Of a DNA stretch of 52,225 bases, positions 1-52,225 are shown in pieces (position 1 is the stretch's first letter; every line of letters begins with the position of its first letter). The translations under genes were made by a program, and so were the position numbers. The notes beneath the pieces are model-generated. The model was given only the letters and a program-made list of their open reading frames with translations, was not told the origin of the DNA and ran no database searches. The stretch lies in NCBI GenBank assembly GCA_029261215.1, contig JAJDBT010000013.1, positions 1 through 52,225 on the forward strand, given 5' to 3'. Source of the DNA: Nitrospirota bacterium. GTDB lineage: Bacteria; Nitrospirota; Nitrospiria; SBBL01; JAADHI01.

Positions 1-1728
1 GACATTGCCAACACCCTTGCAAGTCAGTTGTCTATCGAATACATTGCCCTGGAAACAGCGACCATTGAACCCAGCGCCATTGCCGTCGTACCGGAAAGTG
101 TGGCAATCAAATACGGCTGCATTCCCGTTGAGATGAACAAAAATCAGCTGGTCATCGCCATTGCCGATCCACTCGATTACGAATGCCTGAAAGACATCAG
201 CTTTCTGAGCAACTGCGAAACCAAACCCTTGATCTCGACACGGCGGGAAATCCTGTCGGCCATCAAACGGCATTATAACTTGGGTGACAGCCTGGAAGAC
301 ATTTTACAGGAATCAGGAAAAAACACAGCCAGTGTCATTGAAATCGTGCCTTCGCTCGCATCCACTCAAATGGCGGCCTCTGAAGACCTCAAGGAGAAAA
401 GTCAAAAAGCACCCATCATACGTCTCTTCAATCTCATTTTCACAAAGGCCATGCGGACAAGAGCAAGTGATATTCATATCGACTCCCAGCGCCACAGCCT
501 TTCAGTCCGCTTTCGGATTGATGGTATTCTTCAAGGCGAAATGTCCCTGCCAAAGTGGGTACAGGGCGCCCTGGTTTCACGCGTCAAGATATTGGCAACA
601 TTGGATATTTCGGAACGACGGCTGCCGCAGGATGGCGCGATCCGCGCACGGCTTGATGACCGGGATGTCGATTTAAGGGTCTCCACACTTCCGACACAAT
701 ACGGCGAAAAGGTTGTTATTCGGATATTGGATCAAACAACTGTTCCGACCCACCTGGAAAACATCGGCTTATCCGACGCAAGTTATGAAAAAATAACGCA
801 ATTTGCCACTAAAAAACAGGGCATTCTTTTGGTGACCGGCCCAACGGGAAGTGGAAAAACATCGACGCTGTATGCCCTGATTAACAGACTGCGTTCTCCA
901 AAAATTAATATCATGACCGTCGAAGATCCAATTGAATACAACATGGAAGAAGTCAACCAGATCCAGGTGAAACCTGAAATCGGCATGACCTTCGCGAATG
1001 CGCTTCGCTCCATTCTCCGCCAAGACCCGAACGTGATTTTGGTGGGAGAAATTCGGGATCTCGAAACTGCTGAAATTGCCTTTCGGGCGGCCATGACGGG
1101 CCATCTCGTCATCACCACGCTTCATACCAATGACGCCATTTCCACCATCACCCGATTATTGGACATGGGAATTCCGAGATATCTTGTCGCCTCCTCTGTC
1201 CTTGGCATTATCGGTCAGCGCCTGGTCAGGAAAATCTGCGAACAGTGCAAAACAGAAACACCCCTTGATCAGAACGCGATACAGGAAGCCAACATAAAAC
1301 ATCCCCAAACAACCGCCGGTACCGCATTTAGCGGGAAGGGCTGTCAAGAGTGTGACCAGTCCGGGTACTACGGCCGAACCGGTATTTTTGAAGTGCTCCC
1401 CTTTGTTTCAAAAATCAAAGAAGCGATCACCAATGATGGGAATGAAGAGGAAATCCGCCGTATTGCGGAGATGGAAGGCCTGTCTACGATGGGTGAGGAC
1501 GGACTTGAAAAGGTGCTTTCAGGAATCACAACCCTGGGTGAAGTCCAACGCGTGATTGACGTAGAAGAAGAAGTACAAGTCCTTTGCCCGCAATGTCAGA
1601 CACCGATTCATCTCGACTTTGTCGCCTGCCCACTCTGTAAGTTCGACGTCAAACTCGATTGCAATGCCTGCAAAAAAAGGATCAAACCCGACTGGAAAAT
1701 TTGCCCTTACTGCAAAACAGACATCTGA
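1..1728 (+). CDS. PilB/GspE-family secretion/pilus assembly ATPase (5'-truncated)
   Basis: This is the hexameric ATPase that powers type IV pilus extension or type II secretion at the cytoplasmic face of the inner membrane. The frame is open from base 1, so the true start lies outside the window; a TTG at 28 is only an internal codon. Visible parts are an N-terminal GspE/MshEN-like domain, Walker A GPTGSGKTS (about residue 271 counted from base 28), an Asp-box/Walker B region with VGEIRD, and a His-box region (TTLHTNDA). A CxxC pair (CEQC, CQEC) follows in the usual zinc-binding insert. Beyond the ATPase is a tail of about 50 residues with four further CxxC pairs, i.e. two zinc ribbons, which most PilB/GspE proteins lack. 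Family assignment is secure; pilus versus secretion role cannot be settled without the upstream genes. Confidence 0.93.
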   Translation, partial: DIANTLASQLSIEYIALETATIEPSAIAVVPESVAIKYGCIPVEMNKNQLVIAIADPLDYECLKDISFLSNCETKPLISTRREILSAIKRHYNLGDSLEDILQESGKNTASVIEIVPSLASTQMAASEDLKEKSQKAPIIRLFNLIFTKAMRTRASDIHIDSQRHSLSVRFRIDGILQGEMSLPKWVQGALVSRVKILATLDISERRLPQDGAIRARLDDRDVDLRVSTLPTQYGEKVVIRILDQTTVPTHLENIGLSDASYEKITQFATKKQGILLVTGPTGSGKTSTLYALINRLRSPKINIMTVEDPIEYNMEEVNQIQVKPEIGMTFANALRSILRQDPNVILVGEIRDLETAEIAFRAAMTGHLVITTLHTNDAISTITRLLDMGIPRYLVASSVLGIIGQRLVRKICEQCKTETPLDQNAIQEANIKHPQTTAGTAFSGKGCQECDQSGYYGRTGIFEVLPFVSKIKEAITNDGNEEEIRRIAEMEGLSTMGEDGLEKVLSGITTLGEVQRVIDVEEEVQVLCPQCQTPIHLDFVACPLCKFDVKLDCNACKKRIKPDWKICPYCKTDI

Positions 1729-1729
1729 T

Positions 1730-2029
1730 TTAATCTCCCCCCGGTACGACCTCTACGCTCAGCGATATCTCTCTTAAAATATTAGCGACCCGCTCGCATT
1801 CTGTAAGCGAGCCTTCAAAACAAATCGACCTTCCCTGAGTATGAATCTCGACGGTTATTTCAAATGCAGCCTGAAGTGAAGCGCCTGTAGCCTTTTGGAT
1901 CTGAAAAATCACCTCATCAAAAGTGTGGACTTCATCATTAAAAATAATCACCTGCCAGGGAAAAGCGTCTTCGATCTCTTCATCCTGGAGTGTTGTCGTT
2001 TTTGGCTGGTCAAGTACTTGTGGACTCAT
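1730..2029 (-). CDS. clpS: ATP-dependent Clp protease adaptor ClpS
   Basis: ClpS is the small adaptor that delivers N-degron substrates to ClpAP/ClpCP. The 99-residue product has the usual size, a loose N-terminal tail, then the ClpS core with FNDEVHTFDEVI and the amphipathic pattern typical of the family. It ends in a beta strand (SVEVV). The gene lies 9 bp downstream of the yyaL-type gene on the same strand, so co-transcription is likely. Its stop almost abuts the stop of the convergent pilB-type gene. No clpA is present in the window. Confidence 0.92.
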   Translation of the reverse strand: MSPQVLDQPKTTTLQDEEIEDAFPWQVIIFNDEVHTFDEVIFQIQKATGASLQAAFEITVEIHTQGRSICFEGSLTECERVANILREISLSVEVVPGGD

Positions 2030-2038
2030 GACGTTACT

Positions 2039-4090
2039 TTATCCTAAAAGCTGTTTTTGTATTTCATCCCAATCGCTCATTGCCTGAGAACAGGTAAAAT
2101 TTTGACAAAGCGTGAGGGTTGTCTTCTTCTCAATGCGTTCAGGATTCATCCAGTTTCGTTGACTCGAAAACGCCGGACGATTAAAAGACAGCACCTTGTT
2201 GGGCAAATATAACTGATGTAGATTGGCAATCAGCGTTTTCGTTTCTGTCGCATCCAGATCTCCCGACACATGAATCTCCTTCGGTTTCCTTAAATAAAAG
2301 TCGGCTGCGGCAATCATATTTCCGGCACTGAAAGGGTTCTTCTCTATTTCGGCTGCAAAGGCAAGAAGCGTTTTCTCTGCTTTTTCAAAATAGAGGGTTT
2401 CTCCCGTATGATAAAAAAGCCGCAACAAGGCTTCGGCCGCCATCGCATTTGCAGAAGGGACAGACTGATCATAAATCGGGCGTGTCCGGTCGATGAGGAT
2501 TTCGTGGTCTGTCGAGGTGTAGAAAAAGCCGCCATCTCTTTCATCCCAGAACCGGGCAATCATGTCATCGGCCAAGGCGATGGCATGATTCAGGTATTTT
2601 TCTTCAGCACTCGCCTCATAAAGGTCGATGAGCGCACCCGAAAAATAGGCTGCATCATCCAGATATCCATTGAGTGTTGCAGCCCCGTCTTTAAAGGTGT
2701 GCAACAGATATCCCTCATGATAAAGCTGCTTCAGAATAAAATCGGCCGCAGCCCTTGCTGCGGAAAGATACCGAGGGTCGCGTGTCACCTCGTATCCGTC
2801 TACAAAGGCCGCAATCATGAGGCTGTTCCAGCTGACAATTATTTTTTCATCGCGAAAAGGCTTGGGGCGTTTCTCGCGCGCGATCCGTAGATTTTCTTTT
2901 CCGGATTGAATCATCTCGTCCACTTCGGCTGCTGTTTTTCCCGCATGTTCTGCCAAAGCCTGAATAAATCCGCTCCGGTGAGGAATCGTTTTTCCTTCAA
3001 AGTTCCCTTCTTCAGTAATCTGAAAAAATCGGTTTAAAAGCCAGCCTGAATCCTCTCCGACTACATCAATCACTTCCTGAGGAGACCAGGTATAAAAAGA
3101 GCCTTCCCCTCCTTCACTGTCGGCATCTTCCGAAGCATAAAAACCGCCGCTGTCATCCCTCATGTCCCTTAAAACATAGTCCAGAATTTCAATGCCGACC
3201 GCCTTAAAAAAAGAATCGCCTGTGGCTTGATAGGCGGAAAAATAAATCGGAGCCAGCTGCGCATTGTCATAGAGCATTTTTTCAAAATGTGGAACCTGCC
3301 ATGCCTCATCCACCGAATACCGATGAAATCCGCCGCCAACCTGGTCATACATCCCTCCCCAGGCCATCTTCCTAAGGGAATAGGTCACCATCTCTAAAAA
3401 GGGCTGCTCCCCACTCTGCTCATAATGTCGAAGCAAGAGATTTAAAGCAGGCGTTCCTGGAAACTTGGGCGCACCGCCAAACCCGCCGTTGACCGCATCA
3501 AAAACACGACTTAAACCCACGGCGGATGTCTCCAGTAATTTTGGATCAATGGTGCCTTTGGAGTGGTCTTTTTTCAATTTCGTCATGGCTTCAAGCACTT
3601 GTTTTGCCGTGTTTTCAACATCACCTGACCGTTCGTGATACACCTTTGCCAGAGACATCAACACCTTTGGAAAACCCGGAAGCTTGAAACGGTCTTCTGG
3701 CGGAAAATACGTTCCACCGTGAAAAGGCACTTTTTCAGGCGTGAGAAACATGGTCAGAGGCCAGCCCCCACCACGACGAATAAAAAACTGAACCGCCGTT
3801 TGATAGATTTGATCCAGATCCGGCCGTTCTTCCCGATCCACCTTAATATTCACGAAGTGTTCGTTCATGATTTTGGCAATCGCTTCATTTTCAAAAGACT
3901 CATGGGCCATGACATGGCACCAGTGACACGCAGAATACCCGATGGATAAAAGGATGGGTTTTTTCGTCCGTCTGGCCTCTAAAAACGCCTCATCGCTCCA
4001 GGGATACCAATCGACTGGATTATGGGCATGCTGCAACAAATATGGACTCGTTTCATCGATCAACCTGTTGGAGGATTTTCCCTCGCTCAT
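2039..4090 (-). CDS. YyaL/SSP411-type thioredoxin-like plus six-hairpin glycosidase-fold protein (DUF255)
   Basis: The product (about 683 aa) belongs to the YyaL/spermatogenesis-associated protein 20 family. It has an N-terminal thioredoxin-like DUF255 domain with the CHWCHVM motif near residue 50, followed by an alpha/alpha-toroid domain resembling N-acylglucosamine epimerases/glycosidases. The family is widespread, but its reaction is not established. I place the start at 4090 because GGGAG sits six bases upstream of that ATG. A longer in-frame ATG at 4102 has no convincing ribosome-binding site. It leads a probable two-gene unit with clpS. Length matches the family. Confidence 0.9.
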
Positions 4091-4243
4091 TGTAACTCCC
4101 ATCGCTTTTTGAGTGGATTTTTATCGCTCGGCATGTGTCATATACTAAATCCGCCGCTTCCGCTTTGTAAATAGAGAAGGGCACAAATGACACATCTCGC
4201 ACTATTTTCAAGTTTTTGGTCGATTGTCGAGGCTTCGAATGGT

Positions 4244-4273
4244 TTGACAAGTTCGGAAGCCTTGGGATAAGAT
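4244..4273 (+). promoter_or_regulatory. Sigma-70-type promoter upstream of the Mrp gene
   Basis: A perfect TTGACA -35 hexamer at 4244-4249 is followed after 18 bp by TAAGAT at 4268-4273, with GATAAT slightly further on as an alternative -10. It sits 25-55 bp ahead of the ATG at 4299 and is the best promoter candidate for the Mrp/PCP_red/heme-oxygenase-fold unit. Confidence 0.55.
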
Positions 4274-4298
4274 AATTCATTTTTCACGGAGTTTGTCA

Positions 4299-5201
4299 AT
4301 GCCAGTAGAAAAAGATTTAAAATCCATTCTGAAAAAGCTTGAATACCGGGACGATGCCCAAGTTCAAAAACAGATTGTGGACAATTCCCTCCAGGTTAGA
4401 ATCAGGATGGGCCAGGTCAAACGTAAAATCGTCATAATGAGCGGAAAAGGCGGCGTCGGGAAAAGTATGACCACAGCAAACCTCGCGCTCGCTTTTGCGC
4501 GTGCGGGACACAAAGTCGGCGTTCTGGATGTTGATCTTAACGGACCGTGCATCCCCAAAATGCTCGGAGTGCATGGCAAGTTTGAAATCACAGCCGATGG
4601 TGCAGTCCCGCCCATTGGACCCTATGGAATGAAAATCGCGTCCATGGAATTCTTTTTAAAACAGGAAGACACACCCGTGCAGTGGAAAGGCCCTATGGAG
4701 CTTTCCCCGGTTTGGCTTGGACTGATGGAAATGAACGTCATTCGGGAATTTTTTGCAGATATCGTGTGGGGGGACATTGATTACCTCTTCACAGACTTGC
4801 CACCCGGAGCCGCTGCGGATAAACCGCCGGTTATCGCCGGATTTATTCCGGAATTAGACGGTGCCGTCGTGGTCGCCACGCCATCCGAGGTCACAAAAGC
4901 CGTTGTGAGAAAATCAATCCATTATGCCAGAAGCGCCGGAATCCCCATGTTGGGATTGATCGAAAATATGAGCGGCTCTCTCTGCCCGGAATGCGGAACC
5001 GCTGTCCCAATGTATGAGGGAGGTTGTGCAGACCTTTGCGAAGAAATGGATCTCCCGCTTCTCGGGAAAGTTCCTTTTGACCGCGATTTAGCCAAGGCCT
5101 GCGACAGAGGCGTTCCCCTTTTGGAAGAACACCCGATCGCAAAATATTTTGATGAGATTGCCTTACATCTCCATGAATTTTTAGAATCGAAAAAAAACTA
5201 A
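4299..5201 (+). CDS. Mrp/NBP35-family iron-sulfur carrier ATPase
   Basis: Mrp/ApbC/NBP35 proteins are cytosolic P-loop ATPases that carry and deliver Fe-S clusters to apoproteins. The 300-residue product has the deviant Walker A KGGVGKS after about 45 residues, the DVDLNGPCIP switch region, a DLPPGA motif, and a C-terminal CPEC pair within GSLCPECG that should bridge the labile cluster in a dimer. There is no N-terminal DUF59 (MIP18-like) domain; instead a short helical extension is present. The ATG at 4299 is preferred over a TTG two codons upstream, with ACGGAG as ribosome-binding site. It heads a three-gene run with the PCP_red and heme-oxygenase-fold genes. Confidence 0.92.
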   Translation: MPVEKDLKSILKKLEYRDDAQVQKQIVDNSLQVRIRMGQVKRKIVIMSGKGGVGKSMTTANLALAFARAGHKVGVLDVDLNGPCIPKMLGVHGKFEITADGAVPPIGPYGMKIASMEFFLKQEDTPVQWKGPMELSPVWLGLMEMNVIREFFADIVWGDIDYLFTDLPPGAAADKPPVIAGFIPELDGAVVVATPSEVTKAVVRKSIHYARSAGIPMLGLIENMSGSLCPECGTAVPMYEGGCADLCEEMDLPLLGKVPFDRDLAKACDRGVPLLEEHPIAKYFDEIALHLHEFLESKKN

Positions 5202-5228
5202 ACGAAATCCAGCAAGACGGAGGATCTT

Positions 5229-5954
5229 ATGAAATTTGTCTGTATGAAATGTGAAAGTTTTATGGGCTTTGAAAATGTTCAAACCCCTGGCGAGCAATCC
5301 CTTGGCGTCACCTTCAGTTGCCCAACCTGTGACGCAAAGGTGGCCATGGTCACCAACCCGGGGGAAACAGCAATGGTTCAGGCCCTGGGCGTTAAACTGG
5401 GTGGCCGCACCGCACCGGCCCAACCCATGGAATTAACACGCGAGCGCCTCAAAGAAAGTCCGGAAGTGCTGGAAAACGCGGCACCATCCGCCACAACACA
5501 GCAAGATATACTAAAAACAGAAACAGAAAAAACAGAAGCGGGAGAAGGCGGCGGATGCCCGTTCTCCAGTATGGTCGCACAAATGGGAATGGGTGGCACC
5601 GCAGAGACGGCCGCCACAGCCCCCAAAGCACTCTCCTGGTCTTCAGAAGCCGAGGCCCGACTTGAAGCGGTTCCCTCCTTTATGCGTCCAATGATCAAAA
5701 TGGGTATCGAGAGCTATGCCCGAAAAAACAGCATCAGCACCATCACACCCGAAATCATGGATGCTTCGAAAAATGACCCCGGAGACATTCGCTGGACCAA
5801 GGAAGCAGAAACGCGTCTCGAAAACATTCCTTCCTTTATTCGTCCGATGGCAAAAAAAGAGATCGAACGCATTGCGAAAGAACGCGGAGAAACAGAGATC
5901 ACGGGTGCGATGATGGAAGAATCAAAAGAAAAATTTATCGGGATGGGCTACTAA
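5229..5954 (+). CDS. Zinc-finger protein with two PCP_red (protochlorophyllide reductase 57 kDa-like) domains
   Basis: The 241-residue product starts with a zinc-finger-like segment (CMKC at residues 5-8 and CPTC at 31-34). A low-complexity linker follows, with a GGGCPF motif near 107-112. It ends in two tandem copies of the PCP_red module, at about residues 137-181 and 189-235. Each copy has W-[ST]-x-EAE-x-RLE-x-[IV]-PSF-[MI]-RP followed by TITPE or TEITG. This small domain is known from the C-terminus of the BchB/ChlB subunit of dark protochlorophyllide reductase. No other chlorophyll gene is visible here, so the protein probably acts with Mrp in Fe-S or tetrapyrrole handling; that role is inferred. 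Ribosome-binding site GGAGG precedes the ATG. Confidence 0.8.
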   Translation: MKFVCMKCESFMGFENVQTPGEQSLGVTFSCPTCDAKVAMVTNPGETAMVQALGVKLGGRTAPAQPMELTRERLKESPEVLENAAPSATTQQDILKTETEKTEAGEGGGCPFSSMVAQMGMGGTAETAATAPKALSWSSEAEARLEAVPSFMRPMIKMGIESYARKNSISTITPEIMDASKNDPGDIRWTKEAETRLENIPSFIRPMAKKEIERIAKERGETEITGAMMEESKEKFIGMGY

Positions 5955-5972
5955 AGGATCCTCAGAATCTTA

Positions 5973-6662
5973 TTGAATGCCCAAACCTTTATCAAATCGC
6001 TCGAAGAAGAGGTCAGTCATCACGAGGCGGTACATCACCCTTTTCTGAAGCGATTTGCAACTGAAAAACTCACGCTGAAGCAAATTCAGATCTTTGGGTT
6101 ACAGCACTACCAGCTCGTCAAGATTTTTGTCAACTACATGACAAATCTTTTACCGAAGATTCCGGATAAAGATGCCGTTGCGCTGTTTCGCACCGTCTTT
6201 GATGATGAATTTGGACAGCATACGATTTTCAGAAGCCATCCCGCCCTTTATCGTCATTTTTTAAAATCACTTGGATTAGAAGATGAGGCTTGGGGGCGGG
6301 TCAAGCCGCTCCCGGAAACATCCCAATATATCGAAGCCCATCTCCAGCAAACCCGGGACGCAGCATTCCTTGTCGGTCTGGGAATTGTCGGACCAGCCCA
6401 CGAGTTTGCCATTCCAAGCATGTTTGAATATATTATCTCCGGGATCAAAGCCAATACGACACTCACCGATGACGACTTTGAGTATTTCACCATGCATATT
6501 ATTGAGGACAAGGAACACGCAGTCATTTTTAATAAGCTGATTGCCCGGCATGTTGAAACGGAAGCAGGCCAAAAACAACTGCGAGAGGGAGCCATGTTGT
6601 CCCTCGCTTATCGGAAAAAATTCTGGGAAGGGCTGGAGCGTGCTGTTTTTGAGTCAGCCTGA
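5973..6662 (+). CDS. Heme-oxygenase-fold iron-containing redox enzyme (PqqC/TenA/CADD-like)
   Basis: The 229-residue, largely helical product resembles the TenA/PqqC/CADD group, whose members use one or two metal ions or a cofactor to oxidise small molecules. Candidate metal ligands are the histidines and acids in EEVSHHEAVHHPF near the N-terminus, DDEFGQH about a third of the way in, GPAHEF in the middle, and IIEDKEHA near residue 175. This spacing suggests a di-iron site. The start is a TTG at 5973, preceded by AAAGGATCC; the nearby ATG at 5977 is out of frame. It lies 18 bp after the PCP_red gene. The substrate is unknown; p-aminobenzoate synthesis (CADD-like) is one possibility. Confidence 0.72.
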   Translation: MNAQTFIKSLEEEVSHHEAVHHPFLKRFATEKLTLKQIQIFGLQHYQLVKIFVNYMTNLLPKIPDKDAVALFRTVFDDEFGQHTIFRSHPALYRHFLKSLGLEDEAWGRVKPLPETSQYIEAHLQQTRDAAFLVGLGIVGPAHEFAIPSMFEYIISGIKANTTLTDDDFEYFTMHIIEDKEHAVIFNKLIARHVETEAGQKQLREGAMLSLAYRKKFWEGLERAVFESA

Positions 6663-6765
6663 TTACTGGAATCACTTAAGATCGATCACTCTTTTTAGGA
6701 AACTGTCTCTATAAATGGCGTTATTTTATATTTATCCCCTTCTACTTTTAAAAGTTTAGGCTGCA

Positions 6766-7212
6766 ATGAACGATTCAATAACCTTAATCGGCTGGCGCGA
6801 ATGGGTCAGCCTTCCAGAATTTAAAATTGACTGGATAAAGGCGAAGGTGGACACAGGAGCCAGAACCTCGGCCTTGCATGCCTATTTCGTCGAAACCTTT
6901 AATAAACAAGGAATTGAATATGTCCGTTTCGGGCTCCATCCGTTTCAAAAAAATGAGAAAATAGAAACAATATGTGAAACAAGAGTAGCCGACGTTCGTC
7001 AAGTAACGGATTCGGGAGGACATGTCGAAGAACGCATCGTCGTGGTCACACCGGTTCGCATCGGGGGACGGGAATGGCCCATTGAGGTCACTTTAACCAA
7101 TAGGGAAACAATGGGGTTCCGAATGCTGTTAGGACGAACAGCCTTTAAAAATTATTTTTATGTGGACCCCAGTCGCGCATACCTCACACGGGCGATACCA
7201 ACACACTTGTAA
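6766..7212 (+). CDS. rimB: RimB-like retropepsin-type protease (RimK-associated)
   Basis: This 148-residue protein belongs to the family once called ATP-dependent zinc protease and now seen as retropepsin-like aspartic peptidases. The catalytic motif is VDTGARTSALHA near residue 30. A second conserved stretch, MLLGRTAFKNYFYVDP, lies near the C-terminus, with the Arg and Gly-Arg typical of the family. In Pseudomonas, RimB trims glutamate tails that RimK adds to ribosomal protein S6. The gene is directly followed by rimK, which supports that role. The start has only a weak ribosome-binding site. Confidence 0.85.
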   Translation: MNDSITLIGWREWVSLPEFKIDWIKAKVDTGARTSALHAYFVETFNKQGIEYVRFGLHPFQKNEKIETICETRVADVRQVTDSGGHVEERIVVVTPVRIGGREWPIEVTLTNRETMGFRMLLGRTAFKNYFYVDPSRAYLTRAIPTHL

Positions 7213-7227
7213 ATAAAGGAGATCAAG

Positions 7228-8133
7228 ATGAAAATAGGTATTTTATCACGTAATTCAAAACTCTATTCGACATCACGCTTACTCGAAGCCATCAAAAGCC
7301 GGGGGCATGAAGCACACGTCATTGATGTGACACGGTGTTACATGAACATTACCTCCCATAATCCGGGAATTTATTTCAAGGGGAAAAAATTGGAAGACTT
7401 CGAGGCCGTTATTCCGCGAATCGGAGCATCTATCACTTTCTATGGGGCCTCCGTTGTCCGCCAATTTGAGATGATGGGCGTCTACAGTGTGAATGAGTCC
7501 GTGGCAATTTCCAGAAGCCGGGACAAACTCCGCTCATTGCAGTTGCTGGCCCGAAAGGGGGTCGGGCTCCCAGTGACGGGATTTGCCCGCTCCCCGGATG
7601 ACGTCAAAGGTTTGATTGAAATGGTCGGCGGAGCCCCGCTTGTGATCAAGTTACTGGAAGGTACGCAAGGGATTGGGGTGGTTTTGGCAGAAACGGAACA
7701 GGCGGCAGAAAGTGTCATTGAAGCATTTTTAGGCTTGAAAGCCAACATCCTGGTACAAGAATTCATCAAAGAAGCCGGCGGAGCGGATATCCGTTGTTTC
7801 GTCATCGGAGAAAAGGTTGTGGCGGCAATGAAACGACAAGGTGCGGAAGGTGAATTTCGTTCAAACCTGCATCGTGGCGGTTCAGCGACCCTCATTAAAT
7901 TGACTCCGGAAGAACGCTCAACCGCCGTGCGCGCGGCCCGTATTATGGGATTAAACATCGCCGGGGTCGATATTTTAAGGTCAAACCACGGACCGGTGGT
8001 GATGGAAGTGAATTCCTCACCCGGATTAAGAGGAATCGAAGAAGCCACAGGCAAAGATGTTGCGGGGATGATCGTTGGCTTTATTGAAAAAAATGCAAAG
8101 CCCTTTAACACCAAAACCAGAGGAGAAGGCTGA
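7228..8133 (+). CDS. rimK: RimK-family alpha-L-glutamate ligase
   Basis: RimK is an ATP-grasp ligase that adds glutamate residues to a carboxyl terminus, classically that of ribosomal protein S6. The 301-residue product has the RimK N-terminal domain ([20 protein letters not shown]) and the ATP-grasp core: [13 protein letters not shown] as the nucleotide-binding loop, [19 protein letters not shown], and the Mg-binding end [14 protein letters not shown]. Length is normal for the family. It sits 15 bp after rimB with AAAGGAG as ribosome-binding site. The deacylase-like gene that follows is closely spaced, so the three probably form one operon. Confidence 0.93.
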
Positions 8134-8143
8134 AAGCAATATC

Positions 8144-9178
8144 GTGAGAGCGCCCATTAAAATAGGGAATTATGTCATCTCAGCCGGTCAAAGAGCCACG
8201 GTTGATTTGGAGATGACAAAACTCTATACCCATTCCGATATGTTGCTCCCGGTGCATATCATTCATGGTAAAAAATCAGGTCCACGCCTCTTTGTCAGTG
8301 CGGCCATCCACGGAGACGAAATCAATGGCGTAGAAATCGTACGCCGTCTTCTCAAAATGCAGTTATTAAAACGACTGCGTGGGACACTGATTGCGGTTCC
8401 TGTTGTGAATGTTCATGGTTTTATCCATCAAACCCGCTATTTACCCGATCGCCGGGATCTCAACCGAAGTTTTCCAGGCTCCTCAGAAGGTTCTCTGACG
8501 GCACGGATTGCAAAACTTTTTGTTGACCATATCGTCCATAACTCAACCCACGGAATTGACCTGCATACCGGGGCAACACATCGCGTGAACCTGCCTCAAA
8601 TCCGGGCGAACCTGGCAGACCCGGAAAACGAACGATTGGCCAATGCCTTTGGCGTCCCTGTGATTATCAATTCTGCATTGAGAGACGGATCTTTAAGAAT
8701 GTATGCGGATGCCTGTAAAATACCCATGCTCCTTTATGAAGCAGGCGAAGCCTTGCGCTTCGATGAAGTCTCTATCGGCGCAGGCGTTCGCGGCATTGTC
8801 CATGTCATGAGAACCTTGGAAATGCTCCCGCCGCAAGAACTCAAAAAGCCAAAAAAACACGTCACCCCTTTTACGGCAAACACGAGTGCTTGGGTCAGGG
8901 CTCCCGAAGGCGGCGTGATGCGTGTCACGGTCAAACTGGGCTCTGGGGTAAGAACGGGAGATACGCTCGGGATTATCAGCGATCCTTTTGGCGAAAAAGA
9001 AGTCCAGGTGCTCTCAAATTATAACGGCGTGGTGATTGGACACACAAACTTGCCATTGGTTAACGAGGGAGATGCCTTATTTCATATCGCCCGTTTTGCA
9101 AAACCGGGTGAAGTTGCAGAAGGAGTCGATGCCTTTAATTTTTTATTTCAGGATGAGTTGGGGCAACAATATCCTTGA
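8144..9178 (+). CDS. Succinylglutamate desuccinylase/aspartoacylase-family zinc hydrolase
   Basis: The protein belongs to the M14-like AstE/AspA family of zinc-dependent amidohydrolases. Visible metal-site motifs are AAIHGDEINGVE (His and Glu ligands), DLNRSFPG, and DLHTGATHR (third ligand His). The Glu in LLYEAGEALRF is the likely general acid/base. A C-terminal beta-barrel domain follows. I favour a GTG start at 8144, just after the rimK stop and downstream of AGGAGAAGG. In-frame ATGs at 8075 and 8093 would overlap rimK by 40-60 bp, so the start is not certain. Linked to rimB and rimK it may hydrolyse an amide on the same target, but the substrate is unknown. The 3' end overlaps the convergent CNNM gene by 44 bp. 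Confidence 0.85.
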   Translation: MRAPIKIGNYVISAGQRATVDLEMTKLYTHSDMLLPVHIIHGKKSGPRLFVSAAIHGDEINGVEIVRRLLKMQLLKRLRGTLIAVPVVNVHGFIHQTRYLPDRRDLNRSFPGSSEGSLTARIAKLFVDHIVHNSTHGIDLHTGATHRVNLPQIRANLADPENERLANAFGVPVIINSALRDGSLRMYADACKIPMLLYEAGEALRFDEVSIGAGVRGIVHVMRTLEMLPPQELKKPKKHVTPFTANTSAWVRAPEGGVMRVTVKLGSGVRTGDTLGIISDPFGEKEVQVLSNYNGVVIGHTNLPLVNEGDALFHIARFAKPGEVAEGVDAFNFLFQDELGQQYP

Positions 9179-10202
9179 TGATCAAGCCCATATCCTGCTG
9201 CTGAACAATCCCGCGTAATAAGCGGCCAAGAATATCTGCCCCGGTAATCACCCTTTGTTCATTTCCCCAAAATAGAATAATATCCTGATCAATCACGTCA
9301 TCATCCGAGCGTTCGGGATGCACCTGAAGATGGGTGATAATTTTTCCCAATTTAGAATCATGTTTTTTAACCACAATCGGACGATGACAATAACGATAGG
9401 GGTTAAAAGGACTGGTTTTAAACAATGCGTCTCTTAAAAAGGTATCGGCATTAATCACCATTTTAGGTTCCCCTTCCTCATCAATCAGGATCACCCATTT
9501 TTTTTCTGAAGATTGTATTTTTCGTAAAAAAGGATCTGTCGCGGCAGAAACAATCTTTGGGAATATCGGGCGGCCCTTCTCAAAAGGCAGGTGTAGAATG
9601 CTCTTCGGATCAATCGTTTCTCCCTCGTCTGTCAACAAGATGTCATCAATCTCAAGAAAATTGAGCGCCCCTTTTCCTTCGACCCGATCAATATCTGTTT
9701 CGTCCGATTTCATATGCAGGCGAATCAGCTCTTCCACATCACTTTCATCAAAAAAATGAACCGCTTCTTTTCCAAAGAGTTTATCGAGCAAAAGAGAAGT
9801 CGGTTTAATAATCGGATAAAACAGGACTTGATAAAGTTTCAAAATGGGGATAAAAAATGCCCCCATTTTGAGTGCGTGCCTGGAAAAAAAAGCCTGAGGA
9901 AAAATCTCGCCAAGGTACGTAATAATAAATGTAGAGAAAAAAAACGCCACCACACCCGTCATCACTGAATTGGACAATAGCGTGAGCAAAACATTGATGC
10001 TGACATTTCCCCAAAGAATGGTGGTTAAAAGGAAGTTCGAATCGTCCCGCTGTTTTAGAATACTGGCAGCATGATGATTCCCCTTGGAGGCTTCAATTTG
10101 CAGCCGAAGTTTGCTAATACTAAAAAAAGCAAGGTTGAGTCCTGAAAAAATGGCCGATTGTGAAAGACAGACAATAATGCCAAGCCAAATCAATACATTC
10201 AT
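9135..10202 (-). CDS. CNNM (DUF21) domain membrane protein with CBS-like region
   Basis: The 355-residue protein looks like the CNNM/CorC-HlyC family implicated in magnesium or cobalt transport. The N-terminal CNNM transmembrane domain spans about residues 1-150, with four hydrophobic segments. It includes family-like motifs such as SGLNLAFFSISKLRLQ and TYLGEIFPQ. The cytosolic half has two CBS-like segments (about 195-330). I see no C-terminal CorC_HlyC domain, so it is a short variant. It stands alone, with downstream spacing of about 58 bp from the next minus-strand gene. Confidence 0.83.
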   Translation of the reverse strand: MNVLIWLGIIVCLSQSAIFSGLNLAFFSISKLRLQIEASKGNHHAASILKQRDDSNFLLTTILWGNVSINVLLTLLSNSVMTGVVAFFFSTFIITYLGEIFPQAFFSRHALKMGAFFIPILKLYQVLFYPIIKPTSLLLDKLFGKEAVHFFDESDVEELIRLHMKSDETDIDRVEGKGALNFLEIDDILLTDEGETIDPKSILHLPFEKGRPIFPKIVSAATDPFLRKIQSSEKKWVILIDEEGEPKMVINADTFLRDALFKTSPFNPYRYCHRPIVVKKHDSKLGKIITHLQVHPERSDDDVIDQDIILFWGNEQRVITGADILGRLLRGIVQQQDMGLIIKDIVAPTHPEIKN

Positions 10203-10260
10203 ATAATCTATTTACACTCTCATGGTTTATAAATATTCGAATTGAATATTTTAATTACAA

Positions 10261-10917
10261 TCAACTCCCCTGAAACGACCCATAAGACTTTAATACAACA
10301 GGGCACATCAAACGGAATGCCTCTATGGCTTCCTGAATAAGTGCTCCTGTTAAAAGGGACGGACCATCAAAGGGAACATAATAATGGATCTTTAAAAATG
10401 GCGAGGTCTTGAGCACCGCTTTAACCTCGCTCTGGTTTTCTTTTTTGATTTCAATCACATACTGGGATGTTTTCCGCCATTCCCAGGGCGTACTGGTTCT
10501 CAAGATAAAGAGGCCTCGATCAGCAAGCACATCATAATGGGTTAAAAGGTTGTCCTTGTATTGATTCAGATGCAGCCCCTCTAAAATCCATGAAAAAGCA
10601 AAAAAGTGACCCCACCAAAAGAGCGTTCGGAAGGTGAACTTTTCTTCCTTTTTGAAGTATTTCGGAAAATCGAGATAAAGATAGGGAAAGTCCAGGAGAT
10701 GTTCCCCTTTCACATATTGAAAAACCTTTGAATCAAACCCTTCCGGGGCAAGCAGGGATTTTAAATCGACCTCTTGTATTAACGCGGGTTGGAGCTGATG
10801 AAGAAAGGTTTTAACTTTTTGAGTCACAATCGTCTTCGTTTCAAAAAATCTTGTATCCTGAATCAGACTTTTTTCTTCAGGTGTAAAATAAACCAGATGA
10901 GTAGAGGGAAGGGTCAT
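10261..10917 (-). CDS. Conserved-looking protein of unknown function
   Basis: I do not recognise this 218-residue protein. It has no signal peptide or clear membrane helix. It is rich in aromatic residues (for example PYLYLDFPKYF and RTLFWWGHFFAFSW), with a charged segment near residue 160 (EIKKENQSEVKAV). The start codon overlaps the stop of the TPR gene upstream in an ATGA arrangement, so translation is probably coupled and the two products may work together. It is a credible gene because of that coupling and its length. Confidence 0.6.
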   Translation of the reverse strand: MTLPSTHLVYFTPEEKSLIQDTRFFETKTIVTQKVKTFLHQLQPALIQEVDLKSLLAPEGFDSKVFQYVKGEHLLDFPYLYLDFPKYFKKEEKFTFRTLFWWGHFFAFSWILEGLHLNQYKDNLLTHYDVLADRGLFILRTSTPWEWRKTSQYVIEIKKENQSEVKAVLKTSPFLKIHYYVPFDGPSLLTGALIQEAIEAFRLMCPVVLKSYGSFQGS

Positions 10918-11702
10918 AGCGGCCTTATTTCATTTGTTCGCTTTAGCCAAAGTTGATCTGATTCCGGGCATTTCAAGCCATAACGCCGATGGACAGACAG
11001 AATACGATTCATACAGCGAAGTACCAACTCCGGATCTTTTCGCCGCTCATAAATACGGGCCAAACCCCGCAAGGCTTCGGCTTCGCCATAAGGGTCTCCC
11101 AAGCTTCCAAAGTGCGTTGTCGCATAGTTAAAACAAATCTCTGCATCGGAATCATTTCCTTGTTCTGTATAAAGACGACCCAATTGACCCCATACAGAGG
11201 CCAGTCCCTCTTCATATCCGGTCGTTTTGTGAAGCTCAATTGCCTTTTTTAACCAGTCGATCCCTTCATCCAGCTGCCCTTCATCCTGTGCAAGCAAGCC
11301 AAAATTGCTGTACAGAACTGCCAAGGCATCGGTACTTTTCTCCTTTTCCAAAAAATCTTTCGCTTCAAGATAAAAGGCTTTTGCACGCGATGGTTCTCCT
11401 GCTTCCCGTGAAAGGTTTCCCAGATTGACCAAGGTCAGCCCGATGGCCCTGTAATCGGGGTTTTCCCGTTGTAACAATAAGACTTCCTGGTATGCAGCTT
11501 GAGCGCGCACACACTCATTCATTTGAGCAAAGATATTTCCAATGTGAACTAAGAGGTTAACGCGATGTTCAGAAAAGCCGCCTTGGCCCATCTGATCCAG
11601 CTCGTCCTGAAAACATCGTAAGGCCGAAGGATAATCTTTTCGATGTAAAAAGCGGGTTCCGTTAAGGAAAAGTGTGGAAGATTGCTCAGGGTCAGGTTCC
11701 AA
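10914..11702 (-). CDS. TPR repeat protein
   Basis: The 262-residue product consists almost wholly of tetratricopeptide repeats, about five to six units. Motifs such as LVNLGNLSREAGEPSRAKAF, LYSNFGLLAQDEGQ and GRLYTEQGNDSDAEICFNYA repeat roughly every 40 residues. Such solenoids are protein-binding scaffolds. No signal peptide or enzymatic domain is visible, so it is probably cytosolic. It is translationally coupled to the unknown gene that follows, which is the likeliest partner. Confidence 0.8.
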   Translation of the reverse strand: MEPDPEQSSTLFLNGTRFLHRKDYPSALRCFQDELDQMGQGGFSEHRVNLLVHIGNIFAQMNECVRAQAAYQEVLLLQRENPDYRAIGLTLVNLGNLSREAGEPSRAKAFYLEAKDFLEKEKSTDALAVLYSNFGLLAQDEGQLDEGIDWLKKAIELHKTTGYEEGLASVWGQLGRLYTEQGNDSDAEICFNYATTHFGSLGDPYGEAEALRGLARIYERRKDPELVLRCMNRILSVHRRYGLKCPESDQLWLKRTNEIRPL

Positions 11703-11809
11703 ATCAGTCCTGACCCACTTTCATTCGATACACGTTTTTGTGGTCTCCAAAAAAATGCCCTTATACAAAAATCAAACAGAGACGGATCATCTTACCATAA
11801 AATCGGGTT

Positions 11810-12454
11810 TTACTTCTGAAAATCTTTCAGCGTTTTATGAACTTCAATGGCATGGTTCTCAGGACGAACAGAAGGAAAAATCTTCCGGATTTTTCCCGCC
11901 GGATCGATAATCACCGTACTCCGGTTCGCGTATTGCTCGCTCATAAATTTTATCAGAACACCATAACTTTCTGTCACTTTAAACTGATCATCCGCAAGAA
12001 TTTGAAAATTGAGTTTGTGTTTGTCCGAAAACTTTTTATGTGACGATACCGTATCGACACTGACACCCAGCACCGTTGCGTTAAGTCGTTGAATTCCCAA
12101 AATATTGTCCCGGAACGAACAGGCTTCTTTTGTGCACCCCGGCGTATCATCCTTGGGGTAAAAATAAAGAACAACCCACTTGCCGCGCTGATCAATAAGG
12201 CGGACCGCCTCGCCATTCTGATCCAATAAGGTAAAATCCGGCGCCACTTGGCCTTCCCTGACGTTTAGGCCTGTGGACGCCTCGACACGACTCAATGAAG
12301 CCAGGCCAACAAGAAGCATGAAAGCAAGCCCCAACAAAATGAAAAGACGGAAGCGCAAACTTTGAGCGCTTTCCTGACGATACACCGCCGCATTGTTTTG
12401 ATGTTTTTGATGTATGGGCTGGAATTTCGGATAAAAGCGGGATCGATCAATCAT
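11810..12454 (-). CDS. Membrane-anchored Bcp/PrxQ-type peroxiredoxin
   Basis: Bcp-type peroxiredoxins reduce peroxides with electrons from thioredoxin. The 214-residue product has the peroxidatic Cys in DDTPGCTKEACSF and a second Cys five residues later, the usual resolving position. Before the catalytic domain (from about residue 65, VAPDFTLLDQNG) is an extra 60 residues containing a basic stretch and one hydrophobic helix (FRLFILLGLAFMLLVGLA). The enzyme is therefore predicted to be tethered in the inner membrane facing the periplasm, or exported. Classical cytosolic Bcp is about 155 residues. RBS AAGGAGAG precedes the start. Confidence 0.87.
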   Translation of the reverse strand: MIDRSRFYPKFQPIHQKHQNNAAVYRQESAQSLRFRLFILLGLAFMLLVGLASLSRVEASTGLNVREGQVAPDFTLLDQNGEAVRLIDQRGKWVVLYFYPKDDTPGCTKEACSFRDNILGIQRLNATVLGVSVDTVSSHKKFSDKHKLNFQILADDQFKVTESYGVLIKFMSEQYANRSTVIIDPAGKIRKIFPSVRPENHAIEVHKTLKDFQK

Positions 12455-12619
12455 TCTTCTCTCCTTATTTTAAAGCAAGTTCGGAGCAAGCAAGACCATA
12501 TTAACTATATCGAAGGAACTCACTTTGCGTCAATGCTTTTAAATAGACTTCCAATGACGTTTAGGAAGAAAGACCTCTTCCTCGCTGATAAACGTGGAGG
12601 GATGGATTCAATATTAGCC

Positions 12620-12657
12620 CTATTGTCCAAGGGAAGGGGTCTTCCCTTGGACAATAG
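12620..12657 (-). terminator. Perfect 17-bp inverted repeat downstream of the ompA-type gene
   Basis: CTATTGTCCAAGGGAAG (12620-12636) pairs perfectly with 12641-12657 around a 4-base loop. It begins 8 bp past the stop of the ompA-type gene, which fits a terminator or mRNA-stabilising hairpin. No strong U-run follows on the minus strand, so intrinsic termination is not certain; it may instead be a dispersed palindrome. Confidence 0.5.
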
Positions 12658-12664
12658 ACTTATT

Positions 12665-14080
12665 CTATTTCGGTGGCCGCAAGGTGACAACCACACGCCG
12701 ATTTTTCTCACGTCCTTCAGCGGTATTGTTATCCGCAATAGGCTGAGTAGAGCTATACCCTTTTGTCGTCAATCGTGAAGGATCAATGCCATGACGCTCA
12801 ACAAGCGCTTTTTTCAGACTATTTGCCCGCGCCGCCGATAATGGAACATTGATCTGATCCGAACCGGTATTGTCAGTATGCCCTTCTATTTCGATGGTCA
12901 CTTCAGGGAACTGGTTCAAATACGCTGCAATGCGTTCAACTTCCCCGAAAAAGGCCGGTTTGATGGTGGCCCTATTCGTATCAAACTCGATATGCGACTT
13001 TGTCGTGGTTTTCTCTGTAATGTCCAACGGACATCCGGTTTTGTCCACGGCAACCCCTGCAGATGTTCCGGGGCAACGGTCAATCCCGTCAAAAACGCCG
13101 TCGACATCACTATCCAACGGGCATCCGGTTTTGTCCACAACAGCGCCTGCAGGAGTGTCGGGACACTGATCGTCTTTATCAAAAACCCCATCACCATCCT
13201 GATCCCCGTCTTGCGCTGTGGGAAGCGGACAGCCTTTTTCATCCACAGCCACGCCCAAGGGCGTATCTGCGCAGAAATCCCGGCTGTCAGGGACGCCGTC
13301 CTGATCCGTATCAAGCGTACACCCATTTTTATCCGTGATTAAACCAGCAGGCGTATCAGGACATTGATCCAGATAATCCGGTACGCCGTCTTGATCGCTG
13401 TCTACGGGGCAGCCATCTTGATCCACAACAACCCCGGCAGGTGTATTTTGGCAAAAATCCCGGCTGTCGGGTACCCCGTCACCATCACTGTCATTTAGTG
13501 CTGGCGCACCAGCGGACGCATGTGTCGGCTTTTGATCACCGCCCCCCCAGAAAAATTCTAAACCGATGGAATATTCCATATTGTGCTCGGTGTGTGTGTT
13601 ATCCACCAGCACCTGCCGAATGTCTCCGCGAAGGGCCCCATTTTTGTCAAAAAAATACTTGAGCCCCACCCCGTAATTAAACATTAAATTCGTGTCCGCG
13701 CCATCCGGTTTCTGGTCAATCGTAATACTGCCAGCCCCGGCAGCCAAAAAGGGCACAATTTTTTCGCTCAGCTTAAAATGGTACAGGGCATCCACATGAT
13801 ATAGCAGAGCACTGAGTTCATTGCTATTTACATTCGATTTTGACTCTGTCGGTACATACTGAATCACGCCCTCCAGACTCCAGCGGGAGGTCAAGGCATA
13901 CCCAAGCCTCAATCCCACGAGTGCTCCTGTTTCGAGCTGTTCATGATGATCAAATTCATAAACACCCAACGTGGGCGTAAATGAAAAAGTCTTCGGGTTA
14001 TTTTGGGCATAACCCCTGGAGGCTAAACCTAAGAGAAGGAGCATTCCCAAGCTGATTACTTTTTTAAATAATTTTCTCAT
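12665..14080 (-). CDS. OmpA-family outer membrane protein with thrombospondin type 3 repeats
   Basis: The 471-residue protein has a signal peptide (about 1-25) and an N-terminal eight-stranded OmpA-like beta-barrel. Five or more calcium-binding TSP3 repeats follow, with D-x-D-x-DGV-x-D and CPDTPAG patterns (about residues 195-335). The C-terminal OmpA domain, with FDTNRATIKP and EIEGHTDNTGS, should bind peptidoglycan; its NRRVVVTL end is typical. The architecture resembles OprF-like proteins linking outer membrane and cell wall. RBS AAAAGGAA precedes the ATG. The inverse autotransporter gene is directly upstream on the same strand, 41 bp away, so co-transcription is possible. The repeats make the DNA at 13020-13500 locally repetitive. 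Confidence 0.92.
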   Translation of the reverse strand: MRKLFKKVISLGMLLLLGLASRGYAQNNPKTFSFTPTLGVYEFDHHEQLETGALVGLRLGYALTSRWSLEGVIQYVPTESKSNVNSNELSALLYHVDALYHFKLSEKIVPFLAAGAGSITIDQKPDGADTNLMFNYGVGLKYFFDKNGALRGDIRQVLVDNTHTEHNMEYSIGLEFFWGGGDQKPTHASAGAPALNDSDGDGVPDSRDFCQNTPAGVVVDQDGCPVDSDQDGVPDYLDQCPDTPAGLITDKNGCTLDTDQDGVPDSRDFCADTPLGVAVDEKGCPLPTAQDGDQDGDGVFDKDDQCPDTPAGAVVDKTGCPLDSDVDGVFDGIDRCPGTSAGVAVDKTGCPLDITEKTTTKSHIEFDTNRATIKPAFFGEVERIAAYLNQFPEVTIEIEGHTDNTGSDQINVPLSAARANSLKKALVERHGIDPSRLTTKGYSSTQPIADNNTAEGREKNRRVVVTLRPPK

Positions 14081-14121
14081 AATATTCCTTTTATTAATGA
14101 CTTCGTATGGCCAGATATTAT

Positions 14122-17100
14122 TTATGGACCGATAACAATCGGTCCGGTCTCATTAAGCAAATCAAGATCCTTATTGCCTGCTGACACAGACAAATGATCT
14201 AAGGTGATATCAATGGTCGTATCAGTGGCTTTAATTCCTGTCCCGCCAATTGCGTCGATGCTTCCACTTGCAACAAAAACATTTCCGCCACTGATCACGA
14301 GCCCCGGGCCATTTTCTGTGTTGACTGTTAATCCGTTGTTAAAAGAAACCGTCGATGTGCCAAGGTTGGTTAAGCTCACGCCAGTCCTCTCGCTCGTGGT
14401 GATTTCAACTGGCCCATTAAAGGTGACATCTCCACCAATATTACTTATGGAAAGACCTCTTTTGCTGGTATTTGAAATCACCGTATCTGCATCAAAGACG
14501 ACACTGCCGCCGGTTGTATCATGAATCCTGATCAAAAAGTCCCTCCTAGTGGCGGATATCCTTGAGTTGATAAGGTGAACATCGGCATCTCCTCCAATCA
14601 ATTCAAATGCTTCGCCCACAGTATTGTTGCCGTTTGAATTGATAATGTTTGTATTGGAAATATTGATGTTCCCACTCGGGTTGATCAGGATGATCCCGTG
14701 GTTTCCTGCATTTCTCAGGTCAACACCGGCAATCTCTGCGCCAGAGATGTCCCTTCCTAAAATCCCATCGACCGAACCGCTCGTTTGAATAGAAAAATCT
14801 CTGACAGTGACCCCACTCGCGAGACGGACTACATTTGCTCCACCGCTGTTGCTGAGTGTTGCCGCACCAAGGCCGGTGGGATCATCGACTGCATAGTCAA
14901 ATGTGCCCAAAAACCGTGGATTGACCCCTGTGAAGTCGACAGAAGTATCTCCTGAAGCAAAGCCAATGAGCTGCTGGTTGTCTTTTAATTCAAAACCATC
15001 ACTCGCAAGAATCGGCCCTGTCCCATCCTCAACCAGAAAGATAAAATCGCCGGAAGAAGAATTGTCCTCCGCGAGATCCGCGCTGGTGGGATTCTCCGGG
15101 GTACCCGGACCATCACCTGTTGCATCCACAAAAATGAACTTGGAACCAAAGCCGGTTTCCTGCGAGAGGCTGTTGTCTTTGATGAAGGTCGTTCCGGTAA
15201 AGTCGTACGTCCCGTTAGTGACACCAACGGTATTGACTGGAACGCCCGCGTGAATTGCGCCGTTTTGAAAATTCACTGCAGCGTTTGAACTGGCGTCAAA
15301 ATTAAATCCGGTTTCCACATTTTCAACCGTCCCACCCTGGGTTACATTCAGGTTTCCAGTGGCCCCGCCGAGATCTACCCCGGTCGAACCGTCGCTGTTT
15401 GAGCCGGCAATATCAAGCGTGTTCATCGTGACCTGAGCACTCGAACCGTCGAGGTTTACTCCCGTGCCATCGCCTGCTAAGCCATTGATATCTACATCGT
15501 TAAAGGTTGCGTTTCCTGAAGCGCCAGAGAGATCAAGGCCTGTTCCGCCAGAGTTTGTAATACCCAAATTTCCAAAGGACAGGTTTCCTGAACTGTTTTC
15601 GACCACAACCCCATTTGCGCTGTTTGAAACCTCGGTGTTTCCAAAATTGATATCCCCGGTATTTGAATCCAGGTGAATTCCGTTCATAGCGGCATTGTTT
15701 ACCGAAAAGTCCGTTACATCTACACGGCCGCTCACATTCGAGAGTGCAAGCCCGTGGCCGCCCGCCCCCAAGACACGAACATCCTGAATCGTCGCATTGC
15801 TGATGCCATTTCCAGTGATGCCGTTACCCGGAGAAAGGATGTCAAATCCCATCACGATGGATTCGTTTGCAATGGTCACTGCACCTTCCAGTGTCGGCCG
15901 ACCTCCCAAACCTGTGAGGTTGAGGGCATTTCCATCGGAAAGGTTGACGACAAGGTTGTCCGAGCCGCCGAGCAATTGTCGGCGATCCGATCCCAATCCA
16001 CCACCCCTTGTGGTCAGATCCACATCCGAAATCACATTACCCGATCGATCGGTCAGAATGATGACATCTCCGGAACCATAATTCGGATCATTCTGAACAT
16101 CCTCTACCCGACATGGATTTGCCTGGGAGCAATCTCCGGTTCCGTCATTGCTAACAACATACACATTCAGGACTTCTCCGGTAAGCGGATCCACAAGTAC
16201 AGTTGGGGCACCTGCGCTTCGCACTTCGTCCTCGTCGATTAAAGTGACGACATCGACATCACGCTGCACAAATTCGGTCATCCGTCTTTCAAGCCCATGC
16301 AGCACTTTTTTACCACCCGCACCCAAAGGAATACTGAAGCGAACCAGAACAACGCCATCCGTGCCATTCACATCGTCGTCTCTCACCTCTGCGCCCAGGG
16401 TAATTTGGCTGCCAGCCCAGCTAAAAAGATCCCGCATTTGGTATTCCAGGCGAACAAGGGGTCCCTCGATTTTCGCCGTTTCCTGACGATCAAAATAAAA
16501 ATATCCGCCATAAAGCCAAAGATCATGGTTCGGCAGTGTCCCGATTCGAAGACCCGCTTCGACATCAACGCCGGGTAGCGCCCATTCCTTGGTCACGATT
16601 TGCGAGCCGCTTCCATCTGAAACCACCGTGGTTCCGCTCAATGAAAGGCCAGAAGTCGAAAAAGTCGTTCCACCGCTTGAAACAAGCACCCCTGTTTTGT
16701 CCGGTAAATAGCCATTAATTCTAAAGGCCGTCCGATCTGTAAAAAGTTCGGCACCGGCGGTCACTTGGGAAAAATAGTTGCTCAGACCCGTTTTCCGGCG
16801 GTCAAAAAAGGCGTATCCGCCGCCAATCCAATCTCCGCCAAAAAGAGGGAGATCATGCCCCAGACGGCGATACCCTAAACCCAGGTTGCCTTCCATCCCC
16901 GTTCCCGTCGTATCAATGTAGCGAAGATCAGAAAAAAACAGACTATTCTGATTCTGCCAAACCGGAACCAACAAATCTAAGCGACCCAAAGAACGTTCGT
17001 GATCCGGCCGAAATTCAAAAGTGAGTCTCGGAGACCATTTTTTATCCGCTTCTTGAGCCTGAACGGGAAATATCATTACAAAACTGAAAAACAGAATCAG

Positions 17101-17142
17101 AAGAAATGTGCATTTCGAATAAAAACAAATATTATTTTTCAT
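14122..17142 (-). CDS. Inverse autotransporter with beta-helix-like passenger
   Basis: This 1006-residue protein has an N-terminal signal sequence ending near VQA. An intimin/invasin-type inverse autotransporter barrel follows (about 35-285; motifs GNLGLGYRRL, WIGGGYAFFDRR, GVDVEAGLRIG, DLWLYGGYFYFD). After a linker, residues from about 325 to the end form a repetitive Asn/Gly/Ser-rich passenger with short repeats such as NSGGTGLDLSGASGN and GDINFGNTEV, typical of a right-handed beta-helix. Two similar modules each begin with D-[GA]-TGD-G and a GD-[VF]-I-[IF]-L segment (near residues 335 and 660). Known intimins mostly carry Ig-like passengers, so this combination is unusual. It is predicted to be a surface adhesin. 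RBS GAGG precedes the ATG. Confidence 0.85.
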   Translation of the reverse strand: MKNNICFYSKCTFLLILFFSFVMIFPVQAQEADKKWSPRLTFEFRPDHERSLGRLDLLVPVWQNQNSLFFSDLRYIDTTGTGMEGNLGLGYRRLGHDLPLFGGDWIGGGYAFFDRRKTGLSNYFSQVTAGAELFTDRTAFRINGYLPDKTGVLVSSGGTTFSTSGLSLSGTTVVSDGSGSQIVTKEWALPGVDVEAGLRIGTLPNHDLWLYGGYFYFDRQETAKIEGPLVRLEYQMRDLFSWAGSQITLGAEVRDDDVNGTDGVVLVRFSIPLGAGGKKVLHGLERRMTEFVQRDVDVVTLIDEDEVRSAGAPTVLVDPLTGEVLNVYVVSNDGTGDCSQANPCRVEDVQNDPNYGSGDVIILTDRSGNVISDVDLTTRGGGLGSDRRQLLGGSDNLVVNLSDGNALNLTGLGGRPTLEGAVTIANESIVMGFDILSPGNGITGNGISNATIQDVRVLGAGGHGLALSNVSGRVDVTDFSVNNAAMNGIHLDSNTGDINFGNTEVSNSANGVVVENSSGNLSFGNLGITNSGGTGLDLSGASGNATFNDVDINGLAGDGTGVNLDGSSAQVTMNTLDIAGSNSDGSTGVDLGGATGNLNVTQGGTVENVETGFNFDASSNAAVNFQNGAIHAGVPVNTVGVTNGTYDFTGTTFIKDNSLSQETGFGSKFIFVDATGDGPGTPENPTSADLAEDNSSSGDFIFLVEDGTGPILASDGFELKDNQQLIGFASGDTSVDFTGVNPRFLGTFDYAVDDPTGLGAATLSNSGGANVVRLASGVTVRDFSIQTSGSVDGILGRDISGAEIAGVDLRNAGNHGIILINPSGNINISNTNIINSNGNNTVGEAFELIGGDADVHLINSRISATRRDFLIRIHDTTGGSVVFDADTVISNTSKRGLSISNIGGDVTFNGPVEITTSERTGVSLTNLGTSTVSFNNGLTVNTENGPGLVISGGNVFVASGSIDAIGGTGIKATDTTIDITLDHLSVSAGNKDLDLLNETGPIVIGP

Positions 17143-17574
17143 TAGATTGGCCTCAATGAATTCATTGGCTGGACACCCGCATAAGCTGCCCGAGTGAGCA
17201 TTTTAAAATTCCTGTCTTTAGAGCACAAAAGGCCACAAGCGATTAAGGGAAAGCCGCTTGCACATGTCGGTAAGCATCAACTACATAAAAAGGGATATAT
17301 TTCAAATGTATAAATATTCATACTTGTTGCGTATTTATAATGAAGCCCCAGTGGGAAGTCAATAGAAAAAATGGGCTACACGGCTTTCTTTTTCAGAAGA
17401 GAACCCTCTTTAGGGCCTAAATAAAAGCTAGATAAAAGACAGACCCACAATGCGCCTCCACTACGTTTTGGACTTGATTTTCTGTTCCAAATTAGCGAAC
17501 GATACTTCATTCTTTTTCTTTGATATACTCTGAAACATGACGATATTTTTATAAATGAAACGGATAAAACTCCT
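17143..17574. other. Divergent intergenic region with no gene seen
   Basis: These 432 bp separate the inverse autotransporter (minus) and lpd (plus). The part near 17290-17345 is AT-rich and should hold promoters for one or both genes, but no hexamer pair is convincing. A short dyad, CAAGCG/CGCTTG, occurs near 17240-17262. I see no tRNA, riboswitch or ORF. Confidence 0.4.
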
Positions 17575-18975
17575 ATGCTGGAAAACTTTGATCTTCTTAT
17601 TTTAGGCGGTGGGCCGGGCGGCTATGTCGCGGCAATTCGGGCCGGACAACTCGGACTCAAAGTCGCCGTCATCGAAAAAGAAGCGATTGGCGGAACCTGT
17701 TTACATCATGGATGCATTCCCTCAAAAGCGCTGATTCGCAATGCGGACGTGCTTTCTTTAATTCAAAAATCAGAAACCTTTGGCATCAAGGTCGATCATA
17801 TCCAACCCGATTTCGGGGCCGCCATCGACCGAAGCCAGGAAGTTTTGCAAAAACTCTATCGTGGTGTGCTCCATTTGATGAAAAAAAATCAGGTGTCTAT
17901 TTTCAAGGGTTTTGGGAAACTCATTTCGAAAAGCCAGATTGAAATCACCGGAGAAAACCCTGTCCAAGTCGTTTCCGGCGACCACATCATTATTGCGACG
18001 GGCAGCCGTGTGCGTTCGCTGCCGAACCTTCCTATTGACGGGCAGCGGATTATCACCAGTGACGACGCACTGCTTCGTAAAACACTGCCCCAATCCGTGC
18101 TCATCGTCGGCGGGGGCGCGATTGGAGTCGAGTTTGCCTATGTTTATTCCGTGTATGGGGTCGAGGTCTCCATTGCAGAAATGGCTCCCTGTCTCCTTCC
18201 AATGGAGGATCATGAGGTCTCGACCACTCTTTTGCGCAGTTTTAAAAAACGGAAAATAAATGTTCAATGTGGCAAACAAGTGACCGCGATAGAAGATGTA
18301 AACGGACTTTTTTCCGTACAACTGAAAGATGCGAATGGGGCGGTAGAGACCCTCTCTGCACAAATGATTCTGGTTGCGGTCGGGCGGGCGCCCAATGTGG
18401 AGAATATCGGACTCGAAACACTGGGAATCACACAAGAACCCGCGAGCGGCCTGATTCACGTCAATCAACAGATGCAAACCAACATAAACAAGATTTATGC
18501 AATCGGGGATGTCAGCAATCGCCCGGCCCTCGCGCATGGGGCCATGGCGCAGGGGGTTTCGGTCGTGGAACGTATTGCCGGTATCGCGCAGACTTCCCAC
18601 AGGCCGGATCTCATTCCAAGCGCCGTATATTGCCATCCGCAAGTCGCTTCGCTGGGTCTTACCGAACAAGCGGCGCGGGAACAGGGGCTGGACATTAAAA
18701 TTGCCAAGTTTCCTTTTAGTGCCAATGGCAAAGCCATCGCGCTCGGAGAAACCGAGGGTTTTGTTAAAATTGTAGCCAATAAAATAAATGGTGAAATTCT
18801 AGGCGCACACCTCATTGGCACCGACGTGACCGAACTCATCGGCGAATTTGTCCTGGGAAAGACCCTGGAGGCGACCTCCGCCGAATTTGGCCAAGCCATT
18901 CACCCTCACCCCACGCTTTCCGAGGCCGTGATGGAAGCGGGTGGTGCCATTTTTAATCAGGCCATTCATTTTTAG
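17575..18975 (+). CDS. lpdA: Dihydrolipoyl dehydrogenase (E3)
   Basis: E3 is the FAD enzyme that reoxidises dihydrolipoamide in 2-oxoacid dehydrogenase complexes or the glycine cleavage system, using NAD+. The 466-residue product has the FAD-binding GGGPGGYVAA, the redox disulfide GGTCLHHGCIPSKAL, the NAD-binding GGGAIGVEFA, the AIGDV motif near residue 310, and the C-terminal HPHPTLSEA His-Glu pair. Everything needed for activity is present. It is followed 11 bp later by lipA, so lipoate synthesis and use are co-encoded. No E1 or E2 genes are in the window. Confidence 0.95.
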   Translation: MLENFDLLILGGGPGGYVAAIRAGQLGLKVAVIEKEAIGGTCLHHGCIPSKALIRNADVLSLIQKSETFGIKVDHIQPDFGAAIDRSQEVLQKLYRGVLHLMKKNQVSIFKGFGKLISKSQIEITGENPVQVVSGDHIIIATGSRVRSLPNLPIDGQRIITSDDALLRKTLPQSVLIVGGGAIGVEFAYVYSVYGVEVSIAEMAPCLLPMEDHEVSTTLLRSFKKRKINVQCGKQVTAIEDVNGLFSVQLKDANGAVETLSAQMILVAVGRAPNVENIGLETLGITQEPASGLIHVNQQMQTNINKIYAIGDVSNRPALAHGAMAQGVSVVERIAGIAQTSHRPDLIPSAVYCHPQVASLGLTEQAAREQGLDIKIAKFPFSANGKAIALGETEGFVKIVANKINGEILGAHLIGTDVTELIGEFVLGKTLEATSAEFGQAIHPHPTLSEAVMEAGGAIFNQAIHF

Positions 18976-18986
18976 GAAACAATACC

Positions 18987-19907
18987 GTGCCCAAACAACA
19001 TTTCCTGACCCCGGCCCATCCTCGTACCCAACGATTGCCGAGTTGGTTTAAAGTCAAAGTACAAACGGGGAAAAACTATCTCAAACTCCGACGGCTGACT
19101 AAAAACCTTGACCTGCATACCGTGTGCGAAGAAGCACGTTGCCCCAATATTTGGGAATGCTGGAATGCAGGTACGGCCACATTTATGCTTTTGGGGGACA
19201 TCTGCACACGAAGCTGCGGTTTTTGCAATGTGAAACTGGGTCGGCCCAGCACCCTCGATCTCGCCGAACCCGCCCATGTCGCCGAAGCCGTCGCCCGTCT
19301 CGAATTGGGTCACGCGGTCATCACCTCCGTCAACCGCGACGAATTGGAAAACGGCGGCGCTGAAATTTTCGCTGAAACCATTCACCGTATTCGGCAAGCA
19401 CGGCCCGGCTGCACCGTCGAGGTCTTGATTCCCGATTTTCTGGGGAAAAAGGCCGCTTTGGATCTCATTCTTTCCGAAGGTCCCGACATTCTTGCGCACA
19501 ACCTCGAAACCGTACCTCGGCTCTATCGGCAAGTGCGCCCTCAAGCGGGGTATAAACGCTCGCTGAAAATTTTGTCGTGGTCCAAATCGGCGGGGTTGAC
19601 AACCAAAACAGGCATGATGTTGGGTTTGGGTGAGTCCCTTGAAGAAATCAAATCTGTGATGGCCGACCTCGTTCATATCGGCTGCGACATCCTCACTTTA
19701 GGGCAATACCTGCAACCGACCGCAAAACACCTGCCCGTCGCACGCTTTGTCGATCCTTCAGAATTTATGGACCTCAAGCGGATTGGGGAAGCGATGGGCC
19801 TCAGTCATGTCGAATCCGGCCCTTTGGTGAGAAGCTCGTATCACGCAGAACGTCAGGTGCGCGGGCTGCCAAACACAACCGCTCTTCCGCTTTCTGTTCT
19901 AAAATAG
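18987..19907 (+). CDS. lipA: Lipoyl synthase
   Basis: LipA is a radical-SAM enzyme that inserts two sulfurs into protein-bound octanoyl groups. The 306-residue product has the auxiliary-cluster motif CEEARCPNIWECW, the radical-SAM motif CTRSCGFCNV, and the terminal RSSYHAE that ligates the auxiliary cluster through Ser. The start is GTG at 18987 with AGGAAAC as ribosome-binding site. It follows lpdA closely. No lipB or lplA is seen here. Confidence 0.96.
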   Translation: MPKQHFLTPAHPRTQRLPSWFKVKVQTGKNYLKLRRLTKNLDLHTVCEEARCPNIWECWNAGTATFMLLGDICTRSCGFCNVKLGRPSTLDLAEPAHVAEAVARLELGHAVITSVNRDELENGGAEIFAETIHRIRQARPGCTVEVLIPDFLGKKAALDLILSEGPDILAHNLETVPRLYRQVRPQAGYKRSLKILSWSKSAGLTTKTGMMLGLGESLEEIKSVMADLVHIGCDILTLGQYLQPTAKHLPVARFVDPSEFMDLKRIGEAMGLSHVESGPLVRSSYHAERQVRGLPNTTALPLSVLK

Positions 19908-19938
19908 AGCCTTATCTCCGAACAAGGAACCCCTTCGA

Positions 19939-20472
19939 TTAAATTTTCTTGGAGGGTTTGACTTCAATCCAAAGCAGGTTGGTGACGGTTTCGCCGACCC
20001 AGGTTTCATCGCCCTTTGGGGCCTCTTTATTCCGATAGGTTAAACGTATCGCATACCGTCCGACGGTCAGCTTTGCATTCACCAGCGTTGCAAGGTCGTC
20101 AAATTTTTTTGAAAACTCATCATTCACTTCAAAGCGTAAAAAATCTTCGGGCGTTAAAGCCACAGGCGGAATCACTTTCAGCGAGAGATGTGCGGCCAGG
20201 TTTTCCGCAAAAAGATCCCATTCAATATCCAGCAGGGGATTCAGGCGTTTATTCACGATCAGGGGAACTGTGGTGAAGTTAGACAAGGTGAGCGTAATAT
20301 AAATCGGCTCGCCAAGATCGTACCGGGGCTTGTCGGCCTTGATAAAAGCAATGAGGCTACCTGTACGGCCGTATTCATCTGCGAGTGCGGGATGCAATTG
20401 AAGCGGCGTAAAAAGAAAAGCAATGATTCCAAAACAAACCACGCATAAACGCACCATAGGAATATCCTCCAT
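19939..20472 (-). CDS. Exported protein of unknown function with Ig-like fold
   Basis: The 177-residue product has a clear signal peptide (hydrophobic LCVVCFGIIAFLFTPL, cleavage near ALA-DE). The mature part of about 145 residues is rich in beta strands, with a segment (DLGEPIYITLTLSNFT) typical of small Ig-like or BsuPI-like domains. A start five codons later (MVRL at 20457) is also possible. No catalytic motif is visible and I do not assign a function. The gene is isolated, about 200 bp downstream of the iron-binding protein gene on the same strand. Confidence 0.65.
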   Translation of the reverse strand: MEDIPMVRLCVVCFGIIAFLFTPLQLHPALADEYGRTGSLIAFIKADKPRYDLGEPIYITLTLSNFTTVPLIVNKRLNPLLDIEWDLFAENLAAHLSLKVIPPVALTPEDFLRFEVNDEFSKKFDDLATLVNAKLTVGRYAIRLTYRNKEAPKGDETWVGETVTNLLWIEVKPSKKI

Positions 20473-20525
20473 GTCTATCTTTCATTATGAACGGAGACCG
20501 GGTATTGGTCAAGGTGGGTGAAGCG

Positions 20526-20556
20526 GTAGGGGGCAGGATTGAAACCCGCCCCCTAC
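20526..20556. repeat. Short palindromic element
   Basis: GTAGGGGGC (20526-20534) and GCCCCCTAC (20548-20556) form a perfect 9-bp stem around a 13-base loop that also contains AGG and CCC. It lies between two minus-strand genes and lacks a U-run. It looks like a dispersed palindromic repeat rather than a terminator. Confidence 0.5.
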
Positions 20557-20677
20557 ATATTAAGGTGATACTTCAGAACAACTTCACAATAAACTCAACA
20601 AAATCCAAAGAACACGATTCGGGGATATATATAAACAATGCCTTAAAAAATTGTCGCCCTGGCAATAAACCCGCTTC

Positions 20678-21721
20678 CTACTTATACCCCATCCGGTCCA
20701 TCAGGCGGATCGCTTCTTTTTGTAACTCTCCCGCTTTGGATAGGTTTGTTTGGTCTTGTTTGAAGTCGCCCCAGGCGGCGACTTCTGGGGCGGGTTTGAT
20801 CTTGGGGTTGACCGGGTATTCGAGGTTGCTGTCAGCAAACAGGTTTTGGGCTTCTTCTGAAGACAGCCATTCTAAAAAGGCTGTGGCAGCCTTCACATGC
20901 TTGCTGTACTTTGTGACGCCCGCGCCAGAAATATTCACATGCACGCCACGCCCAGCCTGATTGGGCCAAAAAAGGGCCAAAGGCAAATCGGGTTTCTCAC
21001 GTAAAAGGCGGCCATAATAATACGTATTGACGATTCCCACATCACACTGGCCTGCCGCAATCGCCTCTAAAACCTGGCTATCGTTTGAAAAAACCGGGGT
21101 GGCGAGATTATCCACCCAGGATTTCACGACTTGCTCTGTTTTTTCTTTTCCCAATTGGCCCATCATCATGGCGATTAAGGATTGGTTGTAGACTTTTTTA
21201 GAGGTTCTGAGACAGAGCCGTTTTTTCCACTGTGGTTCTCCCAAGGCTTCATAGGTGGATAAATCGGAAGGCTTGACCCGATTCGTGTTGTAAGCAATGG
21301 TTCTGGCCCGAATCGACAAGCCCACCCAACGACCTCTGGGATCTCGCAGGTGAAGGGGCACATTGCTTTTCAGAATTTCCGAATTGACCTGCAAAAGCAC
21401 GTCTTGCTGAACCGCCTGCCACAAGTTGCCCGCATCGACCGTGATGAGCAAATCCGCCGGCGTGTTTTTCCCTTCCGCTTCCAGACGGACGAGCAGTGCG
21501 GCTTCCTTGTCTGTTAACAACTGAATCTCGACGCCGGTTTCTTTTGTGTATTGGTCGATGACCGGTTTAATGAGTTGCTCGTTTCTCGCCGAATATACCA
21601 CAAGCGTTTCTGCGGCAAAAAGGGGTAGGGCGGGCATAAGGAAAACACCCATCCATAAGGCAAACATCAAGAAAATAAACAAGCGGGATCGAACGATTGC
21701 GGCCATACAGTGCTCCTTCAT
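20678..21721 (-). CDS. Periplasmic Fe(III) ABC transporter substrate-binding protein (FbpA/FutA-like)
   Basis: This 347-residue protein has a signal peptide (cleavage near LFA-AE) and the start of the iron-binding family (TLVVYSARNEQLIKPVI). Tyrosines that usually bind ferric ion are in NTYYYGRLL near residue 240. It would deliver ferric iron to an inner-membrane ABC permease, but no permease or ATPase gene adjoins it, so the partners must be elsewhere. A Fur-like operator lies in its promoter. The first ATG (21721) and a second at residue 6 (MAAI) are both usable; GGAGCAC lies just upstream of the start. Confidence 0.88.
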   Translation of the reverse strand: MKEHCMAAIVRSRLFIFLMFALWMGVFLMPALPLFAAETLVVYSARNEQLIKPVIDQYTKETGVEIQLLTDKEAALLVRLEAEGKNTPADLLITVDAGNLWQAVQQDVLLQVNSEILKSNVPLHLRDPRGRWVGLSIRARTIAYNTNRVKPSDLSTYEALGEPQWKKRLCLRTSKKVYNQSLIAMMMGQLGKEKTEQVVKSWVDNLATPVFSNDSQVLEAIAAGQCDVGIVNTYYYGRLLREKPDLPLALFWPNQAGRGVHVNISGAGVTKYSKHVKAATAFLEWLSSEEAQNLFADSNLEYPVNPKIKPAPEVAAWGDFKQDQTNLSKAGELQKEAIRLMDRMGYK

Positions 21722-21737
21722 TTAATTAAAGCCATAA

Positions 21738-21760
21738 TGAGAATCAGTATCAATACTGAT
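21738..21760 (-). promoter_or_regulatory. Fur-box-like operator
   Basis: TGAGAATCAGTATCA (21738-21752) matches the 7-1-7 Fur consensus TGATAATnATTATCA at 12 of 14 positions. It overlaps a second perfect dyad, ATCAGTAT/ATACTGAT (21743-21760), so two Fur dimers could bind. It lies just downstream of the -10 hexamer and within 40 bp of the start codon of the ferric-binding protein gene, suggesting repression under iron sufficiency. Confidence 0.72.
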
Positions 21761-21791
21761 ATTATAGCGAGACGACCCTGTAAATTGTCAA
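21761..21791 (-). promoter_or_regulatory. Consensus promoter of the ferric-binding protein gene
   Basis: On the minus strand TTGACA (21786-21791) is followed after 19 bp by TATAAT (21761-21766). Both hexamers are perfect, though the spacer is 2 bp longer than ideal. The Fur-like box begins immediately downstream. Confidence 0.6.
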
Positions 21792-21880
21792 GTTTTTTTA
21801 GATTTGGAACGCAAACAGCCCTGCCTTGAAAGGTGTCCGAATTTATCGTATGATCACGCCACACTCAGGAAGACACAAAA

Positions 21881-22525
21881 ATGGCACTCAATCGCCTGGC
21901 TTGGCAAGAAGTCGGTTCATCTGAAAACTTAAAAGGGTGTGTGATCGCTTTGCATGGGCGCGGCACAAGCGGCGAAGATCTCATGCCGATTGCGGATGAG
22001 ATGAATCTTCCCCATTTACGCTGGATCTTTCCCGATGCGCCCCTGCCTTTTCCTGACCTTTTAGGGGGGATGATGTGGTATGGCTCATCCGCGGGAAATG
22101 CCGCCGATATCCAGACCAGCCGTAAACTGCTTTTTGATTTGCTGGATCACCTCATTAAAAAAGAGCACATGGCTCCGGAAAACATCGCCCTGCTGGGGTT
22201 TTCTCAAGGGGCAGTTATGTCTCTGGATGTTGGCCTTCGCTACCCCAAAAGAATCGGGGCCTTAATTGCGCTGAGCGGGTTTTTGGCCGCACCGGAAAAA
22301 TTAACACAGGAAAAATCGCGCGCTTCAAAAAGTGTCCCGATTCTGCTCGTGCACGGAACGATGGACGAGGTCGTCCCGGTCAAAGGCTCGCGCGAAGCAC
22401 AAGCAAAACTTGTGGCCGAAGGGTATTCACCCGAACTCAAGGAATACCCGATGGGGCATCAAATTGTCCCGGAAGAAATCACTCTGATTCGCAATCACCT
22501 CAAGATGCACCTCGGCCTCCCCTAA
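21881..22525 (+). CDS. Carboxylesterase/phospholipase-type alpha/beta hydrolase
   Basis: The 214-residue product belongs to the phospholipase/carboxylesterase family (PF02230-like). The nucleophile elbow is GFSQGAV near residue 110, the catalytic Asp is in HGTMDEVVP (about residue 165), and the His is in MGHQIVPEE near 190. An N-terminal ALHGRGTSGEDL provides the oxyanion region. There is no signal peptide, so it is cytosolic. Substrates in this family range from short esters to acyl-proteins; which applies here is unknown. It is followed by an alcohol dehydrogenase 31 bp away on the same strand. Confidence 0.87.
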   Translation: MALNRLAWQEVGSSENLKGCVIALHGRGTSGEDLMPIADEMNLPHLRWIFPDAPLPFPDLLGGMMWYGSSAGNAADIQTSRKLLFDLLDHLIKKEHMAPENIALLGFSQGAVMSLDVGLRYPKRIGALIALSGFLAAPEKLTQEKSRASKSVPILLVHGTMDEVVPVKGSREAQAKLVAEGYSPELKEYPMGHQIVPEEITLIRNHLKMHLGLP

Positions 22526-22556
22526 AACAGGTTCCAGCACATTTTAAGGAACAGCT

Positions 22557-23546
22557 TTGAAGGCAATGGTCTTTGAAAAAACAGGCGATCCCCTAAAATG
22601 CCGTGAACGCCCCATACCGACCCCTGGCGACAATGAAATCCTCATCGCCGTAAAGGCCTGCGGCATTTGCCGTACGGATTTGCATATTTACGAAGGAGAT
22701 CTGAGTCAGGGAAAACGGCCCCTGGTTTTGGGACACGAAATTGTTGGCATGGCGCTTACACTCGGAAAAAACGTACAAGGGATTTCCGTCGGAGACCGTA
22801 TCGGCGTCCCCTGGCTTGGGAAAAGCTGCGGACGATGTCCCTACTGCCGCGTGGGCCGGGAAAACCTCTGCGACCTTCCGGTATTTACAGGCTATGACAT
22901 CGACGGGGGATATGCGGAATACACCCTAGCCGATTATCAATATTGTTTTAAAATCCCTGAGATTTACTCAGACGCTGAGGCCGCGCCGCTGTTGTGCGCA
23001 GGGCTGATCGGGTATCGTGCGCTCCGCATGGCGGGAGAGGCCAAACGCATCGGGCTTTATGGTTTTGGGGCGGCCGCCCACATTGGTGCTCAAATCGCAA
23101 TACATGAAGAAAAAGAGGTCTACGCTTTTACCCGGCCGGGCGATCTGCTCGCCCAAAACTTCGCAAAAAATATGGGCGCAGTCTGGGCCGGGGATTCGGA
23201 CACCGCCGTGCCAGAGATATTGGATACCGCCATTTTGTTTGCACCGGTCGGGGCATTGATTCCTCTTGCCTTGAAAAACATCAAAAAAGGCGGTACTGTG
23301 GTTTGCGCGGGAATTCATATGAGCATGATTCCCGCATTTTCCTACGACCTGCTCTGGGGGGAGCGGATCCTCCGTTCAGTCGCCAATTTAACCCGGCAGG
23401 ACGGCATCGACTTTTTTAAAATTGCCCCCCAAATACCCGTTCGTACGGAAATTCAGACTTTCCCCCTTGAAGCCGCCGATGATGCATTAGCGAGTTTAAA
23501 AGAGGGGAAGATACAGGGGGCCGCCGTGCTGGTCCTCAATTCATGA
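22557..23546 (+). CDS. Zinc-dependent alcohol dehydrogenase family protein
   Basis: The 329-residue protein is a medium-chain dehydrogenase/reductase. Catalytic zinc ligands are in CGICRTDLH and GHEIVG, and the structural zinc site is CGRCPYCRVGRENLC. The nucleotide-binding loop is GLYGFGAAAH (about residue 165). It should oxidise alcohols or reduce aldehydes with NAD(P). The start is TTG at 22557 with AAGGA six bases upstream, giving the usual MKAMVFE beginning; an ATG three codons in is less well placed. It lies between an esterase and a small lipoprotein gene. Confidence 0.88.
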   Translation: MKAMVFEKTGDPLKCRERPIPTPGDNEILIAVKACGICRTDLHIYEGDLSQGKRPLVLGHEIVGMALTLGKNVQGISVGDRIGVPWLGKSCGRCPYCRVGRENLCDLPVFTGYDIDGGYAEYTLADYQYCFKIPEIYSDAEAAPLLCAGLIGYRALRMAGEAKRIGLYGFGAAAHIGAQIAIHEEKEVYAFTRPGDLLAQNFAKNMGAVWAGDSDTAVPEILDTAILFAPVGALIPLALKNIKKGGTVVCAGIHMSMIPAFSYDLLWGERILRSVANLTRQDGIDFFKIAPQIPVRTEIQTFPLEAADDALASLKEGKIQGAAVLVLNS

Positions 23547-23555
23547 GAGAATAAA

Positions 23556-23798
23556 ATGAAAATAAGTCAAAAAATAGAGACGTTTTTATTCGGCGTGATA
23601 CTGGTCTTTTCATTGACGGCCTGTGCCAACCCCGAAGGAAAAAGCCAGGCGCTTTACGAGACGGCGCAATTTGAGGAACAGCAGCGGAACTTTGAACATG
23701 CACGGAAGCTTTACAAAGAAATTATCCAAAAATACCCGGAAGCCTCTTTTGCGGAAAAAGCCAAGGAACGGCTGAAAGAGATTGAAGCCGAACAATAA
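23556..23798 (+). CDS. Small lipoprotein with a TPR-like helical hairpin
   Basis: The 80-residue product has a lipoprotein signal sequence with the lipobox LTAC (Cys23) after a hydrophobic stretch (FLFGVILVFS). The mature part of about 58 residues is helical, and EEQQRNFEHARKLYKEIIQKYP resembles one TPR/BamD-like unit. It would sit on the periplasmic face of the inner or outer membrane. The stop overlaps the ATG of the following decayed ORF (TAATG), which suggests the two were once translated together. No function is assigned. Confidence 0.65.
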   Translation: MKISQKIETFLFGVILVFSLTACANPEGKSQALYETAQFEEQQRNFEHARKLYKEIIQKYPEASFAEKAKERLKEIEAEQ

Positions 23799-24136
23799 TG
23801 GACACAAAACACCTTCCCAAATCTCCCATCGCGCCTTCTTTTGGCCCTCTCTTCACTTGCAGCCCCATTGTTTATGATTTGAAAAAACCGCCTTATTTTT
23901 CGTCTTCCCCGATACAAAAAGATGACATTCAGGTTCATTTATATCATACTGCGGCAGGTTCCACCCCTTACGCATAGATTGAAGAAAACCGTATCATCGT
24001 GGCAGGTCAGATCAAATTGCCAAATCCCTGCCATCATTTAAAGGCTTTCGCCACGAAAAAGGGAAACGAAATCATATTGACCATTCAATCGGAGAGTACT
24101 TTAAAAGGAAAGAGCCGCCTGCATCATGGTGATTGA
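23798..24136 (+). pseudogene. Decayed ORF with an in-frame amber stop
   Basis: From an ATG overlapping the previous stop, the frame reads 59 codons, meets TAG at 23975-23977, then continues in the same frame for 52 codons to TGA. The part after the TAG is protein-like (IEENRIIVAGQIKLPNPCHH, then TKKGNEIILTI). It resembles a small exported beta-sandwich domain with a conserved NPC motif. In the +1 frame near 23840-23880 a signal-peptide-like stretch (RLLLALSSLAAPLF) is visible. An early frameshift followed by a nonsense mutation in an exported protein is therefore the simplest reading. Confidence 0.45.
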
Positions 24137-24395
24137 AAATAGGGGCTATCTTGAGGAACTTGTGTGCATGACTTCAGAGATCACTTCTGTTAAAGTCATG
24201 CACACGCATCAGGGCACTGGCCGGTTGGGCCGGTCTCACCGCTTGTTTCCTGTCACGAGAAACAAAACAGCCGGAACACAGGGGATCAGACTGTTTTAAA
24301 GATAAAAGACACACATATTTTAATAATTTCTTGATAATTTACTAATATTTTGCAAAAATCATCCCGTTAAAAAACAACCCGCTTAGGAAAAAGAA
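24137..24395. other. Intergenic region upstream of parB with two dyads
   Basis: No ORF is seen. A 13-bp perfect inverted repeat, GTGTGCATGACTT at 24162-24174 with its complement at 24193-24205, surrounds an 18-base loop that can itself partly pair. A second dyad, TTGTTTC/GAAACAA (24243-24265), flanks a CACG core. The AT-rich stretch 24310-24360 probably carries the parB promoter. Confidence 0.45.
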
Positions 24396-25259
24396 ATGAA
24401 ACGCAAGGCGCTCGGAAAAGGATTTGGAGAAAAAGGCTTGGGTTTGGCCGCATTGGTACCCACAAGTGAAGATAAAAAAGAGGGATTGATGGACTTGAAA
24501 ATTGAGTCAATCATCGCCAATCGCTACCAGCCCAGACAAGATTTTGATCAAACAGCACTCGAATCATTGGCCAATTCCCTCAAACAACACGGCTTAATCC
24601 AGCCGATTACAGTTCGGAAAAATGAGCACGGGGTTTTTGAACTCATCTCTGGCGAACGCCGCTGGCGCGCAGCCAAACTCGCCGGACTTTCAAAAATACC
24701 GGCGATTATCAAAACAGTCGGTGACCGGGAATTGATGGAGTGGGCTGTTCTTGAAAATCTTCAGCGGGAAGACCTTAACCCGATTGAAAAAGCCAAAGCC
24801 TACGAAAAACTGATCTCAGAGTTTTCACTGACCCAGGAAGAGATTGCGACGAGGATGGGCATCGACCGCTCTTCTGTTTCTAATTTTCTCCGCCTGCTGC
24901 ATCTGCCCACTGAACTTTGGGACGACATTTCCGCCGGACGCCTTTCGATGGGGCATGCAAAAGCGCTTTTATCCCTCGATTCCGAGGAAAGCCAATTGAA
25001 ACTGGCCAATGAAATCAAGCGACGCGGGATTTCGGTGCGGCAGACTGAAGCGCTGGTACAACAAATCAAAAAAGCTCCGACCGAAAAAAAGCAACAACAA
25101 CCCGCAGCCCTCGACCCGGATTTGATTCGTGTCGAGGATCGTTTACGCCAGTCGCTCGGGACCAAGGTCAAATTATTACAACAAGGCAAAGCCGGGGAAA
25201 TCAGAATTGCCTATTATTCACTCAATGATTTGGATCGGATTCTAGAAAAACTATTATAA
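24396..25259 (+). CDS. parB: ParB/Spo0J-family chromosome partition protein
   Basis: ParB is a CTP-dependent DNA clamp that loads at parS near the origin and spreads to guide chromosome segregation. The 287-residue product starts with the MKRKALGKGF motif, where ParA-stimulating residues normally lie. It has the nuclease-like CTP-binding domain with SGERRWRAAKLAG and ENLQREDLNPIEKA, a helix-turn-helix (TQEEIATRMGIDRSSVSNFLRLL), and a C-terminal dimerisation domain. The usual upstream parA is absent; the preceding 600 bp contain only a decayed ORF and hairpins. A bactofilin gene follows 42 bp later. Linker sequence is KKQQQPAA-rich. Confidence 0.93.
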   Translation: MKRKALGKGFGEKGLGLAALVPTSEDKKEGLMDLKIESIIANRYQPRQDFDQTALESLANSLKQHGLIQPITVRKNEHGVFELISGERRWRAAKLAGLSKIPAIIKTVGDRELMEWAVLENLQREDLNPIEKAKAYEKLISEFSLTQEEIATRMGIDRSSVSNFLRLLHLPTELWDDISAGRLSMGHAKALLSLDSEESQLKLANEIKRRGISVRQTEALVQQIKKAPTEKKQQQPAALDPDLIRVEDRLRQSLGTKVKLLQQGKAGEIRIAYYSLNDLDRILEKLL

Positions 25260-25271
25260 ACATACAAACCA

Positions 25272-25288
25272 CGTAATACGGTATTACG
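25272..25288. promoter_or_regulatory. 17-bp palindrome between parB and the bactofilin gene
   Basis: CGTAATAC-G-GTATTACG is a perfect inverted repeat centred on one base, located 13 bp after the parB stop and 13 bp before the bactofilin start. It could be an operator or a small hairpin near the ribosome-binding site; the protein that would bind it is unknown. Confidence 0.35.
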
Positions 25289-25301
25289 GCAAGGAGACAT
25301 C

Positions 25302-25661
25302 ATGGCACGAAACAATGAGGATATTGTCGCATTTTTAGGGAAAGACGCCTCGTTTAAAGGCATCATCACCTATGAAGGCGTGATTCGGATTGACGGAAAG
25401 ATGGAGGGAGAAATCATTTCTCAAGGAGACTTGGTCATCGGAGAGTCTGCAGTCATCGACGCCCGGGTTTCTGTCGGCAGTATCGTCTGCTCTGGAAAAA
25501 TCTCCGGAGATCTTCAGGCCTCTGAAAAAATACATCTGCTCAGAAACGCTTCAATGAGCGGCTCCCTGAATACCCCCAGCTTAATTATTGATGAAGGGGT
25601 CGCCTTTAACGGTCAATGTGAAATGAAAAAACCCGCCCCAGGGCCCAAGGTCTCTTCTTAA
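25302..25661 (+). CDS. Bactofilin (polymer-forming cytoskeletal protein) 1
   Basis: Bactofilins form nucleotide-free filaments from right-handed beta-helix subunits and position envelope or chromosome-associated proteins. The 119-residue product has the characteristic core (FKGIITYEGVIRIDGKMEGEI, then VIGESAVIDARVSVGSIVCSGKISGDL) between short disordered tails. RBS AAGGAG is seven bases before the ATG. It lies between parB and mnmA and ends directly before the mnmA ATG, so it is probably in one operon with both. A second bactofilin gene lies 1.2 kb downstream on the opposite strand. Confidence 0.92.
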   Translation: MARNNEDIVAFLGKDASFKGIITYEGVIRIDGKMEGEIISQGDLVIGESAVIDARVSVGSIVCSGKISGDLQASEKIHLLRNASMSGSLNTPSLIIDEGVAFNGQCEMKKPAPGPKVSS

Positions 25662-26840
25662 ATGAATCCGGTATCTGAAAACCCTCTGTACGGGGGCAAA
25701 ACGCTTCGCGTGGTTGTCGGCATGAGCGGGGGCGTCGATTCGGCGGTCACGGCGGCATTACTTAAAGAGGCCGGGCACGAGGTCATCGGCGTGACCCTGA
25801 CCCTATGGGAAGATGAAAATGAGGAGGAAAAACGCTGGCAGGACAGGTCCTGTTGCAAGGTCGGCCTGGCGCGTCACGTAGCCAAAGAACTGTCTATTCC
25901 CCATCATTCAATCAACATTCAGGAAACCTTTCAAAAAGAAGTCATTGATGATTTTTGCGACACCTACCTGCTGGGCCAAACGCCCAACCCTTGTGTCCGC
26001 TGCAATGAGCGGGTCAAATTCGGCCAACTCCTGAACATGGCACAAAAATTCGACGCAGACTATCTCGCCACAGGACACTACAGTCGAATTATCCACAGAC
26101 CGGAACAAGGGCGATATGCACTGTTGAAGGGAAAAGATCTTAATAAAGATCAGAGCTATTTTTTGTACCGCCTCAGCCAGAAACAACTGTCTTCGACTCT
26201 TTTCCCTCTGGGAGAAATGAGCAAAGAGGCCGTTTATCAAAAAGCAGCGGACTTAGATCTCCCTTATGAAGAAATTTTGGAAAGCCAGGAAGTGTGTTTC
26301 GTCACCCAAAAAGACTATCGCTCTTTTCTGACTGAAAACCGTCCGGAGGCCGCCGTCCCGGGAGAATTTGTTTCCACTTCCGGCGAGGTACTCGGCCAGC
26401 ACCAAGGGCTTGCTTTTTACACCGTCGGTCAACGACGGGGGTTGAACATTGCCCTCGGAGAGCGGGCCTACGTCACACGCCTTGAACCGGAGCACAACCG
26501 GGTGATCATCGGGTCAAAAGACGATCTACTTCAAGAAGGGTGTATTGCGGCCGATATGGTTTGGGGAGGCTTTGGCTCACCGACCGACCCGATCACTGTT
26601 GAAGCCAGAATCCGGCACCGTGCCAAAACAGAACCTGCAACGCTCTTTGTGATTAAAACCGGACCAGAAAAAGGGAAGGTGAAAATCTCTTTTCATCAGG
26701 CGGTAGCAGGCATTTCGCCAGGGCAAGCCATTGTTTTTTACCAAAACGATGAAGTCATCGGCGGGGGGACCATCCAGCCCAGCCTGCAAAACAACGCCCC
26801 TAACCCAGCGCTCACAATGTGGACTGGATCAGAGGCTTAA
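25662..26840 (+). CDS. mnmA: tRNA 2-thiouridine(34) synthase MnmA
   Basis: MnmA adenylates and thiolates U34 of tRNAs for Lys, Glu and Gln. The 392-residue protein has the PP-loop GMSGGVDSAV, the first catalytic cysteine in NPCVRCNERVKFG, the second in SQEVCFV, and the tRNA-binding region DQSYFLYRL. An insert carrying SCCKVGLARHVA follows the PP-loop domain, as in many MnmA proteins outside enterobacteria. The ATG immediately follows the bactofilin stop codon. Length is normal. Confidence 0.95.
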   Translation: MNPVSENPLYGGKTLRVVVGMSGGVDSAVTAALLKEAGHEVIGVTLTLWEDENEEEKRWQDRSCCKVGLARHVAKELSIPHHSINIQETFQKEVIDDFCDTYLLGQTPNPCVRCNERVKFGQLLNMAQKFDADYLATGHYSRIIHRPEQGRYALLKGKDLNKDQSYFLYRLSQKQLSSTLFPLGEMSKEAVYQKAADLDLPYEEILESQEVCFVTQKDYRSFLTENRPEAAVPGEFVSTSGEVLGQHQGLAFYTVGQRRGLNIALGERAYVTRLEPEHNRVIIGSKDDLLQEGCIAADMVWGGFGSPTDPITVEARIRHRAKTEPATLFVIKTGPEKGKVKISFHQAVAGISPGQAIVFYQNDEVIGGGTIQPSLQNNAPNPALTMWTGSEA

Positions 26841-26865
26841 AATCACGGACAATCAGGGAACGGGT

Positions 26866-27306
26866 TTATTTTACGGCCTGAACCATTGCTTTTCGTTTTG
26901 GCTCTTCTGACAAAATAGGTGTGATGACGGAGACTTTGTCCTCTCCTGATTTTCCCATTCTCGAACTCCCGTTAAACTGAGCCCCTTCTTCAATAACCAA
27001 CGCAGGGGTGATAATTTCGCAATTCACAACCGAAGTGCTTAAGAGTTCAACTTTTTTATGTGCAACAATCTTTCCCGTGACCTGACCACCGATAATAATG
27101 GTTCCACCTTCAATTTCGGAAAAAATCTGGGCGCCTTCCCCTAAAATCAGAGAGCCTTTCACTTTTATTTTTCCATCGACCTTTCCATCCAGTCTGCCAG
27201 AACCCTCAAAGCTGATATCGCCTTTCAGTTCAACGCCTTTTCCCATGAAAATAATGAGTTCGTTGGATTCTTTTACACTGGTCTCTTCCCGCCCAAATGC
27301 CATCAT
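26866..27306 (-). CDS. Bactofilin 2
   Basis: The 146-residue product is a second bactofilin: KGDISFEGSGRLDGKVDGKI, LILGEGAQIFSEIEGGTIII and VNCEIITPALVIEEGAQFNG form the beta-helix, with tails of about 25 residues at either end. It differs clearly in sequence from the parB-linked bactofilin, so it is not a recent duplicate. It faces mnmA convergently with 25 bp between the stops. RBS AGGAGG precedes the start; MMAF and MAF starts are both possible. Confidence 0.92.
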   Translation of the reverse strand: MMAFGREETSVKESNELIIFMGKGVELKGDISFEGSGRLDGKVDGKIKVKGSLILGEGAQIFSEIEGGTIIIGGQVTGKIVAHKKVELLSTSVVNCEIITPALVIEEGAQFNGSSRMGKSGEDKVSVITPILSEEPKRKAMVQAVK

Positions 27307-27451
27307 TTCTCCTCCTATTTTTTATAAAAACGTAATAATGATAACCGTACAATGAAGCTTTAAATCTGTCAAGGAAATGACGCTCTAAATAAGAATAAAT
27401 CCTTATTATGGATACTCAAAATATTACTTTTATATAAAAATAGAAGAAATA

Positions 27452-28135
27452 TTACATAAGACTAAATGAGAAATCTGCACTAAAACCGTTTGAAAGCGCG
27501 GTATTTTTTGAGAAACAGTGCTGTAATTGCTCAAATATTTGTGGAGGAGGGGCTGTCACTTCAAAAATCTTTGGAATAGGTTGCCCCTTGGAACGATACC
27601 CAATGATAAGGCCTTCTTTTTGGATACCCTTTAAAGCCTGCATAAAAAGCCCTGTGCCTTTTGAAGCGCCTAAAAAATAGGGTTCGGAAGCCACTTCAAT
27701 TTTTTCCAATTCTCCCAGAGTAGAGACCGTACTCGTTTCAATCCAGGCATTCGAGAGTGCAATCGGAACCGTGTCGGAAAGGTCAACTTTATTAATCTGA
27801 TCCGCGGAAATTTTGATCATTGTAATGGCATTCCTGGCGCTGGCGGAAGGATGTTCCTTTACAGTAGATAAACGCAGGGTAATCAAAATCCTCTGTCGGC
27901 TCACGCCAGTCAATTGAAGATGGCAGATTTTTTTTGACTCTGTCTGATCGGATGCCGCCACTTCCCAATCATAAAATCTCAGGGTTTCGATTTCGACTTC
28001 GGGTTCCGGCCCATGATTTTCATCCGCAAATACCACATCGCAGGCCACTAAAAAACAAAGTGTGGCACTAATCCGCAGAATAAATCGAAAAATACTGTTT
28101 TGAATACCTTGATTCAGGGATTTCAACATGGCCAT
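27452..28135 (-). CDS. Exported protein of unknown function (weak resemblance to IalB-type proteins)
   Basis: The 227-residue product has a basic N-terminus and a hydrophobic segment (FILRISATLCFLVACDVVFA) ending near an AxA-like cleavage site. The mature part begins with EIETLRFYDWEVAASDQ and contains KKICHLQL, a pattern loosely like the W-x-V and Cys positions of invasion-associated locus B proteins. The family match is tentative. It diverges from the JAMM-like gene across a 153-bp gap containing a 9-bp dyad. Confidence 0.55.
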   Translation of the reverse strand: MAMLKSLNQGIQNSIFRFILRISATLCFLVACDVVFADENHGPEPEVEIETLRFYDWEVAASDQTESKKICHLQLTGVSRQRILITLRLSTVKEHPSASARNAITMIKISADQINKVDLSDTVPIALSNAWIETSTVSTLGELEKIEVASEPYFLGASKGTGLFMQALKGIQKEGLIIGYRSKGQPIPKIFEVTAPPPQIFEQLQHCFSKNTALSNGFSADFSFSLM

Positions 28136-28157
28136 ACTCCTTAAAGGGCATTATTCC

Positions 28158-28180
28158 GCTTTACTTACACAAAGTAAAGC
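28158..28180. promoter_or_regulatory. 9-bp dyad in the divergent promoter region
   Basis: GCTTTACTT (28158-28166) and AAGTAAAGC (28172-28180) are perfect inverted arms around ACACA. The site lies between two divergent genes of unknown role and is a candidate operator for either or both; no regulator is encoded nearby. Confidence 0.35.
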
Positions 28181-28288
28181 CTGGGCCAATCAGGATTTGA
28201 GAACCCCCCTCTTTCGAGGGTGTTGACCCTGATTTAAACGATAGACTACAATCGGCCTTTATTTTACACAATAAAAAAGGATTATTTT

Positions 28289-29242
28289 ATGAATGAAAAA
28301 AGCCTCTCTTTTTTTGAAGAGGATGACCGCAGAAGCGCAACCGGATTTAATCGCTTGCGAAGATTTCTGAATAATTACTGGCTGATCCCCCTGATCGTTT
28401 GTTACCTGCAACTTGCCACACAGGCGATTTATCCAGGCGACTCGCCTTTAGAGCGGCTCTCAAAAGGGAATCGGGCCTTTTTCCAGGGCATCCCCATTGC
28501 CTACCAGATCGTGACGTATGAATTCCCATTCGCATTTTTGGGCCACCTTTACGAACTGGGCGTACAGGGATCCTACAAAAACGACTTGTTTCAAATCCCG
28601 CATGAAGACATCAAAGATGCCTTGAATGACTCACAAATCCAGCAAAATCTATATGACCGACTCCTTGCGTCCAGAGCGCACCGCGAGAGTGAAGTGGGCG
28701 GCTTGCTTGCCATTTCATATCAACAGAATGAACCGACACTCCACCTTTATGAAATCCCCTCTCTAAACGAAGTGTATCTCAATAAACTCCTTGAGGCGCA
28801 AGCTTCGCCTCAAGGCTTTATTGCGCTGATCAACTCAGAACCCATTATTGAAATTTTTGAGGGGGTCGGGATTCACCCGCAATGGGTCAAAAGTACAAGT
28901 AATCTCATCAATAACAATCGTATTTCAGAAAAGGTTCGACAAACCACCATTAAAAACTTTATCGAAATGTACGAAGCGCTGTCAGAATCGCGCTATATTC
29001 TTTCTCCCTATCAATTCAAGGCCGGTATCGGTAAAATGCCATTGGAAGAGCGTTTTGTGGGCATCTTCCATTTTCACAACGGCATGAACGAAGCCCCTTC
29101 CGCCACAGACATCCAACAAAGCCTGAGAAACAGGCAAATTGTGTTTACATTTTCAAACTCGGGCTGGACCCTGTATGACATCGACAAACAAAACCTCGAA
29201 AAAATTGACATTAATATTGACAACACTGTACCGCTCCAATAG
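28289..29242 (+). CDS. Membrane-anchored protein with a JAMM/MPN-type metalloprotease signature
   Basis: I do not know this 317-residue protein as a named family. An N-terminal cytosolic stretch (about 30 residues) precedes one hydrophobic helix (WLIPLIVCYLQLA, about 31-43) and a second apolar stretch near 79-86. Residues 133-141 read ESEVGGLLA, like the E-x-x-G-x-L start of JAB domains. Residues 261-274 read HFHNGMNEAPSATD, which fits H-x-H-x7-S-x2-D, the JAMM zinc motif, exactly. The spacing between Glu135 and the HxH is longer than usual and implies an insert of some 60 residues. A zinc peptidase or isopeptidase is plausible. RBS is weak. Confidence 0.6.
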   Translation: MNEKSLSFFEEDDRRSATGFNRLRRFLNNYWLIPLIVCYLQLATQAIYPGDSPLERLSKGNRAFFQGIPIAYQIVTYEFPFAFLGHLYELGVQGSYKNDLFQIPHEDIKDALNDSQIQQNLYDRLLASRAHRESEVGGLLAISYQQNEPTLHLYEIPSLNEVYLNKLLEAQASPQGFIALINSEPIIEIFEGVGIHPQWVKSTSNLINNNRISEKVRQTTIKNFIEMYEALSESRYILSPYQFKAGIGKMPLEERFVGIFHFHNGMNEAPSATDIQQSLRNRQIVFTFSNSGWTLYDIDKQNLEKIDINIDNTVPLQ

Positions 29243-29307
29243 AATAACCTGCGTTAAATTGCACGTTTTTTCAAAAAGATAAGATCACCTAAAGGGGAGC
29301 GTTCCAA

Positions 29308-29760
29308 ATGAAAGTCATATTAAAAACGGATGTTGAACTGTTGGGTCACATGGGAGACCTTGTTGAAGTGAAACCTGGGTATGCACGGAATTTTCTCCTC
29401 CCCCAAAATTTCGCTGCGCTGGCCACGACAAAAAATGTCAAGTTGCTTGAGCATGAAAAACGCGTCATTGCTGCGCGTGTAAAAAAAATACGGCACTCCG
29501 CAGAAGAAGTCGCACAAAAGATTGCATCCCTTTCTATTTCAATTCCCGCACAAGTGGGTGAAGAAGGCAAACTCTTTGGGTCGATTTCTTCCAAAGATAT
29601 CGCAGATGCGATGCTGGAGGCCGGAGTAGAGGTAGACAAAAGAAAAATTCTGCTTGATAAACCAATCAAAGAGATCGGAATATTCCAGGTTTCAATCAAG
29701 GTTCATCACGGTGTGACCACATCGGTTAAGGTCGAAGTTGTGCCAAAAGTAGAAGAGTAG
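29308..29760 (+). CDS. rplI: 50S ribosomal protein L9
   Basis: L9 binds 23S rRNA near the L1 stalk. The 150-residue product has the conserved N-terminal RNA-binding domain (VILKTDVELLGHMGDLVEVKPGYARNFLLP), the long connecting helix, and the C-terminal domain with GKLFGSISSKDIADA. RBS AAAGGGGAG precedes the ATG. The usual partners rpsF and rpsR are not in the window. The gene stands at the head of a translation-related block. Confidence 0.97.
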   Translation: MKVILKTDVELLGHMGDLVEVKPGYARNFLLPQNFAALATTKNVKLLEHEKRVIAARVKKIRHSAEEVAQKIASLSISIPAQVGEEGKLFGSISSKDIADAMLEAGVEVDKRKILLDKPIKEIGIFQVSIKVHHGVTTSVKVEVVPKVEE

Positions 29761-29907
29761 AGGGTACGCTTCTCGGCCCATTTCTTGATCTGCAAACATA
29801 TTTAAATTCCCAAACTGAGCGAAATAGATGAGACGACCCCTCTTCAGGTCACGTAATTCAAACTTTTCGAATTCTACAGAACTTCTTCAAATGAGCGGGT
29901 TCTGTTC

Positions 29908-30846
29908 ATGAAAAGACTCCAGCTTTTCTCCGGCAACTCAAATCCCGGACTCGCCAAGGCAATCTGCGACTACATCGGTCTTTCCCTCGGGCGTGCCACG
30001 GTCTCTACCTTTAGCGACAGTGAAATCTACGTTAAAATCGAAGAAAATGTCCGCGGCAACGATGTCTTTGTCATCCAATCCATGTCTGATCCGGTCAATA
30101 CCCACATCATGGAGCTTCTGATTTTAATTGATGCCCTGAAACGGGCTTCCGCCAGAGAAATTACCGCCGTCATTCCTTATTATGGTTATGCACGTCAGGA
30201 TCGAAAAGACCAGCCGCGCGTTCCCATTACAGCAAAACTGGTGGCCGACCTCATTGGTTCAGTCGGAGCACACCGGGTTTTAACCATTGATCTACATACG
30301 GGTCAAATTCAAGGTTTTTTTAATATCCCCGTAGATCACCTTTACGCCAGCCCTGTTTTGCTGACCTACTTTAAGAAAAAGAAATTTGATGATCTCGTCA
30401 TCGTCTCCCCAGACGCTGGAGGTGTTGAGCGGGCGCGGGCCTTCGCAAAAAAAATGCAAGTCGGCCTGGCTATTATCGACAAACGACGAGAGGGCCCCAA
30501 TCAAACCAAAATTATGAATATTATTGGGGAAGTCCAAAATCACGACATCCTCATTTTGGATGATATGATCGATACCGCCGGAACCATTGCTCAGGCGGCC
30601 GCTGCGATCAAAGCAAAAGGGGCCAAACGTATTTTTGCGGGTTGTACGCATTCTGTTTTTTCAGGGCCGGCCATTAAGCGCTTAAATGAATCCCCTATTG
30701 ACGAAATCGTCGTCACCGATACCGTGCCTCTAAAAGAAAAAGATCTTGCATGTAAAAAAATTACGGTTTTATCGGTCGCTTCGCTCTTGGGTGAAGCGAT
30801 CAAACGCATTAACGAAGAATCATCGGTCAGCTCGCTTTTCGATTAA
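29908..30846 (+). CDS. prs: Ribose-phosphate pyrophosphokinase
   Basis: Prs makes PRPP from ribose 5-phosphate and ATP for nucleotide, histidine and tryptophan synthesis. The 312-residue product has all standard motifs: FSDSEIYVKI, the ATP-binding PYYGYARQDRK, the flexible-loop region, the DLHTGQIQGFF metal site, VSPDAGGVERAR, and the PRPP-binding DDMIDTAGT. It is followed by rplY and pth, a very common order in bacteria. Confidence 0.97.
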   Translation: MKRLQLFSGNSNPGLAKAICDYIGLSLGRATVSTFSDSEIYVKIEENVRGNDVFVIQSMSDPVNTHIMELLILIDALKRASAREITAVIPYYGYARQDRKDQPRVPITAKLVADLIGSVGAHRVLTIDLHTGQIQGFFNIPVDHLYASPVLLTYFKKKKFDDLVIVSPDAGGVERARAFAKKMQVGLAIIDKRREGPNQTKIMNIIGEVQNHDILILDDMIDTAGTIAQAAAAIKAKGAKRIFAGCTHSVFSGPAIKRLNESPIDEIVVTDTVPLKEKDLACKKITVLSVASLLGEAIKRINEESSVSSLFD

Positions 30847-30884
30847 GCGGCGGCAAATAACGCATATTTCAAAGGAGAAGTCCC

Positions 30885-31544
30885 ATGCAAAAGATAGAAA
30901 TTCAAGGGGAATATCGGAAAAATACAGGAAAAGGCGTTTCACGGCAGCTTCGTTTCGCCGGACAAATTCCCGCCATCCTCTATAGTAAAGGGGCATCAAC
31001 CCCTCTGGTACTCTACCCAAAACAAATTCAAAAAATTCTCCATTCCGAAGCGGGAGAAAATGCACTCATCACCCTTAAAATGTCTGGAAACGAAGAACAT
31101 ATTGCGATCCTGCGCGATTATCAGAAAGACCCCTTAAACGGCGATATCCTGCATGCCGACCTTTTTGAAATTTCCATGAATGAAGCGATTCAAGTAAAGG
31201 TGCTTGTTGAAATCATCGGAAGCACTCCCCTCGCGGTAAAATCAGGAGAAGGGGTATTGAGGATACTCCTCCGAGAGATCGAGATTAAATGTCTTCCAAC
31301 AAAAATTCCAGACCATATTCAAGTCGATGCCTCCGGGCTCCAAGCCGGAGACACAATCCACATTGAGGATCTCTCCCTCGGGGACGATATCGAAATCCTG
31401 GATCACCCTTCTCAGGCCATTGTTTCGGTCGTTTCAAACCTCTCCGATGAAGCACTGGAAGCATTGCTGACCTCAACAACGGAAGAAGGCGAACCTGCGG
31501 AAGCTGATGCTGAAACTGAAGAGGAAGCGAAAACTGAAGAATAA
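30885..31544 (+). CDS. rplY: 50S ribosomal protein L25/general stress protein Ctc
   Basis: L25 binds 5S rRNA. The 219-residue product is the long Ctc form: an N-terminal L25 domain (KNTGKGVSRQLRFAGQIPAILYS), then the TL5 C-terminal beta domain (IKCLPTKIPDHIQVDASGL). An acidic tail of about 25 residues closes the protein. RBS AAAGGAG precedes the ATG. Position between prs and pth is conserved in many phyla. Confidence 0.95.
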   Translation: MQKIEIQGEYRKNTGKGVSRQLRFAGQIPAILYSKGASTPLVLYPKQIQKILHSEAGENALITLKMSGNEEHIAILRDYQKDPLNGDILHADLFEISMNEAIQVKVLVEIIGSTPLAVKSGEGVLRILLREIEIKCLPTKIPDHIQVDASGLQAGDTIHIEDLSLGDDIEILDHPSQAIVSVVSNLSDEALEALLTSTTEEGEPAEADAETEEEAKTEE

Positions 31545-31600
31545 GCGTCGCTGCGGACTCTTCAGCAATCCTTGCAAAATGCCCCTCTAGGAGAAAGACC

Positions 31601-32173
31601 ATGAAACTTGTGGTGGGGCTTGGCAACCCCGGCCCGCAATATGAAGAAACAAAACACAATGTCGGGTTTTGGGTACTTGATGCCTTTGCACAGCAGCAGC
31701 GGCTTGCTTTTTCTGGAAAAAAAGGAGATGCGCTAAGCAGCCGTGGAGTTTGGCGCAGCCCTGAAGGCGGGGTTGATTTTATGCTGGTTAAGCCGCAGAC
31801 TTTCATGAACCGTTCAGGTCGTTCTGTCCGCGTACTCCTCGACTACTACAAAATCCCGCTTTCTGGATTGATTCTCATTTATGACGACCTGGATCTCGAT
31901 GTTGGACGGATTAGGATAAAAAAACAGGGCAGTCCGGGCGGACATCGCGGGGTTGCTTCTGTCATTCAGGAAGTCGGGTCAAATGCATTTATTCGTCTTA
32001 AAATCGGGATTGGCAAAGACCCGCGTATCGACGCAGCCGACTACGTGCTTTCTCCCTTTCGTCAGGCAGACAAAGAGAAAATTTCTGAAGCCGTCGATCA
32101 AAGTATCCGCCTGCTTCCCCTGCTTCTTGAAGATCAAGTGACTGAAGCCATGAATCGCTTTAACGCCACCTAA
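31601..32173 (+). CDS. pth: Peptidyl-tRNA hydrolase
   Basis: Pth recycles tRNA from prematurely released peptidyl-tRNA. The 190-residue product has the signature GLGNPGPQYEETKHNVGF with the catalytic His, KPQTFMNRSG, the Asp in YDDLDL, and GSPGGHRGVASV. All catalytic residues are present and the length is typical. RBS TAGGAG is 11 bases before the ATG. It sits between rplY and ychF and is probably co-transcribed with them. Confidence 0.97.
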   Translation: MKLVVGLGNPGPQYEETKHNVGFWVLDAFAQQQRLAFSGKKGDALSSRGVWRSPEGGVDFMLVKPQTFMNRSGRSVRVLLDYYKIPLSGLILIYDDLDLDVGRIRIKKQGSPGGHRGVASVIQEVGSNAFIRLKIGIGKDPRIDAADYVLSPFRQADKEKISEAVDQSIRLLPLLLEDQVTEAMNRFNAT

Positions 32174-32186
32174 AAAGGATAGAACT

Positions 32187-33281
32187 ATGGCCACACAATG
32201 CGGCATTATCGGGCTTCCCAATGTTGGAAAATCCACTATTTTTAACGCCCTCACCCAAGCCGAAGCGGAAACCGCAAACTATCCCTTTTGTACCGTCGAT
32301 CCCAATACCGGCATTGTCGCCGTGCCCGATCCGAGGATCGATTTTCTCACTTCGTTTTACAAACCAAAAAAAACCACCCCCAGCAGCATGGTCTTCGTCG
32401 ATATCGCCGGCCTCGTCGCGGGAGCAAGTCAAGGGGAGGGGCTTGGCAATCAATTTCTGGGTCATATTCGCGAAGTCGATGCACTGGTTCACATCGTGCG
32501 CTGTTTTGACGATCCTGAAATCATCCATGTCAACGGTGAAGTCAACCCTCAAAACGACGTCGAACTGGTCACCACAGAACTCATATTAAAAGATCTCGAC
32601 ACCATCGAAAAAAGACTCTTCAAGTCTCAAAAAAAAGCACGCTCTGGAGATAAAATCGCCGTCATCGAGCAATCACTCTTAACCCGTCTCAAGGAAACCC
32701 TTTCAAATGGCGCCTGCGCCCGTACACTGGAGATCTCCGAAAAAGAAACATCTCTCATGGATGAGCTGGCCTTGCTCACGCGTAAACCTATTCTCTACGT
32801 CGGCAACGTCCCGGAAGAAGACATCGAAAAAGGCAATGCCTATTCGGAAGCGCTTGTGCAGCTCGCGGCCAAAGAAGGTGCGGAATGCCTCATCATCAGC
32901 GGTAAAATCGAAAGTGAAATCGCCGCCCTGCCCCCTGAAGAAGGCCTCCTCTTTTTAGAAGAACTTGGCTTGAAAGAAACCGGCCTCGCGCGTCTCATCC
33001 GCGCGTCTTACAAAATGCTCGGCCTGATCACCTTTTTCACCGTCGGCGAAGACGAAGTGAAAGGCTGGACCCTCCACGAGGGAACCCCGGCCGTCGAAGC
33101 CGCCGGAAAAATCCATTCCGATATCGCACGTGGTTTTATCCGTGCCGAAGTCTTTCATTACGAGGATCTCGTTACACAAGGCAGCGCGCAGGCCATCAAA
33201 GAAAAAGGCCTGCTCCGCTTGGAAGGCAAGCAGTACATCGTAAAAGACGGCGACTGCATGTATTTCCGCTTCAACGTGTAA
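32187..33281 (+). CDS. ychF: Redox-regulated ATPase YchF (OLA1-type)
   Basis: YchF is an Obg-family P-loop protein that prefers ATP to GTP, binds ribosomes and modulates stress responses. The 364-residue product has GLPNVGKSTIFNAL, PFCTVDPNTG (switch I), DIAGLV (switch II), a coiled-coil insert (about 130-200), and the C-terminal TGS domain (ITFFTVGEDEVKGWTL). The N-terminal motif order and length are typical. It ends the rplY-pth-ychF run. Confidence 0.96.
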   Translation: MATQCGIIGLPNVGKSTIFNALTQAEAETANYPFCTVDPNTGIVAVPDPRIDFLTSFYKPKKTTPSSMVFVDIAGLVAGASQGEGLGNQFLGHIREVDALVHIVRCFDDPEIIHVNGEVNPQNDVELVTTELILKDLDTIEKRLFKSQKKARSGDKIAVIEQSLLTRLKETLSNGACARTLEISEKETSLMDELALLTRKPILYVGNVPEEDIEKGNAYSEALVQLAAKEGAECLIISGKIESEIAALPPEEGLLFLEELGLKETGLARLIRASYKMLGLITFFTVGEDEVKGWTLHEGTPAVEAAGKIHSDIARGFIRAEVFHYEDLVTQGSAQAIKEKGLLRLEGKQYIVKDGDCMYFRFNV

Positions 33282-33634
33282 AGGGTCTCAGGGGTTCGGA
33301 AACCCCATGACGTCAATTCATTTCAAGCTAAGACGGCCTTACTGAGTACCACACATACTTATCCATCGACAGATTCCTTCCCGTAACACTCACATGACAA
33401 TTTGCTTCAACCACTGAATGTCTCTGCTCGCATTGAATAACCCTCAAAATCAGCCAAGCGTGAAGAATCTCAGATGGCTCTGATCGTTCTCACAGATTCA
33501 ACATTGATCAAATCATTAAGAAAAGACTGGCTAATACGCCTCATAATTGCTTGTTTTTGATGAATCTGATTGACTCGCCCACGACCTTGTGTCAAAACCA
33601 GTCTCATTTAAATCAACAAGGCAGATAAAACCGC
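33282..33634. other. Intergenic region with no gene seen
   Basis: These 353 bp separate ychF and glsA. A 6-bp hairpin, GGGGTT/AACCCC (33291-33306), lies 9 bp after the ychF stop and may help end transcription, though no U-run follows. I see no convincing promoter hexamers, tRNA or ORF in the rest. Confidence 0.35.
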
Positions 33635-34555
33635 ATGACACAGAATTATCAGGACATACTGGAAGACATTTATCACGAGACAAGGCCTTTGCTCGGTCAG
33701 GGGCGCGTAGCCGATTATATTCCGGCCCTGGCACAGGTGGATCATTCAAAATACGGGATTGCGATTGAAACTTTGGAAGGAAAATCATATCAGGTGGGTG
33801 ATGCAAACATCCCGTTTTCAATTCAAAGTATTTCAAAGGTTTTTCTTTTATCGATGGTCATTCGCGTACTGGGCAAAAAACTCTGGTCCCGCGTGGGCCG
33901 CGAAGCTTCGGGCACGGCGTTTAATTCCCTCGTTCAACTGGAGACGGAGCATGGCATTCCGCGCAATCCTCTGATCAATGCCGGAGCACTGGTGGTCAGC
34001 GATTGCCTCTGTACCTTTTCGCCTCAGCCCTTGCGTCATCTGCTCGAATTTGTTCGGGAACTTTCCAGCAACCCGCAGATTCAATATGACAGCCTCATCG
34101 CAAACTCTGAACGCAAGTTTGGACACCGCAATGCCGCCCTTGTCCACTTTATGAAAAGTTTCGGGAACATTAAAAACGATGTGGATGAGGTTTTAAATAT
34201 TTATTTTCATCAATGTGCCCTCATGATGAGCTGTGTGGACCTGGCCCGTGCTTTTCTGTTTTTGGCCAATGAAGGGATACACCCTCATACTCAGGAAGCC
34301 TTGCTGACCCCCAGTCAATCCAAACGGGTGAATGCGGTGATGCAGAGTTGCGGGTTTTACGACGAATCCGGCGAGTTTGCCTTCACTGTCGGATTACCGG
34401 GAAAAAGCGGCGTGGGTGGCGGCATCGTGGCGGTTGTGCCCAAGCGCCTGTCCATCTGTGTCTGGTCGCCCGAACTCAATGCAAAGGGCAATTCACTGGT
34501 CGGGATGAAGGCCCTGGAATTATTCACGACGAAGACAGGTATTTCCATTTTTTAG
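33635..34555 (+). CDS. glsA: Glutaminase A
   Basis: GlsA hydrolyses glutamine to glutamate and ammonia. The 306-residue product belongs to the serine-dependent beta-lactamase-like glutaminases: SIQSISKVFLL holds the catalytic Ser-x-x-Lys, followed by NPLINAGAL and a C-terminal GKSGVGGGIVAVVP motif. No signal peptide is visible, so it is cytosolic. It precedes the GNAT-HDAC fusion gene by 37 bp on the same strand; co-transcription is possible. Confidence 0.95.
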   Translation: MTQNYQDILEDIYHETRPLLGQGRVADYIPALAQVDHSKYGIAIETLEGKSYQVGDANIPFSIQSISKVFLLSMVIRVLGKKLWSRVGREASGTAFNSLVQLETEHGIPRNPLINAGALVVSDCLCTFSPQPLRHLLEFVRELSSNPQIQYDSLIANSERKFGHRNAALVHFMKSFGNIKNDVDEVLNIYFHQCALMMSCVDLARAFLFLANEGIHPHTQEALLTPSQSKRVNAVMQSCGFYDESGEFAFTVGLPGKSGVGGGIVAVVPKRLSICVWSPELNAKGNSLVGMKALELFTTKTGISIF

Positions 34556-34592
34556 GCTGAATTGTCATTAAGATTAGAGAGCACAAAAAAAG

Positions 34593-36335
34593 ATGATTAA
34601 AGTCCTGGTTCTGAATGAATCACAATTCCCCTTGGCCGGAAGCAGAATGGAGCAGGTACAGAATCTTTTTCGCCAAAGCTTCCCGGACTTGTCTTCCTAT
34701 GCGGATGAGCTGCCGTCCCGGCTGCAAAACCCAATCGAACACGGCTACCACTCCATTCTACTGATTGCCGAAAGTGCCCTGGGACGGGTGGACGCCTTTG
34801 CGCTTTTGGTTCATTTTCCGGGTATTCGCTGCGCCTTTCTGGATTTTATCGCATCAAAAGGAGAGATTCGAGGCACCGGTATCGGCGGCGCACTCTACGA
34901 AGGCGTTCGGGAACTTTGTCAGGAAATGGATGTGAACGGTCTTTATATTGAAGTCCAGCCGGATCTCCTAGAGAGTACACCTGAGCCCAAAATTCTCAAA
35001 GATGCCAAACGACGCATCCGGTTTTATGAACAATACGGGGTACGCATTATTGACAACCCCACCTATTCAATCCCGGTAGGAGATCCACCCACCTCGGCCT
35101 TTCTGCTCTTTGACGGTTTAGGAAAAACAAGCACCCTGAAACGAAAGGATGCTCAAGAGGCCGTTAAAAACATCCTGAGCCAGCGTTTCGGGCATCTGGT
35201 CACACCGGATTATTTGCGCGCGGTGTGTACCGGCTTTCAAAATGATCCGGTCAATTTTCTGCCGCTTCGCTCGAAAAAAGTACACGACGACGATGCCCTG
35301 GTAAAATCCCATCGCCTTTCCAAGCTGTTCGCCGTCGTACACAGCCCGAAACATGAACTGCACCATGTGCGGGAACGGGGATATTTCGAGCGGCCGATTC
35401 GATTGAATGCGATCAATCAAGTCTTGAGCGAAGGCCATTTGTTCACACCCGTTGCCCCGAAAAAATACAGCGACAAACACCTGCTTGCCGTACACGATGC
35501 AGATTTTGTGACCTATTTAAGGACAATCTGCACCACCTTAAAAGAAAAGCGTCCGGTCTACCCCGATACCTTTCCTTTACGCCGAAAAGTCAATCGACCC
35601 AAGGTCCTTGCGGTACAAGCCGGTTATTACTGCATCGACACGGGCACACCGCTTTATGCCAATGCCTATCTCGCCGCGCGTGCCACGGTCGATACCGTGC
35701 TGACTGCCGCAGATGAAATGCTTTCAGGAAGTAAACGCACCGTTTACGCAGCCTGCCGCCCCCCCGGCCACCACGCAGGCAAACGTTTTTATGGCGGGTT
35801 TTGTTATTTCAACAACGCCGCCATTGCCGCGCACTACCTCTCTGCACAAGCGCGTGTCGCTGTTTTGGATATTGATTTCCATCACGGAAATGGCACACAG
35901 GATATATTTTATGATCGATCCGATGTGTTTTTCGTTTCAATTCATGGCCACCCGGATTATTCTTATCCCTATTTCAGCGGCTACGCCGATGAGTGCGGTG
36001 AAGGCCCTGGCTTAGGGTTTAACCGAAACTTCCCCTTGCCACCCCATACGGATGAAAAAAAATATCTCAGCACGTTGAGGGCCGCACTTAAAACCCTTGA
36101 TTCCTTTAAACCTGAAATTCTTGTTGTTTCGCTTGGCTTTGATATCCTGAAAGGCGACCCCACCGGCACTTTTTTGCTTCCCCCTTCGAGCTTTCGCGCC
36201 ATCGGAGAAATCCTGATGCAAACCCGAATTCCGTTACTGCTTGTTCAGGAAGGTGGATACAATATTCGCAACATCAAACGCGGCTGCATCGCATTGTTCA
36301 ACGGTCTGCAAACGGTAAAACCCGGAAGGCCCTAA
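34593..36335 (+). CDS. GNAT acetyltransferase-HDAC family deacetylase fusion
   Basis: The 580-residue product joins two enzymes with opposite chemistry. Residues about 1-170 look like a GNAT acetyltransferase, with the acetyl-CoA loop EIRGTGIGGALY at 91-102. Residues about 240-575 form a class II HDAC/acetylpolyamine-amidohydrolase domain: RPPGHHAG (389-396), the zinc-site DIDFHHGNGT (426-435), the third zinc-ligand region GFDILKGD (515-522), and the EGGYN transition-state Tyr (553-557). All catalytic HDAC residues seem present. Substrates could be polyamines or protein lysines. The same-strand glutaminase gene lies just upstream. I read the fusion as continuous, without a frameshift. Confidence 0.85.
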   Translation: MIKVLVLNESQFPLAGSRMEQVQNLFRQSFPDLSSYADELPSRLQNPIEHGYHSILLIAESALGRVDAFALLVHFPGIRCAFLDFIASKGEIRGTGIGGALYEGVRELCQEMDVNGLYIEVQPDLLESTPEPKILKDAKRRIRFYEQYGVRIIDNPTYSIPVGDPPTSAFLLFDGLGKTSTLKRKDAQEAVKNILSQRFGHLVTPDYLRAVCTGFQNDPVNFLPLRSKKVHDDDALVKSHRLSKLFAVVHSPKHELHHVRERGYFERPIRLNAINQVLSEGHLFTPVAPKKYSDKHLLAVHDADFVTYLRTICTTLKEKRPVYPDTFPLRRKVNRPKVLAVQAGYYCIDTGTPLYANAYLAARATVDTVLTAADEMLSGSKRTVYAACRPPGHHAGKRFYGGFCYFNNAAIAAHYLSAQARVAVLDIDFHHGNGTQDIFYDRSDVFFVSIHGHPDYSYPYFSGYADECGEGPGLGFNRNFPLPPHTDEKKYLSTLRAALKTLDSFKPEILVVSLGFDILKGDPTGTFLLPPSSFRAIGEILMQTRIPLLLVQEGGYNIRNIKRGCIALFNGLQTVKPGRP

Positions 36336-36440
36336 TCCACATCTGGGAAAAAGCCCCACCTCCTTAAACATCGTACTTTTCAAGATCCGCTATACTTAAT
36401 TCCGAATACACGCTGAATCCTTCAAACACGAGAGAAAAAG

Positions 36441-37028
36441 ATGAATGCGCAAACCTGCCAGTTTTGTCGTAAAACCATCAACGCTAAAAGCCGTCATTGT
36501 CCTTTTTGCGGCGGTGAACATCAAAAAGAAATTGTCCACGAAACGCCGGTCTGTCCACGCTGCTCGGAAACGCTCGTCCATCACGATTATCGGGAAACGA
36601 CGCTTGATCACTGTACAACATGCGAGGGACTTTGGCTTGATACGCGGGAATTCAAACAACTGACCTCCGAACGGGATGTTTACAAAGACGAGACGATTCC
36701 CTTTGAATTTCAGAAACCACCGCTGCCTGAAACAGAAGGCTATCTCTCCTGTCCCCTGTGCGACAGCCTCATGTCCCGGCAAAATTTCCGTCGGATTTCA
36801 GGCGTGCTGATCGATCAATGCCGCGATCACGGCATTTGGCTGGATGCGGGGGAGCTGGATCAAATCCGGGCTTTCATCGCCAACGGCGGACTGGAAGATG
36901 CGCAAGATAAGGAAATCCTGAAAAACAAAGCAGAAATCGGGCTTGTATCAGACAAGGTCAAAAACATCGAATACATCCAGAAGAGATTAAACTTCTGGGA
37001 CTTTAAATACTGGCTCTATAAAATTTAG
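36441..37028 (+). CDS. zf-TFIIB-type zinc-ribbon protein
   Basis: The 195-residue protein contains one N-terminal zinc ribbon (CQFC and CPFC, residues 6-23) and two zf-TFIIB domains. The first has CPRC and CTTC followed by EGLWLDTREF. The second has CPLC and CRDHGIWLDAGELDQI. Proteins with this fold are widespread, but their function is largely unknown; nucleic-acid or protein binding is assumed. It is convergent with the glutaredoxin gene. RBS GAGAGAAA is weak. Confidence 0.8.
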   Translation: MNAQTCQFCRKTINAKSRHCPFCGGEHQKEIVHETPVCPRCSETLVHHDYRETTLDHCTTCEGLWLDTREFKQLTSERDVYKDETIPFEFQKPPLPETEGYLSCPLCDSLMSRQNFRRISGVLIDQCRDHGIWLDAGELDQIRAFIANGGLEDAQDKEILKNKAEIGLVSDKVKNIEYIQKRLNFWDFKYWLYKI

Positions 37029-37033
37029 AACAT

Positions 37034-37066
37034 AAAAAACCGGATGAGGCGGGTGCCCCATCCGGT
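37034..37066 (-). terminator. Rho-independent terminator of the grx4 gene
   Basis: ACCGGATGAGGC (37039-37050) pairs with 37055-37066 except at one position, around a GGGT loop. On the minus strand the stem is followed directly by a run of six U (37034-37039), placing it 22 bp after the glutaredoxin stop. It may also work for the convergent zf-TFIIB gene. Confidence 0.8.
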
Positions 37067-37088
37067 AAAAATAAACGGCTTACAAAGA

Positions 37089-37415
37089 TTATTGGTCGCC
37101 GAAGGCCTTCTTTAAAAGCGGTTCGACTTCGCCTTTTCGTTCCATCTCATCCAAAACGTCGGTATCACCATAAAACTCGCCATCAATGAAGACTTTGGGG
37201 AGTGTTGGCCAATTGGTCATTTGTGAGAGGGCTTCTCTTTTTTCCATGTTTCTCAAGACATCCACCACCTCAAAATCGTACCCGTACTTGTTAAAAAATA
37301 CGATGGTTTCCTGTGTAAATCCGCACATCGGCATCGACTTGGTGCCCTTGCCGTAAATGAGGATTTTATTGTCCGCAACTTCTTTTTTGATTTCTTCTTC
37401 AACAGTGTTTGGCAT
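37089..37415 (-). CDS. grxD: Grx4-family monothiol glutaredoxin
   Basis: Monothiol Grx4 proteins bind a [2Fe-2S] cluster with glutathione and partner with BolA in cluster transfer. The 108-residue product has the CGFT active site (MCGFTQETIVFF), the TNWPTLPKVFIDGEF segment, and a C-terminal GEVEPLLKKA. Directly upstream on the same strand, 46 bp away, is a bolA gene, its usual physical partner. RBS AAGGAGA precedes the ATG. Confidence 0.95.
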   Translation of the reverse strand: MPNTVEEEIKKEVADNKILIYGKGTKSMPMCGFTQETIVFFNKYGYDFEVVDVLRNMEKREALSQMTNWPTLPKVFIDGEFYGDTDVLDEMERKGEVEPLLKKAFGDQ

Positions 37416-37461
37416 TATTTCTCCTTAAAAATGATAATGATCGGTTATTTGAGCGATTCAA

Positions 37462-37710
37462 TCAGGCCGATGCGGCCTCTTTGGGGGTTTGAGATTTAAT
37501 TTCCAGGGCATGGATGCGGCCATCCTTCATGGGTTCATCCAAAGCCTGATAAACAAATCGCTGCCGATCCAACAAGTTTTTTCCTTCAAAGGCTTCTGAA
37601 ACGATTTGAACCTGGTAATGATCCATCGTGCCCGTCCGATCCCTGATCGTCACCTGGGCATCGGGCATCGCCTTTTCGATGTATTGAATCAATGCATCCT
37701 GACTTATCAT
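37462..37710 (-). CDS. bolA: BolA family protein
   Basis: BolA proteins form heterodimers with Grx4 that hold and pass [2Fe-2S] clusters. The 82-residue product has the class-II-helix fold with FEGKNLLDRQRFVYQAL and a C-terminal DGRIHALEIKSQTP. The His in GRIHAL is the conserved cluster ligand. The frame stays open upstream to 38172, but AAGGATCAAG ahead of 37710 and the family length fix the start there. Confidence 0.93.
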   Translation of the reverse strand: MISQDALIQYIEKAMPDAQVTIRDRTGTMDHYQVQIVSEAFEGKNLLDRQRFVYQALDEPMKDGRIHALEIKSQTPKEAASA

Positions 37711-37815
37711 CTTGATCCTTTCTGTGCGCAAGTGTGCTTTTTTAGAAGTATACCCCAGCCAATTTCGACACGTAAAGTGAAAAGATTGAACCAACATCTC
37801 GGAAAAATCTTTGTT

Positions 37816-39042
37816 ATGATGAGAATTATGGCTACGACCGAAACGCTTCAATATCAGACTACACCCATTTTTACCTTCAATTTCACGCTGCTTTTTATGG
37901 CGCATCTTTTTTTTGGCTTTTCCTTCTGGCCTTATGTGCTTCTCCCGGTATTTATTCAAAACCTGGGCAGCAATCTTGCGGAAGTGGGAATTATCATGGG
38001 CGCGGCTTCTGTTTCCGGAATGATCATGCGTCCCTGGTCTGGAGATGCCCTCGACCGGGTCGGCCGCCGAAGCTGCCTGCTTGCGGGGGGATTGATTTTC
38101 TTCGTGACCCATATGTTTTATCTCAGAATCGACCAGATTGGACCCTTCATCTATTTTGTACGCCTGTTTCATGGTTTAAGCATGGGTATTCTCTTCGCCA
38201 CTTTTTTTACCTTTGCCGCAGATATCACACCCGTGCAACGCCGAACCGAGGGGATCGCGATTTTCGGCATTGGCGGACATCTTTCAGGCGCTTTTGGGGT
38301 GCCCTTAGGGGAATTCCTCATTCGCACCGGGGGATACCCTCTGTTGTTCAAAACCTGTGCAGGCTTTACGCTTTTGTTTACTTTAGTCAGCTATTTCTTA
38401 AAGGAACCCAAAAAAACGGGGACGCAGCCGCGCTTTCATCTTTCAGATTTTTTCCGAACGGGCTTCCTGCCTAAAAACCGGGTGCCCCTGATTGGCAACG
38501 GACTGTTTGCCCTGGGCCTGATTTCTTACATGGTTTTTCTAAAACCTTACGCGTACGAAAAAGGATTTACCGTGACCTTCTTTTTCCTGGCCTACAGCCT
38601 GAGCGCCGTGGTCATCCGGCTTGTGGGAGCAAAATGGCCCGATCAGTTTGGCTTGAAAACCGTTCTTTATCCGTCCTTCATCTCAATGACTCTGGGGATT
38701 TTGCTGCTGGCCTTCTGGCCCTCTCCCATCGGTCTGTTAGTCAGCGGGGTGCTCTGCGGGGTTGGGCATGGATTTGTTTTTCCAATTCTTTCAGTCCTTG
38801 TGATCAATCGCGCCACAGAAAACGAACGCGGCCGCAGCATGGCCCTTTTTACGCTCTTGTTCGATGTCGGCTTTTTTATCGGTGCGCCGCTCTGGGGTTA
38901 CATTGCCGAGCATTTTGGTTATCGGCCCATGTTTTACTTATCGGCCATTAGCACGCTGATCGCCATCGGGCTCTTTGTCTTTTTCGACCAGTCAGAACCT
39001 ACGCTTTCACCGGCTAAAGTCAGGGTAAACGCTTCCGATTGA
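37816..39042 (+). CDS. Major facilitator superfamily transporter
   Basis: The protein (about 408 residues) has twelve predicted membrane helices and the MFS loop motif RPWSGDALDRVGRR between helices 2 and 3. It resembles the general drug/sugar-type MFS group; the substrate is not clear. I start it at the ATG pair 37816/37819 with GGAAAAA upstream; an ATG at 37828 preceded by GATGAG is equally possible. An upstream open frame overlaps bolA on the other strand and is not credible as coding. It is separated from the cobalamin riboswitch by 65 bp and reads toward it. Confidence 0.88.
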   Translation: MMRIMATTETLQYQTTPIFTFNFTLLFMAHLFFGFSFWPYVLLPVFIQNLGSNLAEVGIIMGAASVSGMIMRPWSGDALDRVGRRSCLLAGGLIFFVTHMFYLRIDQIGPFIYFVRLFHGLSMGILFATFFTFAADITPVQRRTEGIAIFGIGGHLSGAFGVPLGEFLIRTGGYPLLFKTCAGFTLLFTLVSYFLKEPKKTGTQPRFHLSDFFRTGFLPKNRVPLIGNGLFALGLISYMVFLKPYAYEKGFTVTFFFLAYSLSAVVIRLVGAKWPDQFGLKTVLYPSFISMTLGILLLAFWPSPIGLLVSGVLCGVGHGFVFPILSVLVINRATENERGRSMALFTLLFDVGFFIGAPLWGYIAEHFGYRPMFYLSAISTLIAIGLFVFFDQSEPTLSPAKVRVNASD

Positions 39043-39056
39043 TCTCCTGATCCACC

Positions 39057-39085
39057 TTGCATTTAGCTCATGACCCTGATATAAA
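39057..39085 (+). promoter_or_regulatory. Promoter driving cobalamin riboswitch 1
   Basis: TTGCAT (39057-39062) and TATAAA (39080-39085) are separated by exactly 17 bp. Transcription would begin near 39092, about 15 bases before the aptamer. Confidence 0.6.
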
Positions 39086-39106
39086 ACTCCCGCAGTAAAT
39101 AACTTG

Positions 39107-39275
39107 TTCAGGTAAACCCGGTCTTTCGCCGGGTTTAAAAAGGGAATCCCGTTCAAATCGGGAGCGGTTCCGCCGCTGTGTTGGGGGACGAAACCCACTT
39201 TATGCCACTGTCGCATGCGACGGGAAGGCGTGGGGAGTAGGACGAACCCAGAGCCAGAAGACCTGCCTGTAACAA
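39107..39275 (+). ncRNA. Cobalamin riboswitch 1 (btuB leader)
   Basis: The leader shows the conserved elements of a B12 aptamer: an early hairpin (AAACCCGG...CCGGGTTT), AAAGGGAAT, the central GCCGCTGT, the GCCACTG hallmark near 39204, GGGAAGGCG, the GAGTAGGACGAACCCAGAGCCAG segment split over 39235-39258, and AGACCTGCCTGT closing the P1 stem against CAGGTAAA. It precedes btuB and its terminator. Binding of adenosyl- or another corrinoid should repress the downstream genes. Confidence 0.93.
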
Positions 39276-39323
39276 GCGATCGCCACCCGTCTTCGGTGAA
39301 AAAGACAAGGGATCACACAGGAT

Positions 39324-39364
39324 ATCCCCATCTTCTCTCATCATCAGAAGCTGGGGATTTTTTT
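39324..39364 (+). terminator. Intrinsic terminator of riboswitch 1 expression platform
   Basis: ATCCCCATCTTCT (39324-39336) pairs with 39346-39358 save one mismatch, followed by seven U (39358-39364). It ends 20 bp before the btuB ATG, so regulation is probably by premature termination. Confidence 0.85.
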
Positions 39365-39384
39365 GTTTAAAGACCAGGAAAATA

Positions 39385-41397
39385 ATGAGAACACCGCTGA
39401 TCTTAATCACGCTTTTGGTATTTCACCCCCACACCGCATCCGCGCAATCTCCCAACACAGAACCCCCGGTATTTTTGGAGGGCATTACCATTACCGCTAC
39501 TCCTATAGACGAGGCAGACGAAAACACAGAACCTTCCCATAAAACGGTCATCAAGGGGGAAACACTTCAGGAACGCTTTACATCCGTCCCTGAAATCCTC
39601 TCTGAAACCGTGGGCGTGAAAATTACACGCTTTGGCGGACTCGGTGATTTCAGCACCATTTCCATCCGAGGCTCGTCTTCCGAGCAAGTCCTGGTTTACC
39701 TTGATGGGTTCTTGCTCAATGCCGCACAAGGCGGTGCAGTCGATCTGGCCAAGATTCCGGTTTCACAAATTGAATCGATAGAAGTCTATCGTGGCAGCGC
39801 ACCCGTATTGTTTGGACAAACAGGGATCGGAGGGCTGGTTAATATTCGGACAAAAGCCGCTTCTCGTGAAAAATCCCTCTCCTATCAAATGCAATACGGC
39901 TCCTTTAATACAACCCGTTTGAACACCACATTTTCTCAAAAACCCAACAAAACAGACATCCTTCTTGGCTTAAACCTCGAAAAAAGTGATAACGATTTTG
40001 AGTTTCTCAGTGACGAAGGAACGCAGTTTGACGCAACGGATGACAAAACCGTCAAACGTCGAAATGCCCAGTTTGAATCATTGAACTTCATTGCCAAATT
40101 GGGCCACGACCTTAATCTTCAGAACCGGCTGCATGTCTATTATAATTTTCTGGACACCGACAAAGGCGTTCCTGGTCTCGGTGCGTTTCAGTCCGATACA
40201 GCAAATTTTAAAGTGGCATCGCACCGCATCAGTTTCAGATGGGATACCGATAATGTCGCAAAAACAGGCCTCAAGACCCAGTTTACACTGAAATACAGTA
40301 CTAAAAATGAGACCTTTACAGACTTGAGCGGCGATATCGGTGTTGGGGGAAATAGCCACAATGATAACCGCACTCAGCTATATGAAGCACATCTCAATGT
40401 AAACCGGGCCATTGGGAAGTACCACATTCTGAAAACACAGCTGCAAACGCGAGAAGAACGTTTCGACCCTTTTGATCAGTTGGCCGGAATTAAAGGAGGC
40501 ACTAGTCGGCAACGGACTTACTCTTTTGCCTTGGAAGATCAGATCTCACTTTTTAAAGAACATCTCTTTATCACTCCGAGCCTGCTTTATGAGGACGTGC
40601 GAAGCCGATTTAAAGATGACCCTTCCAAACGGACTTTAGGGAAAAGCATTCCGCCGGACAGTCAAGACCAATTCCTCACTCGCCAGATCGGCCTCTTGTA
40701 CCGCTTCTCGGAAACGCTCACACTACGGGCCAATATCGGTCAGTATTTTCGTCGTCCCAGTTTTTTTGAACTTTTTGGAGACCGGGGAGGCACGATCGGA
40801 GAAGCTGACCTGAGGCCGGAAACAGGCCTGAACCGGGACATCGGGATACGCTACAGCCGCCGCTTCAAAAGCGCAATCCGTAAAATCACACTACAAGCCG
40901 CCTATTTTAATAACAAAGCCGAAGACCTCATCCTATTCGTGCAAACCTCGCAGTTCACCGTACACCCTGAAAATATCGCAAAATCACAAACCACGGGTGA
41001 AGAACTTTCTGCCCGGATAAATCTGGGTGAACATTTCAGATTTGAAACAAACTACACCCATCAACGCGCCAAAAATAAAAGCAATATTCCCAATGAGAAA
41101 AACAAATTTTTACCAGGTCGGCCGGTGCACGACCTCTTCACCAAAATAGAAACATTTAATGAACAATTCTCTTTATATTACAGCCACCACCTCACAGATG
41201 AGAACTATCTCGACCGTCGCAACCAACGCAACGCCGCTTCGCGACAGATCCACAACCTGGGTTTTTCAGTTAAATCACATTCGAATTGGACGCTTACTTT
41301 AGAAGCAAAAAATATGAGCGACGACCAAATTGAAGATGTCTTCGGCTTTCCACTGCCGGGACGCAGTTATTTCATAACCTTACAAGGGACGCTTTAG
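39385..41397 (+). CDS. btuB: BtuB-type TonB-dependent corrinoid receptor
   Basis: The 670-residue protein is a TonB-dependent outer membrane receptor. It has a signal peptide (cleavage near ASA-QS), a region after it (ITITATPIDEADEN) carrying the TonB box, a plug domain (KITRFGGLGDFSTISIRGSSSEQVLVYLDG, given in part as SIRGSSSEQVLVYLDG), then a 22-strand barrel ending in aromatic-rich strands (GRSYFITLQGTL). Control by a cobalamin riboswitch identifies the cargo as a corrinoid. A beta-propeller lipoprotein follows 8 bp later and is likely a partner. RBS is GGAAAA. Confidence 0.93.
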   Translation: MRTPLILITLLVFHPHTASAQSPNTEPPVFLEGITITATPIDEADENTEPSHKTVIKGETLQERFTSVPEILSETVGVKITRFGGLGDFSTISIRGSSSEQVLVYLDGFLLNAAQGGAVDLAKIPVSQIESIEVYRGSAPVLFGQTGIGGLVNIRTKAASREKSLSYQMQYGSFNTTRLNTTFSQKPNKTDILLGLNLEKSDNDFEFLSDEGTQFDATDDKTVKRRNAQFESLNFIAKLGHDLNLQNRLHVYYNFLDTDKGVPGLGAFQSDTANFKVASHRISFRWDTDNVAKTGLKTQFTLKYSTKNETFTDLSGDIGVGGNSHNDNRTQLYEAHLNVNRAIGKYHILKTQLQTREERFDPFDQLAGIKGGTSRQRTYSFALEDQISLFKEHLFITPSLLYEDVRSRFKDDPSKRTLGKSIPPDSQDQFLTRQIGLLYRFSETLTLRANIGQYFRRPSFFELFGDRGGTIGEADLRPETGLNRDIGIRYSRRFKSAIRKITLQAAYFNNKAEDLILFVQTSQFTVHPENIAKSQTTGEELSARINLGEHFRFETNYTHQRAKNKSNIPNEKNKFLPGRPVHDLFTKIETFNEQFSLYYSHHLTDENYLDRRNQRNAASRQIHNLGFSVKSHSNWTLTLEAKNMSDDQIEDVFGFPLPGRSYFITLQGTL

Positions 41398-41405
41398 GAG
41401 AAAAA

Positions 41406-42560
41406 ATGAAGAAAACCAACAAGAATTATTGCATATTATCTCGAATTTTAATAGGGCTCAGTTTGATCGCCTCTCTCTATGGATGCGGTGAAGATAACAA
41501 AACTGGGGGAGGTGCAGAACCTTCTCTCGGCTTTGTCGTGACCAGCGGATCTGGCGTGGGCAATCTCACGACCCTCAGCAAAACGATGCCGCACACAACT
41601 GAAAAAGACGTGTTGGGGGCCACAGGACTGCATTCAGATGCAGTCATAAAATCATTCGGTGGGCTTGTTTATATTATCCAACGTTTGGGGTCAAATTCGA
41701 TCGTTGTAATTAACCCCAATAATCCCAGCATCCCATTGGAAAACTACACCACGAATGACGCCGGAAGCAGTGAGCAATCCAATCCACACGACATGGCTTT
41801 TGTGAGTGCTTCAAAAGCCTATATCACCCGTTATAGTTTAAACACCCTTTTGATTGTGAACCCCGTAACGGGCACCCAGCTTGGGACCATCGACCTCTCT
41901 AGCTTTGCCGACAGCGACGGCATTGTCGAAATGGATCAAATGGTTATCGTAGACGGCTTGCTCTATGTTTCCTTGCAACGCCTGAACCGAAACAATTTTT
42001 TTATCGCCGAAAACGAAAGCTATATCGTCGTGATCGACACCGCGACGGATCAAGTTCTTAATCTGGGCACAGACAAACAGATTGTGCTTGATGGCCGTAA
42101 CCCCTTCAGCATGACCTACCTTGCCGCAAGTAATCGAATTTATGTGGCCAATGTCGGCACCTTTTCCACGGGTGACGATTTTGGAGGCATTGAGATAATC
42201 AATCCAAATACTGGCCTGAGTGATGGACTGTTCATGGCAGACAATGATTTTAGCGGACCCCTGGGCACCATTGCCATTTTGTCAGAAAGCGTCGCCTACG
42301 CCACTGTCTTTGATGCCAATTTTAACAACTTCGTCGTGCCGTTTCGCCTCGATACACAAGAAGTTTCACCAGCATTAACCGGTGTTGGAAGCGGATACAT
42401 TCCAAGCATGACACTTGATCATGCTGGATCGCTCTACGTGGTCGATCGGGACACCACAAATCCGGGCATTCAGATTTTCGACACCACGACAAATCAAAAA
42501 ATAGAAGGGCCGATTGATACGGGGCTTCCTCCCAACGATATTTTGTTTGTGAACCCTTAG
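41406..42560 (+). CDS. YncE-like beta-propeller lipoprotein, candidate BtuG-type corrinoid-binding protein
   Basis: The 384-residue product has a lipobox (SLYGC, Cys near residue 27) after a hydrophobic stretch, a Gly-rich linker, and a mature body of WD/YncE-like blade repeats. Examples are KAYITRYSLNTLLIVNPVTG, NRIYVANVGTFSTGDDFGG and GSLYVVDRDTTNPGIQIFD. It follows btuB by 8 bp under the same riboswitch. In Bacteroides, BtuG is a surface lipoprotein beta-propeller that binds corrinoid tightly and sits on BtuB. The architecture and context here match that, but sequence identity was not measured. RBS AGGAG precedes the ATG. Confidence 0.8.
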   Translation: MKKTNKNYCILSRILIGLSLIASLYGCGEDNKTGGGAEPSLGFVVTSGSGVGNLTTLSKTMPHTTEKDVLGATGLHSDAVIKSFGGLVYIIQRLGSNSIVVINPNNPSIPLENYTTNDAGSSEQSNPHDMAFVSASKAYITRYSLNTLLIVNPVTGTQLGTIDLSSFADSDGIVEMDQMVIVDGLLYVSLQRLNRNNFFIAENESYIVVIDTATDQVLNLGTDKQIVLDGRNPFSMTYLAASNRIYVANVGTFSTGDDFGGIEIINPNTGLSDGLFMADNDFSGPLGTIAILSESVAYATVFDANFNNFVVPFRLDTQEVSPALTGVGSGYIPSMTLDHAGSLYVVDRDTTNPGIQIFDTTTNQKIEGPIDTGLPPNDILFVNP

Positions 42561-42564
42561 GGTA

Positions 42565-42601
42565 AAAATTCCCCTCATTCCCCCTTTTTTAAAGGGGGAG
42601 G
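42565..42601. repeat. Short pyrimidine/purine palindrome before cbiB
   Basis: A CCCCC-T6-AAA-GGGGG hairpin lies immediately before the cbiB start. Its 3' arm (GGGGGAGG) also supplies the ribosome-binding site, so folding could hide it. The element resembles the longer palindrome near 48 kb. Confidence 0.4.
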
Positions 42602-42607
42602 TTTTAT

Positions 42608-43582
42608 GTGGAAGTGAAAAAGATGAACCCAAGTTTGCTCACAAGCGCCTTTGTACTCGACCTTTTGATGGGGGATCCACTCTGGCTCCCCCATCCGGTT
42701 CGACTCATAGGTAGCGGCATCGCCGGGCTTGAAAAAATCCTTCGCCGTGTTGCGGTCTCACGCGTCGGGGAAAAAGGGGCAGGACTAATACTCACAATAA
42801 CAATCGTCTCGACTGCCTTCGGATGCACATGGCTAACAATCGCAGTCGGAAGATTTATTCATCCGTATTTAGAAGCGTTTTTGATCGTCTATTTTTCATA
42901 CGCCTGCTTGGCGACAAAATCATTGGGCGATGCCGCAAACGGCGTAAGTGAGGCCCTCGAAAATACAGCGCTTCCGCTCGCACGGCAGCGGCTTTCTCAC
43001 ATTGTTTCACGGGAAACCAATGATCTTTCGGAAGAGGCGATGATTCGCGCAACAGTCGAAACAGTCGCCGAAAATACATCGGATGGTGTCGTTGCCCCAC
43101 TTTTTTATCTGGCCCTCGGCGGCCCCGCGCTCGCGATGGCCTATAAAGCGGTGAATACCCTGGATTCGATGGTCGGGTATCGCACGCCACAATATCGTCA
43201 TTTTGGATGGGCATCTGCAAGGATGGATGATTGGGCCAATTATTTTCCCGCCCGCATTACCGGTTTTTTGGTGGCCCTTTCCGCCGCGCTTTTTTTTCAA
43301 GGTGGCAGGCAGGCCTTGAAAATTATGCAGAGAGACGGCCGAAAACACGATAGCCCCAATGCAGGCATTCCGGAAGCCGCCACTGCCGGGGCGCTCGACA
43401 TTCAGCTCGGGGGGCCCAGCACTTACAAAGGCGTACTGAAAGAAAAACCCTGGCTGGGCGATGCAGGACAAAAATTGGAAAACAGGCACATTCAAAACAG
43501 CATCCACCTGATGCAAAGCACGGGGGTTTTGATGGGGCTCTGCGCGGTCATCGCACTTGTCATTCTGGAGGTGGCACAATGA
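42608..43582 (+). CDS. cbiB: Adenosylcobinamide-phosphate synthase CbiB
   Basis: CbiB attaches aminopropanol (phosphate) to adenosylcobyric acid at the inner membrane. The 324-residue protein has the family start FVLDLLMGDPLWLPHPVRLIG, four or five hydrophobic helices, and the central ARSRV-type region ETVAENTSDGVVAPLFY, a hallmark of the family. GNPxAGxPE appears here as DSPNAGIPEAATAGAL. I choose the GTG at 42608 because GGGGGAGG lies six bases upstream; the ATG at 42623 is an alternative. Its stop overlaps the ATG of cbiA (ATGA). Confidence 0.93.
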   Translation: MEVKKMNPSLLTSAFVLDLLMGDPLWLPHPVRLIGSGIAGLEKILRRVAVSRVGEKGAGLILTITIVSTAFGCTWLTIAVGRFIHPYLEAFLIVYFSYACLATKSLGDAANGVSEALENTALPLARQRLSHIVSRETNDLSEEAMIRATVETVAENTSDGVVAPLFYLALGGPALAMAYKAVNTLDSMVGYRTPQYRHFGWASARMDDWANYFPARITGFLVALSAALFFQGGRQALKIMQRDGRKHDSPNAGIPEAATAGALDIQLGGPSTYKGVLKEKPWLGDAGQKLENRHIQNSIHLMQSTGVLMGLCAVIALVILEVAQ

Positions 43583-44889
43583 AGGCCTTTGTCATCGCGG
43601 GCACGCACAGCGGCGTGGGCAAAACAACCGTTTCCATCGGCCTCATGGCCGAATTCAAACGGCGCGGTCTGGCCGTGCAGGCCTTCAAAATCGGGCCGGA
43701 TTATATTGACCCTTCCTATCATCGCCTTGCAACGGGCCGCCCCTCGCGCAACCTCGACACCTGGTTGTGCAGCAAAAAGACGGTGCAACACAGTTTTGCC
43801 CGTGCGGCCTTGGATGTCAACGTCGTCGAGGGCGTCATGGGCCTTTTTGACGGCGCGAAAAACGGCAAAGGCAGCACAGCAGAAACAGCCGCGCTGCTCG
43901 GCCTTCCGGTCATACTTGTTGTAGACGCCAAGGGCATGGCGCAGTCGGCGGGGGCCTTGGTGCAGGGTTTTGCGCAGTATCAGCAAAAAACACGCATTGC
44001 CGGTGTGATTTTCAACCGCGTGGCCTCCGAGGGACATTACGAATATCTCAAGAATGCCGTGAAAATCCCAAGCCTCGGCTGGATTGCAAAAAACGAAGAC
44101 ATCGAACTTCCCGAACGTCATCTCGGGCTGGTGCCCGCAAACGAGCGTGCGCCCGATATCGAAAGGATTCGCCAAAGGGTCATCGCCCATCTTGACGTGG
44201 ACAAATTGCTTAAGCTTTCTAAAATCGATACCCCTCGCCCTCAAGCGCTTGCAAAACGAAAAACAAGGGCCCGCATCGCCTATGCCCTAGATACGGCCTT
44301 TCATTTTTATTATGAGGACAATTTGGATCGTTTGCGGGCCGAAGGCGCCGAACTCGTGCCCTTCAGTCCCCTGGAAGATGAGTGTTTGCCCGATGTGGGC
44401 CTGCTCTACTTCGGGGGAGGTTTTCCTGAATTATTTGAACAAAAACTGTTTAATAACAAGCGCTTTTGTGAGGCGATGCAGCGTTGGCAAAAGCCGATTT
44501 ATGCCGAGTGCGGCGGGCTCTATTACCTCAGTCTCATTGGAAAAATCCCCGGAACCATGCAGATGAAAGACCGCCTCCAGCACTTTGGTTACGCCCAGGC
44601 CACCGCGCAAATCGATACCTGCCTCTTGCGCGCGGGAGAAACCGTCAAAGGCCACATGTTCCATTATTCGCATTGGGCGGGCACACCCAATCTCTACACC
44701 CTTGAAAAACGGGGTCTTAACCTGAGTGAAGGTTATGCGAATGAAATGATTCACGCGTCCTACCTGCATGTGCATTTTGCCTCACGGGTCTCCCCCGGCA
44801 CGGAGGACCCGCTCGCGGCGCGGGGAAAACCGGTGCTGGCGCGCCGATTGGTCGATGCAGCCCAAGCGGCCCAAAAGGAGGATGGATGA
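43579..44889 (+). CDS. cbiA: Cobyrinic acid a,c-diamide synthase CbiA
   Basis: CbiA amidates the a and c side chains of cobyrinic acid using glutamine and ATP. The 436-residue product has the P-loop HSGVGKTTVSIGL, the KIGPDYIDPSYH motif, and a C-terminal class I glutaminase domain with the nucleophile Cys in YAECGGLYYLS and His in the ASYLHVHFAS end. Overlapping start and stop codons link it to cbiB and cbiX. RBS GGAGG lies 6 bp before the start. Confidence 0.95.
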   Translation: MKAFVIAGTHSGVGKTTVSIGLMAEFKRRGLAVQAFKIGPDYIDPSYHRLATGRPSRNLDTWLCSKKTVQHSFARAALDVNVVEGVMGLFDGAKNGKGSTAETAALLGLPVILVVDAKGMAQSAGALVQGFAQYQQKTRIAGVIFNRVASEGHYEYLKNAVKIPSLGWIAKNEDIELPERHLGLVPANERAPDIERIRQRVIAHLDVDKLLKLSKIDTPRPQALAKRKTRARIAYALDTAFHFYYEDNLDRLRAEGAELVPFSPLEDECLPDVGLLYFGGGFPELFEQKLFNNKRFCEAMQRWQKPIYAECGGLYYLSLIGKIPGTMQMKDRLQHFGYAQATAQIDTCLLRAGETVKGHMFHYSHWAGTPNLYTLEKRGLNLSEGYANEMIHASYLHVHFASRVSPGTEDPLAARGKPVLARRLVDAAQAAQKEDG

Positions 44890-45608
44890 AAGAAGCGGTG
44901 CTCTTGGTTGGTCATGGCAGCAAAGATCCTGAAGGCAACAAAGAATTCGAAGACTTCGCCGCGCGCGCGGGCATGCGCCATTGCATGCTCGACTATGTGG
45001 AACCTTCTCTGCCCACCGCCTTGGCCCTGCTTGCGGCCGAAGGCGTGTCTGAACTGGCCGTCATCCCCTACTTTCTTTTTGCGGGCGGACATGTGAAAAA
45101 AGACATTCCGTTCATCATCCAAAATGCGCAGGCCCAATACCCCAGGATGCGCATTCGGCTGGGGCGGCACCTCGGCCTTGAGACCGCCTTATTTGAGACC
45201 AGCGTTGCGCGATTGCAGGGTATCGAAGGCAGAAAAGTCCTCTTGGTCGGGCGAGGCAGCCTGCACCCCGAACCCATTCGTGACATGGCCACGGTATGCC
45301 AGACGCTCCGCACATGCACCGGACATCCAGACATTGACCATTGTTTTATCGCGCTGGCCCCGCCGGATCTGCCGACCGGCATTACCCACAATTACTGTGC
45401 AGACCATCGGCCGCCGATTGTGCTGCCTTATTTTCTATTCACCGGGATACTGGTCAAGCGCATCATCAAAATCAGTGAACAGTATGGTTGCGAGGTGCGC
45501 CCACATCTGGGTACGCATGAGGCCTTGCTTACCTTGGTTCATCAACGAAAAACTGAAATTTTGGAAGGAGCAGACCATGCAAACGATTATCGATCCGCAA
45601 GCCATTGA
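44886..45608 (+). CDS. cbiX: Sirohydrochlorin cobaltochelatase CbiX
   Basis: CbiX inserts Co(II) into sirohydrochlorin, the first committed step of the anaerobic corrin pathway. The 240-residue product is the two-lobed long form. The first lobe has the catalytic pair His10 (LLVGHGSKD) and His69 (LFAGGHVKKDIP). In the second lobe the matching sites read LVGRGSLHPE and FLFTGILVKR, so it has lost both histidines and is probably structural. No C-terminal His-rich or Fe-S tail is present. It overlaps cbiA at the start by ATGA and cbiC at the end by 32 bp. Confidence 0.94.
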   Translation: MKEAVLLVGHGSKDPEGNKEFEDFAARAGMRHCMLDYVEPSLPTALALLAAEGVSELAVIPYFLFAGGHVKKDIPFIIQNAQAQYPRMRIRLGRHLGLETALFETSVARLQGIEGRKVLLVGRGSLHPEPIRDMATVCQTLRTCTGHPDIDHCFIALAPPDLPTGITHNYCADHRPPIVLPYFLFTGILVKRIIKISEQYGCEVRPHLGTHEALLTLVHQRKTEILEGADHANDYRSASH

Positions 45609-46200
45609 AGACGAATCATTTCGAATTATCGAGGAAGAATTCGGCCCACATTCTTTTTCCCCAGAGGCCTTTGCGATTGTACGCCGTGCCATTCACGCCA
45701 CGGCCGATTTTGATTTTTCAAAAACCATCCACATTTTTCCGGGTGCGATTCAGGCAGGGATCAGGGCAATCCGAAAAGGCGTGCCCATCATCGCCGATGT
45801 GCAGATGATTCAAGCAGGCATCAACAAAAAAGGACTCGAAGCCTTTGGCTCGGAGGTCTTTTGTTTTATCGGGGACGAGGATGTCGCGAAAAAAGCAAAG
45901 GCTGCGGGCGTGACCCGCGCAATGATTTCCATGCGAAAAGCCGCATCGTATTACCCCGGCGCCATTTATGCGATCGGAAACGCGCCGACCGCGCTTCTGG
46001 AATTGATTCGCCTTGCGGAGACCGCCATACCTGCGCTGGTCATTGGTGTGCCTGTGGGGTTTGTTTCCGCCGTGGAGTCCAAAGAACAATTGGCGCTTAC
46101 ACACCTGCCCTACATTACCGCCCTGGGACGCAAAGGCGGCACCCCGGTGGCTGTGGCCATCATGAACGCACTCATTAAACTTGCGGGAGAAAAGATATGA
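45577..46200 (+). CDS. cbiC: Precorrin-8X/cobalt-precorrin-8 methylmutase CbiC
   Basis: CbiC moves the C11 methyl to C12 to form cobyrinic acid. The 207-residue product contains the catalytic His in AIHATADFDF, the SD-like region ADVQMIQAGI, and the conserved GNAPTAL and GVPVGFVSAVESKE motifs. The start at 45577 overlaps the end of cbiX by 32 bp and has GGAAGGAG as ribosome-binding site. A longer upstream open frame runs across cbiX and is not used. Confidence 0.94.
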   Translation: MQTIIDPQAIEDESFRIIEEEFGPHSFSPEAFAIVRRAIHATADFDFSKTIHIFPGAIQAGIRAIRKGVPIIADVQMIQAGINKKGLEAFGSEVFCFIGDEDVAKKAKAAGVTRAMISMRKAASYYPGAIYAIGNAPTALLELIRLAETAIPALVIGVPVGFVSAVESKEQLALTHLPYITALGRKGGTPVAVAIMNALIKLAGEKI

Positions 46201-46523
46201 AACCTTATAAGTGGCATTTGTTGATATGCACCGGCCCTCGTTGCACCGAAGACGGGGAAGCCGAAGCCCTCTTTTCGCAACTTGGCGAAAAACTGAAACA
46301 GCACGGGCTCGATGACGGCGACCTGCGTGTGAAACGCACGCGTTGCAGCTGTTTTGCAATTTGCAAAGAAGGCCCGATCGTCACCCTTCACCCCGATGGG
46401 ACCTGGTACAAGCGTGTCACGCCGGAGGTTTTGGACGAAATTCTGGAAAAACATCTCAAGGGCGGTGAAGTCGTGAAAGCCCATGTCTATCATCAGGCGG
46501 AAGGGCTTTCCGTTTTAAAATAG
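46197..46523 (+). CDS. Thioredoxin-like [2Fe-2S] ferredoxin
   Basis: The 108-residue product resembles thioredoxin-like ferredoxins. Cysteines at 11, 16, 50, 52 and 56 fit a C-x(n)-C ... C-x3-C cluster pattern (ICTGPRC and CSCFAIC), followed by DGTWYKRVTPE. It overlaps cbiC by ATGA, so it belongs to the corrin operon. A ferredoxin here could deliver electrons for cobalt reduction before adenosylation or for precorrin-6A reduction; this is an inference. No cobG is seen, so the pathway is taken as anaerobic. Confidence 0.85.
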   Translation: MKPYKWHLLICTGPRCTEDGEAEALFSQLGEKLKQHGLDDGDLRVKRTRCSCFAICKEGPIVTLHPDGTWYKRVTPEVLDEILEKHLKGGEVVKAHVYHQAEGLSVLK

Positions 46524-46585
46524 GCGGCACGGTAAAACAAGGAGGTGCGTCAAAAGAAAAAATAATCGGCCTTTAAAACAGTCAT

Positions 46586-46738
46586 CAAAGCGCGATTTAT
46601 TTAGGGAAGGCGGTGAAAGTCCGCCACTGCCCCGCAACTGTAATGGGAGACGAACGCTGCTTCATGCCACTGTTCTTTAAAGAATGGGAAGGCGCAGCCA
46701 GTAGGATGAACCCAAAGTCAGGAGACCGATGAATCGCA
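46586..46738 (+). ncRNA. Cobalamin riboswitch 2
   Basis: A second B12 aptamer: GCGATTTA (P1 5' side), TTAGGGAAGGCGGTGAAAG, TCCGCCACTGCCCCGCAACTG, GGGAGACGAACGC, ATGCCACTG, GGGAAGGCGCAGCCAGTAGGATG, and TCAGGAGACCGATGAATCGC closing P1. The match to the family consensus is stronger than in riboswitch 1. It lies 75 bp upstream of the exported beta-propeller gene and, through it, the cbiD operon. Confidence 0.95.
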
Positions 46739-46743
46739 CACAC

Positions 46744-46774
46744 AGGGAAGCTCTGACTTGATCAGAGCTTCCCT
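46744..46774 (+). terminator. Hairpin of riboswitch 2 expression platform
   Basis: AGGGAAGCTCTGA (46744-46756) pairs perfectly with 46762-46774 around CTTGA. The following bases (CAATCGCTTTAATTTTC) have only scattered U, so termination would be weak. It may be an attenuator or a translation-control stem placed 38 bp before the start codon. Confidence 0.6.
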
Positions 46775-46812
46775 CAATCGCTTTAATTTTCGAGGGAAAA
46801 AGGAGGAAGCAC

Positions 46813-47982
46813 ATGAACACCACGATTCAACGCATCGTCTTTTCAGCACTTTTATTAAGCAGTCCTTTGTCGGTCGCCTGGGCGAGTGGCGCAGAAAAAG
46901 GACTTAGCCGCTACGACCCCAAAACACTGGCTTTTGTCACCAATCGGGATTCAAATGACATTGCCGTCATCGATACCGAAACCGATCGTGTCATTGCCCG
47001 AATCCCCTTGGGCGCGATGAGCAATGCTCACATGGCTCAGCCGACACATGACGGCAAAAAACTCCTGGTTTCCGCCACGGGGCGCAATCAGTTTTTAGTC
47101 GTCGATCTCGCCACGCTTAACATAGAGCACAGCATTCAAACCGGCGCGGCCCCCGAACATTTTGGCCTCACGCCGGACAACCAATATGCCACCGTGGGCA
47201 ACATGGGCGATGCCAGTGTCTCCCTCGTTGATCTGAATGCAGGAAAAGAGCTCCAGCGTTTTGCCGGATTTCCTGAACCGCACGGTTTTAGTTTTTCCCC
47301 TCAAAATAAAAAGGTTTACGTTTCCAGTTTTGGTGCACACGAAGTACGAAGTTTTGATTTGCCGACCCAAGAATGGGCGATGCGACACCCTATTGGCACC
47401 ACCCACCGTGCGGCCACTCAAAAACCGAAGCCTTACCAAAGTGCGCTTAAAGGAGTGGCGCACCCGACGCTTTCGATGGATGGAAAATACATCTACGCCG
47501 CCGACGGTGATTCCGGGCAAGTGGGCATTATCGATGTTGAAAATGACCGGCTGATCTCAACGATTAAAGTCGGGAAAGCCCCCTGGCGGGCTTATGCCTC
47601 TCCCGATGGACTTTGGATGCTGGTTTTAAATAACGGCGATCACAGTATTTCGGTCATCAGCACAGCAACACAGAAAGTCGTTGCGACCCTGAAAGGCGGC
47701 GCGGACATGAGCGGCGTGAACTTTGTTCAGGGCGGCCAAAAGGCTTATGTCGTGAGTCAGTCGGAGGGCGCGGTGGATGTCTTTGATTTGCGGACGTTCA
47801 AAAAAATCAACCGTCTGAAACTGGGTGAAAACCTCACACTGGAAACGGCTGCCACTAGCGCGGACGGCAAAAAAGTGTATGTCGCCTCTTCAAGCGATGG
47901 CGTGAACCGCATCGCCGATGTGGGGCGGTTTCCCTGGGGGATTAGTATTCTCGGCGCGGCGAGCGCGAATTATTGTCACTGA
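46813..47982 (+). CDS. Exported YncE/cytochrome-d1-like beta-propeller protein under B12 control
   Basis: The 389-residue protein has a cleavable signal peptide (cleavage near AWA-SG) and no lipobox. It is thus predicted to be periplasmic, unlike the btuB-linked lipoprotein. About seven blades of YncE type follow: TLAFVTNRDSNDIAVIDTETD, TPDNQYATVGNMGDASVSLV, KKVYVSSFGAHEVRSFD, KYIYAADGDSGQVGIIDVEND and WMLVLNNGDHSISVISTAT. Preceded by its own cobalamin riboswitch, it probably binds corrinoid or cobalt in the periplasm. NirF-like heme handling is an alternative. RBS AAGGAGGAAG is strong. Confidence 0.8.
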   Translation: MNTTIQRIVFSALLLSSPLSVAWASGAEKGLSRYDPKTLAFVTNRDSNDIAVIDTETDRVIARIPLGAMSNAHMAQPTHDGKKLLVSATGRNQFLVVDLATLNIEHSIQTGAAPEHFGLTPDNQYATVGNMGDASVSLVDLNAGKELQRFAGFPEPHGFSFSPQNKKVYVSSFGAHEVRSFDLPTQEWAMRHPIGTTHRAATQKPKPYQSALKGVAHPTLSMDGKYIYAADGDSGQVGIIDVENDRLISTIKVGKAPWRAYASPDGLWMLVLNNGDHSISVISTATQKVVATLKGGADMSGVNFVQGGQKAYVVSQSEGAVDVFDLRTFKKINRLKLGENLTLETAATSADGKKVYVASSSDGVNRIADVGRFPWGISILGAASANYCH

Positions 47983-47991
47983 GGGTGAAGA

Positions 47992-48107
47992 AAATCCCCC
48001 CTGGCCCCCCTTTTTCTAAGTGGGGTAAGTGATGAAGAATAAGGAACGAACTCGATTTTGACCTTCGCTTTTACCCCACTTTAACAAATGGGGGCCAGGG
48101 GGGATTT
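47992..48107. repeat. 116-bp imperfect palindromic element
   Basis: AAATCCCCCCTGGCCCCC at the left end recurs as its complement at the right end (48090-48107). Inner arms GTGGGGTAA/TTACCCCAC extend the pairing to about 38 bp per side with a few mismatches, enclosing a loop of about 40 bp. This matches a type of G/C-run palindrome often dispersed in genomes. It lies between the beta-propeller gene and cbiD and may end or attenuate transcription. Confidence 0.7.
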
Positions 48108-48123
48108 ATCACTAAGGGCTTTC

Positions 48124-49233
48124 GTGCAGTCAAAGAGTCCCGATAAAAAGAACATGCGCAATGGCTGGACGACGGGGATCTGTGCGGCGGCCGCCGCAAA
48201 AGCGGCGACCATCGCCTTGCGGACACAAGGGGTACAAACATTGGTCGAAGTCACGCTTCCGATTCACAAAAAGCACACATTTGCCGTGGCCCATTGTGAA
48301 TTCACTGCGGCCTCTGCAACCTGCGTTGTGATTAAGGATGCAGGGGATGATCCGGATTGCACAGATGGTGCGCACTTAACCGCCACGGTTTCCTGGAATG
48401 ATGAAGTCGGACAAATTGAATTGAAAGGCGGCGCAGGCGTGGCGACGGTCACTAAAATAGGTTTGGGATTGCAGGTCGGTCAATCTGCCATCAATCCCGT
48501 CCCCTTCAAAAACATCACCGAGATGGTTCGGGAAGGGGTGGGGGAGTGCCTCAACAACAAGGGACTTCGGGTTGTCATCTCCGTGCCCGGGGGCGAGGCC
48601 ATGTCGGAACTGACCCAGAATGCCCGGCTCGGCCTCCTGGGCGGCATCTCGATTTTGGGCACAAGCGGCATTGTGCGGCCCTATTCATCGGCGGCCTTTA
48701 AGGTTTCAATTGCGCAAGGCATGGATGTCGCGGTGGGCGAGGGACTTTCGACGATCGTGCTCACCACGGGTGGAAAGAGTGAAGACTATCTCATGAGACT
48801 GAGGGGCCTTCCGCAATCGGCCTATGTACAAATGGGCGATTTTGCGGGTTTTTCCCTGAAACGCGCCGCAAAAAGTGGGATTAAAAAGGTCATCATCGGC
48901 GGTATGCCCGGCAAGCTGAGTAAAATCGCGATGGGCAAAATGCAGACCCACGCCGCCGGCGGACAGGTGGACCTTGGGTTTTTGGCTGAAATCGGACGGG
49001 AAGCGGGCGCCTCCGCCGAAATCATTCAAAGGATTGCTGAAGCCAATACCGCACGGCATGTGCAGGAAATTGTGGAACAACATCAGGTACAGGGTTTTTG
49101 GGACATCGTGGCCTTCAAGGTTTGCGAAGTCTCGCGAAGGCATGTGGATGGGGCGATGACCCTGGCCTGTATGCTCGTTGACTTTGGAGGCGGGATCATT
49201 GGGCAAGCAGAAATCGGAGAGGAGCAGGATTGA
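48124..49233 (+). CDS. cbiD: Cobalt-precorrin-5B (C1)-methyltransferase CbiD
   Basis: CbiD methylates C1 in the anaerobic pathway. The 369-residue product begins with the signature RNGWTTGICAAAAAKAA and has DAGDDPDCTDGA, NKGLRVVISVPGGE and GKSEDY motifs. The start is probably GTG at 48124 with AAGGGCT upstream. An in-frame ATG at 48088 lies inside the palindromic element, and one at 48154 begins MRNGW; either is possible. It starts an uninterrupted series with cbiET, cbiG and cbiH. Confidence 0.94.
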   Translation: MQSKSPDKKNMRNGWTTGICAAAAAKAATIALRTQGVQTLVEVTLPIHKKHTFAVAHCEFTAASATCVVIKDAGDDPDCTDGAHLTATVSWNDEVGQIELKGGAGVATVTKIGLGLQVGQSAINPVPFKNITEMVREGVGECLNNKGLRVVISVPGGEAMSELTQNARLGLLGGISILGTSGIVRPYSSAAFKVSIAQGMDVAVGEGLSTIVLTTGGKSEDYLMRLRGLPQSAYVQMGDFAGFSLKRAAKSGIKKVIIGGMPGKLSKIAMGKMQTHAAGGQVDLGFLAEIGREAGASAEIIQRIAEANTARHVQEIVEQHQVQGFWDIVAFKVCEVSRRHVDGAMTLACMLVDFGGGIIGQAEIGEEQD

Positions 49234-50453
49234 ATCAATTCGTTCACATCATCGGCATTGGCGATAAGGGCGCAGAAAGTTTGGGGCGCGAGGCCCTTCA
49301 AATCGTCACGGCGGCGGAAGTGCTGTTCGGCGGTGCGCGGCATCTGGCCTGTTTTCCAGACCTGTCTTCAGAGAAATTCCCCATTCAAAACAACCTTAAA
49401 GCCATCACCGAAAAAATCGCGTCGGAGACACGCCGCGTCGTGGTGCTGGCCTCGGGCGACCCCCTGTTTTATGGCATTGCAGGCTATCTTTTGAATAAAG
49501 TCGGCGCAGAGCGCTTGAAGGTCATTCCCAATACATCCTCTATGCAGCTCGCTTTTGCGCGCGTGTTGATCTCTTGGCACGACGCGCTCTTGGTGAGTTG
49601 CCACGCAAAGCCGCTTGCACCCGCCATTGAATCCATCCGCGAGGCCAAAAAGGTCGGGATTTTCACGGATCAAAACAACACGCCTGCGTTTATCGCAACA
49701 CAGCTCGTTAAAGCAGGGATCTCTGATTTCAGGGCCTTTGTCTGTGAAAACCTGGGCGGAAAACAAGAACAGATCATTGAGGCGGATCTCGCCGATCTTC
49801 AAGACCGAAGCTTTGCACCCTTGAACGTCCTCATCCTCATCAAACAAGCACAAATGATCCCGCTGCCAAGCCGTGAGTGGTCTTTCGGCATTCCGGATCA
49901 GGCCTTTCATCAACGCCAGCCGCTCAAAGGGCTCATCACCAAGTCCGAAGTGCGCGTCATCAGTCTCAGCAAAATGCAGATTCACCCGGGCGATATCGTC
50001 TGGGACATCGGCGCGGGTTCCGGTTCGATCTCCATTGAAGCGGCCCTGCTCGGTGCGACCGTGTGGGCGATTGAAAAAAATCAGGGCGATTGCGACATCA
50101 TTCACAAAAACATCGGGCAATTTGGGATCTTCGAAAAAAAGGGGAAGATCCAAGTCATCCACGGAAGGGCGCCGGAAGCCTTGGCCGACTTGCCCGCGCC
50201 CGATGCCGTTTTTATCGGCGGTTCCGGCGGAGAGATTTCAGAAATTGTGCAGCTTTGCCAAACCCACCTTAAAAAAGGCGGGCGCTTGGTGATCAACCTG
50301 GCCACACTCGAAAACGTCGCCGCGCTACAAAATATTCTGGGGCAAAGCAGCGCAGTCACACTCGTACAGATTAACCGTAGCCGCCCGATTTTAAACCTCA
50401 CCCGTTTTGAAGCACTCAACCCCGTTTTTGTCATTTCATGGGAAAAACCATGA
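49230..50453 (+). CDS. cbiET: Fused cobalt-precorrin-7 (C5) / cobalt-precorrin-6B (C15) methyltransferase-decarboxylase CbiET
   Basis: The 407-residue protein joins CbiE (residues about 1-205) and CbiT (about 215-407), as in CobL. CbiE shows the tetrapyrrole-methylase start (VHIIGIGDKGAESL) and ASGDPLFYGIAG. CbiT shows the Rossmann SAM loop WDIGAGSGSISIEAA and the FIGGSGGE motif. The start is a TTG overlapping the cbiD stop (TTGA), with GGAGAGGAG upstream. It performs C5 and C15 methylation and decarboxylation of the ring. Confidence 0.93.
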   Translation: MNQFVHIIGIGDKGAESLGREALQIVTAAEVLFGGARHLACFPDLSSEKFPIQNNLKAITEKIASETRRVVVLASGDPLFYGIAGYLLNKVGAERLKVIPNTSSMQLAFARVLISWHDALLVSCHAKPLAPAIESIREAKKVGIFTDQNNTPAFIATQLVKAGISDFRAFVCENLGGKQEQIIEADLADLQDRSFAPLNVLILIKQAQMIPLPSREWSFGIPDQAFHQRQPLKGLITKSEVRVISLSKMQIHPGDIVWDIGAGSGSISIEAALLGATVWAIEKNQGDCDIIHKNIGQFGIFEKKGKIQVIHGRAPEALADLPAPDAVFIGGSGGEISEIVQLCQTHLKKGGRLVINLATLENVAALQNILGQSSAVTLVQINRSRPILNLTRFEALNPVFVISWEKP

Positions 50454-50480
50454 GCGCAATACTGACCTAGGAGAAATAAA

Positions 50481-51554
50481 ATGAAAACAGCCACTATCGC
50501 CATTACCAAACACGGTGCAGCCATCGCCCGAAAACTGGGCGGAGACCGTTTCATTAAAAACAAATTCAGGCCTGAGGGCGAAGCAGATCAAAACGACATC
50601 ATCTACTTTGATGCGCCGATCAAGGGCCTGACCGCTGAAGTTTGGCCGCAATACGAGGCCCTGGTGTATGTCGTCTCACTCGGTGCCGTGGTACGTACCA
50701 TTGCTCCCTTTTTAAAAGACAAACACGAAGACCCGGCGATTATTGTGGTGGACGATAAAGCACAGTTTGTCATTAGCGTGCTTTCGGGGCATGTCGGTGG
50801 GGCGAATCAACTCACGGAGGAAATCGCCGATGCGCTTGGCGCAACGGCCATCATCACGACGGCGAGTGATGTGGGCAAGACCATTCCCGTGGATATTTTG
50901 GGCCGGGACTTGGGCTGGACGACCGAAGGGGAAGAATTCATCACGCCGGTGAGTGCCGCCGTCGTCAACGAAGAAGCGGTTGCCTTTGTGCAGGAAACGG
51001 GTGAACTTCAGTGGTGGAACAGGCAAAGTCCTCTGCCCAAAAATATCGTTGTCACGACATTGGATGCACTCGAAAAAGACGCAGACCGTTTTTCAGCACT
51101 GCTTCTTGTTTCGGATCGTGTTATTGATATTTTGCCGATTGAAAAAAGGGTTTTGTATCGACCCAAAAGCTTGGTCCTGGGCATCGGCTGCGACCGCGGG
51201 ACTTCCCTTGAGCAGATCGAAAGTTTTGTGTTTGCCCAACTTGCGGCGGCTCACCTGTCTTTCAAAAGTGTGCGCAATGTGGCCACGGCCGAAGCCAAAC
51301 GGGACGAGCCCGGCCTGAATGCCTTTTGCGAAAAACATGGCCTAGCGCTTGTCTGTTATGCCAGCGAGACGCTCAAAGCTGTTCAAGCCCCCAATCCCTC
51401 GGCGATGGTGCTCAAACACCTTGGCACACCGGGTGTCTCGGAGCCTGCGGCCATGTTGTCATCGGGCGGGACCTTAATCGTCCCCAAACAAAAAACGCAG
51501 GGGGTGACGCTCGCAGTCGCCCGAATTGATTTTGAACAAGGAGATGCGTCATGA
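50481..51554 (+). CDS. cbiG: Cobalt-precorrin-5A hydrolase CbiG
   Basis: CbiG opens the delta-lactone of cobalt-precorrin-5A, releasing acetaldehyde, and is diagnostic of the anaerobic route. The 357-residue protein has the N-terminal and central CbiG regions (GAVVRTIAPFLKDK, VISVLSGHVGGANQL) and the C-terminal CobE/CbiG domain (LGIGCDRGTSLEQIE, SGGTLIVPKQ). RBS AGGAGAAA precedes the ATG. It ends in ATGA overlap with cbiH. Confidence 0.94.
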   Translation: MKTATIAITKHGAAIARKLGGDRFIKNKFRPEGEADQNDIIYFDAPIKGLTAEVWPQYEALVYVVSLGAVVRTIAPFLKDKHEDPAIIVVDDKAQFVISVLSGHVGGANQLTEEIADALGATAIITTASDVGKTIPVDILGRDLGWTTEGEEFITPVSAAVVNEEAVAFVQETGELQWWNRQSPLPKNIVVTTLDALEKDADRFSALLLVSDRVIDILPIEKRVLYRPKSLVLGIGCDRGTSLEQIESFVFAQLAAAHLSFKSVRNVATAEAKRDEPGLNAFCEKHGLALVCYASETLKAVQAPNPSAMVLKHLGTPGVSEPAAMLSSGGTLIVPKQKTQGVTLAVARIDFEQGDAS

Positions 51555-52225
51555 AAAAAGGAAAACTCTTTTTGGTGGGTTTTGGTCCCGGGAGCCAAGA
51601 TCATCTGACGAAGCGGGCAAAAGAAGCCATTGCCGAAGCGGAAACCATTATCGGCTACACCACTTATATTCGACTCGTCAAACCGCTTTGCGAAGGGAAA
51701 GAAGTGATTTACACCGGCATGACCGAAGAGCTTGCCCGCGCTCGAAAAGCGGTGGACATGGCCTATGCCGGGAAAAAAGTCGCCCTGGTTTCTTCCGGGG
51801 ATGTCGGGATTTACGGCATGGCAGGCCCAGCTTTTGAGTGCCTCAAAGAAAAAGGATGGAAACGCGGTGGTGAGATTGATGTGGAAGTCGTGCCGGGGGT
51901 GACCGCAGGCAGTGCTTGCGCGAGCATCATGGGTGCTCCTCTGGGTCACGACTTTTGCAACATTAGCTTGTCTGACTTGCTCACCGATTGGAATGTCATT
52001 AAGCTCCGCTTAGAAGCTGCAGCCAAAGCCGATTTTGTGACCGTCTTGTACAACCCTAAAAGTGGCCGACGGACCAAACAAATTATCGAAGCGCAGAAGA
52101 TTTTTTTGCAATATCGAAAAAGTTCAACCCCGGTGGCCCTTGTGAAATCGGCCTATCGGGATTTAGAGCAAATCGTTCTAACGGATTTGGAGGACATGCT
52201 GGAGCACGAAATCGGCATGCTCACC
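51551..52225 (+). CDS. cbiH: Cobalt-precorrin-3 C17-methyltransferase CbiH (3'-truncated)
   Basis: CbiH contracts the ring and methylates C17. The window holds the first 225 codons; the frame is open to the last base. The tetrapyrrole-methylase fold is evident: FGPGSQDHLTKRA at the start, SSGDVGIYGMAG, and PGVTAGSACASIMGAPLGHDF. The LYNPKSGRR segment follows near residue 174. The start overlaps the cbiG stop. Usual length is about 240-260, so little is missing unless a fusion follows. Confidence 0.95.
   Translation, partial: MKKGKLFLVGFGPGSQDHLTKRAKEAIAEAETIIGYTTYIRLVKPLCEGKEVIYTGMTEELARARKAVDMAYAGKKVALVSSGDVGIYGMAGPAFECLKEKGWKRGGEIDVEVVPGVTAGSACASIMGAPLGHDFCNISLSDLLTDWNVIKLRLEAAAKADFVTVLYNPKSGRRTKQIIEAQKIFLQYRKSSTPVALVKSAYRDLEQIVLTDLEDMLEHEIGMLT

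Follow-up and report, generated by a model that had tools for sequence, protein, structure and literature searches.

Computational analysis of a 52,225-nt stretch of DNA (the window; contig 25 in a Nitrospirota genome of 3.37 Mb) reveals a conserved, riboswitch-controlled gene pair outside the Bacteroidota that encodes a TonB-dependent outer-membrane receptor (TBDT) and a beta-propeller lipoprotein. The pair most likely works like BtuBG, the lipoprotein being a relative of the BtuG/XusB kind of lid as opposed to a proven BtuG, and we think it probable that the two proteins act as a B12-repressed outer-membrane module for corrinoid capture in this Nitrospirota lineage, forming a complex with each other and taking a corrinoid as their ligand. 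BtuG has been called exclusive to Bacteroidetes (PMC6143338) and absent from other BtuB-using organisms (PMC12751083), and existing accounts put its origin down to competition in the gut. A literature search, conducted mostly without subscription papers, found no such pair reported for Nitrospirota. If our reading is correct, then lid-assisted TonB-dependent uptake of small molecules would be a speciality neither of Bacteroidota nor of the gut, and would occur in a host which carries its own B12 synthesis genes. Lid-assisted vitamin capture may then be older or more mobile than has been thought, and the pair would offer a test case for a propeller lid scaffold that switches between siderophores and corrinoids. 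The relevant features of the window are as follows.

39094 to 39284, forward strand: cobalamin riboswitch aptamer (RF00174; 115 bits, model positions 1-189 of 189)
39324 to 39364, forward strand: hairpin resembling an intrinsic terminator, in the expression platform of the riboswitch (12 base pairs, loop of 9 nt, U7)
39385 to 41397, forward strand: TBDT, a putative BtuB-like corrinoid receptor (670 aa; Pfam Plug 2.5e-21, TonB_dep_Rec barrel 3.9e-35)
41406 to 42560, forward strand: lipoprotein with a beta-propeller domain, a putative surface lid, BtuG/XusB-like (384 aa, lipobox cysteine 27)
42576 to 42602, forward strand: inverted repeat with a T-rich tail 3' of the lipoprotein gene, a possible partial terminator of a kind that is similarly frequent in shuffled sequence
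42608 to 46523, forward strand: cobalamin synthesis genes cbiB, cbiA, cbiX, cbiC and a 2Fe-2S ferredoxin-like gene, in the same order in the related locus L006
46604 to 46727, forward strand: second cobalamin riboswitch (95.5 bits)

The aptamer begins slightly upstream of position 39107, where the earlier note on this DNA had placed the start, and is followed by a 12-pair stem (39324-39358) and then U7 ahead of the TBDT start codon (ATG). This hairpin folds as a terminator (minimum free energy -20 kcal/mol; z -2.1; 6 of 200 shuffled sequences fold equally well) and was overlooked by the automatic terminator scan because its loop is 9 nt long and the scan allows a maximum of 8. A gap of 8 nt separates the TBDT and lipoprotein reading frames, and the lipobox of the latter is L24-Y25-G26-C27. 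The earlier note had described this succession of riboswitch, terminator, TonB receptor and a lipobox protein 8 bp further on, and each element is borne out by profile, ORF or fold evidence. Four related genomes have kept the arrangement, which is therefore not a product of chance.

Homologues of the lipoprotein (56-71% identical) are present in four further genomes of the 98 related genomes that were searched. The TBDT (E below 1e-40) and the lipoprotein co-occur in 5/98 and neither is found alone in any of the 98 (Fisher P 1.5e-8, a statistic which ignores relatedness). The two genes are adjacent at every locus with the TBDT first, the riboswitch lies directly 5' of the pair at each of the three loci that extend far enough upstream (the window, L006 and L007), and cbiB lies 3' of it wherever the contig allows, in two different Nitrospirota families. 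An even sampling of the phylum (396 genomes) gave three matches, all of them already known, and a scan of genome contigs gave matches in two genomes only, both likewise known already. The module is thus rare and patchy, being confined in these samples to two families of one class. The earlier note had held that homologues lying mainly outside B12 loci would refute its reading; the close homologues were found in B12 loci, so that this check did not refute it. A mixed profile (A8) with matches in 46/396 Nitrospirota genomes was considered as a source of wider relatives and rejected, as the matches inspected were generic propellers; their loci, mostly beside FtsX-type permeases and without a cobalamin riboswitch, were not counted as members. 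Separately, we observed a widespread Nitrospirota propeller family (L037-L051) of about 370 aa with the motif IAGHGGHxAxxDxRTMKxPTD, encoded mostly 5' of an FtsX/MacB-type permease.

The sequence relationships of the lipoprotein point towards Bacteroidota lid proteins. No Pfam family matched it up to E 1, YNCE and DUF4374 included (the latter is likewise unmatched by the Bacteroidota relatives introduced below), and there was no match to the NCBIfam YncE model. When the profile of the lipoprotein family was run over 177,635 distinct PDB sequences it returned nine matches, all of them BtuG or BtuG-type entries (E 0.0029-0.11) as judged by comparing the entry codes with PMC10404256 and with the entry titles, and the similarity to BtuG is marginal and extends mainly over 80-130 residues. 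A tblastn search of 72,556 plasmid records gave two matches only (E about 1e-6), both of which are propeller lipoproteins encoded directly 3' of TBDTs, in Phocaeicola (L011) and Prevotella (L012). The Phocaeicola lipoprotein itself matches B. fragilis XusB at E 8.7e-8, with BtuG next. Profile comparison gave 97% (E 3e-11) with the Phocaeicola/Prevotella lipoproteins, 92% (E 6e-7; hhalign) with BtuG and 6% with a second propeller encoded in the window. When a single HMM and a fixed database size were used, the two XusB-like lipoproteins scored 37-44 bits and B. finegoldii BtuG 14.5 bits, compared to 13 bits or less for generic Nitrospirota propellers, while Persicobacter BtuG was at background; generic control propellers, from this window and from the phylum, also scored near background. 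The TBDT shows the same affinity, scoring 101-120 bits against the Phocaeicola/Prevotella TBDTs and 36-67 bits against Bacteroidota BtuBs.

These results bear on the earlier proposal that a BtuB/BtuG-like pairing exists outside Bacteroidota, perhaps by convergence from the common YncE fold. The pairing itself stands, in that a B12-riboswitch TBDT does occur with a BtuG-like propeller lipoprotein in Nitrospirota. The convergence does not: there is no YncE match, BtuG chains are all that the profile picks up in the PDB, and the TBDT-paired Bacteroidota lipoproteins score far above generic Nitrospirota propellers. Receptor gene and lipoprotein gene are jointly related to the lid systems of Bacteroidota, and there is no need to invoke convergence from YncE. 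The pair thus appears to be homologous to the Bacteroidota systems that combine a TBDT with a propeller lid. YncE-family propellers, of which the second propeller (46813-47982) is an example, have the propeller fold in common with the window lipoprotein, but they have no significant sequence match to it and are neither lipoproteins nor TBDT-paired.

The best NCBIfam model of the TBDT is TIGR01779 (TonB-B12; 155 bits), the family of BtuB from E. coli, an organism without a lid lipoprotein. This score is below the curated cut-off of 599.7 bits, but the cut-off is uninformative here because control Bacteroidota BtuBs score 50-60 bits and also fall below it. We also rejected the score as proof of a BtuB, since a TBDT located upstream of hemE scores higher and the Bacteroidota BtuBs score lower. 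The former is the second TBDT of the genome (L016:1408-3336, contig 98), which reaches 228 bits and lies 5' of hemE without a riboswitch. Against the PDB, the best match of the TBDT family profile is BtuB1 of B. theta (E 3.2e-29), and E. coli BtuB is matched at E 6e-21.

It is known that a propeller lid can also serve siderophores, as in XusB (PMC13142918), and pairs of a TBDT with a XusB-type lipoprotein (PMC13142918; L011, L012) have the highest sequence similarity to the two window proteins. Their lipoproteins also share with the window lipoprotein a long blade loop with F......Y...IDT.TD. Unlike the window pair, L011 and L012 are without a B12 riboswitch, and the Phocaeicola massiliensis pair (L011:14-7131) is located 3' of NRPS-like and phosphopantetheinyl-transferase-like genes; these relatives are thus probably siderophore systems. 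The L011 locus is possibly one in which a siderophore producer is joined to a lid, in a phylum for which siderophore production has been described as not known (PMC13142918). The window pair could be a XusAB-like importer of iron in xenosiderophores whose place behind a B12 riboswitch is coincidental. The proximity of both proteins to the Phocaeicola/Prevotella pairs, and the XusB match of the Phocaeicola lipoprotein, speak for this reading. We nevertheless regard it as very unlikely given that the riboswitch is 5' of the pair in each of the long-enough loci, that cbiB comes next in two Nitrospirota families and that BtuG ranks above XusB in structure. The window pair has cbi genes and an MFS transporter gene for neighbours, and a XusB-type siderophore locus with a PepSY reductase is absent there.

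An AlphaFold2 model of the lipoprotein, built from a five-sequence alignment, is a complete propeller (mean pLDDT 70.7, pTM 0.75), as the earlier note had anticipated. BtuG chains fill 15 of the first 16 ranks in a Foldseek search. In VIA structural alignments the first 11 ranks are all BtuG (Z 28.8-31.1, rmsd 2.7-3.1 over 302-310 residues), followed by 6-phosphogluconolactonases (Z 28.1), XusB (26) and YncE (25). According to this model, the nearest solved structures are those of BtuG, with a modest margin over other propellers at a pLDDT of 71, in agreement with the sequence evidence. The description of the protein as having YncE-like blades was accordingly right as regards the fold but not the family.

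The likeness to BtuG (BtuG1-3 of Bacteroides thetaiotaomicron; PMC6143338, PMC10404256) extends beyond the fold. BtuG is likewise a lipobox propeller whose gene adjoins that of a TBDT and is controlled by a cobalamin riboswitch; it is acidic and has the blade motif GxLYVxDxxD....G in common with the window lipoprotein. The two are 17-18% identical over the structural alignment, with the window protein differing in a longer loop at residues 192-205 and in its host phylum, and the window gene row running on into cbi genes as opposed to btuFCD. The same btuB-btuG order 3' of a riboswitch is seen in a member of the Bacteroidota, Persicobacter sp., on a plasmid of which (L014:1347-5798) a cobalamin riboswitch, a DUF4465-like gene, btuB and btuG are in one row. 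BtuG2 binds its positively charged cofactor via a negatively charged face and possesses two pocket tryptophans, W194 and W272, which narrow the upper-ligand cavity (PMC10404256). The net charge of the mature lipoproteins in our family lies at roughly -16 to -24, similar to that of BtuG, and the loops of one propeller face contain 50% invariant residues against 23% for the opposite face (Fisher P 0.0006), which fits a face for ligand and partner. There are no counterparts of Trp194 and Trp272, nor is there a tryptophan in any of the five homologues; instead, invariant arginines (Arg93, Arg142, Arg192, Arg231 and Arg348) are found at loops of the conserved face. Any corrinoid binding would consequently be done differently from BtuG2. 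We entertain the tentative idea that the XusB-like branch of siderophore lids gave rise in Nitrospirota, separately from BtuG, to a corrinoid lid with a Trp-free, Arg-containing pocket, and that receptor and lid were inherited or transferred as a unit.

The Bacteroidota lipoprotein export signal (LES), given as MKWD for BtuG2 (PMC6143338), is also absent: the residues after the lipobox cysteine are GEDNK, GDDNN, SENKT and ANNNN, in a comparison to a phylum-specific signal that may not apply. In view of the missing pocket tryptophans and export signal we have not filed the lipoprotein as BtuG. The lack of an LES would also suit a lipoprotein on the periplasmic side, acting there as a corrinoid chaperone or in some unrelated role. 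Nor does modelling of the complex count against this: a fused-chain model, in which the L007 TBDT and lipoprotein, whose genes share a reading frame, were joined by read-through with TAA as Q (a modelling device) and folded with five further rows, reached pLDDT 44 and pTM 0.33 and was uninformative as to whether a complex forms. When the window species is compared with L006, identity is 58% for the TBDT and 63% for the lipoprotein, but 71-91% for the Cbi proteins, the second propeller and the ferredoxin. This faster and similar divergence of TBDT and lipoprotein is as expected if both are surface-exposed together. Those relatives whose structure and partner have been established (BtuG and XusB) are moreover surface lids, and we therefore consider a periplasmic location highly improbable.

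In the mechanism that we favour, that of B12-repressed corrinoid capture, scarcity of corrinoid would let transcription pass the terminator, and the cell would then produce the TonB-dependent receptor together with the lipid-anchored, acidic beta-propeller. We infer that the latter would lie outside the outer membrane over the barrel mouth, where the loops of its one face may catch corrinoid and pass it on to the receptor, in the manner of BtuG and BtuB. Onward transport to salvage enzymes inside the cell would fall to BtuF/BtuC-type proteins, whose genes lie elsewhere in the genome. The case for a corrinoid ligand is made by regulation and gene context, and consists of the riboswitch, the cbi genes, btuF and btuC beside cobQ, and the absence of CbiM. 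In a search of the genome family by family, btuF and btuC were located directly 3' of cobQ, near cobS, cobT and cobU (names read from translations), a NicO-family metal transporter was present and the CbiM cobalt transporter was not found.

The genome has B12 synthesis genes, and it is thus not obvious why the cell should need to capture the vitamin. Cobalt uptake is often under the control of B12 riboswitches, and the pair might import cobalt, as a chelate or in some other form, to supply de novo corrin synthesis as opposed to a finished corrinoid. It heads a cbi row that includes cbiX, the cobaltochelatase gene, in a genome with no CbiM, and its nearest sequence relatives look like metallophore receptors. 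Since the NicO-family metal transporter is present, the lipoprotein model resembles BtuG best, and btuF and btuC beside cobQ point to corrinoid import, we consider cobalt uptake unlikely and retain corrinoid capture as the preferred function.

Only two cobalamin riboswitches were found in the genome, both inside the window. The second is followed by the second propeller and then by cbiD and more cbi genes (translations inspected). This propeller (46813-47982, 389 aa), which lies directly 3' of that riboswitch and between the ferredoxin gene and cbiD, is apparently non-lipidated and YVTN/YncE- and NirF/AztD-like, and its identity to the L006 counterpart is about 90%, far above that of the TBDT or the lipoprotein. 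It is possible that it has a role in periplasmic cobalt or corrinoid handling.
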